Source of the DNA: Chrysoporthe austroafricana
Lineage: Eukaryota; Ascomycota; Sordariomycetes; Diaporthales; Cryphonectriaceae
NCBI GenBank assembly: GCA_001051155.2
Contig: JYIP02000017.1
Location: forward strand, 64,501 to 128,500
Direction of reading: 5' to 3'
Length of the DNA: 64,000 bases
Shown one piece after another: positions 1 to 64,000 of this stretch (within the stretch, counting starts at the first letter, position 1; the number at the start of each line of letters is the position of its first letter). The notes under the pieces were generated by a model. That model had not been told where the DNA came from, did not search any database, and saw nothing but the letters and a program-made list of their open reading frames with translations. The translations under genes were made by a program, and so were the position numbers.

Positions 1-1121
1 GGGCTTGAGCTCTGCTAACCGCATGCAGTGGAACGAATGGAGGATAATTCTCTTGCTTGTGCTCGCATTCGTGTTGTTGATTCTTTTCGTCCTCCTTCAA
101 ATCTGGCAGCCGGATCAGGCCATCGTGCCGCCGAAAGTCTTCGCCCAACGCAGTATCGCCTCTGGATTCTGGGTAGCTTGCTGCGCCGGTGCGCATCAGA
201 ACTTATTTGGTGAGAGTCTCAGGCTACGAATCGGAAGACTCAGCATCTAACATTTTGCTCTCAGTCTACTATCTTCCTGTCTGGTTCCAGGCCATCCAAG
301 GCGTCTCGGCCGTCGGAAGCGGCATTCACCTCCTCGCAATGCTGCTGCCCACCATCATCGCGACTGTGCTCAGCGGCGGGCTCATCTCACGCATCGGATA
401 CTACAATCCCTTCTTAATCTTCGGCATCTGTGTCACGGCGGTCGGCAGCGGTTTGCTGACCACCCTGCAGGTAAACACCTCCACTGGCCAATGGATTGGC
501 TACCAGATTCTCTACGGCTTTGGCTTTGGCTTGTCCATGCAAGTACCCAACATGGCAGCGCAGACGGTACTGCCCCGCGAGGAGGTTGCCATCGGGATCT
601 CACTCATGTTCTTCGCGCAGACACTCTTGGGCGCTGTGTTCACCTCCGTCGGGCAGAACGTCCTCGACAACCAGCTGGTGAATCGCCTCGCAGGCGTCCC
701 GGGTATCACCCGCCAGTTAGTTGTGAAGACGGGCGCCACAAACCTATATGATCTCATCCCTCCGCAGTACCATGATATGGCGTTGCATGCATACAACAAC
801 TCGTTATGTGTATGCTTCCAGGCAGGGCTAGTTATGGCTTGTCTGGCAATCATCGGGGCGCTTACAATGGAATGGCGAAGTGTTAGGAAAAATCTACCCG
901 CCGAGAAGCCTACGGATGCTGGCATGGCTGAGGAGGCTGAAGGTGGGGATGAATCAGGCGCCGATGGGGGGGCTTACGATGATAGTATGAAGGAAGGCAC
1001 AGCGGCATCTCCATCAAACGCCACCAGCGGCATTCCGACTCAGACCAACGATCATCTAGCATCATCAGTACCTAAGGATGGAGCGGCGCAGCAGGAAGAT
1101 GTCGAGCAGACGAAGCAATAA
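1..1121 (+). CDS. MFS drug/toxin efflux transporter, C-terminal part (5' end outside window)
   Basis: This is the C-terminal part of a membrane exporter of the major facilitator superfamily (14-TMS DHA family by appearance), which would pump a small molecule out of the cell. The frame is open to the left edge, so the start is missing. Exons are about 2-209 and 265-1121; a 55-nt GT-AG intron (210-264) joins NLF to VYYLPVWFQ. Several hydrophobic helices follow, with the FG(F)GLSMQVP and PREEVAIGISLMFF segments typical of fungal toxin pumps. The last 90 residues are a hydrophilic acidic tail rich in Glu, Asp, Ser and Gln. It lies tail to tail with the AflS-like gene, so it plausibly exports the cluster product, but this is inferred from position only. 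The substrate cannot be read from sequence. Confidence 0.85.
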
Positions 1122-1552
1122 TGAAAATGGGTAATCAGAGACTCGCTTCTTTCAGTGAGGCATGTGGGTCTTTATAAGGGTATAAATTTCTATATTTTCC
1201 CGCTGTGATACCCCTTTGTAGATATAGAACATTGTTGACTACCTAGGTAAAGGCTGTGTGGCTCTTCTCTCACTCAACTTCGGTCTCGTGATGAGCACCT
1301 CTACGTTGACCTGTACATAGGATAGAGGTACTGCATGTAGATGGCCAGTTAATTCATATTCAGTTCCGGTAAGTATCCTGCTGTGCTGTAAAAGAATTTA
1401 GCTGCGGCTAGAAAATGCTTGTATGAAGGTCATGGAAATCGAGCGGCGTATGAGTAATACGCGGTGACGAGCAGGGTGATGTCCCTAATAGTACCATTCA
1501 AACAACCGAGGCATGATACACTACGCAGCTAGCCAGCTGCCTCATTACGAAA
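1122..1552. other. Intergenic, convergent 3' regions
   Basis: This stretch lies between the stop codons of the MFS gene (plus) and the AflS-like gene (minus). No coding signal or RNA gene is seen. It probably holds the 3' UTRs and polyadenylation signals of both genes. Confidence 0.6.
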
Positions 1553-3093
1553 TCAGGATGCTTCATGTCTCGTAACTAATGCTACAACCAGACCGTTCTG
1601 GGCACGGAGCTGCGTAGTCACCACCAGCTTTCCCGCCGTATTCCTCACAGTCTCAATAATACTAAGCAACTCGCTCATCTCCATCTCGCCCTCGTCAGCC
1701 AGCTGCAACAAATTAAGATCACGAGCCCTTGCTGTGGCCTCAACCTCGCTGTTAGAAATGCTGCCCGGTTCCGGTAGTAGGTGGGCCGTCAAGATGATCA
1801 TCACACCACCGGTCGCTCGCAGGATGTTCGAATACTCCCGCAGTGCCTTCTGAATTGCCGCCCCACGTGATTTATATGGTGCAGAACTGGTAATGGCAGA
1901 GAGATGGAGGATATAGACAGCTCCATCTGTTACGGTCTGCGGTGTGCCCACGACGTGAGGGGTTACCGTGATACGAGCGTCATAGGACTTAGTAGTGGAG
2001 CCGGAGCCGGAGCGGTTGTTCGGCTCGCAGCCATCGAGGTCGGCATTGAACTCTCCGTCCCAAATGTGCCTCCTCAAGGATCCGCGTAAGGTATAGGAAT
2101 GCTGCAAACTATCGATCTGCACGACCAGACGAAGGCTGGGGAATCTCTCGGCGAGACATCGGGCCGTCGACATCGAGCAGGCGCCAACCTGCAGTGAGAT
2201 GTTTAGTTCAACTCTGTGACCTGTACTGCGTCGCGTGCGATATTCTCCGCGGAAGTCTCCTTACCTCGACTACACAAGCCTCTCCAAGATTTGTCCAGTT
2301 GAGCCGCAAGATTACGTCGATAAGCTGATCTTCCTGGTGCAGGCCAGCGCCTTGGCAGAGATATGCTGCCCACTGGCGAGCAAGCTTTGAGTGATCTTTG
2401 AGGGTAGCGCTAAACGATTGGGTGGTACTTAGTGCCAGCTTATAAGCGGTATCGGAACCGGTGAGAGACGTTCCAAAGCGTGGTGTAGCTGGAGGCATAT
2501 GGAGTGCCGTAGGGGTGGCTATCTTGACCATGAAGTGAGTGGCGTCCAGCAGGGAATGGTCCTCGAGAAATCGTGACGACAAAGGCGTATGTGATACAAA
2601 GTTCGCCACTGGCTCCTGGAGAAACCCGTATGTGGCTGTCAGCCGGATCACTCGACGGAGCTGAGTCTCAGGAACGCCTGCCAAGTCGGCTAGGTCCTTG
2701 ATAGGGATGCTCGTCTCCTGCGGTACGCATGCTAGAACCTGTAGTTCCGCCAGCCACTGGAGGCAAGCGAGTATCTCGACCTGAGAACCACGTCAATGCT
2801 ACAGCTATGCTGGCACCAACCAAGAGTCAAGACGAAGACATAGAGAGTAGAGAATGGGGGATGCGAACCTGGCGGGCAAGATCATGGAGCAAGTCTGTCG
2901 GTCCGGAGACCAGTCTCTTGATTCCTGCGATACTGGCGAGGACGCTGTTCTTAGCACGTTGCAATTCTTCCCCCGCGCTCGAGTCGACAGGGGGATGAAG
3001 AGACGGATCGAGGGTATGGCCGCAGTCGATGAGGCTCTTGATCGACCTCGACAGTTGGTCGTTATAGGCTTGAAGGCCGGCTAGTACATCCAT
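1553..3093 (-). CDS. AflS/AflJ-like pathway co-activator (degenerate O-methyltransferase fold)
   Basis: This protein resembles the AflS/AflJ (MdpA-type) co-activators that bind the AflR regulator and raise expression of polyketide clusters. Three exons fit: 2869-3093, 2265-2780 and 1553-2188, with introns 2781-2868 and 2189-2264, giving 458 residues. Joining restores LARQ-VEILACLQWLAELQVLACVP, then a winged-helix-like stretch (IPIKDLADLAGVPETQLRRV, TATYGF) as at the dimerisation end of plant-type O-methyltransferases. The C-terminal half begins VGACSMSTA, where methyltransferases have their glycine-rich SAM loop; the usual DxGGG motif is absent, which fits a regulator rather than an enzyme. 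It sits divergently to the AflR-like gene, as in aflatoxin-type clusters. The alternative, an active O-methyltransferase, is less likely because of the missing SAM motif. Confidence 0.82.
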
Positions 3094-5376
3094 TTTTAAG
3101 TGGTGGGTGGCCGTATAGAGAATGCCGAAAGGTGAAACAATGCAGCAAGAGTTGGATAGTGCAGGTCAAGAATTTAACAGAGCATAAATATTCCACGTGG
3201 ACCTCGCTAACAGGAAGTCGATAACGAGACTGCGAAAAGATCCGAGACCTGCTGAGCCTCCCGATATTTGACTGATCTATACGACCACGTAGATGCAAGC
3301 ATACTTTGGAGAAGCTCTGTAACCGATATCTATATAATGCTCTATCCAGCTTGCCCTCTCTCCAAGAGCATTCTGGTTTCTCCGAGACTTGTGCGGAAAG
3401 TCCATATTGCCGAGCGAAGTTAATAAGCTTTGCATCTTGCGTTGTAAACCCTTTTGGGGGTCAAGAAAGGCAATCATGTACTTCAGTTCGGAGCTCCCGT
3501 GTGGTGTATGTGATTTGACACAATTCGATACATCCCGCTCGTGCAGATTTTGTAAGATTATCAAACATGGAAAGTTTTGGTGGTCAACACGCATTTGTCA
3601 TCTTTTCGCCGCACGTCACTTATATAGCTGAACAACCACGATATTAATGAATCATGATCAGGCAGGATCGAAATTCTTCTGTCAAAGGTAGAAAAGGTCT
3701 GGAACTCAGGAGACTGCTGATGAGCACGGTAAGTATCTGGAAGTAGAAAATATGCTGATTCATTACACGATCCTCCTTATCGTGTGCTAGCTTGTATAAT
3801 CTGCCCTGGGCAATGGCGCAGCGGCTGTACTAGCATTCACCGGCCTCCTGTACAACCAATAGATTGTGTCAGTTTTCGATAGTGACGGTGGGTCTATCTG
3901 CAAAATGCTGTGTCGCCAATACAGAATTGCGTGCTGACCACGGCGTCTGCAACGCTGTAGCTAGGAATATATACCAGAGACAAAGAGAATGCCGTATTTA
4001 GCTATACAGCATGCTATTGGCTGCCTAACGTACAGAAGATATTAGTCTTCGTCGACGTCGATGGCTTTCCGGTGTGCTTACCTGCATGACCAGGATGCAG
4101 CTGCATTGGACATCTTTGCCTTTGATTTAGGAGATCCACCCGCTCGGCATCACAGCCGGTGGAGAAGGAGTTTCCTCAGAGCATGCTCTAAAACATGACA
4201 GTAGTCGAGCCACCGCTTAGCTCGCCAGGTGAGGGTCAAGGGCCAGTGGTATTGCGTTTACGAGTGCTAAATTCAGAGTCCGAACTTGCTGGCCTTGCTG
4301 AACATAGATTCGCGGAATGATCAAATTGAGAGCAAGTCCTAGGTCCCAACGATTGCTAGAGACCTTACAGCTCTCCTTGCTCCCTTGGCTAGCAGGAAGG
4401 GTAGATTGGCGGGGCGCAGCCCGCCTATGGCGATCTGCTTTTTTTTTTCAACTGCCTACTGAGGTTCGTATCGGGATACTGCAAGTGTTCGGAACTGTGC
4501 ACTCTGCTATGGCGTTGCAGATTGGAAATCAGCCCAGCATCTTGTCACACATGCCACCTTCGAGCTGCGTATCTTCCACCCAAGCTCTCTTGCTCGTGTT
4601 GGCTCTGGACTGCCCGAAGGTCTGCCTTTGACTGGCTTGAACGAATCGGAATTGGTGCCACAAATGTGCTTGGCTCGGCTGGGTGAACCTGCTCAGAGGT
4701 ATCAGACTTGAATAAGAACTACTGCAGGTGCGATATGTCCGTCCGCTACTTTTCGGACATGTAACTTTCCGAAGATTCCGTTCCAATGGCTACGCAGGTA
4801 CTCGATGAATTTGCCTCGCAAATACCAGCCGCTTAGATGTACCGCTTCCAGCAAGGTCCCCGTCGATCCGGGCCCATTATTGTAATACAACGCTCGGAGA
4901 GGAGGGGCGGCGATCTCCAGGGTCGTTCCAAAGGGACGGTAACGATAGCAGCCCGTGGCGGGACCTGGCGGGTTGCTTGAAGTTGCTTCTGGCGTTAAGG
5001 CTCTTTGGACTGATACGTTACGCCTAGCTTGCAGCTCCTGAAAACTCCCTGGTCCCGCGCGAGAGGCTTGAGCTAGGCTTACCTGGCCTGCACACCGTGG
5101 AACGGCTGGCTGAGCGCAGCTGGAAGAGGGATGCGATATCCCCACGTGGACATTTGGAATGAAATAGGCTAAAGATCTGCACACCGTAGAGCTTCACCAC
5201 AGACAGATGGCTCGTTGCAAGACGGGATAGAAGCGTGAAAAATCATCGCTCAGTCTAAGTTCAAGTTACTCGACATAAAACAGCACCTAATCTGTGGGTT
5301 CCCGCTCATCCTGTGGTGCAGGCTTGTCTGTCTCGCAAGTCGTTACCTCTGATCCGATCCGGATCCAAGTCATGCA
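3094..5376. other. Long regulatory intergenic region between the two regulators
   Basis: These 2.3 kb separate the divergent AflS-like and AflR-like genes. Short open frames exist, the longest being 160 codons on the minus strand at 4702-5184, but none resembles a known family or has plausible splice sites. It presumably contains both promoters. It is much longer than the two core-gene divergent promoters of the same cluster (about 0.3 and 0.9 kb). A degraded gene cannot be excluded. Confidence 0.5.
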
Positions 5377-5433
5377 ATGTTAAGCTTCTACGACACGCAA
5401 ACTGGGCGACCGCCATATACACAGGGGCAAACG

Positions 5434-6855
5434 ATGACACGAAGCAGTTTGAGTAGCACAAGCTCGAAATTACGAAGCAGCTGTCACTCTTGTGCCGTTT
5501 CGAAAGTCAAGTGTCCTAAAGAAAAGCCAACATGTTCCAAATGCGAGAGTCGTGGCATTGCCTGTCAATACTTCCTCGCAAGACGCCCAGGCCGTCGAGT
5601 CGACACCAGCAAGAGCCGTTGTATAACGAGCAGTAATAGCAGCAGCATAGAGTCGACTTTCAGTACAGATCGAGTCACAGAATTTCCCACGACTTCCAAC
5701 ACGATTGTGGTCGAACAGTCTCCAACTCTGGCATGCTTCCCACCTGAGACTACGACTCCTTCGGATAGTTTTTCTCGCCGTGCGAGCTATCTTGAATCAC
5801 CTCTGAGCCTGGACATACCCAACTCACCTGGTGGAGAGAATTCATTCATCTACGGATTACCCGATGTCTTCTCCTTGCTGGAGGATCCCGGGATGATGCC
5901 CAGTCTGGCGGATTTCGGGCCCGAAGTTCCAGACATCGACTCGGCCATGCCAGTCGTCGACTACTCGTTCGGAATGCCAGTCTTAGACAGCAGCGGTGTC
6001 ATTACTACCCAAAACGACATCGGATCACTCCTCATACCAGCCGAAATCATCAGCTCCGATCTCATTTCATCAGAAACATCTTCATCTGTTGACCTTCTGA
6101 GTCCATCCTCAGGAGCATCGTCACTCGCCTCGCGGACAACGGGGTTGTCGACTGTACAATCTGGTGTGACACGTGTCACCAACGACAATACTCCTTGTGG
6201 TTGCTTCTCAAAAGCATTAGACCTCTTGAGCTCGGCATGCACGCTCACATCTTCGTCTTCGACGGCTCCAGAGGCGAGTTTTGCCTCCGTCCAGGCTGTG
6301 CTCAACGAGAACAAAAACACCATCAAAGCCGTGAGCAACCGGTTGACATGTGCCACCTGCGCCGGTGACAGCTCCCTGCTGACCATCCTCTTCATGATCG
6401 TGTTGAAAGTTCTGCAACGATACGCCTCCGCTGCGCGGATGCAAACCTCATGGGCAAGGACTACCGAAGGTAATGCGAAGGGAGCAACAAATTTGGCGGC
6501 TAGGCCAAGTCCCAGCACCAAGGATCAAAAGAAGAAACCTGACCCTGCTAGTCATGAGTCTTCGGACGACAAGGTCCGCGGGCGAACAGCTGCTCAGCTC
6601 GTGCTTAGTGAACTTCATCGCGTGCAGCGTTTGATAAATCAGCTGTCAATGAGACTAGAACCGCCGGCTAACGCGGACAGTCGGATGGTGGAATCAAAGC
6701 TGGACCTCTGGCCCGAGCAGACGGCGGTGGCAGACAGTAAGAATGTGGCGATGGCGGCTTTCTCGTCTAATACATTGGTCCAGATGGAGCGGGATGTGCG
6801 GAAAGGCCTCACTTTACTCTCTGCAGGAATCATCGATGGCCTTCAGCAGAGCTAG
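5434..6855 (+). CDS. AflR-like Zn2Cys6 transcription factor, cluster regulator
   Basis: This is a nuclear DNA-binding activator of the AflR/MdpE type, 473 residues and intronless. The N-terminal binuclear zinc cluster has the spacing C-x2-C-x6-C-x6-C-x2-C-x6-C (Cys 17, 20, 27, 34, 37, 44) and is followed by the basic linker LARRPGRR. The middle is Ser/Thr/Pro-rich. The C-terminal part has the AflR-family core with CGCFSKALDLLSSACTL and the CATCAGDSSLL segment. I prefer the ATG at 5434 because the sequence from there (MTRSSLSSTSSKLRSSCHSC) matches the family's short N-terminus; an in-frame ATG at 5377 would add 19 residues. It is divergent from the AflS-like gene, its expected partner, and adjacent to the biosynthetic genes, so it very likely controls them. 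Confidence 0.9.
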   Translation: MTRSSLSSTSSKLRSSCHSCAVSKVKCPKEKPTCSKCESRGIACQYFLARRPGRRVDTSKSRCITSSNSSSIESTFSTDRVTEFPTTSNTIVVEQSPTLACFPPETTTPSDSFSRRASYLESPLSLDIPNSPGGENSFIYGLPDVFSLLEDPGMMPSLADFGPEVPDIDSAMPVVDYSFGMPVLDSSGVITTQNDIGSLLIPAEIISSDLISSETSSSVDLLSPSSGASSLASRTTGLSTVQSGVTRVTNDNTPCGCFSKALDLLSSACTLTSSSSTAPEASFASVQAVLNENKNTIKAVSNRLTCATCAGDSSLLTILFMIVLKVLQRYASAARMQTSWARTTEGNAKGATNLAARPSPSTKDQKKKPDPASHESSDDKVRGRTAAQLVLSELHRVQRLINQLSMRLEPPANADSRMVESKLDLWPEQTAVADSKNVAMAAFSSNTLVQMERDVRKGLTLLSAGIIDGLQQS

Positions 6856-6993
6856 ACAAACAATAGCATAATAAATTCTCAGGAATAGTATTTAAGTCGG
6901 GAAACGCCCTCATAGACGATCCGTGTCTTGCATGATAATGGTCAAAATGATTAGCACATGTGAGATCTATGTCGACTCTGAAAAAGTCGGTTG

Positions 6994-7599
6994 TTAACAA
7001 TCCTTGAAGCTATCCACCTCCTCGCCATCTCTGATGAATTCCTCAATCCACCCGATTGTCAACCTGCGCAGGATCAGCTCTTGCATTCTTGACGCATAGA
7101 GCTGCTACTTACATGCTTCTCTTCGTATCGGCGAAACTCTCATGGTCCCCAAGGATGTGTTCTTTGTACCATGGGTCCTGCTTCATGCGCTTGTAGTCTT
7201 CAATACTCTTGAATACCACTTGACTGAAGCAGTCAAAATCTGCGATATTGGCCATCTGCGCGTCAAATATTTGAGACGTTAATGCCCGGGTACCACTTTG
7301 GTTGTGTATCTGAGCATGTTATTTTAGCCATGAAACTGGGGAAGATGGTGACCAAAGACAAGTCCATCGAGCAATTGAACAGTATCGAGACCAGACCAGA
7401 AAGATTTACCTACCTGAGTCCATCTCTTGATGCCATATTTGACCATCAGGCCCTTAGTCATCGGAGCCGAGATATTGACCATGTGATTACGGTAAGCTTC
7501 TTCACTCATGCCCGGCTTACGGTAGCCGCAAATTGTCAGGCAGAGATATTTATTGTTGGGCGAGTCTCTCGGCTCAGGTACCTCGGGTTCTGCAGCCAT
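6994..7599 (-). CDS. EthD-domain decarboxylase of anthraquinone pathway
   Basis: This small EthD-fold (dimeric alpha-beta barrel) protein resembles the decarboxylases that convert atrochrysone carboxylic acid or its dehydrated form toward emodin anthrone/atrochrysone. Three exons give 150 residues: 7414-7599, 7113-7309 and 6994-7063, with introns 7310-7413 and 7064-7112. The N-terminal half reads [22 protein letters not shown] and [19 protein letters not shown]. The splice continues [15 protein letters not shown], then [20 protein letters not shown] and [12 protein letters not shown]. The last exon ends [20 protein letters not shown]. It is divergent from the anthrone oxygenase across about 300 bp, so the two consecutive pathway steps probably share a promoter region. 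The exact substrate order is inferred from related emodin, agnestin and monodictyphenone-type clusters. Confidence 0.85.
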
Positions 7600-7901
7600 T
7601 ATGACCAATCACACCTGAATTAAACAGCTGCAATATCGCTGGCCTCAATTCGTGTGGAAACAGTCTCGCGAGATCCAGAAATGACGGAGAGTGAGCAGAT
7701 ATTGGGTAAATATGGTTCTTTACTTCTTCCAGCTTTCACCCGAGATTAGTTCCAGGGGACACAGGCCAGAGACAAAGTGTTGTCTCATTCACCCGAGAGA
7801 ATTCCGAGAGACAACTATAAGGCCCTTGAGCCCTGTGCGCCGAAATTGCGGATCGATCGTACTCCTTCGCCCACACGCCGAATTTACTTGACAATAACGC
7901 A
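7600..7901. promoter_or_regulatory. Divergent promoter between decarboxylase and anthrone oxygenase
   Basis: About 300 bp separate two head-to-head pathway genes. A perfect 10-bp palindrome TCTCGCGAGA lies near 7664-7675, and several GAGA/CCGAGA repeats follow (7790-7812). These are candidate regulator contacts, but I could not identify a convincing AflR-type TCG-N5-CGA site by eye. Confidence 0.45.
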
Positions 7902-8604
7902 ATGGGAATTAAAGGTGATGTAGGCCATCGTACGGAGCCACCAAGTGGGATTGGTGTGCCAGCCGCAGCTGTGGTCTCAGGATCCTTCCTATCAGGTCAG
8001 TCCGCCAAACGTGCACACATTGATCTGTCTCATAGACATCTGGATCTGACAAGTGCTTCGCTGAAGGTGCCATGATGGCTCTTTCAGCCTTCGCGATCCC
8101 TGTGTTTCTCGAAACGAACGACGATCCCCAGAGAATCCTTCAGCAATGGGAGCGCCTCTATCACTACGGCCATATCTACATGCCAGCCCTATGTGTCGCC
8201 ACATGTGGTCTTTACGGGTATGCCGCCGCGAGTAAGAGAGCCATGAACAACTCACGGTGGCATCGGTACGCGCAGGCCGCTCTCCTGACCATTTCGATGG
8301 TCCCTTTCACCTGGGTGGTCATCTCGCCAACCAACGACACTTTATTCGGGATGATAGCAAAGGGCACAACTGCGGTGGAATCGGGGGCTGTCCGGAAACT
8401 GATCATTAAGTGGGCGTGGCTGCATATCACCCGGTCTCTCTCCCCCCTGATCGGAGCGGTTCTAGGCTTTACGAGTCTCCTGCAGGAGCTCGGTATGTAG
8501 GAAAAAAATGATGTCTTAGACCTATTCATAAATTTTCAGCTGGTGACGGCGATCGTTTCCTTATATTGTGCCGTGTCGTGGGGGCGACCTATGGGAGCGT
8601 CTAA
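7902..8604 (+). CDS. DUF1772 anthrone oxygenase
   Basis: This is a small membrane protein of the DUF1772 family, which includes the HypC/MdpH-type anthrone oxidases that add oxygen to C-10 of an anthrone to give the anthraquinone. Three exons (7902-7995, 8067-8492, 8540-8604; introns 71 and 47 nt) give 194 residues. Exon 1 ends AVVSGSFLS and joins GAMMALSAFAIPVFLET, the family's first helix. Further hydrophobic segments are YMPALCVATCGLYGYAAA, ALLTISMVPFTWVV and the end of exon 2. The segment VISPTNDTLF matches the conserved family motif after the third helix. The C-terminal exon is short and ends GATYGSV. It sits between the decarboxylase and the thioesterase, which supports emodin anthrone as substrate. 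Confidence 0.87.
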
Positions 8605-9018
8605 GATCTTGTCGGATTGTGAGACATGAACGGTGAGACTGAGCAAGTATACACGAAGATAATGCGAGATATGCGAGCACGGCCGCCCTTGGCGAAAATT
8701 TTCAATAGTATGCAATTAATTATCTGACGCGCCGGAGTAGCTAATACTCCGACATCTGGATCAGCATCTCGAGGGTCCGTGTCGCCGGCCAATCTCACCG
8801 TTCTGGGATTCTACCTGATATGTCCCATCTGCATCAACACAAGATCGTTGATTTCTGCCGTAGGTCTGTTTGGTAGCCTATTATGTTGCAGACCCAGGAA
8901 AACAAGGAAAGACCTTCCGAACCGGATTCAAGAATAGATGCCTACCAATCAAAATGAATTAACAAAGCTAGACCGATGTCACAAGCGAGTAAACATCCTG
9001 ATGACTATAGCTGAAAAT
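8605..9018. other. Intergenic, convergent
   Basis: This 414-bp stretch lies between the 3' ends of the anthrone oxygenase and the thioesterase genes. Nothing beyond probable 3' UTRs is visible. Confidence 0.6.
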
Positions 9019-10056
9019 TTAACTGATGGAGAACCACTTCTTGACGCCTTCACGTAACTGGAACCCAACCATCCCGTCCTCGGCCAGCTTCCGTAGGACC
9101 TCATCGATGAAAGGCTCCAACGCCATCTTCCTCACGTCCTCAGTGATTTGAGGCCCATAAACGGCCGTCACAATGTCCTTGGTCGTGAGCCTGCTGTTTT
9201 TGATGCCACCCTCACTGGCCTGTCGCTGCAGTGCCTGCAGAACTTGCCGCTCTCGTCGCACCTTACTCGCCAGCTCACCATTGATCTTGATAGTCAGATC
9301 TGGAATCACCGCGCCATGAGCCGGGTAACCTTGGGTGCAGCTATGGGTCTGCATCTGCCGCAGTGTAGCCATCCAAACGCTCAGGTGCTCGACGGCTGCT
9401 GTACCGTGACCCAGCACATTGTCACCCGTGAACATGGCCTTTTCCTCCTCGAGAATAAAGCACATGTGATCATGTGAATGCCCCGGAGCGTGCACTGCTC
9501 GAACAGTGGCCCCTTCAACCTGGAAAACCTGGCCGTCGACGATGGCCTTCTGGGTTTTGCTCGGCGTGTGCTTGTAGATAGATTGCGAGAGGTGTGGGTA
9601 CAAGCGAATCAAGTCAGGAACCCCGCCTGTGTGGTCACCGTGCCAGTGTGTGAGGAGCACTGATGAGATTGAAAAATTCCCTTCCGATACTGTTGCCGAG
9701 ATCAAGTCTGCCCAATCTGGAATCCCCTGACCTGTGTCCAAGATGAGGCGCTCCGAGCCTGTGCCGATGATGTATGTGTTCGTCCCTTGGAGCGTGAACT
9801 GAAGCGACAAAAGAATCAGCATATCGCCATCATGCTTGACGACTTCCCTGATTCTAGTGATCGAAGTCGCGGAGATCAGAACGAATAGACTCGCCTTTCC
9901 AGGATTTTGCCCGAGGACTCGGATGACGCGCGGACTGATCTTCTCCACATCTTTGAGTTCAGGCAGAAGCGTTGTCTGGCTTTCGAGGTAATCCTCAAAA
10001 GCACAAATGTTCAGAGCCTTGTTGATTTGGCGATATCCTCCTTTTCCAGGCGCCAT
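9019..10056 (-). CDS. Metallo-beta-lactamase-type thioesterase (PKS release in trans)
   Basis: This is a Zn-dependent hydrolase of the MdpF/ACTE type that frees the polyketide (atrochrysone carboxylic acid) from a PKS lacking its own TE domain. The metal motif is THWHGDHTGG; other conserved parts are TFTLQGTNTY-like FTLQGTNTYIIG, LDTGQGIPDWADLI, APGHSHDHMCFILEEE and FTGDNVLGHGT. The N-terminus GGYRQINKALNICAFEDYL is characteristic of the family. Read straight through, the frame has 345 codons, but 32 of them (9799-9894) sit between LGQNPGK and FTLQ, where the family has no insert. That block looks like a 96-nt GC-AG intron, leaving 313 residues. It is divergent from the PKS across 0.86 kb, the usual arrangement for this enzyme pair. 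Confidence 0.9.
   Translation of the reverse strand: MAPGKGGYRQINKALNICAFEDYLESQTTLLPELKDVEKISPRVIRVLGQNPGKASLFVLISATSITRIREVVKHDGDMLILLSLQFTLQGTNTYIIGTGSERLILDTGQGIPDWADLISATVSEGNFSISSVLLTHWHGDHTGGVPDLIRLYPHLSQSIYKHTPSKTQKAIVDGQVFQVEGATVRAVHAPGHSHDHMCFILEEEKAMFTGDNVLGHGTAAVEHLSVWMATLRQMQTHSCTQGYPAHGAVIPDLTIKINGELASKVRRERQVLQALQRQASEGGIKNSRLTTKDIVTAVYGPQITEDVRKMALEPFIDEVLRKLAEDGMVGFQLREGVKKWFSIS
9799..9894 (-). other. Probable GC-AG intron inside the thioesterase gene
   Basis: On the coding strand the donor reads AAG|GCGAGT, the 3' end is CTGAT...TTCAG, and the length is 96 nt, a multiple of three without stop codons. Removing it joins PGK to FTLQGTNTY exactly as in homologues of this family as I know them. 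There is no suitable GT donor nearby. Confidence 0.72.
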
Positions 10057-10917
10057 TTTGTACCAGGTTGGTGGCTACCAGCCGTCGTCCAAGTTGTAGT
10101 AGTGAATACGACGGTCTATCGATGAATAGACGAGGTTGCCAAATTCTGTTATGATGTCCCAATTTTCTCAGACGTTGGTCGTCTGTCTGATTTAGTTGCC
10201 TACATTAGAAAAAAAAGCATGTGATGATGACTACGGATTATTTCCAAACTTCCTTGCATACACCTACAAGGTTAAGAATTAACACTTGATGCAAGTAATC
10301 CAATAGGACTTACGGCCTAACTGAAAATGTCTTGACCCGAATACATCCCGACCACGGGATAATGGCGTTTTACGGCTGATGATCCGAGCGCTGAGTCTGA
10401 CATTATTGTTTTGTAGGCCCGGGCTCAGCGCCCGGTGAATAGACTTTCCTCCGTCTTGTACCTTGGCCGACGTCGATGATAGCCGGATTGAACATGGTCT
10501 ATCTCAAGTGCTTGAGACACTGTTGAAGATCCCATTCCATGGTACCACCGACGTACTCCAAGTGACATCGCTACAACTGTCAGCAATAAGGAATGGAATG
10601 TCGGGTCATTGAGGAATGTCAAGATAAATCGATGCAATGAGATTCTTACACGATGAAATATCCGAATTCAGCCCCCGGAGGAAGGCCAGGTAAGAGGGAG
10701 CCAATTTGCCGTAGCGCAAGAGATTGTACGGATTTCTTCGTGATAGGTGAAGTAATTAGAAGCGGTAAAGATGGAGACACAGCTGGATGGAACGCAGTAT
10801 CCCACGCACTCAAAATAAGGGTCATTGGAATTCTCTTTAATTTCTCTACTTCTTCAATGATCATCTCTAGTCATAATTGCATGCCAATTTCCACTCGACG
10901 TGCTCATCATCGTGAAC
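10057..10917. promoter_or_regulatory. Divergent promoter between thioesterase and PKS
   Basis: This 0.86-kb region carries both start sites of the core enzyme pair and presumably the regulator-binding sites for coordinated expression. Only short random frames occur. No clear TATA box or AflR-type dyad could be fixed by eye. Confidence 0.55.
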
Positions 10918-13900
10918 ATGGAGTGGGACGGGCCTCGCAACGCGATGGATGAATTGTCGACTTCGGCAACGCCCTCAACCAGTGAGTCCCTAGTGGAGCC
11001 TGGCAAGATGAAGTTGGGCTACTTTGGCAACGAGTTCCCACACGATGATCTCAAAGACACCTTTCGCCGTCTTTACGAGCACAGCAAAGATAGACGGCAC
11101 CCTTTCCTAGCCCTATTCATCCGAGAGGCCTCCCTGGCCGTGCAGGAGGAGGTGCGTTTGCTGCCGGCGACATTACGCGCCATCGTGCAGCCTTTTGAGA
11201 CCATCTTCAACCTGGTCGATCAGGAGGAGCTTAGGACTAGTCCCCTAGGCGGCTGTGTAGATGGAATGTTGCTCTGTGCCATCCAGCTAGGAACATTTAT
11301 CGGGTATGTCGGATACGAAGTAAAAAGTGAACTCATTTTTGTTGATTAGAGCATAAATACTGACTCCTCTGGCCACAGTTACTATGAAAACGCCGTCGAT
11401 GATAAGTTCGACTTTCACGTTGGAGATGCATGTCTTGCTGGTTTAGGGACGGGCATCTTATCAGCAGCTGCTGTGTCTCTATCTCCAACATTGGCAGATC
11501 TCCCACTTGCCGGTGCTGAGGTGATCCGCATCGCCTTCAGACTTGGTGTTGTGGTCGATGAAGTCTCGCAAAACTTGCAACCACGGCCCATCGATGGTGG
11601 CCAAGGCGATACCTGGGCCTATGTGGTGCCAGACACCACGGCTGAAGAAGCCCAACGTGAGCTTGACGCCATCCATAAGGCAGATGTGAGTTCGGCGGAC
11701 CCCCTCCTTCTTTTTATTTTCTAGTAGCCTCCACTATTTCCAGAGCTGATCGAACAATATAGAAAACGCCGGATCCGAGCAAACTCGTCATCAGTGCCCT
11801 CAGCCGGACATCGGTGACTATCAGTGGCCCACCGGCCCGATTGAAGCATGTCTTTCTCGTATCAGACTTCTTCCGTGATCGCAAGTCTGTTGCGCTCCCA
11901 GTATATGGCGGTCTGTGTCATGCGCCGCACATCTACACCAAGAAACACGTGGACAGCATCGTCAAAGTTAGCTCCATTGAGACTCTGGACTCCAGGCTTC
12001 TGCCACGGGTGCCCATCTACTCCACCAACACAGGGAGACCCTTCTCGGCCAAGTCTGCCAGCGGCCTACTTCATAACATAGTAGAGGATACCCTCACTCA
12101 GAGCATCAAATGGGACAGCGTCATCCAGGGAGTGCTTCGCCAGGCGAAGGGTAGCGCTGTCTCTGAGCTCTGTCTGTACATGTTCCGCACTTCGCTGCCT
12201 GCGCGCGATCTCATCGGGGCCGCAAGCGCGGAATCGCAGCAGTTCAAAATCAGAACCCAAGATGTCATGCAGTGGGTTGCAAAACCAGACTCTGTTCCAC
12301 GAGGGCCCACAGGGACGCAGCAGGCCAAGATCGCCGTCGTTGGCATGGCTTGCAGAATGCCCGGAGGTGCTACGGACACTGAGAAATTCTGGGAAATCCT
12401 GAACCAAGGTCTGGACGTTCACAAGAAAATCCCAGCAGATCGATTCGACGTTGACACTCACTGTGACCCAACCGGGAAGCGTGTTAACACGAGTATCACC
12501 CCTTATGGCTGCTTCATCGACGAACCGGGCTTGTTCGACGCACCCTTCTTCAATATGTCTCCCCGTGAAGCGCTCCAGACAGATCCAATGCAGAGGTTGG
12601 CTATAGTGACGGCTTACGAAGCTCTAGAACGGGCTGGCTATGTGGCGAATCGCACAGCCTCTACGAATTTACACCGTATTGGCACCTTCTACGGCCAGGC
12701 AAGCGATGACTATCGAGAGGTCAATACGGCTCAGGAGATCGGTACCTACTTCATTACCGGTGGGTGTAGAGCATTTGGCCCTGGGAGGGTCAACTACTTC
12801 TTTAAATTCTCCGGGCCTAGCTACAGCATCGACACGGCTTGCTCCTCTGGACTGGCAACAATACACGTAAGTCGCTTATTGATATCAAACTTCCCAGCCA
12901 ATATATGGCTTGTCAAGCTTACTGACAATCGAAACAAAACGAATACAGATCGCATGCAATTCACTTTGGAATGGCGATACAGATATGGCGGTGGCTGGAG
13001 GAATGAACGTTCTGACCAACTCAGACGCCTTTTCCGGTCTCAGCAACGGTCACTTCTTGTCCAAGACAGCCAATGCCTGTAAGACTTGGGACTGTGAAGC
13101 CGATGGATACTGCCGCGCGGACGGCGTAGCCTCGGTGGTTCTCAAGCGGCTCGAAGACGCAGAAGCCGACAACGACAACATCCTAGGCGTTATTCTAGCC
13201 GCCGGGACGAACCATTCGGCGGAGGCGATCTCCATCACGCACCCACACGCAGGCCACCAAGCAGATCTGACGAGACAGATCCTAGACCAAGCCGCCGTTG
13301 ATCCTCTGAACGTGAGTTACGTGGAATTGCACGGGACCGGGACTCAGGCAGGTGACGCACAGGAAATCCAATCCGTAATGAACGTGTTCGCTCCCATGAC
13401 GGGCACCAAACGCCGAAGTCCAAAGCAGCCCCTCCACATCGGTGCCGTTAAAGCAAATGTGGGCCATGGTGAGGCTGTAGCAGGCACCACCGCGCTCCTG
13501 AAAGTCCTGCTCATGCTCGACAAGCAGACGATTCCGCGCCACGTGGGCATCAAGAACTCCATCAACCCGGGCTTTCCCAAGGATCTTGACAAACGCAACC
13601 TACACATCCCGTATGAGACGACGCCGTGGCCGCACGTTGCTGGGAAGAAGCGCATTGCCGTTGTGAACAACTTTAGTGCTGCGGGCGGCAATACGAGCAT
13701 CGTCATAGAAGAGGCACCGGCTCGCAAAGTCATCGGCAACAACGACCACGGGGCGGCGGACCCTCGTTCGACCCACGTTGTCGCTGTGTCGGCGAAGAGC
13801 AAAGTCTCTTTCAAGGGCAACCTCCAACGCCTCATTGCATACCTGGACGCGCACCCGGATGTGTCGCTGCCGAACCTGGCATATACGACTGCGGCACGGC

Positions 13901-16727
13901 GGCACCACCACAACCACCGTCTGGCTGTTGCCATCTCGGACGTCGGCCACCTGAAACGACAACTAAACTCATACCTTGAGGCTGTAGACAGCCACAAGCC
14001 CATTCCATCAACTGGCCCACCCCCCGTAGCCTTCGCCTTTACAGGCCAGGGAGCGTCATACAGGTCCATGAACCTGGAGCTGCTCCAGTCACCTACTTTC
14101 GACTCACAGCTTCGCCATCTGGACTTCCTCTGCCAGTCGCAGGGCTTTCCGTCCATAATTCCCGCGGTCGACGGCAGCTACCCCCAGGATCACAGCCACA
14201 CACCGGTCGTCACGCAGCTCGCTCTCGTCTGCATCGAGATAGCCCTGGCCAAGTACTGGGAGTCCCTGGGCATCAAGCCTGACGTCGTCATCGGCCACAG
14301 CCTGGGCGAGTATGCTGCTCTCCATGTGGCGGGTGTCCTCTCCGCTGCGGACACGATTTATCTCGTGGGCCAGCGCGCTACGATGCTTGAGCAGAAATGC
14401 AAGGTAGGCAGCCACAAGATGCTCGCGGTGCGTGCGGCCGTCGACGAAGTTCGGTCCAAAGCTGATGCTGCCGGGAGGCCATACGAGGTGGCTTGTATCA
14501 ACGGGCCCAAGGATACGGTGCTCAGCGGCGCTGCCGAGGACATCAACGCCCTAACTGATGAGCTTGGGGGAGCGGGGCTCAAGTGCGTCCCGTTGGACGT
14601 CGCGTTTGCGTTCCATTCATCCCAGACTGATCCGATCCTCGACGAGCTAGAAGACATAGCTCGGACAGGTGTCCTGTTTCAGCCTCCTCGGCTCCCGATC
14701 ATCTCGCCACTCTTCGGGAAAGTCATTTTTGATGAGAAGACCGTGAACGCGAGCTATATCCGCCGCGGGACCCGGGAGACTGTCAACTTCCTCGCAGCCG
14801 TCGAGACAGCCCAGCGGATCTCAAGTATTGACGAGAGCATGGTGTGGATCGAGATAGGCCCGCATCCGGTCTGCGTTGCGTTCGCCCGGTCGATTCTGTC
14901 GTCTGTCAATGCGGCGGTCCCATCTCTGCGTCGTGGCGAAAACAACTGGCAGACGATCTCGCAGAGTCTCGTGGCATTGCACGCTGCTGGCCTTCAGGTG
15001 GGCTGGCAGGAGTTCCATCGGCCATTCGAGAGCGGCCTACGGCTGTTGGATCTGCCTACGTACGCGTGGAACGATAAGACGCACTGGATCCAGTATAATG
15101 GCGATTGGGCGCTGACGAAGGGAAATACTTTCTATGACGAGGAGAAAAAGGCCGCAGCTGCATCGGTGGCCACGGGCTCTAATCCTCTGGCAGCACCAGT
15201 TTCGGCCCTGCGGACTTCACTCATTCATCGCGTCGTGGAAGAGACATTCTCTGGGTCAGCCGGAAGGGTTGTCGTGCAATCAAACATGATGCAGGCAGAT
15301 TTTCTGGCGGCCGCATGGGGCCATAAGATGAACAATGCAGGAGTGGTGACATCTGTAAGTGATATCTGTTACTATTTCTGTGGTGATAAACTGGAGGATC
15401 GTGTTTGCTAATCGGTACTTCGAAATTGTAGTCCATTCATGCAGACATATGCTGGACGCTCGGAAAGTACCTCCTGGAGAAGCTCAAGCCCAACCGCAAG
15501 GCAGACATCGCCAACATGAACGTCTGCAACCTCGCCGTTCGCGAGGGCCTAGTCGCGCAGAAGAACACCACTGTGCCACAACTCATCCAGATCACCATCA
15601 CTACAACGGACATCGCCTCGGGCAAAGCTCAGCTCGAATGGCACAACGTCGCCAACGATGGCCTCTTGCTGATTGAAGACGAGCCCATCGTGACCGCTGA
15701 GGTGATCTACGGCAGCTCCGTGGACTGGCTGTCCAGCTGGGTCCCGACGCAGCACCTCATCCAGGGCCGCATCGATGCCCTCAACCGTCTTGCAGAGGCC
15801 GGCGTGGCGAACCGCCTGTCGCACAGCATGGCCTACCTCCTCTTCTCCAACAACCTCGTCGACTACGCTGACAAGTACCGCGGGATGCAGTCTGTCGTCA
15901 TGCACGGCCTCGAGGCGTACGCCGACGTCACTCTCAAGGCCGGCGACGCAGGTGGCACGTGGACTGTGCCGCCGTTCTTCACGGACAGCGTATTCCATCT
16001 CGCCGGTTTCGTCATGAACGTCTCGGACGCGATCGACACCAAGAACAATTTCTGCGTCACGCCAGGCTGGGGCTCGCTCCGTATGGCGCGCCCGCTGGTC
16101 CCTGGCGGTCGGTACAGGTCGTACGTGAAGATGATCCCGACGGCCGAGGATCCAGCCATCTATTTCGGTGACGTGTACGTGCTGCAGGACGACGAGATCG
16201 TGGGCGTCATGCAGGCAATGAAGTTCCGGCGGTACCCCCGGTTGTTGCTGAACCGCTTCTTCTCGGCCGTGGATGTCAAGAACGCTGCGACGGGTAGTGT
16301 CGCTCTTGCGAGCAGCACGAGCGTTGCTCAGGCCGCTCAGCCTGTGCAAGGTGTAGTCGTTGCTCCTGCGCTAGCTGCTGTGACCCAGCCTGCTGTCGCA
16401 TCGACGCAGCCCGCGCCAGCACCTGCTCCGGCAAAGACAGAGCCTGTTCAACCGAAGGTCGAGCAGCCACCCGCCGCCGCCGCCGCCGCTGCGGCTGACA
16501 GCATCACAAGTAAAGCCTTGGCACTGGTTGCTGCGGAGGCAGGGCTCCAGCTCTCCGACCTGCAGGATGACGAGAGCTTCGCGAACCTGGGTGTCGACAG
16601 CTTGATGAGTCTGGTTGTTTCCGAGAAGATGCGTGAGCAGCTCAGCGTGACCGTGAGCGGAAGTCTGTTCTTGGAATATCCGACGGTTGGTGACTTGCGT
16701 GCCTGGTTGCTTGAATATTACGGATAA
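10918..16727 (+). CDS. Non-reducing polyketide synthase, atrochrysone carboxylic acid synthase type (SAT-KS-AT-PT-ACP)
   Basis: This iterative type I PKS of 1832 residues is built from five exons: 10918-11303, 11379-11685, 11763-12866, 12949-15354 and 15432-16727. Domains in order: SAT (about 30-390; [16 protein letters not shown] and GGCVDG with Cys113); KS (about 420-857; DTACSSG with Cys591, HGTGTQAGD His727, NVGHGEA His772); AT (about 960-1260; GHSLGEY Ser1050); PT (about 1357-1664; GHKMN His1391, DSVFHLAGF Asp1586); a Pro/Ala/Gln-rich linker; and ACP (about 1762-1832; LGVDSLMS Ser1791). All expected catalytic residues are present. There is one ACP and no TE, CLC, MT or reductive domain, so release depends on the neighbouring metallo-hydrolase. 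This matches octaketide synthases of emodin-type pathways. In-frame ATGs at 10945 and 11008 are alternative starts; 10918 is the most upstream. Confidence 0.95.
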
Positions 16728-17046
16728 CGTCGATGTCGGAGATCAACGCACATGACGCACCATGAGATTCTAACTTGTCTGCTGGCTTTTGGTAACAATC
16801 CATCTTCTCATTCTAGTTATCAGATAGAAATCGATGCTTCTCAATTTTAACATGACTCTGGATCGACGAGGACATAACAATGTCTCGACGATCTCAAAGA
16901 GTCGGGATCCAGCCGTATGTGCCTTAGACATTATTTACGCGTCCCTGATCTCATGGTTGTATCCTCTAGTAATATATGGTATCTCGCATCACCCTGGGTA
17001 AAAATCAACGCATCATCGCCTCATAATCTTCGTAGGCGTGTCTGCC
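16728..17046. other. Intergenic, convergent
   Basis: This short stretch lies between the PKS and MFS stop codons. It is AT-richer than its surroundings and contains no visible gene. Confidence 0.6.
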
Positions 17047-18865
17047 TTAAGCGGTCGTGAAGCCCAGTGGTCCGGCCCAGACCCTCATTCTCTTGCCAAA
17101 GATCACCAGGATAATTACAATACCAAATGCAGCGGCGCAGATGGCCGCCTGAATCCCAAAGCTTACCTTAGGCCCAGACGCCTCCGCCCACGTCACCTGG
17201 AAATACGAGATGATGAACCCGCCCAGCGTACGTGCGTTGTTCAGGTGGGCAGACACCTCGCCACTCGCCTCCGGGTAGCAATCAAGTGCATAGGAAGAGA
17301 TTGCGACAGTGGTGACCATAATGCCGTAAACATAGAGGCCCCAGCAGACGGACAGAGCCATGAAGTGCCAGGCATCTTCCAAAGCCTGTCCGATCAGCAC
17401 GAGGCCGATGACCATGAGCGGGATGGAGAAGAAGATGGCGCGCAGTCGGACCTCGGGCTCGAAGTGGCCCTTGTGCGAGTGGATGTATCGCTTAGCGAGG
17501 AGGTCGTGCAGCCAGTGACCCGTGATCTCGCCCAGGAGAACCGCAACAACAGGCGTAAAGTAGAAGTAGCCGATTTGCAGCGACCCGAAGTTGTACAGCG
17601 GTGTCAGGAAGATTGACAGTGTTGTATTGATACCGACCACCCAAGCGAAGGTGAGCATGTAGTATATCACGGCGAGAAATATGGTTGGTTTGATCAGCAC
17701 CTTGACCACGCGCATACAGGCGGAGCCGAACGAGTTGCGAAGGTGGCGGGAGCGGAATTGAGAGACGCCGAGAATGCGGGAAACTCGAGACCCACGCGGT
17801 GGTTGAGCTGAGGCCGGGATGCGGCGATCGTAATAGGTCTCGTCGACGACGAGGACGGTGAGGATCAGCACAAGGGCAGTTTCTGCGGTGTAAACCCAGA
17901 AAGGGACCGGCCAGGGCTTGAAGGCAACCATGAAAGCCGCAAGCAGAGGGCCCATATATGGTGACATGACGAAAAAGGAACTGTGGAAGACATTCAGCCA
18001 ATGTTCGAAGAGTTCAAGCATGATACGGGCCTGGGGATCATGGGAGGGGAGAGGCTCCAGTAGAAGAACTTCAACTTACGCCCAGATATTAATCTTGCGT
18101 GGTCTCTGGTGGAAGAAGAACATATCCTGGATGAACATCATTCCGCCGCCCTGGGTGACCGTCGAGAAGAACCCATTGAGGATGCGAGCTGCGCAAAAGG
18201 ATTCAAAAGTTGTCGCGGCCGCGCACCATGCTGCCGTGCCTGTCGCGACAACGAGAAACCAAAACATCACGGGCAAACGCCCGAAGTATGCAGCGAACAT
18301 GACGGCTGTGCGCGTCAGGTATAGTCAGTACTTGCCATGCTTGCGCGCAGGGCCAAAGGAGGACGTTGGCATACCAAAAACACCGCCTGCACCCAGCATG
18401 AAGACATTTCCGGCTTGCGAGTGGTTCACCTCGTCAGCCGTCATGCCCCATTGTCTGCTTGCTGTCAGCTACCCAAACTCGTCTCTGTACTCGTCGGACG
18501 GGTCAGGCATACGCAGCTTGTAGCTCCAACGTAACGGCACCCGTGGCACTCCCATAGTCTGGCAAGAAGGCCGCGGCAGCGACCACGAACAGAATCGCGT
18601 GCTTCTTGCTCCAACTCCAGTTCAGCGGATCTCGTGCATCATCGCTCGGTTGTGGGATGAGGCGGGTATGTCCATCCTCAGCAAGCTTGACACCTGCCCC
18701 ACCCTCGGAGTCGTCGATGATATAGCCTTCGTTCTCGCGGAACTCGTGCAGGTCGTTCGGACCGACCTGGCTCAAGCCTTTGTCGGCAGCTGACGGATCT
18801 GCATTCTCGATGTCTCTCACGGATGCATTCAGGGATTCGGTGTTCGCTTTCTCCCCAGCTGCCAT
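17047..18865 (-). CDS. MFS transporter (DHA1-like)
   Basis: This is a complete major facilitator of 530 residues in four exons: 18513-18865, 18375-18454, 18080-18305 and 17047-17980 (introns of 58, 69 and 99 nt). A hydrophilic acidic N-terminus of about 80 residues precedes RDPLNWSWSKKH, the motif at the first helix of fungal DHA1 proteins. Further landmarks are GNVFMLGAGGVF, FAAYFGRLPVMFW, ARILNGFFSTVTQGGG, the junction NIWA-SFFVMSPYMGPLL, and a central cytoplasmic loop with many Arg residues, followed by six more helices ending KRMRVWAGP. It lies tail to tail with the PKS and could export the product or import something unrelated; it closely resembles the DHA1 group with broad substrates. 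It is probably the right end of the cluster, because the next gene is 2.5 kb away. Confidence 0.86.
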
Positions 18866-21378
18866 TTTGCTCGCTGGCTTCGGAAGGAGACCACAGTCGG
18901 TCAGTCCCAGTGACTCGCCGGTGTCTAGGCAAGTTGCAAGAGGATGGGAAGAGCCTTCGTGTGGCAGTCAGCCTTTTAGTAACAGAGGGAAGTCAGGACC
19001 TAGGATGGAGCGAAAGACGTAGAGAAGGCAATAGATTTGGCTTGCGAACAGCACCCTGATATACTAATCACTACAGAGATGTAATCCCGGTTGCCGCTAG
19101 TGCTGCTAACCTATTACTGCGGGTGATCAGACGTTGCCAAGGGGGAGCGGGTCGGCTTTGGTTATAGAGTTCGTGACAAGAGTTGAGTTTACCCAGGTAC
19201 AGCAGCAAGACGACATGTGGTCGAAGCTCTTCGTGCGTGGAACGCCTTCAGAATGCTGATGGTCTGAAGATGAAGACAACTACACCGCCTCCAAGTCTTT
19301 GACGGCCCCCTTCCCTTTCGCACCCCTGGCAGCCTTGATGAAGCAGATGCAGGCATCGGTGTGTCTTCCTACCGGTTCCCCTTTTCGAGCTCAGACATGC
19401 TGTTGGGGGAATTGGATCCCGGTCAGAAGCTCAGGACAGGATGCATAGATCCGCGGGGCCCGCCAATACGTGCCCAGGCCATAGAACAAAATCTGCGCCT
19501 TGGTCCAGGACATCTTGGCGCACGAACTATAAGGGTCTGCCGAGTAGCAATTGCCGTATCATGAGTCGCAGGCATGACTACGTGGCAGCAAAAGCTACCG
19601 AGGGCGGACGAGTATTAACCGAGACTGCGGAGATTTCTAAATCCTTAGTGCGGGATCCGGAGGCGAAGCTTCTACCTAGCGGCTGTTACTTACATGGTAG
19701 CTTACAATTGACGCTATTCATAATCGCTTATCCATATCTCAAGGCCAGGCCTCGGCGACAGGGGGAACGCGTAGCGACGCTGAAGATCGGTTCGCGGGGT
19801 AGCATCAGCTGTCACGTTCTCCGTGGAGTACGTGGCTACCCCGGATCTTGTTCCGGGCCTATTGGAGAATTATCCTGGTCTATATGATATGTGCCTATTT
19901 TTAAGGATTGGAGAGCTTGCAACTAGAGCTACTCGGGTGGACGAAATGTCGGTAAGTTTTTATCGAAGCCGGTGCCGCTTGACGTGTCTCGAGTTTGCGT
20001 CATGCCGTCTGTACAGCTTGTGACTATCACGTGGATTATGTAGCAGATATACCTGGAAACTTTTGCTCTATGCAATTGTCTCACGACACCTCGAACGACT
20101 TGGCGGCGCGTAAACGGACTCCAGATATCAGGCCGTGCTGCATCTGTATGCATGGTCGTGCACTCTTCCCCGCCCCTCCACGTTGGCTTTCTGTTAAGCT
20201 GGGAGCGGTCGTTAATTATCTTCCAATTGCTGAAACGAGGCCTAATTCATGTATATGTGAATGTCTGTTCTGCCATTTCCCTCATCGATCCGTCCGTGCT
20301 AAAGCTCTGCGGAAGCGTAAAGTCTAGAAGTTCTAAGCTGTGGCCTGCGGACCGTTCTGAGCACCAGTCCGGCCTAATATGCGGTCAACGGCTCGCAGAC
20401 TGTATGAATCATGGACCATTTCGTGAGTAAATGCTACGTCAAGTTGGTGGAGGCCGTGGTCGGCTGTTCAGTTGGTTAGTCCTAACATCCACCCACATTA
20501 TACTATGTGGTTTCACCGTTGCGACGCAAGTGGCAGAAAGATTTTGACATAATGCATCACTAGAGACAGCGATTTGTCCAAGTATTAACGCGCTCTGCAG
20601 AGCTAGGAGCCCTGCGACAAGCTGACGGCTCGAGTGGGAGGGTAATTATTACTCAGGACGTAATTAGCTTGCTCTACAACGAGAGGTCTTAAGGAGGCAG
20701 CCATAGAAGCCGACCCGTAAAAACCATTGTATGATCGTACAGTCGGTTATATTTGCGGGGTTTTCCCTACCTCTACTGGCATAGACACGACGCGTGACAG
20801 CAGTCAGCATTGCACGTTTGACTAATTACGTTGTTCAGCTTTAGTAAGTCGAGAAGATCTACAAAGAGGCTCTGACAACGAAAGAGAGCTGTCCTCGCCA
20901 CTGTATCATAAGGTCCTCTCATGAAATGCCTCCAGTCGGATAGCTCGCAACAGCCTTATGGTCTTGCATATATCGAAGTTCACATTGGCGCTGTCATGGC
21001 CTGCCTACCCCCTGCCATCTGGTCGTCCTCAAGTACAACTCGTCCCAACTTGCTGCACAGGATCAGAGAAGGAAACAATGATGGGCGCTCCAAATCACAT
21101 TGTTTGGATTATTGTATTTGGTCAGGAGAGCCCCAAGGATGGGAAACGCCTGTGCTCAATTTCCATCCCACATCATACCTAGCAATCGTTCTATCTTCAC
21201 AGCCTTTTATGTAGTCTTTTCTAATATCATGCGAATCCCCAGAGCCCCGCCGCTATGCATATGCTAATGACATCGCCTTCTACCTCAGTCTATACGAGCC
21301 CGTCTATCACCAAAACCCCGTGCAGTCCATTCACCGTCTCATCTAATGTCTAACGTCTAGAATTGCCCCGCAAGGCCG
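18866..21378. other. Gene-free stretch right of the cluster
   Basis: In these 2.5 kb all open frames are short, overlapping on both strands, and unlike any family I recognise. It contains the promoter of the MFS gene on the left and the 3' end of the desaturase on the right. No transposon ends, tRNA or repeats were found by eye. Confidence 0.5.
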
Positions 21379-22811
21379 TTACTCCGCCTTCTTTTCATAC
21401 TTCTCCTTGATATCGTCCTCCGTAAACGGTATCGTGTGTCTCTTGAGCATCGCAATGCGCTCATCCATCGTCATCCGGATCTGTCTTTCCCCAATGGGGA
21501 CCATGCACTTCGCGAGGTGTGCATAGTCCTTCATGAGGAGCCTGATCGTCATCATGAGGTAGTCGATGTTGTGGAACACCAAGGCCTCGTTCGAGGCGTA
21601 TGTGTGCTTGGCCTTGAGGAAGGCCACCGGGTGATCACGCCAGTGTCGCAGTGGGTTAAGGTGGTGAGAGGTGTGGTAGCCATCGTTGAAGCAGTGGCGG
21701 TTGCTCTAGACCGACGTCAGCCATCAGCTCGCCCGGGAGTTAGAGGGAGGACTCACGGGGACGTCAATGAGGGTGATACTGGACCGATAGTCGCTATCTG
21801 GCTCATCACGGTCCACCAGCGCATGCTGACCCCAATTACCCACCATCAACCCAAAGCGCATGATCGCCAGCGGAAGCAAGAACACAAAGACTGCGGCCTT
21901 GGGGTTCAGCCTGAACATCGCGTACTGGAACGCATAGGAGCCCAACTCCCAAAACGTCTGCTTCGCCGCAAACACCAGCCTGTTCTTCCTCACGAAGTAG
22001 GCCGCCAGCTCGAACCAGATGAAGAAGTAGAACCTCCCCACGTACTGCAGGAAATGCCACACGTTGTCCCGCTGGTAGCGGAGCGTCGAGCTCAGGTCTT
22101 CCGGCCCGTTGCCCTCTACGTGGTGGTGCTTCACGTGGTGGTAGAAGTAGCTGTTCCACGTGTGGCCCATCAGCGGGTCGAGGAGGTAGGGAAAGGAGAG
22201 GTCGAACCAGGCGAATTCCTTCTTGAGCACGCCGCGGCCGTGGATGTGCTGGTGCATCATGAGAGTGTAGGTCCCGGTGTAGGAGACCTGCATGACGAGA
22301 TGCAGGATGCCGTGGAACCACGTGAAGTGGTTGAAGAGCAGCAGGGCGGAGGGAACCGAGGTGGTGAAGTAGAGAATGAGGTGGGTGAGGAAGACCATAT
22401 CCGTCTCGACGCGGACGACGGACTTGCCCAGGCGCATGTAGGACTTCAGAAGGCGGTCCAGCGCAGGCTCGAGCTTCCCGAGGCTGCTCAGATCCCATCC
22501 GTTGAACACCGTGGGCTCGAAGTTGGGATGCGCCGGGTTGTTCAGAGACATCATCGTCTGAAGCGCCGCCTCGTCGCGGATAGTCTCCTCCTCGCTAATA
22601 GCAGCATTGTCGGGGTTTTCTATGGGAAGCTTTAGCGGGTTGTTCTCGTGACAAAGGTTACCCAAAGGACGGAAGGATCAGCTCTACCATTGATCACATC
22701 ACCGTCCGACCGAGCTCTCGAGGAGACATCGAGGATATCGGCCTGGAGATTCTTCAGAATGAGAGTGTCGGCCTTGGTCAAATCCTTGCTGTACACGATG
22801 TACTTGTCCAT
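21379..22811 (-). CDS. Membrane fatty acid desaturase family protein
   Basis: This is an integral membrane di-iron enzyme with the three histidine boxes of the FA_desaturase family: HQHIHGRG, HHVKHHHVEGNG and HTSHHLNP. Three exons (22688-22811, 21757-22619, 21379-21705; introns of 68 and 51 nt) give 437 residues; the third histidine box is complete only after the second intron is removed. Hydrophobic stretches around LILYFTTSVPSALLLF and AVFVFLLPLAIMRFGLMVG would cross the membrane. The C-terminus is charged and ends KEKYEKKAE. The substrate (a fatty acyl chain or another alkyl/hydroxyl target) cannot be told from sequence. It is separated from the PKS cluster by 2.5 kb, so membership in the cluster is doubtful. 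The opposite strand has a 399-codon open frame that is only an antisense shadow. Confidence 0.85.
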
Positions 22812-23989
22812 CTCGTGACTACACGGATGGCGTCGAGGGCAATTGCAGCCCTTGACTAGCTTGAGATATTCTTGGGGCTCTGGGTCGAGATCATGCCACT
22901 ATTGCGCACTGATGGCGGAGCTCTGAATGCCCGAAACTTCCAAAATAAGGTCAGCCGTGGAGGTCTTGGCAGAAAGACGGCGTGGTGGATGGACGGCTGA
23001 TGCTCTGGCATGCACGCGGTGCTTGGCTCGCCTGGATGGTTACCTCTCGGTGTGTAGCGAATGTTGGGGAACCCTCAATTTCCTCCAGAAATTGGGACTG
23101 TGTTCAAAGCTCCAGACTTGAAAATTTAGTGGGTCTGCGGTGAGGTGTTTTAGGGGTCCATGTAACCATGTTTTGGGTGGTGCGTCCACGCGTCAGGATA
23201 GACCCATAATAATCTCCCTAGTCCGGATGAAGTCGAATCGCGCTTCTGCGCAATGTGTTGTCCAACCAGATAGCGTCCGCTAGACCGTGCGTTTATGGGG
23301 CTCATCAATGGGCCCATACAAGGGGTGACATGTGCATCCGGAGGCCCGCGTGGACGGTGAGAATCAGATCATCGGAGGAAAGGTGCAGCGCAACACCGGA
23401 CGAGGCACGCGCAGGTAGAATAAGCTTTCCCAGGCCCATCAAAGTTCAGACAGATTCCGGGGAACCACTCAGCTCATTGGCTAGACGTTAGGCGAGGGCT
23501 ATAATTGAATGTTTGAGCAATGGGTAGGCTTCTAGGAAGTGGGATCCAGGGCCTTCGGCAACTATGCGACATCTTCTAAACTTATACAGAGAACATTCTG
23601 CCGGCTGAAACTGAGGACAAAGAAAAATCGTGCACTAAGTCCGTTTTCAGCCTTAACAAAAGGTGAGCAATTCAGATCATGTCGATATTAGCAGGGCATG
23701 TGAAACAGGTTTCGAGACTCACCTAGCCGTTTGTGGCTCCCCTCAATTTACTGAGCAAATTGTGAGCACTGATGCTTCGGCTTCATGATACTGGCGTGAT
23801 CCGAATAGGGTTGCAATCCGTCATAACGTGCAGTCAGCAATCCGCATACCCGCTGACGCAAATTGCCGCCTCTGGCGCCTAATGTCTTAGACTTGCTACA
23901 GAGCAGCCGTCCTTAGCACCGCAATATGCATTCCGTTCATTCATAGTTCCTATCCACAACATGTGCAGGAGTCAAACGAGCCAACATTT

Positions 23990-23999
23990 TTCTTTTTTT

Positions 24000-24034
<35 letters not shown>

Positions 24035-24064
24035 NTCCCCCCAAGTTGCAGGGCACAAACGGCC

Positions 24065-24108
<44 letters not shown>
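23990..24108. repeat. Two poly-T tracts separated by an N and a degenerate duplicated flank
   Basis: A T run of about 30 (from about 24001) and another of about 40 (to about 24108) bracket TAAAN plus about 30 bases. The sequence before each run is nearly the same: GCAGGAGTCAAACGAGCCAACAT before the first, and a version with several changes before the second. A failed homopolymer read or an assembly misjoin is the simplest reading. Confidence 0.75.
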
Positions 24109-24109
<1 letters not shown>

Positions 24110-25476
24110 GTAAGAAAAATAAGAAGAAAAAGAAGACAAGATGAATTTGTGTGTGCTTCGATAAGGAAGTACTTCTTATAATTAACCTACCTGTGACTAT
24201 TGTAGAATAAGAGTATTCAGGCTTGATCTGGCGAGGATAGACCGACAGCCAGACCAGGAGGCTACGCTGCTACGGCGGAGAACAAAGGGTGAGAGCCTGC
24301 GTATGGGGAGCTCCAAGTTAACGCTCAAGATGATCATGGGGAACTAAATGTATTGGAGCGATGGGACGAGCTGGGAGAGGGTGTTTGATAGCGTACGTAT
24401 TAATTATCATTGCAAGCAATCTGACGGAATGGTTCTCTAACACAGGTCTCATTCATGATACAACTTGGTGTAAGACGGCTCCCCTCAGATGCTGTTGAAG
24501 ATAATTAATCAGTCATGAATGCGCGCAATTATACTCAGCTCTGGGTAGAACTCGTAACGCTCCACCTCATCACGCTCTCAGCCATGCTGTAACGAGCCAA
24601 CTTCACGCTCAACGGCCGGAGCCCGACAATAAGGAGTGCACGACAAACATTCTCGAGGCACACAGATGAGTAAGAGCATCTCAAACAAACGTCATGTTTG
24701 TCAGAACCTCTCCCCCACCAACGACCGTCATGATGAAGCCTGCACACCCGATAGTTCCCGAGCATGACAACAAGGTCATCGGCATGATCGTATTACGGCC
24801 TGGGAGCTGGCTGGGTAGATGCAACGTCTCACAGCTTTCCATCTCTACCGGAGGCCTGGGATCCTCCTGATGCTACAAGGTCCACCTCACGGGGCTTGCG
24901 AGCAATGCGTGGCGTGCTGCGGATCGGATGGAACGAAGATGCGGCTATCCACGCCTCAGACGGATTGTTCATCTCAACGGAATCGCCGTGGCACCTAGCA
25001 CCGAGATCATGCAGGCGCAGTGGCATCTATTCGGCCGCATCTGACGTCTAGTGTGCTGCTCGACCTTGAATTGGAAAAGGAGGCGTTCAGCCGATACGGG
25101 GGCTCCACGGTCGACACGCCTTACAATGGTCCGTGGCAGAGCGTGGCTGTAGTGCCACCATCGCGGACGCCTTGCTGCGAGTCTTCGGAAGGTCTCACTT
25201 CGTCTCGCTTCTGATGCCACATTCCGCCCACCTCGTTGCTGCGATCCGGGAGGCGTACCCGGCCTCACCTGTGGTCGTCCTACTCTGCTTCCGCTCCAGA
25301 GGCACTAATTACGGAGATGCTCAGTTTCTTGGTTCTCACTTTAAGAATGTGTCCTCTCGCGACGATACTTTCCGGGACAAAAGAGAAAGCGATTGCTAGA
25401 TGCAGACGGCTTCCGTTCCGACACGCCTGTCAAGACGTCCAGAGTCATTCCGTCTTGTGGCAGCTGACAAGGCCAC

Positions 25477-25505
25477 CACCCACCCACCCACCCACCCACC
25501 CACCC
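25477..25505. repeat. (ACCC)n microsatellite
   Basis: About seven copies of a CCCA/ACCC tetranucleotide in tandem are visible. Confidence 0.9.
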
Positions 25506-27204
25506 TCACACCCCTCAGCGCAGGGCGCGACGGACCTCTTGTCGCCTGCCCGCCCTCGCGCCTTGTCTGCCGCCAATCTCCCAGGAGGCTGCAGGATGAC
25601 GTCGGCTGTCAGCGCTGGGATTGTGAAGGGTGGCATTGCGCACATGGGGTGCATGAGATGGGCACACGCGAGAGCACAACAGCGCGGGCCTAGACAGAGT
25701 CAGCACTCAGCCCCGAGATGGGTAGGGTGGCCAGGCTCTTGTTCTTCTGCCCGCAGGCAAGGCTTCCAGAACACCACCAACAGGATCAATCTATTAAGGC
25801 CTTAGTCCTGCTGTGAGACTATGATCTACGAGCGAATAAGGTTGGTAAGACTTATCACTGAGGCCTCGAGTGTGGATGGCACATCGAAATGCCATATATT
25901 AAGCCTTATTATTAATCCACCACTATACACCAAGCCCTCCCCGATCTCGACTGCGTGGCAGCTGTAAGCCTGCCGCATCGCCTGATCTCATTTCCCAAAG
26001 GGTGTTACACAGCATCCACCAGCGACAGACGGACCCCGTTCCGGGCCAGTCATGTTGGCCAGTGTGTGTGCCTAGGACAGCCACCACACACGTTCTGGCC
26101 TCACTCCTCGCCGGCGGCCGGTACCAGAGATCCGGTCAGGCAAATCAGGCCAGGACATTGACAGCTATGGCGCCGGCATTGGCGGACGCACGCCACGAAA
26201 TAAGAGCGAGTCGTTTGTGTAGTACGCGCTACGTAGGTCAAATCTCCAGTGACGGGTCACATGCATGACCACATGCACTGCACGGCTGCGCTGCGACCCC
26301 GCCTGCTCATGCCGGACCATTCCGATCCAGCCGGTGGATTAGGCATCGTATGTGCGTGGGCTCTCGGTCTCGGATGAAGAAAGTCTGTGCGCGGGGGGCC
26401 ATGCCAAATCTCTCTAGACATCAAACCCAAACGGGGCCCTTGAGACGCCCGCGCAGCCGCTCGTGGCTACTGCACGAGCCAGCGCGGCCGATAAAAATAG
26501 GCTGCTGCTCGTCCAGCCCCGAGCCAACCGCACTTCTCTCTACTCCCGACGTGACAGACCCATTCCGGCGGCCCGCAGCTGCACCGTACCATGGATCACG
26601 CAGCACCGAGCACAAGGAATGTCATCCCACAATCTGTTGCGATTGGCAGCCACTTCGTACGTTGTACACCCACATAACACGCCACGGCCAGAGTCACGGA
26701 TCCCGGGGAGCAAGGGGCGTGGCTCCTTTCAACCGCTTGCCCGCCTACCGTGGGAACGCCACGTGACACCTTATTGGGGTTGTGTAGGATCATCGTCGAG
26801 CATCTGCAGATACGTGAGGTGAACACGGGGAATATCAAGTTGATGAGCATGGTGCGGTCGCACGAGTTGGTGTGATGCATGCAAGATATGAGGCGCCTAG
26901 GCTGGAACGGGCGGCGAGGGAGTATGTGCTGGGGAGATTGGGCTCCGACGCGGGATCCGGTGGTGATCGGCAGCATCGCAGGATGGCTTTGTTGTTGAAG
27001 TTGCTAATATATCTGTGCCAGCGGCCTTTGGCGCAGCTGGTCGGTGGTGACGATGCGCGACACAGCCAATCTCTCGATAGTGCTTGTCGTCCAGTCGGTG
27101 ACCACGGCTACCAGGCTGTCGTTGATGCAGAGCAAGACATCCCGCACGAGATCGACCACACACATACAGCCGACATCCACTCGACCTTCGCTTAAGCACC
27201 GAAC

Positions 27205-28686
27205 ATGGCCAACAACCGTGACCAGAGCCGCAGCACCGCCGGCGGGATCCCGCATGCCCACGGCCCCGGCCACAGCAGGCACAGCAGCAAGCACAGCAGC
27301 AGAAAGCAGCAGCAGCAGCAGCAGCAGCAGCACCGCGTCCCCAGCCCGCCTGATCCTCCCGCCCACGCAGGCCTGGCACAGGCTCCACCGCCCGTGCAAC
27401 GGGTGACTGCAGCCTGTCAAGACGCCATCACCAGCACTGCGGAGCCAGTACCGGCCGTTGACCCAGAGGCCCTCCCTGCCAAACGAGGCCTCAATGAGTG
27501 GGGCGCCTTCACGGGCGGCACCGGCTATGGCGAGGGTGGTGGTGGGACGTTCGGTTTCGGGCCCCTGCTGTTTCACAAGAACAAAAACAACGAAAACAAC
27601 AGCGGCAGCCAGGCAAGCTCAGAGGCAGCCGAGACTGACGGGTCTGCGTCGTCGCCGACGCAGACGCGACAGGAATGGCCCAGCACAGTGCTGACCTCGC
27701 TCGAGACAGACCGCCTGGTGCTGAACGACCCTCTCAGCTTCAACCCCCTTGCGGCCATCGGCTGGGCGAGGCTGGACGCTGGTCCTGCCGAGGACGAGAG
27801 GCCAGCACAGGTTGACTTAACCTCGTGTGGCGACGACGGCGGTTCCGTCTCGCAGCCGCACTCACATCCGCCGGTGACCACTGCCAAGGGGAACTCTCGT
27901 CAGGGCGGTCGAAGTGATCGCGGGAAAGGCGCCTATAACGTCGATGCCGTCGCGGCGGCCGCCGCCCCGATGAGTGCTGCCCTGCGTGGTCTCACGCACT
28001 CGCATCCCTCCCCCTCGCCGCTCGGCAACATGTCGGAGACCTTTTCCGCAGCGCTGCAGGCACCAGACATGGCGGACAGGTGCATCACCTATATACCGTC
28101 GAGCCAGCAGCCTTCTGCATCCGGGCAGCAGCCGCAGATGCGCAAGAAGAGGAAACATCGTCACCGCCACGGGGCAAAGATCAGCCAGTCTGAACCGAGC
28201 ACGAGCTCGAGCTCGAGCTCGGCAGATGCCTATGTGACAACCTGCCCGTCGCCGCTGTCCCAAGCCTTCTCGTCGTCCATGGCCAGCTATCAGGCCCACC
28301 AGCCTTTCATAGTAGAGCCGCAGGTGATGCCGCTCCCGGACAGCAATCCTCATCCACACCATCAGGCCACGATTCCTCGCTACCAAGTCCCTGCGCATGC
28401 CATTCCGCGGCAGCAGCAGTACGAGCAACAACAAGACCTGTTTCTCTGCCTCTGTCCACACTGCTCCGCGCGCTTCCCCACCGAGGCCCAGCTCAGCACA
28501 CACTACCGCCGCGAGCACAGCCTCGCCTGCAGCTGGACGTCGTGCGCCGCGGCCGGATTCACGTCCAACCACGCGCTCGCGTGGCACGTCAAGGCGGAGC
28601 ACCTCCTGCTGTGTCCCGTGCCGGGGTGCTGTGATCGAGTGTTTGCCAATAGGAGAGAGCTCGATGGGCATGTGAGGGTCAGGTGA
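27205..28686 (+). CDS. Gln/Ser-rich C2H2 zinc finger protein
   Basis: This is a protein of 493 residues with a long low-complexity N-terminus (His/Ser/Gln-rich, with eight or more consecutive Gln encoded by a CAG tract at 27306-27331) and zinc fingers only at the C-terminus. The finger region has CPHCSARFPTEAQLSTHYRREH (shown in short: CPHC...HYRREH), CSWTSC...HVKAEH and CPVPGC...DGHV. The last finger ends at HVRVR, so its second histidine is not seen; alternatively a donor GTGAGC at 28685 could splice about 62 nt and end the protein a few residues later (RVSLAKRT). The role is probably in the nucleus as a transcriptional regulator, inferred from the fingers alone. The target genes are unknown. 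The start is a good ATG context (ACATGG). Confidence 0.75.
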   Translation: MANNRDQSRSTAGGIPHAHGPGHSRHSSKHSSRKQQQQQQQQHRVPSPPDPPAHAGLAQAPPPVQRVTAACQDAITSTAEPVPAVDPEALPAKRGLNEWGAFTGGTGYGEGGGGTFGFGPLLFHKNKNNENNSGSQASSEAAETDGSASSPTQTRQEWPSTVLTSLETDRLVLNDPLSFNPLAAIGWARLDAGPAEDERPAQVDLTSCGDDGGSVSQPHSHPPVTTAKGNSRQGGRSDRGKGAYNVDAVAAAAAPMSAALRGLTHSHPSPSPLGNMSETFSAALQAPDMADRCITYIPSSQQPSASGQQPQMRKKRKHRHRHGAKISQSEPSTSSSSSSADAYVTTCPSPLSQAFSSSMASYQAHQPFIVEPQVMPLPDSNPHPHHQATIPRYQVPAHAIPRQQQYEQQQDLFLCLCPHCSARFPTEAQLSTHYRREHSLACSWTSCAAAGFTSNHALAWHVKAEHLLLCPVPGCCDRVFANRRELDGHVRVR

Positions 28687-29265
28687 GCAACACAACAGGA
28701 GCCTAAGGGAGATGATGAGTGAGAGGCAGTGATTTCTGTCTGCCAGTTTGGCAAAGAGAACATAGTTGGAGACCGGAAGGCTGTATGAATCGCCTGTGTA
28801 AAGAATAGTTTTGATTGATCTTTCGTTGATGTTTTAGTAATCGAGTATTGCTTGATATCGGGTATCGGTTGATGGTGAGCGTGAAGTCTTGCGTGACGCG
28901 AAGTGGCCATCCACTTTGAGACGGCCGACCACTTTATAGTTTGTGCCCAGAGGCTAACGAGACGGAGCCTTAAGAGAGAAATCCTGATTTCCTAGCTGTC
29001 CGCCAGGGGGGGGGGCCGAAGGATCTTGTGAGACGGATGTCAATCGCCAACAAGGAAACGCGTGGAATCGGCAGCGAGCCTTCTTGTAGAGGCCTGAAGC
29101 CGACGGCCTGAAATGGTCAAGCAATATTGCCAACAATTTGACATGTTGCCTCCAGAGTTGCTGTATGGCAGCGATTTCTTCGCATTGGCGATACTTTATC
29201 ATTAGAGCTCTGCTCTCGGCTCACGTCTAGATCCAAGTGTGACTGAGCGTGCCGAGGGGAAAATA
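28687..29265. other. Intergenic, convergent
   Basis: The stretch lies between the stops of the C2H2 gene and the CUE-domain gene. A G10 run is present at about 29006-29015. No gene is visible. Confidence 0.6.
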
Positions 29266-31335
29266 TTACCCTGCGCCAGGGAATCCGCCCCTGGCCATCT
29301 TCCTCGCGCGCTGGTCACGGCGGTTGTGATTCGCCCGCTGGCTTTTATGGGCCTCTTTCCTTCGTCTGGCCTGTTCAGTCTCCGGCTCTCCACTCGGGCC
29401 GGCGACGTTCCCGCCGCCCCGGCCACCGCCTCCCCGCCCTCGTCCCCTGCCACGCCCTCTCGCGGCCCCTCGGCCGCCCCTACCGGCTCCACCATCCGTG
29501 TCCGACATCTCCGTTCCGGACCCCGCAGGACTCGCCCGCCACGCCGTCGAAGCTAGCTCGTTCTGCTGTCCGGTAAACACGTTGACAGCACTGTACTTCA
29601 TCTCAAGGCGGCGTTTCTGGTTTGCATCGCGCGAGAGTATGATAGCCCAGCCCTCGATCGCCTCGTCCGTCAAACCCGTCTCAGCCTTTAGCTTACTCCT
29701 CGGGACGTCTCCCCTGGTCGCCTGGTCTCTTTCGAATACTTTGGGATCGGCCTGGTAGGCCTTCCACAGGGCCTCCTCATAGTCGTCCGCCGGAGCCTCC
29801 GTCTCTGCGTTGTCGACCGTGCCGCCCACGTCGGCTGCATCGTATGTGTCGTCGCGCTCATCATCGTCCAAATCGAAGGTCGCGAGAGCGGAGAGAATGG
29901 CCGCTTTGTTTGGGGCTGTTGAGCGGTCTGCAAGGACGTCGTCGGCAGTTCTCTTGGGGTCTCGCTTGCCGATATGAAGGGTTGACGTATCCAATGCCAA
30001 TCGCACCAATTCGTCGTCATCGAAGTCGTTGCGCCTCTGGGGCAGCTGGGGAGGTGTTGAGCGGGGCATGAGGCTGGACTTCCTCCTTGCCCTGGACCTG
30101 GTAGATCTATGATGGCAGTGAGAAAGCTGTTTCATGTATGATATGTGGTCAAAGGCAACATACAACTGCTCACTGCGATCCGCCTCCTTGAGATGTGGCG
30201 GCAGTGAGTCCTCCAGGAGATGCGCGATGACCTGCTCCGAGTCATCGCCGTACTCGTCCAATAGTTTTGACACAAAGCCTGATCCCAGCTCGGGGAACAG
30301 ATCTTGTATCTGCGTGATCTGGCTCATGCGGTGGACGTGCACCTCACCAGCCATGCCGTCGAGGTCATCCAACGCAACCCCCTTGCCCTTGTCAATCTTA
30401 CGCCTGATCAGCCTCTTCGGCTTCATTCCCGCTCCTGGTTTCTTCCAGGTCGCCAAATCCCTCAGGACGCTCTTGGCTCGCGCATTCTCCGTACCAGCTG
30501 TCTCCAATTTGTGCTCAATCTGCTGCAGCAGCGGGGTCGTGCTCACCAGCTCCGGAACGAGTGAGTCGTTTGCGCTGGTCGGCCCGGCCTTGTGAGCCTC
30601 GGCGGCTGTCTTTAGGGAGTACAGCTGGTCGGTAAGTATGGACAATTTGGGCGGGTCGCTCTCTATCAGGCCCATGAGGCTGAGGTATGTACTAGTGACG
30701 AGAGCCTTCCGGAGGGGTGGGTTCATGATCTTATAGCAGTTGATGAGGCCGTCTAGGAATTCGCTGCCAGCCAGGAAGAAGGAGGCAGTGGCAGGTGATG
30801 CATTGATCAGATGGTTCAGACGCTCAAGGCGTTCCTCGACAGACTTGAGATCGCCCTTGATACCGTCGTCCAGGTTCTTGATGAGGAATTTCTTGACTGC
30901 TGCTAGGGACACCTCAACCGCACCCTGGGACGATTCAGGCAGTTGAGACAGCATATGGCTAACCCTTTTCTTGCCGTAGACGCGGCTGAAATCGGACAGA
31001 AACTCCCACTGCAATAGCAACAGCGGTGTTGAAGGAGAGGTCAGTATTCTGGAGCTCAGGAGAAAGCAGTCCTTCAGAAGCAGCTTGGCCGGAGTCGATG
31101 TGCCAAGGACGGCCGAGCCATGGACTGCCACTACCCTCACGAATGAGGAGAGGAAGTTTGGCACGGACTCATCGTGGAGGGTCTGATTCGAAAACTGGGC
31201 GTCGGCTAGGTGGATGTGAGCCTCGGCTAGAGATATCCACGCCGCCAGGCTGGCATTCCACTCGTCGATGGAGAGCAGTTCTCTCCACGCTGCCGACGGA
31301 AAAGGCGCAAACGGGGGTAGGGAAGCCGAAGCCAT
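29266..31335 (-). CDS. CUE-domain protein, Cue3/ASCC2-like (ribosome quality-control trigger complex)
   Basis: This protein resembles yeast Cue3/Rqt3 and human ASCC2, ubiquitin-binding subunits of the complex that splits collided ribosomes. The CUE domain is near residue 345: MSQITQIQDLFPELG...FVSKLLDEYGDDSEQVIAHLLED, with the family's FP and LL features. The N-terminal half is helical (WRELLSIDEWNASLAAWI..., LLKDCFLLSSRILTS) as in ASCC2. The C-terminus is an Arg/Gly-rich RGG tail (RGGRGAARGRGRGRGRGGGGR) followed by basic residues, likely RNA or ribosome binding. The reading frame is open for 690 codons, but a 57-nt block (30107-30163) has a perfect GTATGT donor and TAG acceptor and is likely an in-frame intron, leaving 670 residues. 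I take the ATG at 31335. Cytoplasmic location is inferred from the family. Confidence 0.8.
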   Translation of the reverse strand: MASASLPPFAPFPSAAWRELLSIDEWNASLAAWISLAEAHIHLADAQFSNQTLHDESVPNFLSSFVRVVAVHGSAVLGTSTPAKLLLKDCFLLSSRILTSPSTPLLLLQWEFLSDFSRVYGKKRVSHMLSQLPESSQGAVEVSLAAVKKFLIKNLDDGIKGDLKSVEERLERLNHLINASPATASFFLAGSEFLDGLINCYKIMNPPLRKALVTSTYLSLMGLIESDPPKLSILTDQLYSLKTAAEAHKAGPTSANDSLVPELVSTTPLLQQIEHKLETAGTENARAKSVLRDLATWKKPGAGMKPKRLIRRKIDKGKGVALDDLDGMAGEVHVHRMSQITQIQDLFPELGSGFVSKLLDEYGDDSEQVIAHLLEDSLPPHLKEADRSEQLYVAFDHISYMKQLSHCHHRSTRSRARRKSSLMPRSTPPQLPQRRNDFDDDELVRLALDTSTLHIGKRDPKRTADDVLADRSTAPNKAAILSALATFDLDDDERDDTYDAADVGGTVDNAETEAPADDYEEALWKAYQADPKVFERDQATRGDVPRSKLKAETGLTDEAIEGWAIILSRDANQKRRLEMKYSAVNVFTGQQNELASTAWRASPAGSGTEMSDTDGGAGRGGRGAARGRGRGRGRGGGGRGGGNVAGPSGEPETEQARRRKEAHKSQRANHNRRDQRARKMARGGFPGAG
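30107..30163 (-). other. Probable 57-nt stop-free intron in the CUE gene
   Basis: The donor GTATGT and acceptor ATCATAG flank 19 codons without a stop, encoding a His/Cys-rich stretch unlike its surroundings, directly after the CUE domain. Removal keeps the frame (SEQL-STRSRARRK). Retention would not break the protein, so only transcript data can decide. Confidence 0.65.
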
Positions 31336-31804
31336 AGTTTCTGCTGCGGCTTTGTATTTGACCACCGTTGGTCTCGTCGGGCAGTGTTCGATACAGAATC
31401 AAGATGCAGTACCCACTGAAGATGATACTGGGGCGGGTGAGGTAGCCCACCTTATATGTTGAGGTTTGGCCTTTCCGAGGCGTTTCTCACTATGTCATCC
31501 ACCACCAGTGAGCCTCGCCGGCTGACTCATCACCTCACCTCTCACAGAACCGCAGTCGCCACGCCGCCCAATCAGACGGCCGTAATTCTCCCGTCTCCCT
31601 AAGCCGCTCTGGGCCTAGCGTCTCCCACACCTTTGCCCCAGCGCATCAAAACCCATCTCGAACTTTTTGTCGCATCGCAAACCTCGCCAACGAATCGACC
31701 TTCGTCAACAAGCACCTCCGCCAGCCTTCATCACTTTGCCGCAACGCACCCAGACGTTCGAGTCGTGAAGGCTTCATAATCCTACCTCCCACCAAACAGT
31801 CAGG
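31336..31804. promoter_or_regulatory. Divergent promoter of CUE gene and RPS20
   Basis: This 0.47-kb stretch is between two head-to-head genes that both act on ribosomes. It is C/T-rich near the RPS20 start (for example TCTCCC and CACCTCACC tracts), as usual for fungal ribosomal protein promoters. Confidence 0.5.
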
Positions 31805-32331
31805 ATGTCTTACCAGAAGGGCGACAAGGGTGACTTTGAGGCTCCCGTACGTTTCTCCCCATCCGAGCCCAGCGAGCACCACCGCGAAAGTGCGCAACGA
31901 AGAACCAGGACGCGATGCTGACCAGAGGCTCCCATTCCCTCCGTACAGAAGACCCACAAGATCCGCATCACCCTGACCTCCCGCAAGGTCCAGTCCCTCG
32001 AGAAGGTCTGCAGCGAGCTGATCGAGCGCGCCAAGGGCAAGGACCTGCCCGTCAAGGGCCCCGTCCGCCTGCCCACTAAGAACCTTAAGATCACCACCCG
32101 CAAGACCCCCTGCGGTGAGGGTTCCAAGACCTGGGACTTGTACGAGATGAGGATCCACAAGCGCCTGATTGAGTAGGTCTCCCAACCCCGGCAACAGGAA
32201 CTCCAGACTGTGGGCGTTGTGTGTGCTAATAGGTGCCCGCGAACAGTCTGACCGCCCCCACCGAGGTCGTCAAGCAGATCATCGTCAACATCGAGGCCGG
32301 CGTCGAGGTCGAGGTCACCATCGCTGCTTAA
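31805..32331 (+). CDS. RPS20: 40S ribosomal protein S20 (uS10)
   Basis: This is the small-subunit ribosomal protein uS10, 116 residues. Exons are 31805-31846, 31949-32172 and 32247-32331, with introns of 102 and 74 nt. The first exon codes for the short N-terminus [14 protein letters not shown]. The second contains [29 protein letters not shown] and [11 protein letters not shown], which are near-invariant in eukaryotic S20. The third begins at the split Asp codon and gives [12 protein letters not shown] and ends VEVEVTIAA. The length is as expected for the family. The first intron has an alternative acceptor at about 31926, but using 31948 gives the conserved joint before KTHKIR. High codon bias toward C/G-ending codons fits a strongly expressed gene. 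Confidence 0.96.
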
Positions 32332-33302
32332 TTGCACGCGGCGGCACACCTGCTACCTGCACGACATCACGGGACGCTCACCCGCGGTCAAGAGCCTCCA
32401 AGCGCTTGACACGCGTGGCGTCGAGACCGGTCGGCATAGCACGGAGACGCGAATTCTTTCGTCCTGCTGGTATAAATTATCTCGACACTGACTGTACTGT
32501 CTGTGTCGAGCAGGATAGTGCGACAAAATACAGAAAGATCGCTCTGAGATGACATCCCAAATCGTGTGCGAATTGTGATCTTAATACGGTACCTCATGCA
32601 CCGACCATTGTCCTGCCGTCGGTCTTGTAAATGGCTGTGACCGTAATTACCTGAACAGGCTTCGAACTTCCCATTCGCCATGGCTTGCCGCAATCGCACA
32701 AAATCACCACTCAGGATCAAGAGCAACCGGTCGTGCACGCAAAGTTGTCACATTCATTGCTTGCATCACAAGCCCTAGCTTTCAGATAAACAACCTGTCC
32801 TTAATTGTTATGGTGTGGTATCGTAATGTAACAACAGCGAAGACAAATCAAATCCATCTTCAGAGAACACCCCGCCGCCATGCCTCAATGCGGCGGCTGT
32901 AACTTTGAACCGCACAAATGCTCTTTTTTATTAACCTCGAGGAACGACCACCTGGCCGATTAGGAGCCTCACCGGTATTCCTTCCTCTCCATCTAAACGC
33001 CAAATAGCCGTTCCCAATGCACATCGGCGCCATTTCGATTATGCTGTGTGCGTATGCCGGCTGGATAGTTGAGTGGTTTGTCTCGCGCAAGAAGCACGCT
33101 TGTCGGACACTCAGGTATTGTATGTGTGGTAGAGAATGGGCTGTTGTGGGGTTGAGCTGTGATGCTTCATTGCCTGTTGCAATGGCATCCATGAGCACCA
33201 TACCGTTTCGCCTTCTCGGATAATTTCGCAACGGATGCGGCACTTCAGGTGATCCTGCATTGACCATACTGATGACAGGCCGAGGTGACTTCTCCAACAA
33301 TA
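32332..33302. other. Intergenic, convergent
   Basis: This stretch contains the 3' UTRs of RPS20 and the nucleoporin gene. Open frames of up to about 150 codons are present but lack family resemblance or splice support. Confidence 0.55.
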
Positions 33303-35856
33303 TTAGAAATCCCATTGAACGAACTCCCTCATCGGCGGCGCCTCAGGCATACCTCCACCACCCGTAGCAGCGAGATCAAACTTGCCCGTCGCCATGAAGT
33401 TCTTCCACGTGGCCCTCTCGGCCTCCGTGTACTCACGTTCGGGCTCTGTGTCCTTGTAGTAAGCAGGCGGGCCATCGGGGAACCAGATCTTAGACCAGCT
33501 CTGGCCAAAACCCTGGGTGCCGATAGTTAAGACTTGATCGACTTCCTTGGGTGCGACCTGCTGACCCTTCCATGTCTGCAATTGACCATTGGGCGCCTTG
33601 GTCGCGTAGCTCTCGAAAGGTGGATGCTGCCGGGAGGCGTTGGGCGCGTATGGACCGGGTCCCGCAGGACCTGCAGCAGCCGTAGATGTGGAGGGCTGGG
33701 AAGCTGGGGCACCAAAGGGGTTGGCGGAGGATGAGGTTTGTGCGGGAGCGCCGAAGGGATTTGCGGCGGGATGGGTTGGTTGGCCAAACGCAGGAGCAGC
33801 CGGCTGTGCGGGCTGACCGAATGGGTTTGCTGGCGTAGCGGTGTTGTTCGCCGTGCCACCAAAAACGCCGGTAACAGGAGTAGGGTTACCATCCATAGAC
33901 ACCTCAGTGCTGGGAGGCTGCTGTGGCTGGCCGAAACCGCTGGTGGCAGGTTGCTGACCACTCGGAGCAGACAGACCGGCGTTGGTATTTGCGCCAGAGA
34001 GGGCAGCAAAGGGACTGGTAGTGGAGGTATTGTTGGCGTTGTTCGCAGCGAAGGCACCGAATGGAGATGCTGATGGAGCAGAGCCACCAGATGCAAAAGG
34101 GTTTGGCTTGGCCCCAAGCTGTGATGTCTGGCCGAAACCAGCATTTCCGAAGGGATTGGGCTTCTGGCCCAGGGAAGACGTCTGGCCAAAGCCAGCGCCT
34201 GCGGCCTGACCAAGAGCAGAAGGCTGGCCAAAAGGGTTAGGCTTCTGACCGAGCGCCGACGTCTGGCCAAAGCCAGCTCCACCGAGTCCAGCGTTCTGGC
34301 CAAGTGCTGAGGGCTGACCAAAAGGCGGAGGCTGACTGGGAGCGGATTGCTGGCCAAATCCTGGCGTGCCACTACTGAATGGGTTGGAACTCTGACCTAG
34401 ATTAGATGGCTGGCCAAATGGATTGCTATTCGTAACGGGCCGTGAGAAGGGATTGGGTGCCTGAGCAGTCGGGATGCCGACCGGGCGTTTCCCGACGGCG
34501 AACTCGCCCGTGCTTCGAGATGGGTCATTGCGGCATATGTCGTGGCGGTTTGGGTGGTTGTTTGCGGCCTGCATGATGTAGTTGATAGCAGCATCTGGGT
34601 TGCTCGCCGCAGCCTGAATCTTCTGCTGCGCCTGTGCCTCTAGTTGTTGGATATCGTTTAGCTAGTTACATTGTCAGTGTCTCGATGCCTGGCGAGCTGG
34701 CTCGGCAAGGGAAAACTCACAGCTCCCTGAGGATTGCCTGCTGCGGCCCCCATCATGAAATGTAGGCGCATCTCCTCGAAACTCTGCTCGATCGGCCCTC
34801 CCCAAAGTTGTTCAGGCGCATCTCGCCTAGGGCCGTATGCAGACAGACACCATGACGGCCGCTCCTCGGTTAGGTCTCTGATTATAATGTCCCGGTTGAG
34901 GCTGTAAGAGGTGCCATCCGATCCTCCTGCTGGCTTTCCACCGAATGCCCCCCGCGAATTGGACAAGACGCTGAAGGGGTTCTGGTTCTGCCTGTTGGTG
35001 TTGAGATGTTCGAATCTACAATTTGCTAGTGCAGATGTGAGGTTAGCGACGCCCTGGCTCATGTTCTGGAACCACTGGCTCTGGACCCATTCCAAGATGA
35101 TGTTCTGGCTGGTGCGAGGTGTGTAGAGCGTCATGTCATGGTCTTCAAGCTCGTTCCAAGACCAGGAGCAGTCCATGACGTCCTCATTCGTCACGGGAGG
35201 TGGCGCTGGTGCCGCTAACTTCGCCGTCGAAGGACCGAGAGCAGCAAGTGACGAGCCCACTGGAGCCGTAGTCACTGGAGCGGCGCTCGCCGTAGCCTTG
35301 GGAGGCGTGTTGACGCTGAAAGGCTGAGCACTGCTCGAAGCCTCCGCGGCTGCAGCCTGGGTATTGGGGGTATTGTAATCTTTCATCTTCTGGTCCTCGA
35401 ATGTCATCGACGGCCCCGAGGCCTCCATGGTGGTAGACACCCTTGAGTTGGAGGGGCCAGCCTCCGGCATCGCAACCTCCTTGCCCTTGCCCTTTGGGCT
35501 TTTAGGCTTGATGAGGGCTGGTGGTTTCTTGGGTACGAACAGGCTGATCGCGCCCCTGTGTCGCCGCTCGGCGAGTGAGGTCATCTTGTCGTGTGGCGTG
35601 GTGGTGGTGTTGCTCAAGGTGGGAGTCGTACAGAGAATCGAAGGAGTTTGTCGGGGAAGAGAAAATAATCGACGAGTCGGACGGTGAGACGAGGAGCGTT
35701 TATGAAGAGTGGGAGACACAATGTGCGTAATCGAGGAGCCGTTCTTGCAGCGGTGGAGGGGCGAGGAGGAGGGCCGAAGGAGGAGGGCACAATGAACAAT
35801 AGAGACTTACCGCCATTTCTGCAGTTTCCCTGCTCGTAAAACTTGCAGACCACCAT
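33303..35856 (-). CDS. CCCH zinc finger FG-nucleoporin (Nup42/Amo1-like)
   Basis: This is a nuclear pore protein of the Nup42/Amo1 group, involved in mRNA export at the cytoplasmic face of the pore (known from the family). Exons 35811-35856, 34721-35025 and 33303-34661 give 569 residues. The first exon encodes MVVCKFYEQGNCRNG; splicing to NCRFEHLNTNRQNQNPF completes the CCCH finger. The second exon has RDLTEERPSWCLSAYGP and PEQLWGG, typical of the fungal family. The third begins with a helical segment LNDIQQLEAQAQQKIQAA and NNHPNRHDICRN, then about 30 FG-type repeats (PFGQPS, GFGQTS, NPFG) and ends with MREFVQWDF. The first intron is unusually long (785 nt) and is open in the exon-2 frame (see findings). 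Confidence 0.85.
34721..35584 (-). other. Alternative open frame in intron 1 of the nucleoporin gene
   Basis: From ATG 35584 the reading frame is open for 187 codons of intron 1 and runs in frame into exon 2. It starts MTSLAERRHRGAISLF, has a basic KPKSPKGKGK patch, a Ser/Ala/Pro/Thr-rich middle, and an ordered-looking end (DVMDCSWSWNELEDHDM, ILEWVQSQWFQNMSQG). It could be an alternative N-terminus replacing the first half of the CCCH finger, a nested gene, or chance. I recognise no domain. Confidence 0.35.
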
Positions 35857-37367
35857 CGCTATTGTTTATTGTCGCTATGAGAGAAGAATGGGCTCCACAT
35901 TACTCATCATGATCGGATGGTGGCTGGGTTGCGCCGAGAAAAAAGTTGTTGAAGGTGAGGAGATGGTGAGGAAATGGTGATAGTTTTGGTTCGCGCGCGC
36001 GTTCAAAAGGTCGGAGGTCAGCAATACTTACGCGGTTGCGCGGCAGGCACTCAAGATCGCCAGGGGTCCAGGGCAGGGGTCCCTAGCTATGCTGGACGTG
36101 GGGTGCTAGACACCCCATAATTTAGTACCATAGTACTGAGGTACCGGTGGTACCTCATCTCTTGCAGGGTACTTTACACCCATGAGACCATAGCATACAT
36201 ACTATGTATTAGGTGGGTATCTATAACTTCGTCAGGTAGGAGAGAGAGAGCTGCGAGAATGGTGAGTATGTGGTCAGGCTTCAGTCCTCCACTGTGGTTG
36301 TAGACGGAAATAGGAACCTCTCGACATGTGTTTGTAAACCCCTCTCCTAGGCTGATTTCAGTAGCCGAAATGCTCGAGTACAATGTACCCTTTATTTCCC
36401 ATTCTCCTCAACAATACCCCGATAATTATACCCAGGTAGCCTAAATACATCGCGTTAATGCAAAACAGCCTCTTAGAAAACAATAGCGATGTATTTTTGT
36501 CTTATCTGAAAATAGTAAACGTATGCTCAGTGGTGCTGTTTGTTGCAAGGAAGATGGCGTCGACAAAAACTTGTCTCTCATGCTTGATCTCTGTGGCCCC
36601 AATATCAGCGGGATGCAACAAAATCTATGCTGAAATCATACACTGCTACATAGCCATCTCTAAAGAGGGTGATATGAACACGATTCTCGGAAGGATCATT
36701 TGCAATGAGCGGCCAAATATTGAACGCTGGCCGCGACGGAACATCTTGGCTCTTACCGCTCACACGCAATACCCTCAACGTATTGGTTAACAACTTGCAA
36801 AAATAGTCCTCCCATTGCCACTAAGTCACTGTTATAAAGATGAGTGATAGACATTCGCAAAAATTCGTGAGCCGGCTGCTAGCGAAGGGGGGCAGTCTGA
36901 GGAGATACACTCGCCTTCTGAAGTTTCTATTTTTTGTCCAGCTTCACGGTGCTAGAGCAAAGATTTCATTCCCTGAACTGTTTTTTTTACAGGATCCCTT
37001 GAGCGGGGCCGTTAGGAGGCCACCGTTGCTCTCTAAATTAACCAGAAGGAGGTCGATACAGCAATTGGCTAGGCTCAAACTTAACTCTGCTACAAGCAGG
37101 CTAAGTCCCAAGCAAAGAAAACTTTCAATAGCTAAAGTATTCGTTTCCGAAAGAAGGACGAGCAAAGTAACGTTCCGAAATTGGAGGTCAACTTGCAAAC
37201 ACGGGAACGAAGTTTCTTGAAGCAGCAACAGAGCAACTAATACACTTCGAGACCGCAGTCCGTCGTGCCCAGACAAGCTGTATGTGACATAAGTAAATAT
37301 AAGCCTAGATGTACTGAATGAACCGTCCCTTTTCCATACCCAAGCGTATGATCAATCTATCGATGAC
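35857..37367. other. Gene-free stretch
   Basis: Left of this lies the nucleoporin promoter, right the 3' end of 5-oxoprolinase. The longest open frame (36840-37220, plus, 126 codons) is Lys/Arg/Ser-rich and unrecognised, and an equally long frame lies on the other strand. A GTAC-rich dyad at about 36126-36152 resembles one at 53777-53803. Confidence 0.5.
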
Positions 37368-40300
37368 TTATGCAGCCGTCCCCCATGCACCACCCCCAGG
37401 CGTCATAACAACCACACTCTCTCCCTCCTCCAGTTTCACACTCGCTTTCCCGCCTATGCTCACCACCTCTTCGCCTCCGCTGCCCGATTTTCGTACGATC
37501 AGGTTCCTCCCCGTCTCTCCGTCCCCGCCGCCGTCCATCCCGAACGGTCGCCTGCTCCTCCTCTCGCTGAGGATGCTACACATGACCGGGACCCGGAACT
37601 CGATCTCCCTCACCGTGCCGTCGCCCCCAGCCCACTTCCCCGTCCCGCCACTTCCTCTCCTCAGCTCGAAACGGCGCAGGATACATGGGTATCGCTTCTC
37701 AAAGACCTCCGGATCCGTGATGCGGGTGTTGGTCATGTGGACATGCACGCCGCTCGCCCCCCTCCAGCCCGGCCCGGCACCCGCACCGCCCGCGATCGTC
37801 TCATAACACCCGAACCCCTCAACATGCTCACCCGTCACCGGGTCCTTCCCACCCGTGCCGAAAGTCAGGTTGTTACAGCACCCCTGGCTGGCAGCACACG
37901 CGCGGAAGGCCTTGAGCACGACGTCCGTCACGCGCTGGGACGTGAGGACGTTCCCGCCGACGACGCCGAGCCCCTTCGCGGGGCTCAGGATGCTCTCGGG
38001 CGGTACGACAATGTCGATCGGGTTCAGGCACCCCTGGTTCAGTGGAACGGACGAGTTGACGAGGCTACGCAGGCAGTAGATGATGGCGGAGTTCGTGATC
38101 GCGATGGGCGCGTTGGTGTTCCCCAGGACCTGCGGGCCAGTGCCAGTGAAATCGAAGGTAGCGGAGCCGTCCTCGCGCAAGGTGATGGTGAGTGCGATCG
38201 GCGTCCCGTCGTCCATGTAGTCGACGGCCGCGAGCGTCGGGCCGTGGCTGGCGAGCGTGCGCTTGAGGAGCTCGCGCACGGCGATCTCGGCCGTCGTCTG
38301 GATCGCGTACATGTATCTGTGGACGACGTCTAGGCCGAACTCGGCTATGAGGGAGCGGATCAGTGCGATTCCCTTCTGGTTGGCGGCAATCTGGGCCTTC
38401 AGATCTGAGATGTTGTCTGCGAGCTTGCGCGTCCCAGAGCAGCCTGGGTGTTTTGCGGGCTCCTCAAGGAGGAGACGGGTGATTTCTTCTTCATTGAAGA
38501 TGCCCTCAGATACGAGCTTGGTAGACTCGATAGCTGCGCCTTCCTGCCAGAGGGCGGCGGAGTTGGGAGGCATGGAGCCAGGGAGAATCCCGCCAATATC
38601 GGCGTGGTGGCCCCTGCTGGCGACATAGAAAGCTAGCTTCCCCGTGTCGTCGAAGACCGGTGTGATGACTGTAATGTCAGGAAGGTGAGTCCCACCGCAG
38701 GCAGGATGGTTAGATACTAGCACATCGCCGTCTTTGAGCTTCCCGTCCCAAAGCTGGTGTTGGTAGCGAACAGCAAATTGCATTGAGCCGAGATGGACAG
38801 GCACGTGGGGGGCGTTGGCGACAAGGCCACCGTCAGGAGAGAAGATGGCGCATGAGAAGTCAAGGCGCTCCTTTATGTTCGTCGATACGGATGTCTTCTG
38901 GAGCGTGCGGCCCATCTGCTCCGCGATAGACATGAAGCGGTGGCCGAAGATGGACAGCTGAATGGGGGAGAACTCGGAGCTGGAAGAAGTGACGGCGGGA
39001 CGATATTGGCGGTCGATGACAACGTAGCTGTCGAGAATGGTGGCGGTAGAGCTTGGCGTCACCACTATAGTCTGCGTCTTGTCAATGATCAGTGCTGGGC
39101 CCGAAATTTTGGAGCCGACAGGAAGAGTTCGAAGCTCGAAGGTGGGAGTGTCGACCCAGGCGCCTTCGGCGAAATACACTCGGCTGCTACCATTCGCGGC
39201 CGATGCCTTCGTGGTGACGCCTTCAACTGCCTTGAGCTGCGCATATGGGCTCTTCTCAACCTTAGAATGCGCCGCTCCCGTGGCACGGACGCGAACGTCG
39301 TCGACGATGATGGCCTTGTCAGGGAAGTGGAACCCAAATTCACGCTTGTGAGCAATCTCGAACCCGGTTTTGAAGTCCCAGCCCTCGCCCTTCAAGACCA
39401 TAAGGGAGCTGCTGGAGCCAGTATACCTCATGTTGAGATAGTAGTCATGCGAGATGCGATCATCAACAAAACCTTGACTCCTCAGCTCGTAGGACGCCTG
39501 CGCCGCCAGGTCGCCCAGCTGTCTGTGGATGGAAGGCGCTGTATCAGGCGTGTATGTAACAGCAGCTGGTCTCTGTACTTCATGAACAACATCTGCCAGA
39601 GACATGCCATAGGCTGACAGTATGGAAGAGTATTTATGAATGATGATCCGTGAGATGCCAAGGACCGACGCGACGGAGCAGGCATGCTGGCCTCCGGCAC
39701 CACCGAAACAAGCCAGATGATGGGCAGATGTCTCGTAGCCACGAGCCTGGGTCAGCGCACGGATGGGGCGCGCCATGCCCTCATTGGCGACCTCGAGGAA
39801 GCCCATGGCAACCTCCTCGGCCATGAAGGGAGAGAGGCCTGAGCGCTGGCGGTCCGCATTAATATCGTCCGTCATGGCTGCGAACTTTTCGGCAGTGATT
39901 TCTCTGTTCAAGGGTTCATTCTCATGGGGCCCGAAAACCTTGGGGAAGTATTCAGGTAGGAGACGACCCAAAAAGAGGTTGGCATCCGTAACCGTTAGCG
40001 GGCCGCCCTTTCTGTAGCAAGCAGGTCCTGGATGAGCGCTCGCAGATTCCGGGCCGACGTTGAAAAGGCCGTTCTTCCAGGTTAGTATTGAGCCACCGCC
40101 AGCAGCAACAGTGTGGATGTCGAGCTGAGGGCTCTGCACGCTGATCCCCGCCGTGGTCGTCTCAAATACGTGGTCGTATACGCCCGCATACCGAGACACG
40201 TCTGTGGAGGTACCGCCCATATCGAACCCGATGATGGGTTTCCTCTCCTCAGCGTCCCAGGAAGTCTGGGCATAACCAACCACGCCACCAGCAGGGCCAG

Positions 40301-41210
40301 ACAGGATCGCCTTCAGGCCATTGAACTTGCGATAGTCCACAAGACCGCCGTCAGACTGCATGAACTCAATGCGGGTGCCCTCGCTGCTGAACCCACCCGC
40401 AAAGTTTGCCTCGATAGACGAGATGTAGTCCTTGATGACCGGGGTCAAGTATGCATCGGCCATGGCAGACATGCCTCGTGGGACCATGTTGATCATGGGC
40501 TGGACAGCAGACGACAGGGTCACGCTGAAACCCATGTCTGTTGCTAGGCGGCCGACCTGGAGCTCGTGTTCCGGGTACGCGTAAGAGTGGATGAAGACGA
40601 CCGCGATGGACCTAAAGCCCTGATCCCATAGTGACTGCAGTGATGCCTGAACAGCGCCGAGGTCTGGCCTCTGCATAATCCGGATGGTCTCTCCCGTGAT
40701 GGCAGTGACGAGATCTGCATCTTCAGCCGTGACGGCGGTCCTAACAGACTCAGGATCCTCGGTGTAGTCCTGCATGGTCACGCGCTCCTCAACCTCAACA
40801 ACCTGCTCGTACAGCACCTCTGGCCTCGCCACAGTCAGGTCGAAGATGTCAGGTCGCGACTGGTTGCCAATGAAGAGCAGGTCCTTGAAGCCCTTTGTGA
40901 TCAGCAACGCCGAGCGAGCACCCTTCCTCTCGAGCAGGGCGTTCGTCGCAACAGTCGTGCCCATGCGTATGGACTCGATATGGTAGAGGTCGAGGAGCTG
41001 GCCCCGGGGATGTGGCTCGCCAGTGGCCAGCTCCAGTATGCGGCGGATGCCTTCCGTGGGGGCATCCTGATAGTTGGCAGGGTCGACGGAGAGGAGCTTG
41101 AGGATGATGTCGTCCCGGCCCGGTATGGAGGCATGGACATCTGTGAATGTGCCGCCACGGTCGATAGATATGCGAATACCGAGAGACGTGGCTTCGGGAA
41201 CAGAGCCCAT
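37368..41210 (-). CDS. OXP1: 5-oxoprolinase (ATP-dependent, hydantoinase A/B fusion)
   Basis: This cytosolic enzyme opens 5-oxoproline (pyroglutamate) to glutamate with ATP hydrolysis, the last step of the gamma-glutamyl/glutathione salvage cycle. The product is 1280 residues, close to the yeast length of about 1286, and intronless. The N-terminal hydantoinase A half (about 8-700) begins [17 protein letters not shown], has [26 protein letters not shown] and [13 protein letters not shown] (nucleotide-binding, acetate kinase/hsp70-like fold). The C-terminal hydantoinase B half (about 745-1270) has [49 protein letters not shown] and [16 protein letters not shown] choose the ATG at 41210 because the upstream 48 codons start with no ATG. 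It is divergent from the DUF1445 gene with a small gene between. Confidence 0.95.
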
Positions 41211-42141
41211 GCTAACGAGGTTGATGAGGCTGAGACACTCGGGAATGGCTGAAATGAGATTGGAGGAGAGGGAGCAATACTGCCCTGGCTTGCTGGGTCT
41301 TGGTATGGGCGCCCTGCATGGGATTGCTGCACTTGGATACAGAGGCTGTCTCACAGAATATCAGGGCGCAAGAGGAACCGTGTCGTATTTAGATGAATTT
41401 GGTCAAAGAGACTCGCCACTTGTTGCGAGGTGGAAATGGACTGGAGTGAGGCTCCGGAGTGAGAGGACGGTATATCCACTTTGCCATGGACTCAACATGA
41501 GGTCGAGCTTGATTTCAACTCATTACTCAGGGAATCGAACCAAGCTGGTACCGTCCCGTAAGGCATGACCATTGACCTCAGCCCGAGATGCATGGTACAT
41601 ACGAAGCCGCCTCCTGGGCCCCTACCGCCAACCTCAGCCAGGTCGACACCTTCCTGATCCTCATGCAATTATCGAGATTTCTAGGCTTCTGGTACCGGGC
41701 AACGGACACCATGTCAGATCCTGAAGCGTGCACGTACATAGCTGCGAGACATGCATCGAGGGGCGCAGTCGCCTTGGTGGTGCGCAGCGGAGTGGAAGTC
41801 CGGCGATGACTTTGACGATGGAGTGGATCATGATCGGAGTGAGTCTCCTAGCCCTGTCCCTGTCGCCTCACTTGTTCTCTAGCAGAGGCTTTCTGCCGGC
41901 TGTTGCCAGCCGGCAGCGAGGTGCGGGGCATTTGAGTAGGGATCCCCTGCACCACAGCACTATGGCAGCTGGCATTCCCCACCCCCACCTCAATCCCTGT
42001 CCGCAAACAAGGTGCGTTGGCTGCGGTCTCGTCATTGTTGTTGCTCCTCGACGATTGAGCGTTGGCCTCGGAGACGACGATCACGAGGGCGCCAGCAACC
42101 GTCAATTGAACCTACGCCCTACCAGAGACAGAGCCTCATAC
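41211..42141. promoter_or_regulatory. Divergent upstream region of 5-oxoprolinase
   Basis: This 0.93-kb region presumably carries the 5-oxoprolinase promoter and the promoter of the small basic gene. Its open frame continues upstream of 42142 without a recognised sequence, so a longer N-terminus or a first exon is possible. Confidence 0.45.
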
Positions 42142-42690
42142 ATGCTTAGAGCGATCTTCGGTTCCAGAGCCAGCATGGCGCCTGTCACGCGGGCCTCCAA
42201 GCCGAAGCCCGAGCCCGAGCCCGAGCCCACGCCCATGCCCACGCCCAAGGGAGCCGCACGCAGAACAAAGAAAGCAGACATCCCACTACAGTCTGTTGAG
42301 GGTCGCAACGGAGTCTCAAGGCGATCCCAACAGCGCAAGTCTCGCTCCAAGGCATACAAGCGGAAGAAGCGACAGCAGGCCCTCGCCGCCCTCAGCACGC
42401 TTGCCGGAGACCCCGAGCAGCCCCTCGCGGCGGCCCAGCGGGATGCTGCTCGGGCAGACTTCTACAGGCCCTGGAGGCACCGCTCTGGCCGCCCGAAGAG
42501 GGCGAAAGAACTCGAGCAGCTGGTGGTGAGGCAGAAGGAGGAGATCGAGCAGCTCAAGAAGCAGGCCGGCAGCCGTGCCGAGCAGGGCCAGGACCAGGAC
42601 CAGAGCCGGAACCCCGACGTTGCTGCCCCCGAGGCCGGTGGCGGGCGAGGCGGTCGAGGTGGTCGACGAACCAGGCGTGGCCTTGCATAG
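42142..42690 (+). CDS. Hypothetical basic protein with Pro-Glu repeats and coiled coil
   Basis: This open frame of 182 codons encodes a protein not recognised as a known family. From ATG 42142 (or 42175) it has KPKPEPEPEPEPTPMPTPK, then a very basic stretch RRSQQRKSRSKAYKRKKRQQ that could be a nuclear localisation signal, a segment RPWRHRSGRPKRAKELEQLVVRQKEEIEQLKKQAGS of bZIP-like basic region followed by a short leucine/heptad pattern, and an RGG-type tail (GGGRGGRGGRRTRRG). It is intronless as drawn. The location between two pyroglutamate-metabolism genes is noteworthy but may be chance. Low-complexity composition makes spurious prediction possible. Codon composition is high GC as in neighbouring genes. 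Confidence 0.45.
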   Translation: MLRAIFGSRASMAPVTRASKPKPEPEPEPTPMPTPKGAARRTKKADIPLQSVEGRNGVSRRSQQRKSRSKAYKRKKRQQALAALSTLAGDPEQPLAAAQRDAARADFYRPWRHRSGRPKRAKELEQLVVRQKEEIEQLKKQAGSRAEQGQDQDQSRNPDVAAPEAGGGRGGRGGRRTRRGLA

Positions 42691-43076
42691 TATGCGAGCC
42701 AGTTCCTACCAGACCTCTTCTGACACTGCTGTCCTGGGCTGGCGCATCTGCATCGATACGCACATGGAACCCACGAGTGCGCAGCTTTCGTCAGCGACCC
42801 TCCAAGGCTGGGGCATGCAGCTAACTGGAACCACCGGCTGATAACGACTCACACCGGCATCCCTCCCCGGCAGCCTTTCCCGACAGCCTGATGCGGGAGT
42901 GAACCCCTCCGGCATAGACCACAGTGTCGAGCATAACCTATTAGACTGGGCTTGCGTTCTATGAAAACGACGCTTTCGCCCAACCCTTGATATCGAAGTG
43001 TAATTATACAAGCCTCCGCCAGATCAAAGGCTGCAAAAATAATCGACGACTATCTGCCTATCATTTGCCTCTCATC

Positions 43077-44036
43077 ATGGCGATCGATCAGTCTCCCGCC
43101 GAAAAATATCCTACAGGGCTCTCTGCCCGCCTGGCGTGTCGTGACAAGACATTCGCGGGCGTGACGGCCGGCCTCGCCCCATCCTACCTCCAGGCGAACC
43201 TCATCGTCCTGCCTTCCAGATATGCGAACGACTTTCGCCTGTTGTGTGCCCGCAATCCCGTCCCCTGCCCTCTCGTCGCTGAGTCTGCCACGCCAGGCAG
43301 TGCCACCCTCTTGCGATCACATCTCAAAAAACTTGTTCACACAAGTGTCTCGAGCGGAGGAAAGGCGGATGGGAAAGTTCACGTAGATGAGGTGGTGCTG
43401 GTGGTTGCTGAGGATATCGACCTGCGCCACGACTTTCCCAAATACAGGCTCTACAAGAACGGACAGGCTGACGGTGACGACGTGCTTGACATTGCATCTC
43501 TATGGACGGATGATCATGTCGGATTCTTGATTGGGTGTTCGTACAGCTTCGAATCTGCCCTGGGCGCTGCCGGCTTGACACCTCGACACCAGCTCCAAGG
43601 GCGCAATGTCTCTATGTACCGAACCAATATCCCGCTGTGTCCAGCAGGCGTCTTCACCGGCGCAACATACGTGGTGTCCATGCGTCCGTACAAGGTGAAA
43701 GACATCGAGAAGGTCCGCGACATCACCCGCGCGTACGTCGCCACCCACGGGGAGCCTATCGCATGGGGCTGGGATGGGGCCAGGAGGCTAGGCATTGAGG
43801 ATATCACACGGGTACAATGGGGCGACCAGAGCCTGAGGCTGGATGGGAGTGCACAGCCGTTTGACGAGAGCGAGGAGGGATACGTGCCCGTCTTCTGGGG
43901 CTGCGGGGTGACACCGCAGAACGCGGTTCAGATGGCCGGCCTGCAGGGCACGATCATGGCGCATAACCCGGGCCACATGATCGTGCTGGATGTCAGGGAG
44001 CATGAGGTCTTTCCTACGGCCGTCGAGAAGGCGTGA
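43077..44036 (+). CDS. DUF1445 family protein (D-glutamate cyclase-like / putative hydro-lyase)
   Basis: This protein of 319 residues belongs to the DUF1445 family (bacterial YcsI-like; also a domain of the animal D-glutamate cyclase DGLUCY). Landmarks are RLACRDKTFAGVTAGLAPSYLQANLIVLP, FRLLCARNPVPCPL, VGFLIGCSYSFESALGAAGL, NVSMYRTNIPLCPAGVF and VPVFWGCGVTPQNAVQMAGL, with the conserved CS(F) and PGHM segments. The ATG at 43077 is in the motif position expected for the family; upstream in-frame codons reach 42987 with a non-ATG start. In bacteria such genes sit with 5-oxoprolinase genes; here 5-oxoprolinase is 1.9 kb away in the opposite orientation. The reaction proposed for the family interconverts D-glutamate and 5-oxo-D-proline, but the catalytic activity of the DUF1445 portion alone is not established. 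No intron is visible. Confidence 0.88.
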   Translation: MAIDQSPAEKYPTGLSARLACRDKTFAGVTAGLAPSYLQANLIVLPSRYANDFRLLCARNPVPCPLVAESATPGSATLLRSHLKKLVHTSVSSGGKADGKVHVDEVVLVVAEDIDLRHDFPKYRLYKNGQADGDDVLDIASLWTDDHVGFLIGCSYSFESALGAAGLTPRHQLQGRNVSMYRTNIPLCPAGVFTGATYVVSMRPYKVKDIEKVRDITRAYVATHGEPIAWGWDGARRLGIEDITRVQWGDQSLRLDGSAQPFDESEEGYVPVFWGCGVTPQNAVQMAGLQGTIMAHNPGHMIVLDVREHEVFPTAVEKA

Positions 44037-44527
44037 GCTGGGAGTGGGCAGTCTGCCCCCAGACTCAGCCGTCTCGGGGCGGGGAGGACGCTTGCCTCTC
44101 GGAGATGCATCACCAAGAATCGAGATCGCGAAATGAACCATTTTATACATCCCACCGCGTGCATCTCATCCTCATTCTATGTTTATCAGTTCCGCTTCTC
44201 AGTCTTCGACGTCATCTAGCCCCTCTCTTTAGTAAGTCTTGAACGCCATGCCTACTTTTCCTGCCATGAGCTGTTCAGACGCTCCGGCCTATAACCGCTA
44301 ATCCCAAGTTCACATTGCTTATAGCCATACACTATCCTGCCCTTTACCATCTCACATCTAATGCCTTTCTCATCACCCTAGAATGCCGGACCGGAGTCCT
44401 CGGCCTACCGGCAGCCCATATCCACCTTACTCACCCGCCATCCCGGGCCATCTCGCTCCCAAGACCCACTCCCTCCATCTCTCGAGTCATAGGGCCTTCT
44501 TCTCCTAAAATTTATTCATTCACAAGC
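44037..44527. other. Intergenic upstream of the tRNA
   Basis: The stretch contains the 3' UTR of the DUF1445 gene and the 5' flank of tRNA-Leu. No other feature was seen. Confidence 0.6.
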
Positions 44528-44534
44528 GGCAAGA

Positions 44535-44545
44535 TGGCCGAGCGG
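44535..44545 (+). promoter_or_regulatory. Pol III A box of tRNA-Leu
   Basis: TGGCCGAGCGG matches the A-box consensus and ends exactly at the insertion, so the insert does not disrupt it. Confidence 0.8.
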
Positions 44546-44604
44546 GTAAGTTCACACAACGCTAGAATACGAGTCATCACAAACATGTCTAACAAAGTCT
44601 CTAG
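44546..44604 (+). other. Spliceosomal-type intron in the tRNA-Leu D-loop
   Basis: The 59-nt insert starts GTAAGT, has the branch motif CTAAC (44589-44593, A about 12 nt from the 3' end) and ends CTCTAG, all as in mRNA introns of this genome. It sits exactly between GCGG and TCTAAGGC, which are contiguous in normal tRNA-Leu, so precise removal restores the D-loop without any change. Confidence 0.85.
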
Positions 44605-44666
44605 TCTAAGGCGCCACGTTCAGGTCCTCAACTTGAATATCTACTCGTGGTCTCGAAAGGGGCGGG

Positions 44667-44677
44667 AGTTCGAATCT
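44667..44677 (+). promoter_or_regulatory. Pol III B box of tRNA-Leu
   Basis: AGTTCGAATCT fits the B-box consensus GGTTCGANTCC except at the ends. With both introns the A-to-B distance is about 121 nt instead of the roughly 40 nt of the intronless gene. Confidence 0.8.
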
Positions 44678-44688
44678 CCCTCTTGTCA

Positions 44689-44694
44689 TTTTTT
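44689..44694 (+). terminator. Pol III terminator (T6)
   Basis: Six T residues follow the discriminator A directly, the standard RNA polymerase III stop signal. Confidence 0.9.
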
Positions 44695-45536
44695 GATTAT
44701 TATTTTTTCTTTTTTTTTTGGCACTGGTGTTTCCTTCTGGCGGTATCAGTCTTGCCTGGTTTCCAATCTTTTGTCTGGTACTATTTCTTTCCCGGGAGGG
44801 GCATCGGAAATGGGAAAGCGAAAATGCGAAGTGCCCATTCTTACGTTCATTTTTTGACTCGTCTCTTAGGATGTCTTCATTCTTTCCGGGGGCAGATGGA
44901 AGGGTGGCGGTGAGGAGATGGGAATAGCTCGTAGGTAGCATGGCCAGCAATACTACTATGACGAGCTATGATTCCCTTTTGTTTTTCTTTATGTCATTTA
45001 ATCCCTGAGGCCTTTAATTCTCAGCAGCATACGACGAGCTTATTGTTCTGCTGCCATGGATGGCGGCTACACGGGTGGTATGGACAGAGTCCTATCATGT
45101 CTACCCGCCGTCGTCCAACAACGACATTTTACAGAGAGACACTCCAGGAAGGTGATGGAAGATTTTTCGTTGATCTGATCTGATAATCAAGCCAGTCCCA
45201 CGGTGAGGATGCGGGCTGTCGTGAGCCGTCGCGCCTCCCCCCAGTTTGTTCTGATACAGAAGACAACTAGAAAGAGCATTGGCATGATCTCAAGGGTAAA
45301 CTCAACGAAAAGTATGGAAGCAGCAGTCTAGAGCTGTGGATTAGCTACTGAATTAGGAGAGCTTTTTCGAAGTATGATAGCTTCGGATGCCATGCTTCTA
45401 AAGGCCGGCTCATCCATGGGCCTCAAGACCCTTACGGAACCTATTAAAGAACTCTACTCAGCAATCCTCATTCCAGCATCTCATATTTTCCCTGCCATAT
45501 CGATTTCAGTTGGATATATCCTCGCATCCGGCCACA
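44695..45536. other. Intergenic between tRNA and hypothetical gene
   Basis: This is AT-richer, with a short T run (44702-44720). Small frames that overlap the tRNA are chance. It holds the promoter of the gene at 45537. Confidence 0.55.
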
Positions 45537-46409
45537 ATGGCCACTCCACCGGGCTTCTTGGCTGATCCGGGCTGGCCTCCGAGGCGCGGACCGACACATA
45601 CCCACCTACCAGAACCTGCCATGCCCCATCGTCCAGGCGATATCGATGATAATCAGGGATCACGCCGCCCTGTCAATATTTCTCATCGTTACACGCCTCG
45701 ATTCCGACAGGGTTTCCGCTCTATACCCTACAGGCGTACCGCCGTGGCCAACCAGCCAAGGCGGGCCGCGACCATCGCCCAGGTCTCTTCAGCCCAGCCT
45801 CCCCACGTCGCATTCCCTACAGCGTTCACGCTCTTCAACCGTACACGCTTCCATCTACACCGCCGAATGTTCCTCGGGACGCGAAAGGACACCTCACTCT
45901 GCCGCATCAGCCCCCTCGGAAACGGCGTCCGGCTGCAAGGCGGACCTGGCAAGCATGACCCCGTCATCGCGACCTTGAAACACAGGGGGCCGAGGAAGTC
46001 TGGCAGGAGCCATATCATCCTACCGCACGACCATGGCTGGATGCTGCCCCTCAGCAACAGGTACGGCTTTACCGTCGACGTCCCCTCCCCCGACGGCAGT
46101 GGCACGCGGCCCGAGGCGTTCGAGTGGAGGCACAGCCGGGGTGCGGCCGTGAGGAGGCTGGGGCGCCGGTCCGGGTTCAAGCTGGTCAGGCTCTCGACGG
46201 ACGCGGGGAACGCCGGCGGGGAGATCGCCACTGGCGGCGGCGAGGTGGTCGCGGTCCTGACGACGCACACGGGGCTGGCGTGGAGACGCGCGGCACGGTT
46301 CATGTTCCAGGGCAGTGGTGCGCAGGGGGTTCTCGGCGACCGGTGGCAGCTCTTGGCCGTGATGACTGGCGTTGGCATCTGGGATGCCAGACGGAGAAGC
46401 CATCCGTAG
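45537..46409 (+). CDS. Conserved hypothetical protein, LURP-one/tubby-like fold suspected
   Basis: This is an intronless frame for 290 residues. The N-terminal 80 residues are Pro/Arg-rich and probably disordered. The rest has alternating short hydrophobic stretches and Gly turns: FPTAFTLFNRTRFHLHRRMFLG, HDPVIATLKHRGP, GTRPEAFEWRHSRGAAVRRLG, SGFKLVRLS and a final hydrophobic segment QGVLGDRWQLLAVMTGVGIWDARRR. This resembles a Sordariomycete family of uncharacterised beta-rich proteins that recall the LURP-one/tubby C-terminal barrel with a terminal helix. I base this on pattern similarity only. The function is unknown. I chose ATG 45537; a second Met lies at residue 29 (45621). Confidence 0.6.
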   Translation: MATPPGFLADPGWPPRRGPTHTHLPEPAMPHRPGDIDDNQGSRRPVNISHRYTPRFRQGFRSIPYRRTAVANQPRRAATIAQVSSAQPPHVAFPTAFTLFNRTRFHLHRRMFLGTRKDTSLCRISPLGNGVRLQGGPGKHDPVIATLKHRGPRKSGRSHIILPHDHGWMLPLSNRYGFTVDVPSPDGSGTRPEAFEWRHSRGAAVRRLGRRSGFKLVRLSTDAGNAGGEIATGGGEVVAVLTTHTGLAWRRAARFMFQGSGAQGVLGDRWQLLAVMTGVGIWDARRRSHP

Positions 46410-46656
46410 GTGACTGCATCAGCTGGAGCAGGCGACAGATGCTCTTCCGTACAGAAGGCTCAAAAACCCTATGGGACACGCAACTCTATGCTCCAGATTT
46501 TATTGATCCCTATATCTATTCTAAGGTTTCCCCGTTGTCATGCCTGTGGTATCTGCAGAACTTGGTTGCAACGCCTATTGCCGAAGGTCAGAAACACGAG
46601 TCTATAGAATCAGCCAATATCCCGCATAGTCTAGCCTCTAAGCCAAAGCAACATCC

Positions 46657-47517
46657 TCACACCACCGTGTAGCTGACCCTCGACTGCCCCTTGCTCCTCG
46701 TAATCTTCTTCACCTTGGTCTCCCCGCACAGGTCCGTCGTGTCGACATGCGTGCCCCCGCACGGGTACACCTCAGCGCCGACGATGTTCACGACGCGGAA
46801 CTTCTCGCCGGGCGGCGCCAGGCTGCGGTCCGGGATGAGGCGCTCGAGGCCGCGGCGCCGGAAGTCGTCCTCGTCCCACCACTCGACCTCGACGGGCAGC
46901 GCCGCGGCGACGTACTCGTCCACGCGCCGCTGGACCGGCTCCTTCCACCGGCCCTCGATGAGCCCTGCGAACTCGCACGCCGCCGAGCCCGGGAAGTGCG
47001 ACGCCTTGAGCTCGTCGAAGCCCTCGACCTCCGCCTCGCATAGGCGCCGCACCGCCGCGCCCAGCACGTGGCCTGCCGTGTGCAGCCGCGAGTAGAGGAC
47101 GCGCTTGTCCACGTCGATGGCCTGCTCCACCTCGTCGCCCGCCCTGAACTCTTCTGGTGCTGCTGCCGGTGGTGATGATGCTGGTGGTGACGATGATGAT
47201 GACGGGCTACCGCTGAACCGGCCAAAGTGCAGTACCTGCCCGTCCTGGACGGCGTCCATGCGGACAGCCTGGACATCGAAGACGGCGCCGGAGGGCCCCG
47301 TCATGGAGCCCACGTCGGAGGGCTGCCCGCCGCCCTGGGGGTGGAAGATGGTCTTCTCCGTGATGACGACATGGTCCCCGTCGCGACCGTCCTTGAACAG
47401 CAGGCGGTTGGCCTCCTCGAGCGAGGAGAGCGGGCGGACCGCGGTCACGACGGTGGGGAGCCTGTAGAGCTTTGCGTTGTAATGGAAGGCGAGGTACGTC
47501 CGCGCTGCTGAGGCCAT
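46657..47517 (-). CDS. AlaX-like trans-editing protein (alanyl-tRNA deacylase)
   Basis: This is a free-standing homologue of the editing domain of alanyl-tRNA synthetase, which hydrolyses mischarged Ser- or Gly-tRNA(Ala). The product is 286 residues. The first half is the barrel domain (EKTIFHPQGGGQPSDVGSM). The second half has the zinc site of the family: HTAGH and the CGGTH box near the end. After GRFSG there is a Ser/Pro/Ala-rich insert (SPSSSSSPPASSPPAAAPEE) not expected in compact bacterial AlaX. The C-terminus KKITRSKGQSRVSYTVV is typical. In-frame ATGs exist at 47517 and 47544; I use 47517, which gives MASAARTYLAF. The site is cytosolic by family inference. It is convergent with the upstream hypothetical gene. 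Confidence 0.88.
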   Translation of the reverse strand: MASAARTYLAFHYNAKLYRLPTVVTAVRPLSSLEEANRLLFKDGRDGDHVVITEKTIFHPQGGGQPSDVGSMTGPSGAVFDVQAVRMDAVQDGQVLHFGRFSGSPSSSSSPPASSPPAAAPEEFRAGDEVEQAIDVDKRVLYSRLHTAGHVLGAAVRRLCEAEVEGFDELKASHFPGSAACEFAGLIEGRWKEPVQRRVDEYVAAALPVEVEWWDEDDFRRRGLERLIPDRSLAPPGEKFRVVNIVGAEVYPCGGTHVDTTDLCGETKVKKITRSKGQSRVSYTVV

Positions 47518-48273
47518 GGCTGCTGCTCTTATGCCGGGCAGCATGAGAGCGAGGAAGGCAAGGGGGAGAACAGGTCTTTGATCCACGCAGAGAGTGTGAG
47601 AGAGGGCAGGTTTATATACACATCCTGCCGTGGGCTTGGTTGGTTTGGCTGTTGCTATTAATTCATGCGCAGTTGAGCGTGGAAGCGGCGATATGGCTTA
47701 GGTAAGCTGTAGTCCCACCGTACTATACAGTCCGTACTAGGTTAGTGCCATTGTCAAGCCAGAACGCTAGCCCATAAGAGGGCATCGTGTATATGATATT
47801 GAAATAGTATTTTTGATGGGAAGCCTGAGAGTGGGGATGTACTGATAATGATTTATGTGCAAAAATCAAGATAACGGTGTCCAGGCCTCAAGGCTCATGG
47901 GCATATCTAGTTGCTCACTCACACAACACCTCTTACCCAACGCGGCCAACACGAGCAAGCAGTGAGCAGCTAGACCTGCATGCCAGGGAATGGACCAAAG
48001 TAGAAGAGATCGGAAAGATCACGCTCAAGCCGGAAACGAAGAGTTACGGACGTGGTGTTTTAACTGTAAAACTCGGGTATATGTTCATTCGTCTGCCCTG
48101 CTATCGACACATTCGCCTCATTACGGCGTCCCCGCCTTCTCATCGCCAACCTATAGGTTCGACATGACCGACCCTCTCGAAGCGGTCAGATAGAACATAC
48201 GACTGCGGAAAAGAAAGCAGAGAACCGGTGATCTGCCGTGGGAGAGAAAAAAGAAAAGTGCCCTTAGAACCCC
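47518..48273. other. Intergenic
   Basis: This contains the AlaX promoter (minus) and the 3' end of the OPT gene. Nothing else is supported; short open frames near 47877-48193 have no family resemblance. Confidence 0.55.
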
Positions 48274-51215
48274 TTAGAAAGAACCGCTCGCCGGTACAGA
48301 CTTGATCGCGCACGTGCCGGCGCCGTCTACACCGTCGAAGGAGACGTTGTTCCCCCACCAGCTGAGGGTGACGGTCTTGTACTCGACGGCGAAGAAGATG
48401 ATGAGCGCGCTCAGGGCGATGGCGACCTGGAACGAGGTGGTGAGCGCGAGGGCGTACCGCTGCCACCAGCCCTGGTAGCGCCTCTTGATCCAGTAGTTGA
48501 AGAAGAAGGCCGGGTACAGGCCCGCGATCAGGTACGAGTTGTTGTACGGCGCGAGGTTGAGGGGCCCGCTCAGGAACACGGGGATGTGGATGTTGCGCAC
48601 CCAGCTGGTCGGGAAGCGCTTCGCCAGGAAGTAGAACGGGATCGGCAGCAGGGCGCCCCACAGGAACCCGTACAGCATCGGACCGTAGATGCCATCAGAG
48701 AACATGCGCTTGGGCCCGACGACGCCCCAGATCACGGATGCGGTGAAGAACACGGAGGTACCTGTTTAGTCCCGAGGTTAGCGGCTGAAACTGAGGGAGA
48801 AAGGGGGGGCGGGTCCGGAAGAGGACCACGGCCGGGAGGATGTGTGTGGGCTTACCAGGGCAGGTCATGGAGTCGGCGGCGAGATCCGTGCAGATATTCT
48901 CGATGTTGCTGAGCTGCCAGTCGTTGACGCCGATGGAGGTGAGGGCGCCCCAGATGGTGGCGTACAGCTGGGCCATGAAGACCAGCTTGGGGGGGATCTT
49001 GGCGTAGTGGGCCAGCTTCAGGTCGGCCAGGAACTGGATCGACTGGGCGGTCGCGATGTAGCCGAAGTTCTTGAAGATCATGTTGGCGATGGGCTTGCCG
49101 GCCAGCGTGTAGCCCGCGATCAGCTCGGCCACCACGTTGAGCGTGATCTCGTTGTTGGTCATGGCCATGATCATGCCCAGCGGGATCTGCAGCGTCAGCG
49201 AGAAGGCGATGGCGAGGAAGATACCCCAGACGGGGAACCCGGTGTCGTAGTAGAGCGTCGAGATGCAGGCGAAGATGAAGGCCACGGCGAGGAGGGCCAT
49301 GTACCACGACTCGGGGCAGTCGTCGTAGACCGACATCAGGCGGTTGTGGACATCCGTGAACGACTCGCGGGACTTCTTGAAGTAGTTGCCCTTCTTGAAG
49401 CTGTCCTTGACGTTCCGGTAGCCGACGACCAAGTCCCTCCAGTTGTACAGGAGTGTGTGGGTGATGGCCGCCGTGTAGGCGGCGAAGAAGAACATGTAGA
49501 GCACCGCATACGAAGCCGACAGGTACGGCGGGCTGTATGCCTTATACGCCTCCAAGTTGAGCGTGTAGTCGGGGTTGAGGACCCTGCTGACGTCTATGGG
49601 AATCTGTGTCAGCATAGGAGAGAGGGGCTCATCGGAGCAGCAGCGGGGGGGACGTACTGTAGTTGGTCCCAGTGTTGTCCCAAGGCTTAGACGAGTTGAT
49701 GGGAAAGTAGGCCGAAGAGAAGGTGTTCTTGAAGAACACCGGGATGATGACGCAGACTGAGGCAAACAGCATGCCCAGGAAGAGGTTCATGTACGAAAAG
49801 AACGGAGTGATGATGGGATCATAAAGATAGCTCATCATGTTCCACTGGGCGCCTCAAGGTGTCAGCATGATCCGCGGTGCGTGTAGGAGAGACAGAGATA
49901 TCAGGATGCAGACCACCCAGGGGCTGCATAGGCAAGACTTACGTCGAAGGAGGGGATGGGGTTGATGCCCATGCCGCAGATGCTCCCCGTGACGACGGCC
50001 AGGACCACGTTTGTGGGCGCAATCCAGGTCATCCAGTTGAAATAGGACAGGGCCTGGAAGACGTAGCCGGGGAACCACTGCCTTCATCGTCAGTACACGC
50101 GCCGACCTCACAGAACACCCGTCCGCCCAGGTCGAGAGCCTTACGTAGTACAGGAACATGGCGCCGAAGCAGTACAGGAAGAACCGAAGACGGCCGATCC
50201 TCCAGCCGGCGGTCTCATTGTCATCAACACGACCGTCCTCGTTGTGCAGAGACTTGTTGATAGCGATCTGGGCAAGCGCACGGGGCCAGATCATGGACTG
50301 CGGGCTAGGGGCGGATCGATGTCAGTATATCGTGGGAATGCAACGACAGATGGCCTCCCACCACACACACTCTTTTTTTTTTTTCTCTTCCTGGGGCAGG
50401 GGGCAGGGGGCATAGGTCTCAGCTCACTATACGAGGAAGCGCCTGGCGAGGCCAGCAGTGCCGTAGCCGATCAGCTGGGTGGCCAGCACAATGGTGATCT
50501 GCCAGCCGGCCTTGTTCACAAGGGTCTGGTCGTTGTAGTACTCGGGCAGGCGCAGGACCTGCAGGATGTAGGTGACGTAGGCGGTGCCGTTGAAGCCGCC
50601 GAAGGCGACGTTGGCCATGATGGTGATGAGCATGTGCTCCTTCTGGTTGAAGGGGCCCGGGTTGAGGGTGAAGGACAGCGGGCCCAGGGGGAAGCGGTAG
50701 GCCGGGAGGACCTTGGCCATGAGCAGGCCGCACGGGTAGGCGAGGAACTGGATCAGGTACGAGTAGATGCTGATGCCCGGGTAGCGCAGGGAGAAGAACT
50801 GGTCGATGCCGGTGCCCAGGATGGCGAAGATGGTGCCGAGGACCCAGACGCGAAAGGTGTTGACGGGCGTGGTCGGGTCGTCGGTGGGGTCGACGACGGC
50901 GCGGACCTCCGGGTAGGGCGAGTCGTTCTCGGCGAGCTGCTTCTGGAAGTGGAACTCGGCGACGAGCTGGCGCGTGTTCTCCTGGTTCGGGTCGGCGTGC
51001 TCGCTGTCGAGGGCCTCCTTGGCCCGCGTGAGCAGGTCGTGCGGGAAGTTGTAGTCGAGCTGGTGCTCGGCGTACAGCTCGCGCAGCTGCGCGAAGACGT
51101 CCTCGACCGTCTCGCCGCCCTCCAGCGAGGGGCTCGACGCGCCGTCGATCTTCTCCTCGTCGGACCTGCGCCGCGGGGCGACGCCCTCGACGAAGGCGTC
51201 CTGCTTCTCGGCCAT
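48274..51215 (-). CDS. OPT oligopeptide transporter
   Basis: This is an oligopeptide transporter family proton-coupled importer of the plasma membrane (small peptides, possibly glutathione or siderophore-like substrates). Six exons (50428-51215, 50145-50304, 49943-50077, 49658-49844, 48856-49593, 48274-48761; introns 123, 67, 98, 64 and 94 nt) give 831 residues, the usual fungal length. A cytoplasmic N-terminus of about 105 residues is followed by the first helices (FRVWVLGTIFAILGTGIDQFF) and the family motif NPGPFNQKEHMLITIMAN. Splicing restores the YPQSMIWP and YNVSRVLN motifs at exon joints. Later helices include WGIFLAIAFSLTLQIPLGMI, NEITLNVVAELIAGY and GKPIANMIFKNFG. The C-terminus ends AIKSVPASGSF. 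A strand-opposite frame of 343 codons at 50244-51275 is a GC-rich shadow. Confidence 0.92.
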
Positions 51216-54200
51216 GGCGGCGGTGGACGCGCGAGGCCTGGCTTCCTCAGAAAGGGCGGGCTGGCTGGCTGCTGATGGCACCAGCGCTCGGAGGGAGACA
51301 GGGCCGGAAGGGGCAGAGGAGAAGAAAAAGAAGCAGAGGGCGGGAGGGTGTGACGAGAAGAGGTCAGGGTGGAAGCCCGAGAGCTGCCCCTCTGCGTTAC
51401 GTTACAGGACTTCATATAAACGTGAGTGATTCACCGGAAGGGACCCTGGGAATGGCGACACGACCAACGTCCGGAATAGACTACCCACCCACCCACTCAC
51501 CCTTCCATCCTCCCATCCTTCCTCCCGGGCCTGACCCACGGGCCTGGGAGAGCGCCTGCAGATAGCAGCGAGGCAGGGCCTCGTCTCGCAGGACGGGACA
51601 GACTGGGAGAGGCCAGGACGGGCCCGCGAGACCCGCCAGAGATCATACGGAAGGCTTCTAGATGCATTTGGCCGCGGCATGCAGACTGCCGCGAGAGGCA
51701 AAGGGCTCGTCGGCTCGGGGCTGGTCGCATCCTTTGCAGGTGGGCCAATGGCGGGCGCGCTCGCATACAATAGTCATATCGTGCGCCGCAGTGCATCATG
51801 CCACGGCCCTGGGACGATAATCCGTCCAACCGCCCAACCGTCCCAACCGTCCACCCCGCCCCACCCACCACCCCCAGCCAGCGATTTGCCCCAGTCAGCC
51901 TGGAGTGTCTGATATCGCATTTCGGCTACCAGAAGGGGACTAGAGACGTCTCGGCCCTTAGGGCGCCCCGCGTGTCGTCACTGGTGGGCTTACGCACGAC
52001 CATCTCGCGCCAGGCTCGATTTCCATGCCCGGACTAAGACAGGACAAGAAGAAGACACTACTATGTAGGTACGCCCGTACTCACCGGTGCCGCAGTATAG
52101 TAGTATAGTCTTGGCTCTTATACTTGGCACCCGCCGGGCCCGGGCACCTTTTTCATATACCGTAGCACTATAGTAACCATAGGGCGCATAATACCCAGTA
52201 GTTATTACCTGCACCGCCGGCCGTGCGTGCGCTCTGGTCTCGTGTCGTGATGGGCGTGCATATTGCGTCCAGCCTGATAGAGCCTGATAGAGCCTGCAAA
52301 TTACATGTACCCTTTATGCAGACGCCCGCGGGAGAAAACCCCGTGGGTGATAAGCAAGAGGCCGGAACCCACACAGCCGCCCACCCCTCTCGCCCTCGGC
52401 CGGTTGAGCCGTGCCGTTGGGAGAAATCGACCTGCCTGATAGAGAACCCTGCCACTAGAAGTCCGAGGCCCAGGGCCAGCCAGCCAACCACTTGCTCGAT
52501 GCGGCCGTCGACGTGCTGTGGTATCGCCGACGGGGGCAGCCCGCGTCGCTCCCCCCCTCATCACCTTCCTAGGGCCGCGGGATGCTTGCCTCGATCAGGG
52601 CCATGACCCCCGAGGTGATCGCGAGCCAAGATAAGGCCAGCGACGTGGGCGTCGTCCGCGCTGCCGCCCGCCGGTGGCGACGCGGCGACAGCCTGGGGGC
52701 CCCGTCCGCGCCAGCGTCAGCCAGGCTGGCCCAGGCTGGCCGAGCATCCTCTTTCGAACGACGCGACGGTGCACCTCGGCCCGATGTCTGCGTAACCATC
52801 GTCCCCCGCAGGCGCTACCCACACGGGGCCAACAGTCGTGCTAGTCAGCTTACGACGAGGAGGGCGGGGGGGGGGGCGCCCAGATAGCGAAGGTCGTGCG
52901 ACCTGCCCGCCGCCAGTGGCACCGCGCCGGCCGCGCCAGTCCTGAGATCTGGCGGGGCCCGGCTGCCCACGTGTGAGAATCTGGCAGCAGAGCAATAATG
53001 CCCTCACCGAGCCGTGGCCTCCCTCGCCGGGCAGCAGAGTGTCGACCGAGGCTCGATCGAGACATGAGACACGAGACACGGCTAGCCGAGGCGGGCAGAG
53101 AGGCACGAGAGAGAGCCCGGCGCTCGGCCCATCAGGAGACGAGCTGATCGGAAGGAATCGAGACAAAAGATCCCTGGTGGCTCGCCTCCCTTCGACGGAC
53201 CACACCCATGGCGCACCGATCGCATGGGACGCATGCAGGCATGGTGGCACGGTACTTTGGGGGGCTAGGGAGCCGTGGGCACCAGGTCTCATATGCGCAG
53301 CTGGTGGAGAACAGGTCAGCTCGCCAGCCAGAGCACAGCACGGTCATGCATGGAACGCTGCAGCCCGGCAGGTCCCGACGAGGCCCTGCGAGGGATCCTC
53401 CCTCCCCCTCCCTTGTGTGCACAGCGACGTCCGAGCCGAGAGTTTCCAGGTGCTGGATAGGATCGATGTCGATCGGCGCCCATCGTATCGTGCGGCGCCC
53501 ATGCCTGGTATGCGGGCGATGGAACGTCCTCTGGGGCGGTGGCCTGGGCGTGCCTCCGTCAGCTCCACAGCTGCTCGGTTCTCGCATCTCGCTTGGCCTC
53601 TGCTTGGGAGGGGGAGAGGAGAGGGGAGCATCGAGACCGATCACCGCCGTTGTCCTTGGTACTTTCGCGGCGGGACTGGAGGGCCTGACTCACGCACATG
53701 TGACGCTGTGTTGGCCGCCTACGCAAGCCGACGACCAACGGTTTTCCGCGGTGCTCCCTAGCCCTCTGTGCCCTCCTACCATAGTACCGCAGTACCGGTA
53801 TATCACCCAGCTATCGGGTCGCCAGGCCCGTGCGTCTTGTCGCAGCCTGCGCCCGCCTTCGTGCGCTGACGGGCTGCACATGACCTCGCGTGCGTCCTGG
53901 GCCGGCTGGGGGAAAAGTAAAGTGCTGCATCCGATCGATCGTGCGGGAGGATGGACGGGGCTGAGGAAACGCCCTCAAAGGGCAGCCTGGCCCTTGATAC
54001 GTTACACGAGCGGCGGCCTGGCTCGGTTCTGGCCCTTTTGTGCTGTCCTGGAGGGGTGACGTTGGAATAAAAAAGGGAGGCTCTTCGTCTCCATTTTGAA
54101 GGAAGCACCGGGTCAACTGCATCCCGTATTACTACCGTTGCAGTGTACCCTCGCGCAGTCAACGCTGGCCCCTCCCTCCCCCGGGGTTTGGACCTCGCTT

Positions 54201-57200
54201 GGCCTGCTGACTCTGATCGCCTTTATTGGTTTGGGATGGGTCAAACTCTGGCTTCCGCCCTGCAGTGCTTACTGCTCGGCAGATCTACAGTACGTGCTTG
54301 GGTGATGTGGTTCTCGCCCCCAAACCCCCGGCCTGTCAGCCCCGGCGAGCCAGTGTCAGATAGCCCCGTCAGGACAACGTCCTGGGCCATTTAAGGTCTG
54401 CTGGCAGCCATGCAAAGAGTCTATTGGTTTCTGCTCTGTACTTGCGCCCCTTGTGACGCGAGGTCAAGATACTACGAACACACCCACCGCCAACGAAAAA
54501 CAGACGAGGCCGAAAGACGAGCAGATATGGAGACGAGCCCCTCCCCCAGTGTCACAGCCAATAAGGGTCCTGTGCCTGGGGCCGCAGCCTGACGAGGACG
54601 AGGCACAGATACAGCAAGTTGGCATCACACGACGAGATATCCGAGGTTCGGTTCGGTTCGCAGGTCGAGGGATATTCGCCGCGCTGCCGATTGTCCGACC
54701 AGACGCCCTGCCTGAGACCGGCACCGTTCCCACACCCTCCTCGACTTGGATGTTGTACGGTCACGAGTCGCCCAAGCCAGTAGTTGTGAATGAGGGCTCT
54801 GACGCTGCCACGAAGAACGACCGAGGAGGCACCGTTTCTGGACGCAACTTGTCTTTCTCAGCTCTTCTCCATCCAGCGGTGGGTGTTGTTGATATGTGGC
54901 CAGCCAGTCACATGTCATGAGAGCGACAGGAAGAAATTGGAAGGCCGGGAGAAGGAGGCTCGTAACAGAACAGGAGCGATGCCAAGTATCGTTAAGAGGG
55001 AGAAAGAAGATCCCCATACGGATTGTCTACCAAAGCTCGATCTGCGGCACAGATGGAAAGATCGAAGACGTTGGCATGACGATACCCCGATTTAAACGTC
55101 AACGAGCGGGACTGGAGCGCTCGTCTTGTCGCTATCGAGGTCTCCTATCAAGATAGAAAGGTCTCTTCACCATGCCTACGCAACATGTCCTGCTCCACCA
55201 GAACCGGCCGGCATGCTCGCCGTGTGAGAGACGAAGACGCCGCGCGGCTCGGGGCCTCCCAATCTAATGATGCAATACTTCTCTCCGATTTCACCTTCAT
55301 CCGATTCTCCCCTTCGGTTCGATAAGGGGCAGGCTTATCGCGCCGCTGAGGCCTTCCAGTGCTACAGCGAGGTCTAACGCCTGGCTGCTAGGACAAGACT
55401 CGATCATCTATATGCGGCGTGCTTAAGGTGCCGGACCCCCGTGGTCTTGCTGCGCAGTCCACCTGGCTTGCGCGTTGCAAACGACCGTCGATACCACCCA
55501 AAATCCCGAACGTCTTGTTCTATGGCATCGAAACCTAAGCCCGAGCTTGTTTACACCAATATCCCGGCAGATGGTGTCCAGACAAGCTTCTGCGCCAAGG
55601 TGCCAATGTCTTGGCCGCGGCACCAGCCGACTAACGACGAGCATCGCCTAGTGGAAAAGTCTCTGGCCGCTCGCTCAATATCGAATCGCGAACTGTAGCA
55701 AGCTCGCGGACGGGGCGGGCGGGATGACGAGATGCGGCGCCCGTCTCAACGCCGCGCCCCAACTCTGAGGCAGGCCAAGTCTTTCTGGCTGGACTGGCAT
55801 CATTGCGTATTCGAATTGCTAGCTTGTGCGTGCAGTTGACGGAGTCTTTGGTCCATAGACGGGTGCCCTGGGGCTTCGTATTGGTAGGGCCTGGTTGCCA
55901 TCTGTGTCGATCGCTGTGCCTTCAATCACACCTGGCTGAACTGATAAGCCCGGAGAAATCGATTAGCTGGACAGACGAGTCCCAGGTCGAGCACAATATG
56001 CCTGAGATCGTCTCTAAGGCCAAGGATCTTGCCAGCAAGAAACTGGACCAGCGATCCCAGCCGGGCACCCAGGTGGAGGGCACCGCCGACGCGGATGTCA
56101 AGCAGCGCAACGTCCTCGTCAACCATCCTCGTCCACCACCCTCGAGAAATGGAGGACCGGTTCCGAGTCCGTATTTTGAGCTACACTGAGAGCTCAACGA
56201 CGGGACGAACCAGGCTGGCGTTCCGTCGCGGGATCGCGGGCTGATGGCCGAGGCTGCTGTGGCGAAGGTCAGCTCTGCCGTTCGCTTTTGGCAAAAGAAT
56301 AGGCTGGGATCGAGACACTAGAGTTGGCTTCAAGATAGCCATGGCCAGTGCCTGGTTAAGATCAGGCCTATGAGAGTAGTAGGGAATGCTACAGTACAAA
56401 GTCGTGCGCAGGATCCCATATCAGACCCGCCCATCCGTTCAGCCTTTGCGCCTGCGATTGGGGCGTCCAGAACAGTCCCTCTGAGGTCTTGACTGAATAC
56501 AAGCTGAGGAAAGCAGGTAGATTAGCCTCGACGCGCCTGGAGCTTGTCTCTTGGCTGAACGGGAGAGAACCCACGATTCCTGTTGGAAGGGAGGGGTCTT
56601 TGATGAGCCTACAGGCGGTGCCAGAGCTGCCTGGGCGTCACATAACTGCCGAAAGCAATGCTGTCTCCTCTGCAAGTTGTGTAGGTTTTGTATTGGCTTT
56701 GGTATCGATCATATCTGGCTTCATTTTCTTCTGTCGATTCCCAGTGTAGCGCAAGTTGAGAAAGGAAGGATCCCCTCTCCCCGCCAGAGTCTTCTCGGTG
56801 ATCGTCACATCACTCGTGAGTGTCTTATACCGGACTATCTTCAGGCCGTAATTGTCCCTTTGATTTTTCCTGAACAGAGTCTAAGGATGCTGCCGGGTAT
56901 CGAGGTCAAGCTTTCGAGCCCCAGTCCCAGAACATCCAGCTGTATAGGTGCCTCGACCGGCAGATATGCTCGCGTGGGTGATCCATCCCCGAGCTCACCG
57001 GGGAAATCAGCAGATGGGCTGTTATCGCGGATGACACCGCGCGATTTCGCTCCTATGGTTCCTACTCCTATAGGCCCTCCTCTGCCGGACGTCTTAGTCT
57101 TGCTCACGGAAGGGTCAGTAGGGAGCGGGACATGGGAAGAATGTCCATCCCCCCCTCTCCTTGAACGAAGTCAGCCGCGGCATAGCTTTTCTATTTCTTG

Positions 57201-59197
57201 CTCTTTTTACTCGCTGTATGAATTGTGATCCTGTATATCCTCCTCTATCTGGTTCATGCTGCTTACGTACAGAATAGACACAGCCATCGGGCATGCCAGA
57301 TGTGGTTGATCCCACTGGCCTGCCCAGCAAGCCGCCAGCGGCCGTGCACGGTCCCCAGCTCAGGTTGGATATCTAGTCCAAGTCAGCTGCAGCAATCATG
57401 GCTGTAGTTCGAGGAGGAGCATGCTTCAGCTGGGGGGGGGGGCACATCCTGCCGTCCAGCCCCCGAGGCGAGTAGGAACAAGAGCCGCCTGCCTACGCGA
57501 AGCAGCCGGCCCCTACATACGAGGCCTGGGGCGCCACTCACGGCCTCCTGACAGGTTGGCACCACCGGGAAGGATCCGGAGGCACCCGGCCAGCGTGAGG
57601 GCTGCAAGATTGCTTATTTTCGGGAGGCATCGCTGGGCGGCGCCTGGCCACCGTCCTCAGCCCATCAGCAGCGGCGGGCAGGGAACGCGCGCGGGCCCCA
57701 GCTCGCGGTCCGCTGTTAATTATGTGCACGGTGAGGACAAGGCAGAGCGTGGGCAGGCGGAGACGGATCGGCAGACGGCGCTCATGTGATTTTTGCGCTC
57801 CTTTCTGGTTCCGGGTCTGATCGTCTATCACCCTCGAGAGTCAAATCCCAATGCGGCCAGCCGGGGTTTTACTTCCATGACAGTGCCTCAGCAGGCGCTC
57901 GCATCCCTGCGTTGGAGGAGCGCAGGTGCGTTGAGCCATGCTAATGCTGTACAGGGGAGTCAATACCTAATTCAAGGGATCAAAAGGAAGAATGAGATAG
58001 GCATGAGAGGGGAGAGTCAATAATGGTGGAGGGCTCCCTCCCTCGCAGGTTGCGTGGTGTGTGTCCATTGTCCCAATCGCATTTGCCCATTGGCTTTGAG
58101 TTTTAACCACCCACGTATTCGATGCGGACTTGCTTTCCCATCTCTGCAAATAATACCGGTCTGGGGGCGGCCGGGGAAGGAGAATATCTGCCGGTGGTGG
58201 TGTGCTGCCAGCTGTCAACCTCGTCTCTCCCGCACGTGGCGACCGCCGGGCGGTCGAAGAGCCTCTGGACAGCCCTGGTCTGTTCCTGCAGATAGATGCG
58301 ACGGGGAGAGTCGCAGCCCGGGGCCGTCAGGATCTCGACCCCTGAGCGTGGGATGCTTGCTGCAGGCCAATCCACCGCGACCAAGTCGGCAGCCGACGCC
58401 ACCCCCCCTTCGGTGTCCGTCTCGTCCGCAGCAGCAGCAGGCTACGTGTTCGAAGTGCCCGGCGGCAGGGCACATGTCATCGCACACATGCCGCGGCTGC
58501 GCTGCTGCACTACAAAGTATGTGACAACCACGGTCGACTTCGTCCGTGCGGCCACACGACCGCGGCCTGTTTCGTTCTCCAAGAGGCGCCCCCGCCCTCT
58601 CATGGGCTCCGGCTGCAGGCGGCGTTTCTGAAGCACGATGGATCGCATGCGGGAGCGTGACCTGCATGGCCATGCAGGCTTCAGGGGCCCCGCCGGGCCC
58701 AAGCAAGACGCATGCTGCAAGGGGCTTCTGGTTCTGGTAAGTAGATAGCAGAGCTGGGCCCGGTAACAGGACCGTACCTGGAAAGGACTGCATGGCCTGC
58801 CGCTGGGGGTTTGCCGCGCGGGTGGTCGTTGGGAGGAGGCAGCTGAGAGCGAGAGCGGCCTCTCACGGCGGGCGTATTCTCCCCTGGCGCACGGCTCTCG
58901 ACGGTGAGTGAGTACGATGATCAGGCCTGCGCGAAATGCCGCTGCCCTGGAGGCGCATCAGGATGCCACGTGGGTGCGTGTGTTTCGTGTCTCGCTCGCC
59001 ACCACTGGCAGCGGCACGGCTTGGCTGTTTGGTAAAAGTACAACGGCCTCGGTGATTTGCTGCACCTTGCACGACGTGCCGTGCGTGCATACAGCTGGCG
59101 CATGCAGCTACAACCAGCACCTGCCTACCCCATACCGATCTGTCACAGGCTGGCGCCCCTCGTATGGCGCGGTGCCTGTTCCATCTGCCGCGGTTGT

Positions 59198-59455
59198 TTG
59201 TGTCGTTGTATCTCTGTGTGTGTCTCTCGGTGTGCGTGTGTGCGTGCGTGGCTCGTGCCGCCGACCTCGAAAGGCGTCGCAGCGCCGGCGCTAATACGGC
59301 AGAGAGGGGACCGTCTTGACGCCCGCCCCTTTCGTGCTGGCCCCCTTTTCCGCGCAGAAGGTGGCAGCAATTCGGAAGCAGGACCGACCTGCACAGCAAG
59401 CCAGGCCGGACCAAGGCGCTTGTGTGTGTGTGTGAGTGTGTGTGGGATGTGGCGA
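59198..59455. repeat. GT-rich simple repeats
   Basis: Interrupted GTGTGT tracts occur at about 59200-59255 and 59420-59446. Confidence 0.8.
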
Positions 59456-60684
59456 GGGGGGAGGGGGCGTCACGCCAGAGCGCCGGACCTGGGGCTCGTG
59501 ACGTTGGCCATCCTCTTAAGTACGAATGTTATAGCAGCCGGCTGTCGCACACGACATGTCATTCACTGCTGTTCAGTATGGTGCTATGGTAGCGGGAGAG
59601 GTGGGGTTGAAGGGGGGGCGGTCCCCAGATTGGGATGAAGTTTAACGACGGCGCTGGTGCGTTTCACTTGGGGGGGGGGGGAGAGAATGAGTACCTCCGT
59701 ACTGGGTACGAATCAACCCCTCTCTTTCTCTCTCGCTCTCTCGATCTACGGATCTGCAGTACGGAAACAGCAGTGGCAGGTAAGATTGGGCCTGTCGATG
59801 CATCGGTGGAGAATCTGACGAGGGAAAGATGGGCAGAGGAAATAATGATAACTATTATTCTTATCTGCCGCCCACTGTCGGGTACGAGGCAAGGGAGCCT
59901 CCACGCAAGTGCTGTGGTGGCATAATGGGTTCGTCCGTATAGCACGGTAATTACTGTCCTGCTATGATACCGCGCAGCACTTACAGAGAGTGCTGAGTAC
60001 ATGCCCAGTAGGCACTTTAGGGTCGAGAAGTGTGGGGTGGGCGTGGGCGTGGTGGGGTTAGAGGGCGGGGGCTAAAATTAACTTAGCAAAGGACCCTTGC
60101 CCCATAGTCCGTATCCAGTGGTATCGTACAGAGGGCCACGAGGGGGTACTGCCATAGCAGCATAGCGCACTGTACCTCACTGAGTAGTGAATACCGGGCG
60201 ACCCCTGAAATATTTCCCAAAACGGCGGCGCTAGAACACGATTGAGCATCCACTCGCGTCTCTGCAATCTTGCGACAAATCTTCCATGCAGGCCAGGGCT
60301 GTACTAAGTATAGTACGGACGTGCTCGTTGCCGTCGCGTATTGCGACTGCGGGAGGGTAAGGTAATATCGCCTCTGGGGTTCGCATGATGATATACCTGC
60401 AGCACGGCATGGTTAGAGGGAACAAGAAGGGGAGATACTAAGTAGATGGAGGACGAGGACATACTACGCAGTACTGAGTAAGTAAGTAGTTCAGTGGGGA
60501 TACTGCGGTGCTTACATGCCCAATGCTACTGTACACAGTACTGGGTACTGCGGCATGCTACTAGGTGTCATACTACCTAGAGTAGTGCGAAGGTAAAACC
60601 GTTCAGGGCCCCCGCGGACAGGGCCAGGGGTGCTAGGGCCAGGGGCAGGGCCAGGGGTAGGGCCCGCCTGGGCCATCGTGGCCA

Positions 60685-60708
60685 TGTGGTGGTGGTGGTG
60701 GTGGTGGT
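60685..60708. repeat. (GGT)n microsatellite
   Basis: About eight GGT triplets in tandem are visible in non-coding sequence. Confidence 0.9.
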
Positions 60709-60966
60709 ACCTATGTACCTGCGCAGCCGCTGTGTAGGATGGGATCTCTTTCCTGGTTTGGCCCAATTCATTCCGGATTCGATTTCAATTGCAAATTTCC
60801 AGCCCTGAACGGATCAGGTCCAATTCCGGCACGAGCAGATCTGGTCTTGCGCCATTCCTCTCCCTCCCCTTCTCCTCGGCCGCGCCATACCTACGTACGT
60901 ACGTGTCAAGCCTCGGGGGGTTTACGCGCGCAGCTGCCACCAGAGAGAGCACAGGAGAAGACGAGG

Positions 60967-61003
60967 CGAGACGAGACGAGACGAGACGAGACGAGACGAG
61001 ACA
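60967..61003. repeat. (GAGAC)n pentanucleotide repeat
   Basis: About seven tandem copies of GAGAC are seen. Confidence 0.9.
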
Positions 61004-61557
61004 AGGCGGCCACGGGTCCTGCTTGTCCTGCGCGACACACACAACCTCGATACCACCTCGATACCACCTCACCACCACCACCGACAGCAGCAGCAGCTTG
61101 CCCGGTCCTTGCCCTGGCCCTGACCTTGAACCTTGACCTCGACCCTGCCCTCGGCCTCTCTCGACCTCGATCTGAACCCCGGGTGGCCTCGCTCGCTCGC
61201 TCGTTCGACCTCGGGCTTTCTTGAGAGGGGTGTGTGTATTTGTGTATGTGTGTATGTGCGTGCGTGCGTGCGGCTGAGGGTTACAGTGACACACGACGCC
61301 GGCATTGGACACCGGAGAGACTGACAGGCTGGGATCTGGATTGGACTGTACAGTCACTGGCTCGCTGGCTGGCTGGCTGACTGACCGGCCTGACTCGACA
61401 CCCTGAGATCTAGATCCCCGCGATCTGGAGACACACACGCGGGCGAGCGACCTGCCAGGGCTTGCTGCCACGGCGGCCGGAAGCTAGCCTCGTCGAGGGC
61501 AGGCCTCAGATCCCGTCGTCGCACGATCGCGGCCGTCTTACACCACTACTGCGCCAA

Positions 61558-61606
61558 GGGACCGACCGACCGACCGACTGACCGACCGACCGGCTGGCTG
61601 GCTGGT
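61558..61606. repeat. (GACC)n followed by (GGCT)n
   Basis: Tandem GACC tetranucleotides change into tandem GGCT tetranucleotides; the same GGCT motif also occurs at about 61360-61380. Confidence 0.85.
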
Positions 61607-62267
61607 TGGCGACCTAGGTCACAGGTACCAGACATAAGCGCTCTGGCCTCGTGTGTGCCGTCCTGCGCCCTGCATCGTGCATAGTGCGTCGTGCGCCGCG
61701 CATCGTCCACCCTCCCGCAGCATCGCGCATCGCGACGCACGCCAAGCGCCCGCCTGGCCTGGACCTGGACCTGGACTGCCGCCGCGTGTCGAATCGAGGA
61801 CGAGACGAAACAACACGGGACCGCCCTCTGGACGCTGCACGCCCACGGCGGCTCCTCGGCAGCCCCGTCCCCGACCTGTTGGGATTAGGATCTGCGTGCG
61901 CAGTACGAGCACCGCACGGCGCATGTCTGCCTGTCCCTCGTGCATCTGCATGGCGCCCACACCACGAACGCACTGCTCGCCCTCACACGTTGCGCCCGGC
62001 CGTCCCCCCCCCCCTCGTCCCGAACCTGGCCTCTGCCCAGCGGCGCTCTGCCTGCGGCGACGGCGACCACCGCCACCACCATCACAGCACTGGCGCCTGC
62101 CGCGCGGGTGGGTCTGCGAGGCTAGTAGCAGGGCTAATTAATCATTTCCTCCCGATCAGACGAGCGACGGCGGTACCGTGCTACGAGCGCATAGAGGGTG
62201 TGCACAAGCAGGCATAAGCCCGTCCCCAGGCAAGGGTTCAGAGTTTCCGGCTCCGAAATTTCCAAAT

Positions 62268-64000
62268 ATGCCTCCCTCCGAGCACCAGCCGCCCCAGCCG
62301 AGGAGGGCGCATAACCACCGCCGCGCCAGGCCCGAGCTGAACATCGACACCTTCGACGCCAACGCCTACTCCTACTCCCCCGACTACGAGGAGAACGAGC
62401 TCTCCACACCGCTCTCGCCCCCGCCGCCCAGTCACCTCGCCTTCCCCCAACCGCCCGCCATCCCCTACAAGTCCTCCCAGCGGAGCCTCAACTCCCCGGC
62501 CACACCTCACTCCGCCGGCACCTACGACAGGCGCCGTCCCCAGCTCTCGCCCAGAGGCAGGCCCGCCGCGGCCAGCCGACCCTCCACAGGCCCGCCCGCC
62601 GGCGGCAGCAGCCCGCGACACCACGGCAAGGTCTCCGCCCACGGCGACGGGCCGGGGCAGGAGAGGGATGCGCGCACGAGGCACGGCACTGATCCTGACG
62701 GCGCCCGCGACCTAGCAGAGCGCGATCGAGCCGGCGACCTGGACGACGCCCAGGCGACCTTCTTCGACACCTTCTCCGACACCTTCTCCGACGCCGACAT
62801 GTCGAACCAGGACCACGAATCCCCCCTGCGGCAGCGGGACTCCCGCACCCCTCCGCCCGCCATCCAACACCGCGACCTGCGAGATCCCCACCGGGACTCC
62901 CACGACCTCTCCCTCTCCCCGCGCAACGTGACCCGCGACTCCCTGCTGGGGAACATGCTGCTGTCCCTCGACCAGTTCAATATGGGGCAGGTGAACAGCA
63001 TGCAGGCTGGCGGCGAGACCAGGACCATGTCCGGCTTCGCCAGCCCCCATCCCTCCTACCGCTACGAGGAGCCTGCCGGCGCAAGAGCAGCAACAGCAGG
63101 AGGAGCTCCAGCGGGCGGCGGCGGCAGCAGGACGATGACGAGCACGTCGTCGAGGGTGAGGAACACCTTCCACGCCGGGGCCGGGGTCGCGGGCCGCGGC
63201 CACGGGTACTCGTACAGTTCCGACTACGAGGCCGCGGACGACGACCTCAGCCGCGTGTCGAGCAACCTATCGCGAGGGCGCAGGAGCAACAGCCTCTCGG
63301 CCAATCCGGCTAGGATGCGCGATACTGCCACCAATCAGCGCGGCGCCCACAGCTCGTCGGGCGCGCGGGCGCTGCACTCGAGGGGCGGCAGGGGGAGCAA
63401 GAGCAGCAGCACAACCAGCATCGACGCCGCAGGCTACGCACACGTCCTGGGGAGCCAGAAGTGGGTGCACGGCATCGGCGTCCCCAAGCGGTCCTCCAGC
63501 CTGGAGCCGGCGCGGCGCCGATCCTACGGCACGCAGCCGCCGGAGCAGCTGCAGCAGCAACAGCCGCGGCAGAACCAGCCGCACCTGCAGCAGGGTCAGC
63601 AGCCGCCGTGGCACATAGAGTTGGCCAACTCCTTCTTCGACCGCTCCAGCACCAACCTCGACTACGACTACAACTACGACCTGGACGATGCCGCACCCAC
63701 CCCGACAGTGCCAGTCGGTCCCCGTCGGCTCGCCACCATGCCGTCCATGCCGTCCATTGCCCGCCACGAGCCCATGGGCGAGCCCCTGTCGCCCGTGCGA
63801 TCGGTCAACCTCCGGCTCGAGCGGAAGCGCAGCAACAAGTCCTCCCGCAGCACCAACACCGCGAAACATCACACCTCGTCCAGACGCGATGCGGCTCGCG
63901 AGCGCGAGAACGCCCCTCTCCCTCCACTACCCCTGCCCGGTACCGCCCCCGACGCCGTCGCAGATCTGTCAGAAGACTCCGCACCCGCACCACATGTTGG
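62268..64000 (+). CDS. Low-complexity conserved hypothetical protein, 5' part (continues beyond window)
   Basis: From ATG 62268 the frame is open to the window edge (577 codons) with no stop, so the 3' end is outside. The product is rich in Arg, Ser, Pro, His and Gln and is mostly disordered. Recognisable islands are RPELNIDTFDANAYSYSPDYEENELSTPLSPP near the start, FFDTFSDTFSDADMSNQD, DLSLSPRNVTRDSLLGNMLLSLDQFNMGQ, SKSSSTTSIDAAGY, WHIELANSFFDRSS and PTPTVPVGPRRLATMPSMPS. These ordered-looking islands suggest a conserved scaffold or regulatory protein found in Sordariomycetes, but I know no function. The TFSD unit is tandemly duplicated at DNA level (about 62766-62793). The strand is set by open length and these islands; minus-strand frames in the same block are shadows. 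Confidence 0.65.
   Translation, partial: MPPSEHQPPQPRRAHNHRRARPELNIDTFDANAYSYSPDYEENELSTPLSPPPPSHLAFPQPPAIPYKSSQRSLNSPATPHSAGTYDRRRPQLSPRGRPAAASRPSTGPPAGGSSPRHHGKVSAHGDGPGQERDARTRHGTDPDGARDLAERDRAGDLDDAQATFFDTFSDTFSDADMSNQDHESPLRQRDSRTPPPAIQHRDLRDPHRDSHDLSLSPRNVTRDSLLGNMLLSLDQFNMGQVNSMQAGGETRTMSGFASPHPSYRYEEPAGARAATAGGAPAGGGGSRTMTSTSSRVRNTFHAGAGVAGRGHGYSYSSDYEAADDDLSRVSSNLSRGRRSNSLSANPARMRDTATNQRGAHSSSGARALHSRGGRGSKSSSTTSIDAAGYAHVLGSQKWVHGIGVPKRSSSLEPARRRSYGTQPPEQLQQQQPRQNQPHLQQGQQPPWHIELANSFFDRSSTNLDYDYNYDLDDAAPTPTVPVGPRRLATMPSMPSIARHEPMGEPLSPVRSVNLRLERKRSNKSSRSTNTAKHHTSSRRDAARERENAPLPPLPLPGTAPDAVADLSEDSAPAPHV

Follow-up and report, generated by a model that had tools for sequence, protein, structure and literature searches.

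Spliceosomal-Type Introns in Nuclear tRNA Genes of Chrysoporthe austroafricana

Introduction

Introns of the mRNA type occur in the U6 snRNA genes of S. pombe, Rhodosporidium and other fungi, and such fungal U6 introns were reportedly described by Canzler et al. in 2016. The spliceosome is not known to have a role in the making of tRNA.

Spliceosomal introns are also present in the rDNA of ascomycetes (Cubero 2000 and Bhattacharya 2000, as cited in an excerpt of PMC11889510), and yeast spliced lichen spliceosomal introns out of Pol I rRNA, according to a passage of PMC8527467. The introns of nuclear tRNA genes, in the account given in an excerpt of PMC3978253, lie exclusively at position 37/38 and have a relaxed form of the bulge-helix-bulge (BHB) motif. 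Cyanidioschyzon merolae, as presented in part of PMC9602550, is an exception to the 37/38 rule, yet its introns are still of the BHB type. The non-canonical intron search of tRNAscan-SE 2.0 is described for archaea in the relevant passage of PMC8450103, and genes interrupted at other positions may therefore be overlooked in many fungal annotations.

A nuclear tRNA-Leu(CAG) gene of the fungus Chrysoporthe austroafricana carries both a canonical 37/38 intron and, within its D-loop, an insert with the signals of mRNA introns. A first, sequence-only reading of this locus knew of no described example in fungi. Among the papers listed in searches of open-licence PubMed Central, none reports spliceosomal introns within nuclear genes for tRNA.

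Results

Structure of the tRNA-Leu(CAG) gene

The source genome comprises 48.15 Mb in 22 contigs. The whole stretch of 64,000 nucleotides analyzed, hereafter the window, corresponds to C9:64501-128500. The gene and its surroundings have the following features, all on the plus strand:

44507..44513, +, AAAATTT, a possible TATA-like element, found upstream of this gene and of its copy on C2
44528..44688, +, tRNA-Leu(CAG) gene, class II, two introns (from the sequence, and from ARAGORN on the insert-removed form)
44528..44545, +, 5' exon GGCAAGATGGCCGAGCGG, tRNA positions 1-19, with the whole A box inside (from the sequence)
44535..44545, +, A box TGGCCGAGCGG, intact, abutting the intron start (from the sequence)
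44546..44604, +, spliceosomal-type intron of 59 nt in the D-loop, between tRNA positions 19/20, after G19 (from the sequence)
44546..44551, +, 5' splice site GTAAGT (from the sequence)
44589..44593, +, branch-site-like CTAAC, with branch A at 44592 and its C 16 nt from the intron end
44602..44604, +, 3' splice site TAG (from the sequence)
44605-44688, +, remainder of the tRNA after the insert
44621..44623, +, anticodon CAG (from the sequence and ARAGORN)
44625..44644, +, canonical 37/38 intron of 20 nt, tRNA endonuclease type (ARAGORN)
44667..44677, +, B box AGTTCGAATCT, whole (matched to the consensus)
44689..44694, +, T6, Pol III-type terminator

The sequence-only reading had described an insert of 59 nt that splits the D-loop of this gene and carries GTAAGT, CTAAC and TAG. 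The sequence bears it out: the insert reads GTAAGT ... CTAACAAAGTCTCTAG, with 12 nt downstream of the branch A. As in U2-type introns, the insert has GT and AG ends and a branch motif whose spacing falls in the range seen for this genome. Sliding its boundary by one base yields the same product; the GT..AG register was chosen, as for all inserts with slidable boundaries. The A box corresponds to tRNA positions 8-19 (an excerpt of PMC3978253).

The predicted mature product was recovered too. With the insert deleted, ARAGORN identifies tRNA-Leu(cag) of 82 nt with a 20-nt intron at 37/38, while with the insert kept its call is wrong, a Leu(caa) whose intron would be 72 nt long. The gene has the class II cloverleaf, CAG anticodon, A73, A and B boxes and terminator of a tRNA-Leu(CAG). 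ARAGORN in bacterial mode reported no tRNA in the window, and the four matches of an Rfam search of positions 43500-45700 (E up to 1) were weak, none of them being to tRNA. The predicted folds of the two unspliced Leu precursors, this one and that of the paralogue described below, are not unusually stable (z of -0.70 and -1.15).

At 44597-44611 the intron closes with GTCTCTAG, which is similar to its final G followed by the first bases of the next exon, GTCTAAGG, a possible trace of local duplication at the birth of the intron. Elsewhere in the window, regions 5353-6855 and 12883-15411 contain a Zn2Cys6/AflR-type regulator and polyketide synthase domains, the latter flanked by long reading frames, and probably represent a secondary-metabolite cluster.

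Other Leu(CAG) genes of the genome

A count of Leu(CAG) copies, as the first reading had suggested, gave four (search including E up to 10; all four candidates scored), each with a 37/38 intron according to ARAGORN. Those on C22 and C21 have no D-loop insert. The fourth, at C2:248462, contains a 54-nt insert at the same 19/20 site, reading GTAAGC ... CTAACAATGTCTCCAG. A diverged insert at the same position of a second locus, on another contig, is a strong argument against an assembly error, which had been named as a possible objection. Another objection, that other Leu(CAG) genes are intact and only the window copy is interrupted and silent, is partly upheld by the two uninterrupted copies and contradicted by the second interrupted one.

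The mature sequences of the two inserted genes differ at one of 82 bases, and that of the window gene differs from each uninserted gene at four of 82. One T-stem pair is G-C in both inserted genes and T-A in the uninserted ones; since G-C replaces T-A as a pair, T-stem pairing is kept. Segmental duplication was rejected, as a BLAST comparison of the 64-kb window with about 30 kb surrounding the C2 copy detected no similarity outside the gene. Pieces of a Tc5/DDE_1-type transposase are located just downstream of the second interrupted gene (L181:5542-6899, on C2).

Genome-wide survey of tRNA genes

The genome was searched by tRNA similarity with its own tRNAs as DNA queries, the splice motif not being part of the searches. 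For the first query set, of 28 ARAGORN labels, 40 of 70 candidates were scored, and three follow-up query subsets were scored in full (23/23, 28/28 and 28/28). Together with the Leu(CAG) search, these gave 81 tRNA-like loci, of which 74 were considered gene-like after sorting by eye. The loci dropped as fragments or mispredictions were L180, L214, L215, L227, L228, L229, and L230; L220 was retained despite having no ARAGORN tRNA. An insert outside 37/38 is present in seven of the 74 gene-like loci, representing four isotypes and four positions:

Leu_C9 (window), 59 nt, position 19/20
Leu_C2, 54 nt, position 19/20
Lys_C19, Lys(CTT), C19:2337497, 57 nt, position 53/54
Lys_C21, Lys(CTT), C21:2455258, 57 nt, position 53/54
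Lys_C16, Lys(CTT), L225, C16:5225238-5225784, 54 nt, position 53/54, minus strand
Met_C19, initiator Met, C19:2806029, 57 nt, position 23/24
Tyr, Tyr(GTA), C22, 62 nt, position 16/17, minus strand

The window gene as a single oddity was ruled out by the other six. There are at least seven interrupted tRNA genes, a lower bound because the searches covered labelled isotypes, and unlabelled ones (e.g., Pro, His, Phe, Glu) had no query. Uninterrupted copies were found for Leu (2 of 4), Lys (3 of 6), initiator Met (2 of 3) and Tyr (2 of 3). At least 55 loci were obtained in an Rfam tRNA search (63 of 1,207 candidates scored), and neither interrupted Leu gene was among them. IMG/VR scans gave no matches; a scan of prokaryote genome contigs gave at least 120 stretches, none of which was used.

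The interrupted Lys and Met genes surfaced as two-piece matches and the Tyr gene as a one-piece 3' match, whose 5' part was located by eye. ARAGORN recovers the tRNA from the joined forms of the Leu pair, Lys_C19, Met and Tyr; Lys_C21 and Lys_C16 were compared by sequence only. With the inserts kept, ARAGORN reports no tRNA for L210, L216, L224, and L225 and a wrong one for the Leu pair and L213. The loci labelled "Val(tac)" by ARAGORN (L027, L028, L179, and joined L210) are taken here to be Lys(CTT) with a 19-nt 37/38 intron and a TGAGA/TCTCA stem; L224 and L225, with no ARAGORN tRNA, are likewise presumed to be Lys(CTT) from their sequence. Those labelled "Met(cat)" (L011, L012, and joined L213) are presumably initiators, having A1-U72, GGGCTCATAACCC and an ATCGAAA loop.

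Several other loci were encountered. L214, L228, and L229 (also L215 and L230) represent 3' halves of tRNA-Ala (and Gly, Ile); inspection by eye showed no matching 5' half nearby. A similar stretch (..ATTATCACCA..) precedes L214, L228, and L229 and is perhaps a mobile element ending in tRNA halves. A tRNA-Asp-like gene on C20 (L159:201-324) has an unusually long 37/38 intron of 52 nt, compared with 22 nt in its relatives L231 and L233. Another locus on C20 (L206:1281-1623) is a piece of rDNA within other sequence, with an SSU end recognized by eye and a 5.8S part by Rfam; this 5.8S match was the only one among the matches listed (39 of 1,385 candidates scored), and some of the stretch is N.

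Splice signals and their spacing

The tRNA inserts are 54-62 nt long. All seven begin with GT, and six end with AG, the exception being Lys_C16 (GT..AT), a degenerate gene. The motif YTAAC is located 16 nt from the end in all seven (CTAAC, or TTAAC in Lys_C21), and the same distance of 16 is found in the U6 intron described below. In the six inserts beyond the window gene, GT is thus present in 6/6, YTAAC at 16 nt in 6/6 and AG in 5/6. The 37/38 introns called by ARAGORN in 59 loci include no GT..AG intron (0 of 41 calls, two of which, in L002 and L180, are mispredictions).

A loose pattern (GTRNGY, CTRAY, YAG) fits four of the seven tRNA inserts and misses Lys_C21 (TTAAC), Lys_C16 (no AG) and Tyr (GTCAGT). 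In 300,000 shuffles of each of three inserts it was matched once for Leu_C9, once for Leu_C2 and never for Lys_C19; of 127,882 stretches of 59 nt on both strands of the window, four fit, the insert itself among them. The pattern GT..YTAAC(9)AG, defined post hoc from these same inserts, fits six of seven and was matched by 0-4 of 200,000 shuffles of each. The shuffle counts rule out a chance match to splice signals.

In 168 kb of DNA from the same genome, the spacing from CTRAC to the first YAG is enriched at 14-19 nt (36 seen vs 15.9 expected) and peaks at 18 nt (10 vs 2.1). At exactly 16 nt there is no enrichment (4 vs 2.4), and two of the four cases are the Leu inserts. The spacing in the tRNA inserts is within the range of ordinary introns, and its constancy at 16 nt is not predicted by this background. 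Candidate mRNA introns, few and unverified, came from two sources: four of five actin-family exon gaps gave pattern candidates, some of them several, the best being 75-143 nt long with CTRAC/CTGAT branches, and crude linking of reading frames in the window gave five of 59-94 nt.

Conservation of inserts and tRNA bodies

The interiors of paralogous inserts are no more similar than shuffled sequences in the Leu pair (p=0.33), Lys C19/C21 (0.65) and C19/C16 (0.47), with C21/C16 borderline (0.07). The ends are shared to a greater extent, a contrast that rests on small counts: 14 of the last 16 nt are the same in the Leu pair, 12 in Lys C19/C21, 11 in C19/C16 and 9 in C21/C16, and of the first six nt, 5, 5, 6 and 5, respectively. 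The tRNA bodies of Lys_C19 and Lys_C21 show 0/93 differences from uninserted L027, and that of Met_C19 shows 0/72 from uninserted L012 and three from L011. Such identity could reflect gene conversion.

Pol III features and the U6 gene

All eight genes (the seven tRNA genes and U6) have a run of five or more T no farther than 45 nt from the 3' end, compared with 363 of 18,274 background windows. The A box is left whole by the Leu intron, which lies immediately beyond it. Counting against the interpretation favored below, the A and B boxes of the window gene are a long way apart, about 120 bp. The B box of Lys_C19 is interrupted by the intron, whose closing AG restores AGTTCGACCCC. These boxes and terminators suggest that the interrupted tRNA genes are transcribed by Pol III.

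The U6 gene, located on C17 (L203:1437-1598), contains a 64-nt mRNA-type intron (L203:1473-1536) in the ACAGAGA region. It reads ...GAAACGATAC / GTGAGT..CACTAACAGTTGTCACAG / AGAGAAGATTAGC..., with the signals GTGAGT..CTAAC..CAG, and a B-box-like GTTCGAGTC is present inside the intron. Among the matches listed (47 of 2,770 candidates scored), it is the only copy with both halves; two other U6 matches fall below the family cut-off and cover only 3' parts of the query (3/3 scored). Since the sole copy found with both halves has an intron, a Pol III RNA is presumably already spliced in this genome, and functional U6 presumably arises from a spliced Pol III transcript, barring a copy missed by the search. 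Ectopic spliceosomal signals in genes for Pol I or Pol III RNAs are present here in both tRNA genes and U6.

Discussion

We consider it highly probable that the insert in tRNA-Leu(CAG) is a spliceosomal intron in a Pol III gene, removed by the spliceosome, and that it belongs to a set comprising the seven tRNA genes and U6. The spliceosomal interpretation, first proposed from the window alone, has gained from the survey, which added a second Leu(CAG) gene and three other isotypes with similar signals, as well as the mRNA-type intron of U6. Pol III transcription, spliceosomal removal, the order of steps and the function of the product are all inferred from sequence.

In the proposed pathway, Pol III would use the A box and B box of the Leu gene, both intact, and transcribe as far as the T-run. 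Still in the nucleus, the spliceosome would cut the 59-nt intron out of this primary transcript. Removal of a D- or T-arm intron would permit the D-arm and cloverleaf core to form for end trimming; in the Leu precursor, D-arm formation would be possible once the spliceosome had removed the D-loop intron. The ends would then be trimmed, and the tRNA splicing endonuclease would take out the 20-nt 37/38 intron, where one is present. Part of the tRNA supply of this fungus thus probably passes through the spliceosome.

It is unlikely that the interrupted genes are dead, with old insertions that were never spliced and a similarity kept by gene conversion with intact copies. The interrupted copies may indeed be dispensable or silent, given that every affected isotype has uninterrupted ones; one of the Lys copies is clearly degenerate, and two of the 73 mature bases of the Tyr copy are not those of L022, a variable-loop base and position 3, the latter creating an A-G acceptor mismatch, so that it may be decaying. 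However, gene conversion does not explain the survival of GT, YTAAC and AG while the interiors drift, nor the paired T-stem variant private to the inserted Leu genes. Moreover, the insert that lost its AG (to AT) belongs to the Lys copy whose body has changed most: against reference L027, Lys_C16 has four changes, each of them C-to-T or G-to-A and possibly caused by repeat-induced point mutation, and the four other Lys copies have 0, 0, 0 and 2. The two changes of uninserted L179 lie at its 5' end, so that body changes are not confined to the AG-less copy. Loss of AG together with body changes is what selection for splicing, and then for tRNA function, predicts, here in one case.

Very unlikely, in our estimate, is that the introns are parts of longer Pol II transcripts running across the tRNA genes, any tRNA being a by-product. 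A plus-strand frame with a Pfam domain does end about 0.5-0.6 kb upstream of the tRNA in the window and on C2, two of the seven loci. Joining nevertheless restores a tRNA in all seven, an outcome that a transcript with no part in tRNA production would not require; each of the seven tRNA genes is followed by a Pol III-type terminator, and U6 has the same arrangement.

The inserts could also be non-canonical BHB introns cut by the tRNA splicing endonuclease, like those of C. merolae, whose tRNA-Ile has introns with hBHBh' motifs at 12/13 and 53/54 (a passage of PMC9602550). Pairing was computed for the two Leu inserts in two registers each. In the GT..AG register, three of four central pairs form, one of four outer pairs and none of four inner pairs; in the register one base earlier, the counts are 1 central, 0 outer and 1 inner. 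A BHB intron at the Leu inserts is ruled out by this poor pairing in both registers, and the letters kept between paralogues are those of the splice sites, making endonuclease cleavage of the inserts highly improbable. Retention of the insert in a tRNA that tolerates an enlarged D-loop is scarcely credible: although the Leu insert lies at the 20-20b site, which is variable in length, the Met insert falls within the D-stem, that of Lys parts the T-stem from the T-loop, that of Tyr precedes G18 G19, and the conserved splice signals would go unexplained.

Taking splicing of these Pol III transcripts as the preferred explanation, a broader scenario is somewhat favored: spliceosomal introns have repeatedly colonized tRNA genes in this fungal lineage, leaving a sizeable share of Leu-CAG, Lys-CTT, initiator-Met and Tyr genes dependent on the spliceosome. 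Those with a 37/38 intron would be spliced twice, by the spliceosome and then by the endonuclease, the supply of tRNA, including the tRNA that initiates translation, would be tied to the spliceosome, and the constant 16 nt would reflect a special requirement of uncapped Pol III transcripts. If this is true, spliceosome-dependent tRNA genes break the division between 37/38 introns of the BHB type and spliceosomal introns, the spliceosome acts on Pol III precursors that are uncapped and very short, with 5' exons down to 16 nt plus leader, and splicing is linked to translation. Intron gain also becomes testable, since one genome holds copies of the same tRNA both with and without the interruption.

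Among known systems, group I introns are of similar size and likewise reside in fungal RNA genes. Their consensus has U before the 5' junction; the 5' exon here ends in G, and with no Rfam group I match at 43500-45700 (E up to 1) this class was rejected. Canonical 37/38 introns also interrupt nuclear tRNA genes, and the window gene has one as well, but the insert differs from them in its D-loop 19/20 position, its signals, the lack of a BHB at the Leu inserts and, presumably, the machine that removes it. BHB introns of archaea and C. merolae also occur in the D-arm and T-arm, even at the same 53/54 site (excerpts of PMC9602550 and PMC3978253). Those excerpts describe BHB motifs in such introns and ascribe them to the endonuclease, whereas the inserts here have GT, a branch motif and AG.

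The ascomycete rDNA introns are, like the tRNA inserts, ectopic spliceosomal introns in non-coding RNA genes, and they are spliced though not made by Pol II, the lichen case of PMC8527467 being a precedent for the removal proposed here; their hosts are Pol I rRNAs, whereas those described here are Pol III tRNAs. Fungal U6 introns share with the tRNA inserts the presence of spliceosomal signals in a Pol III non-coding RNA gene. Here, by contrast, the hosts are several tRNA genes interrupted at several positions, whose products also need tRNA maturation.
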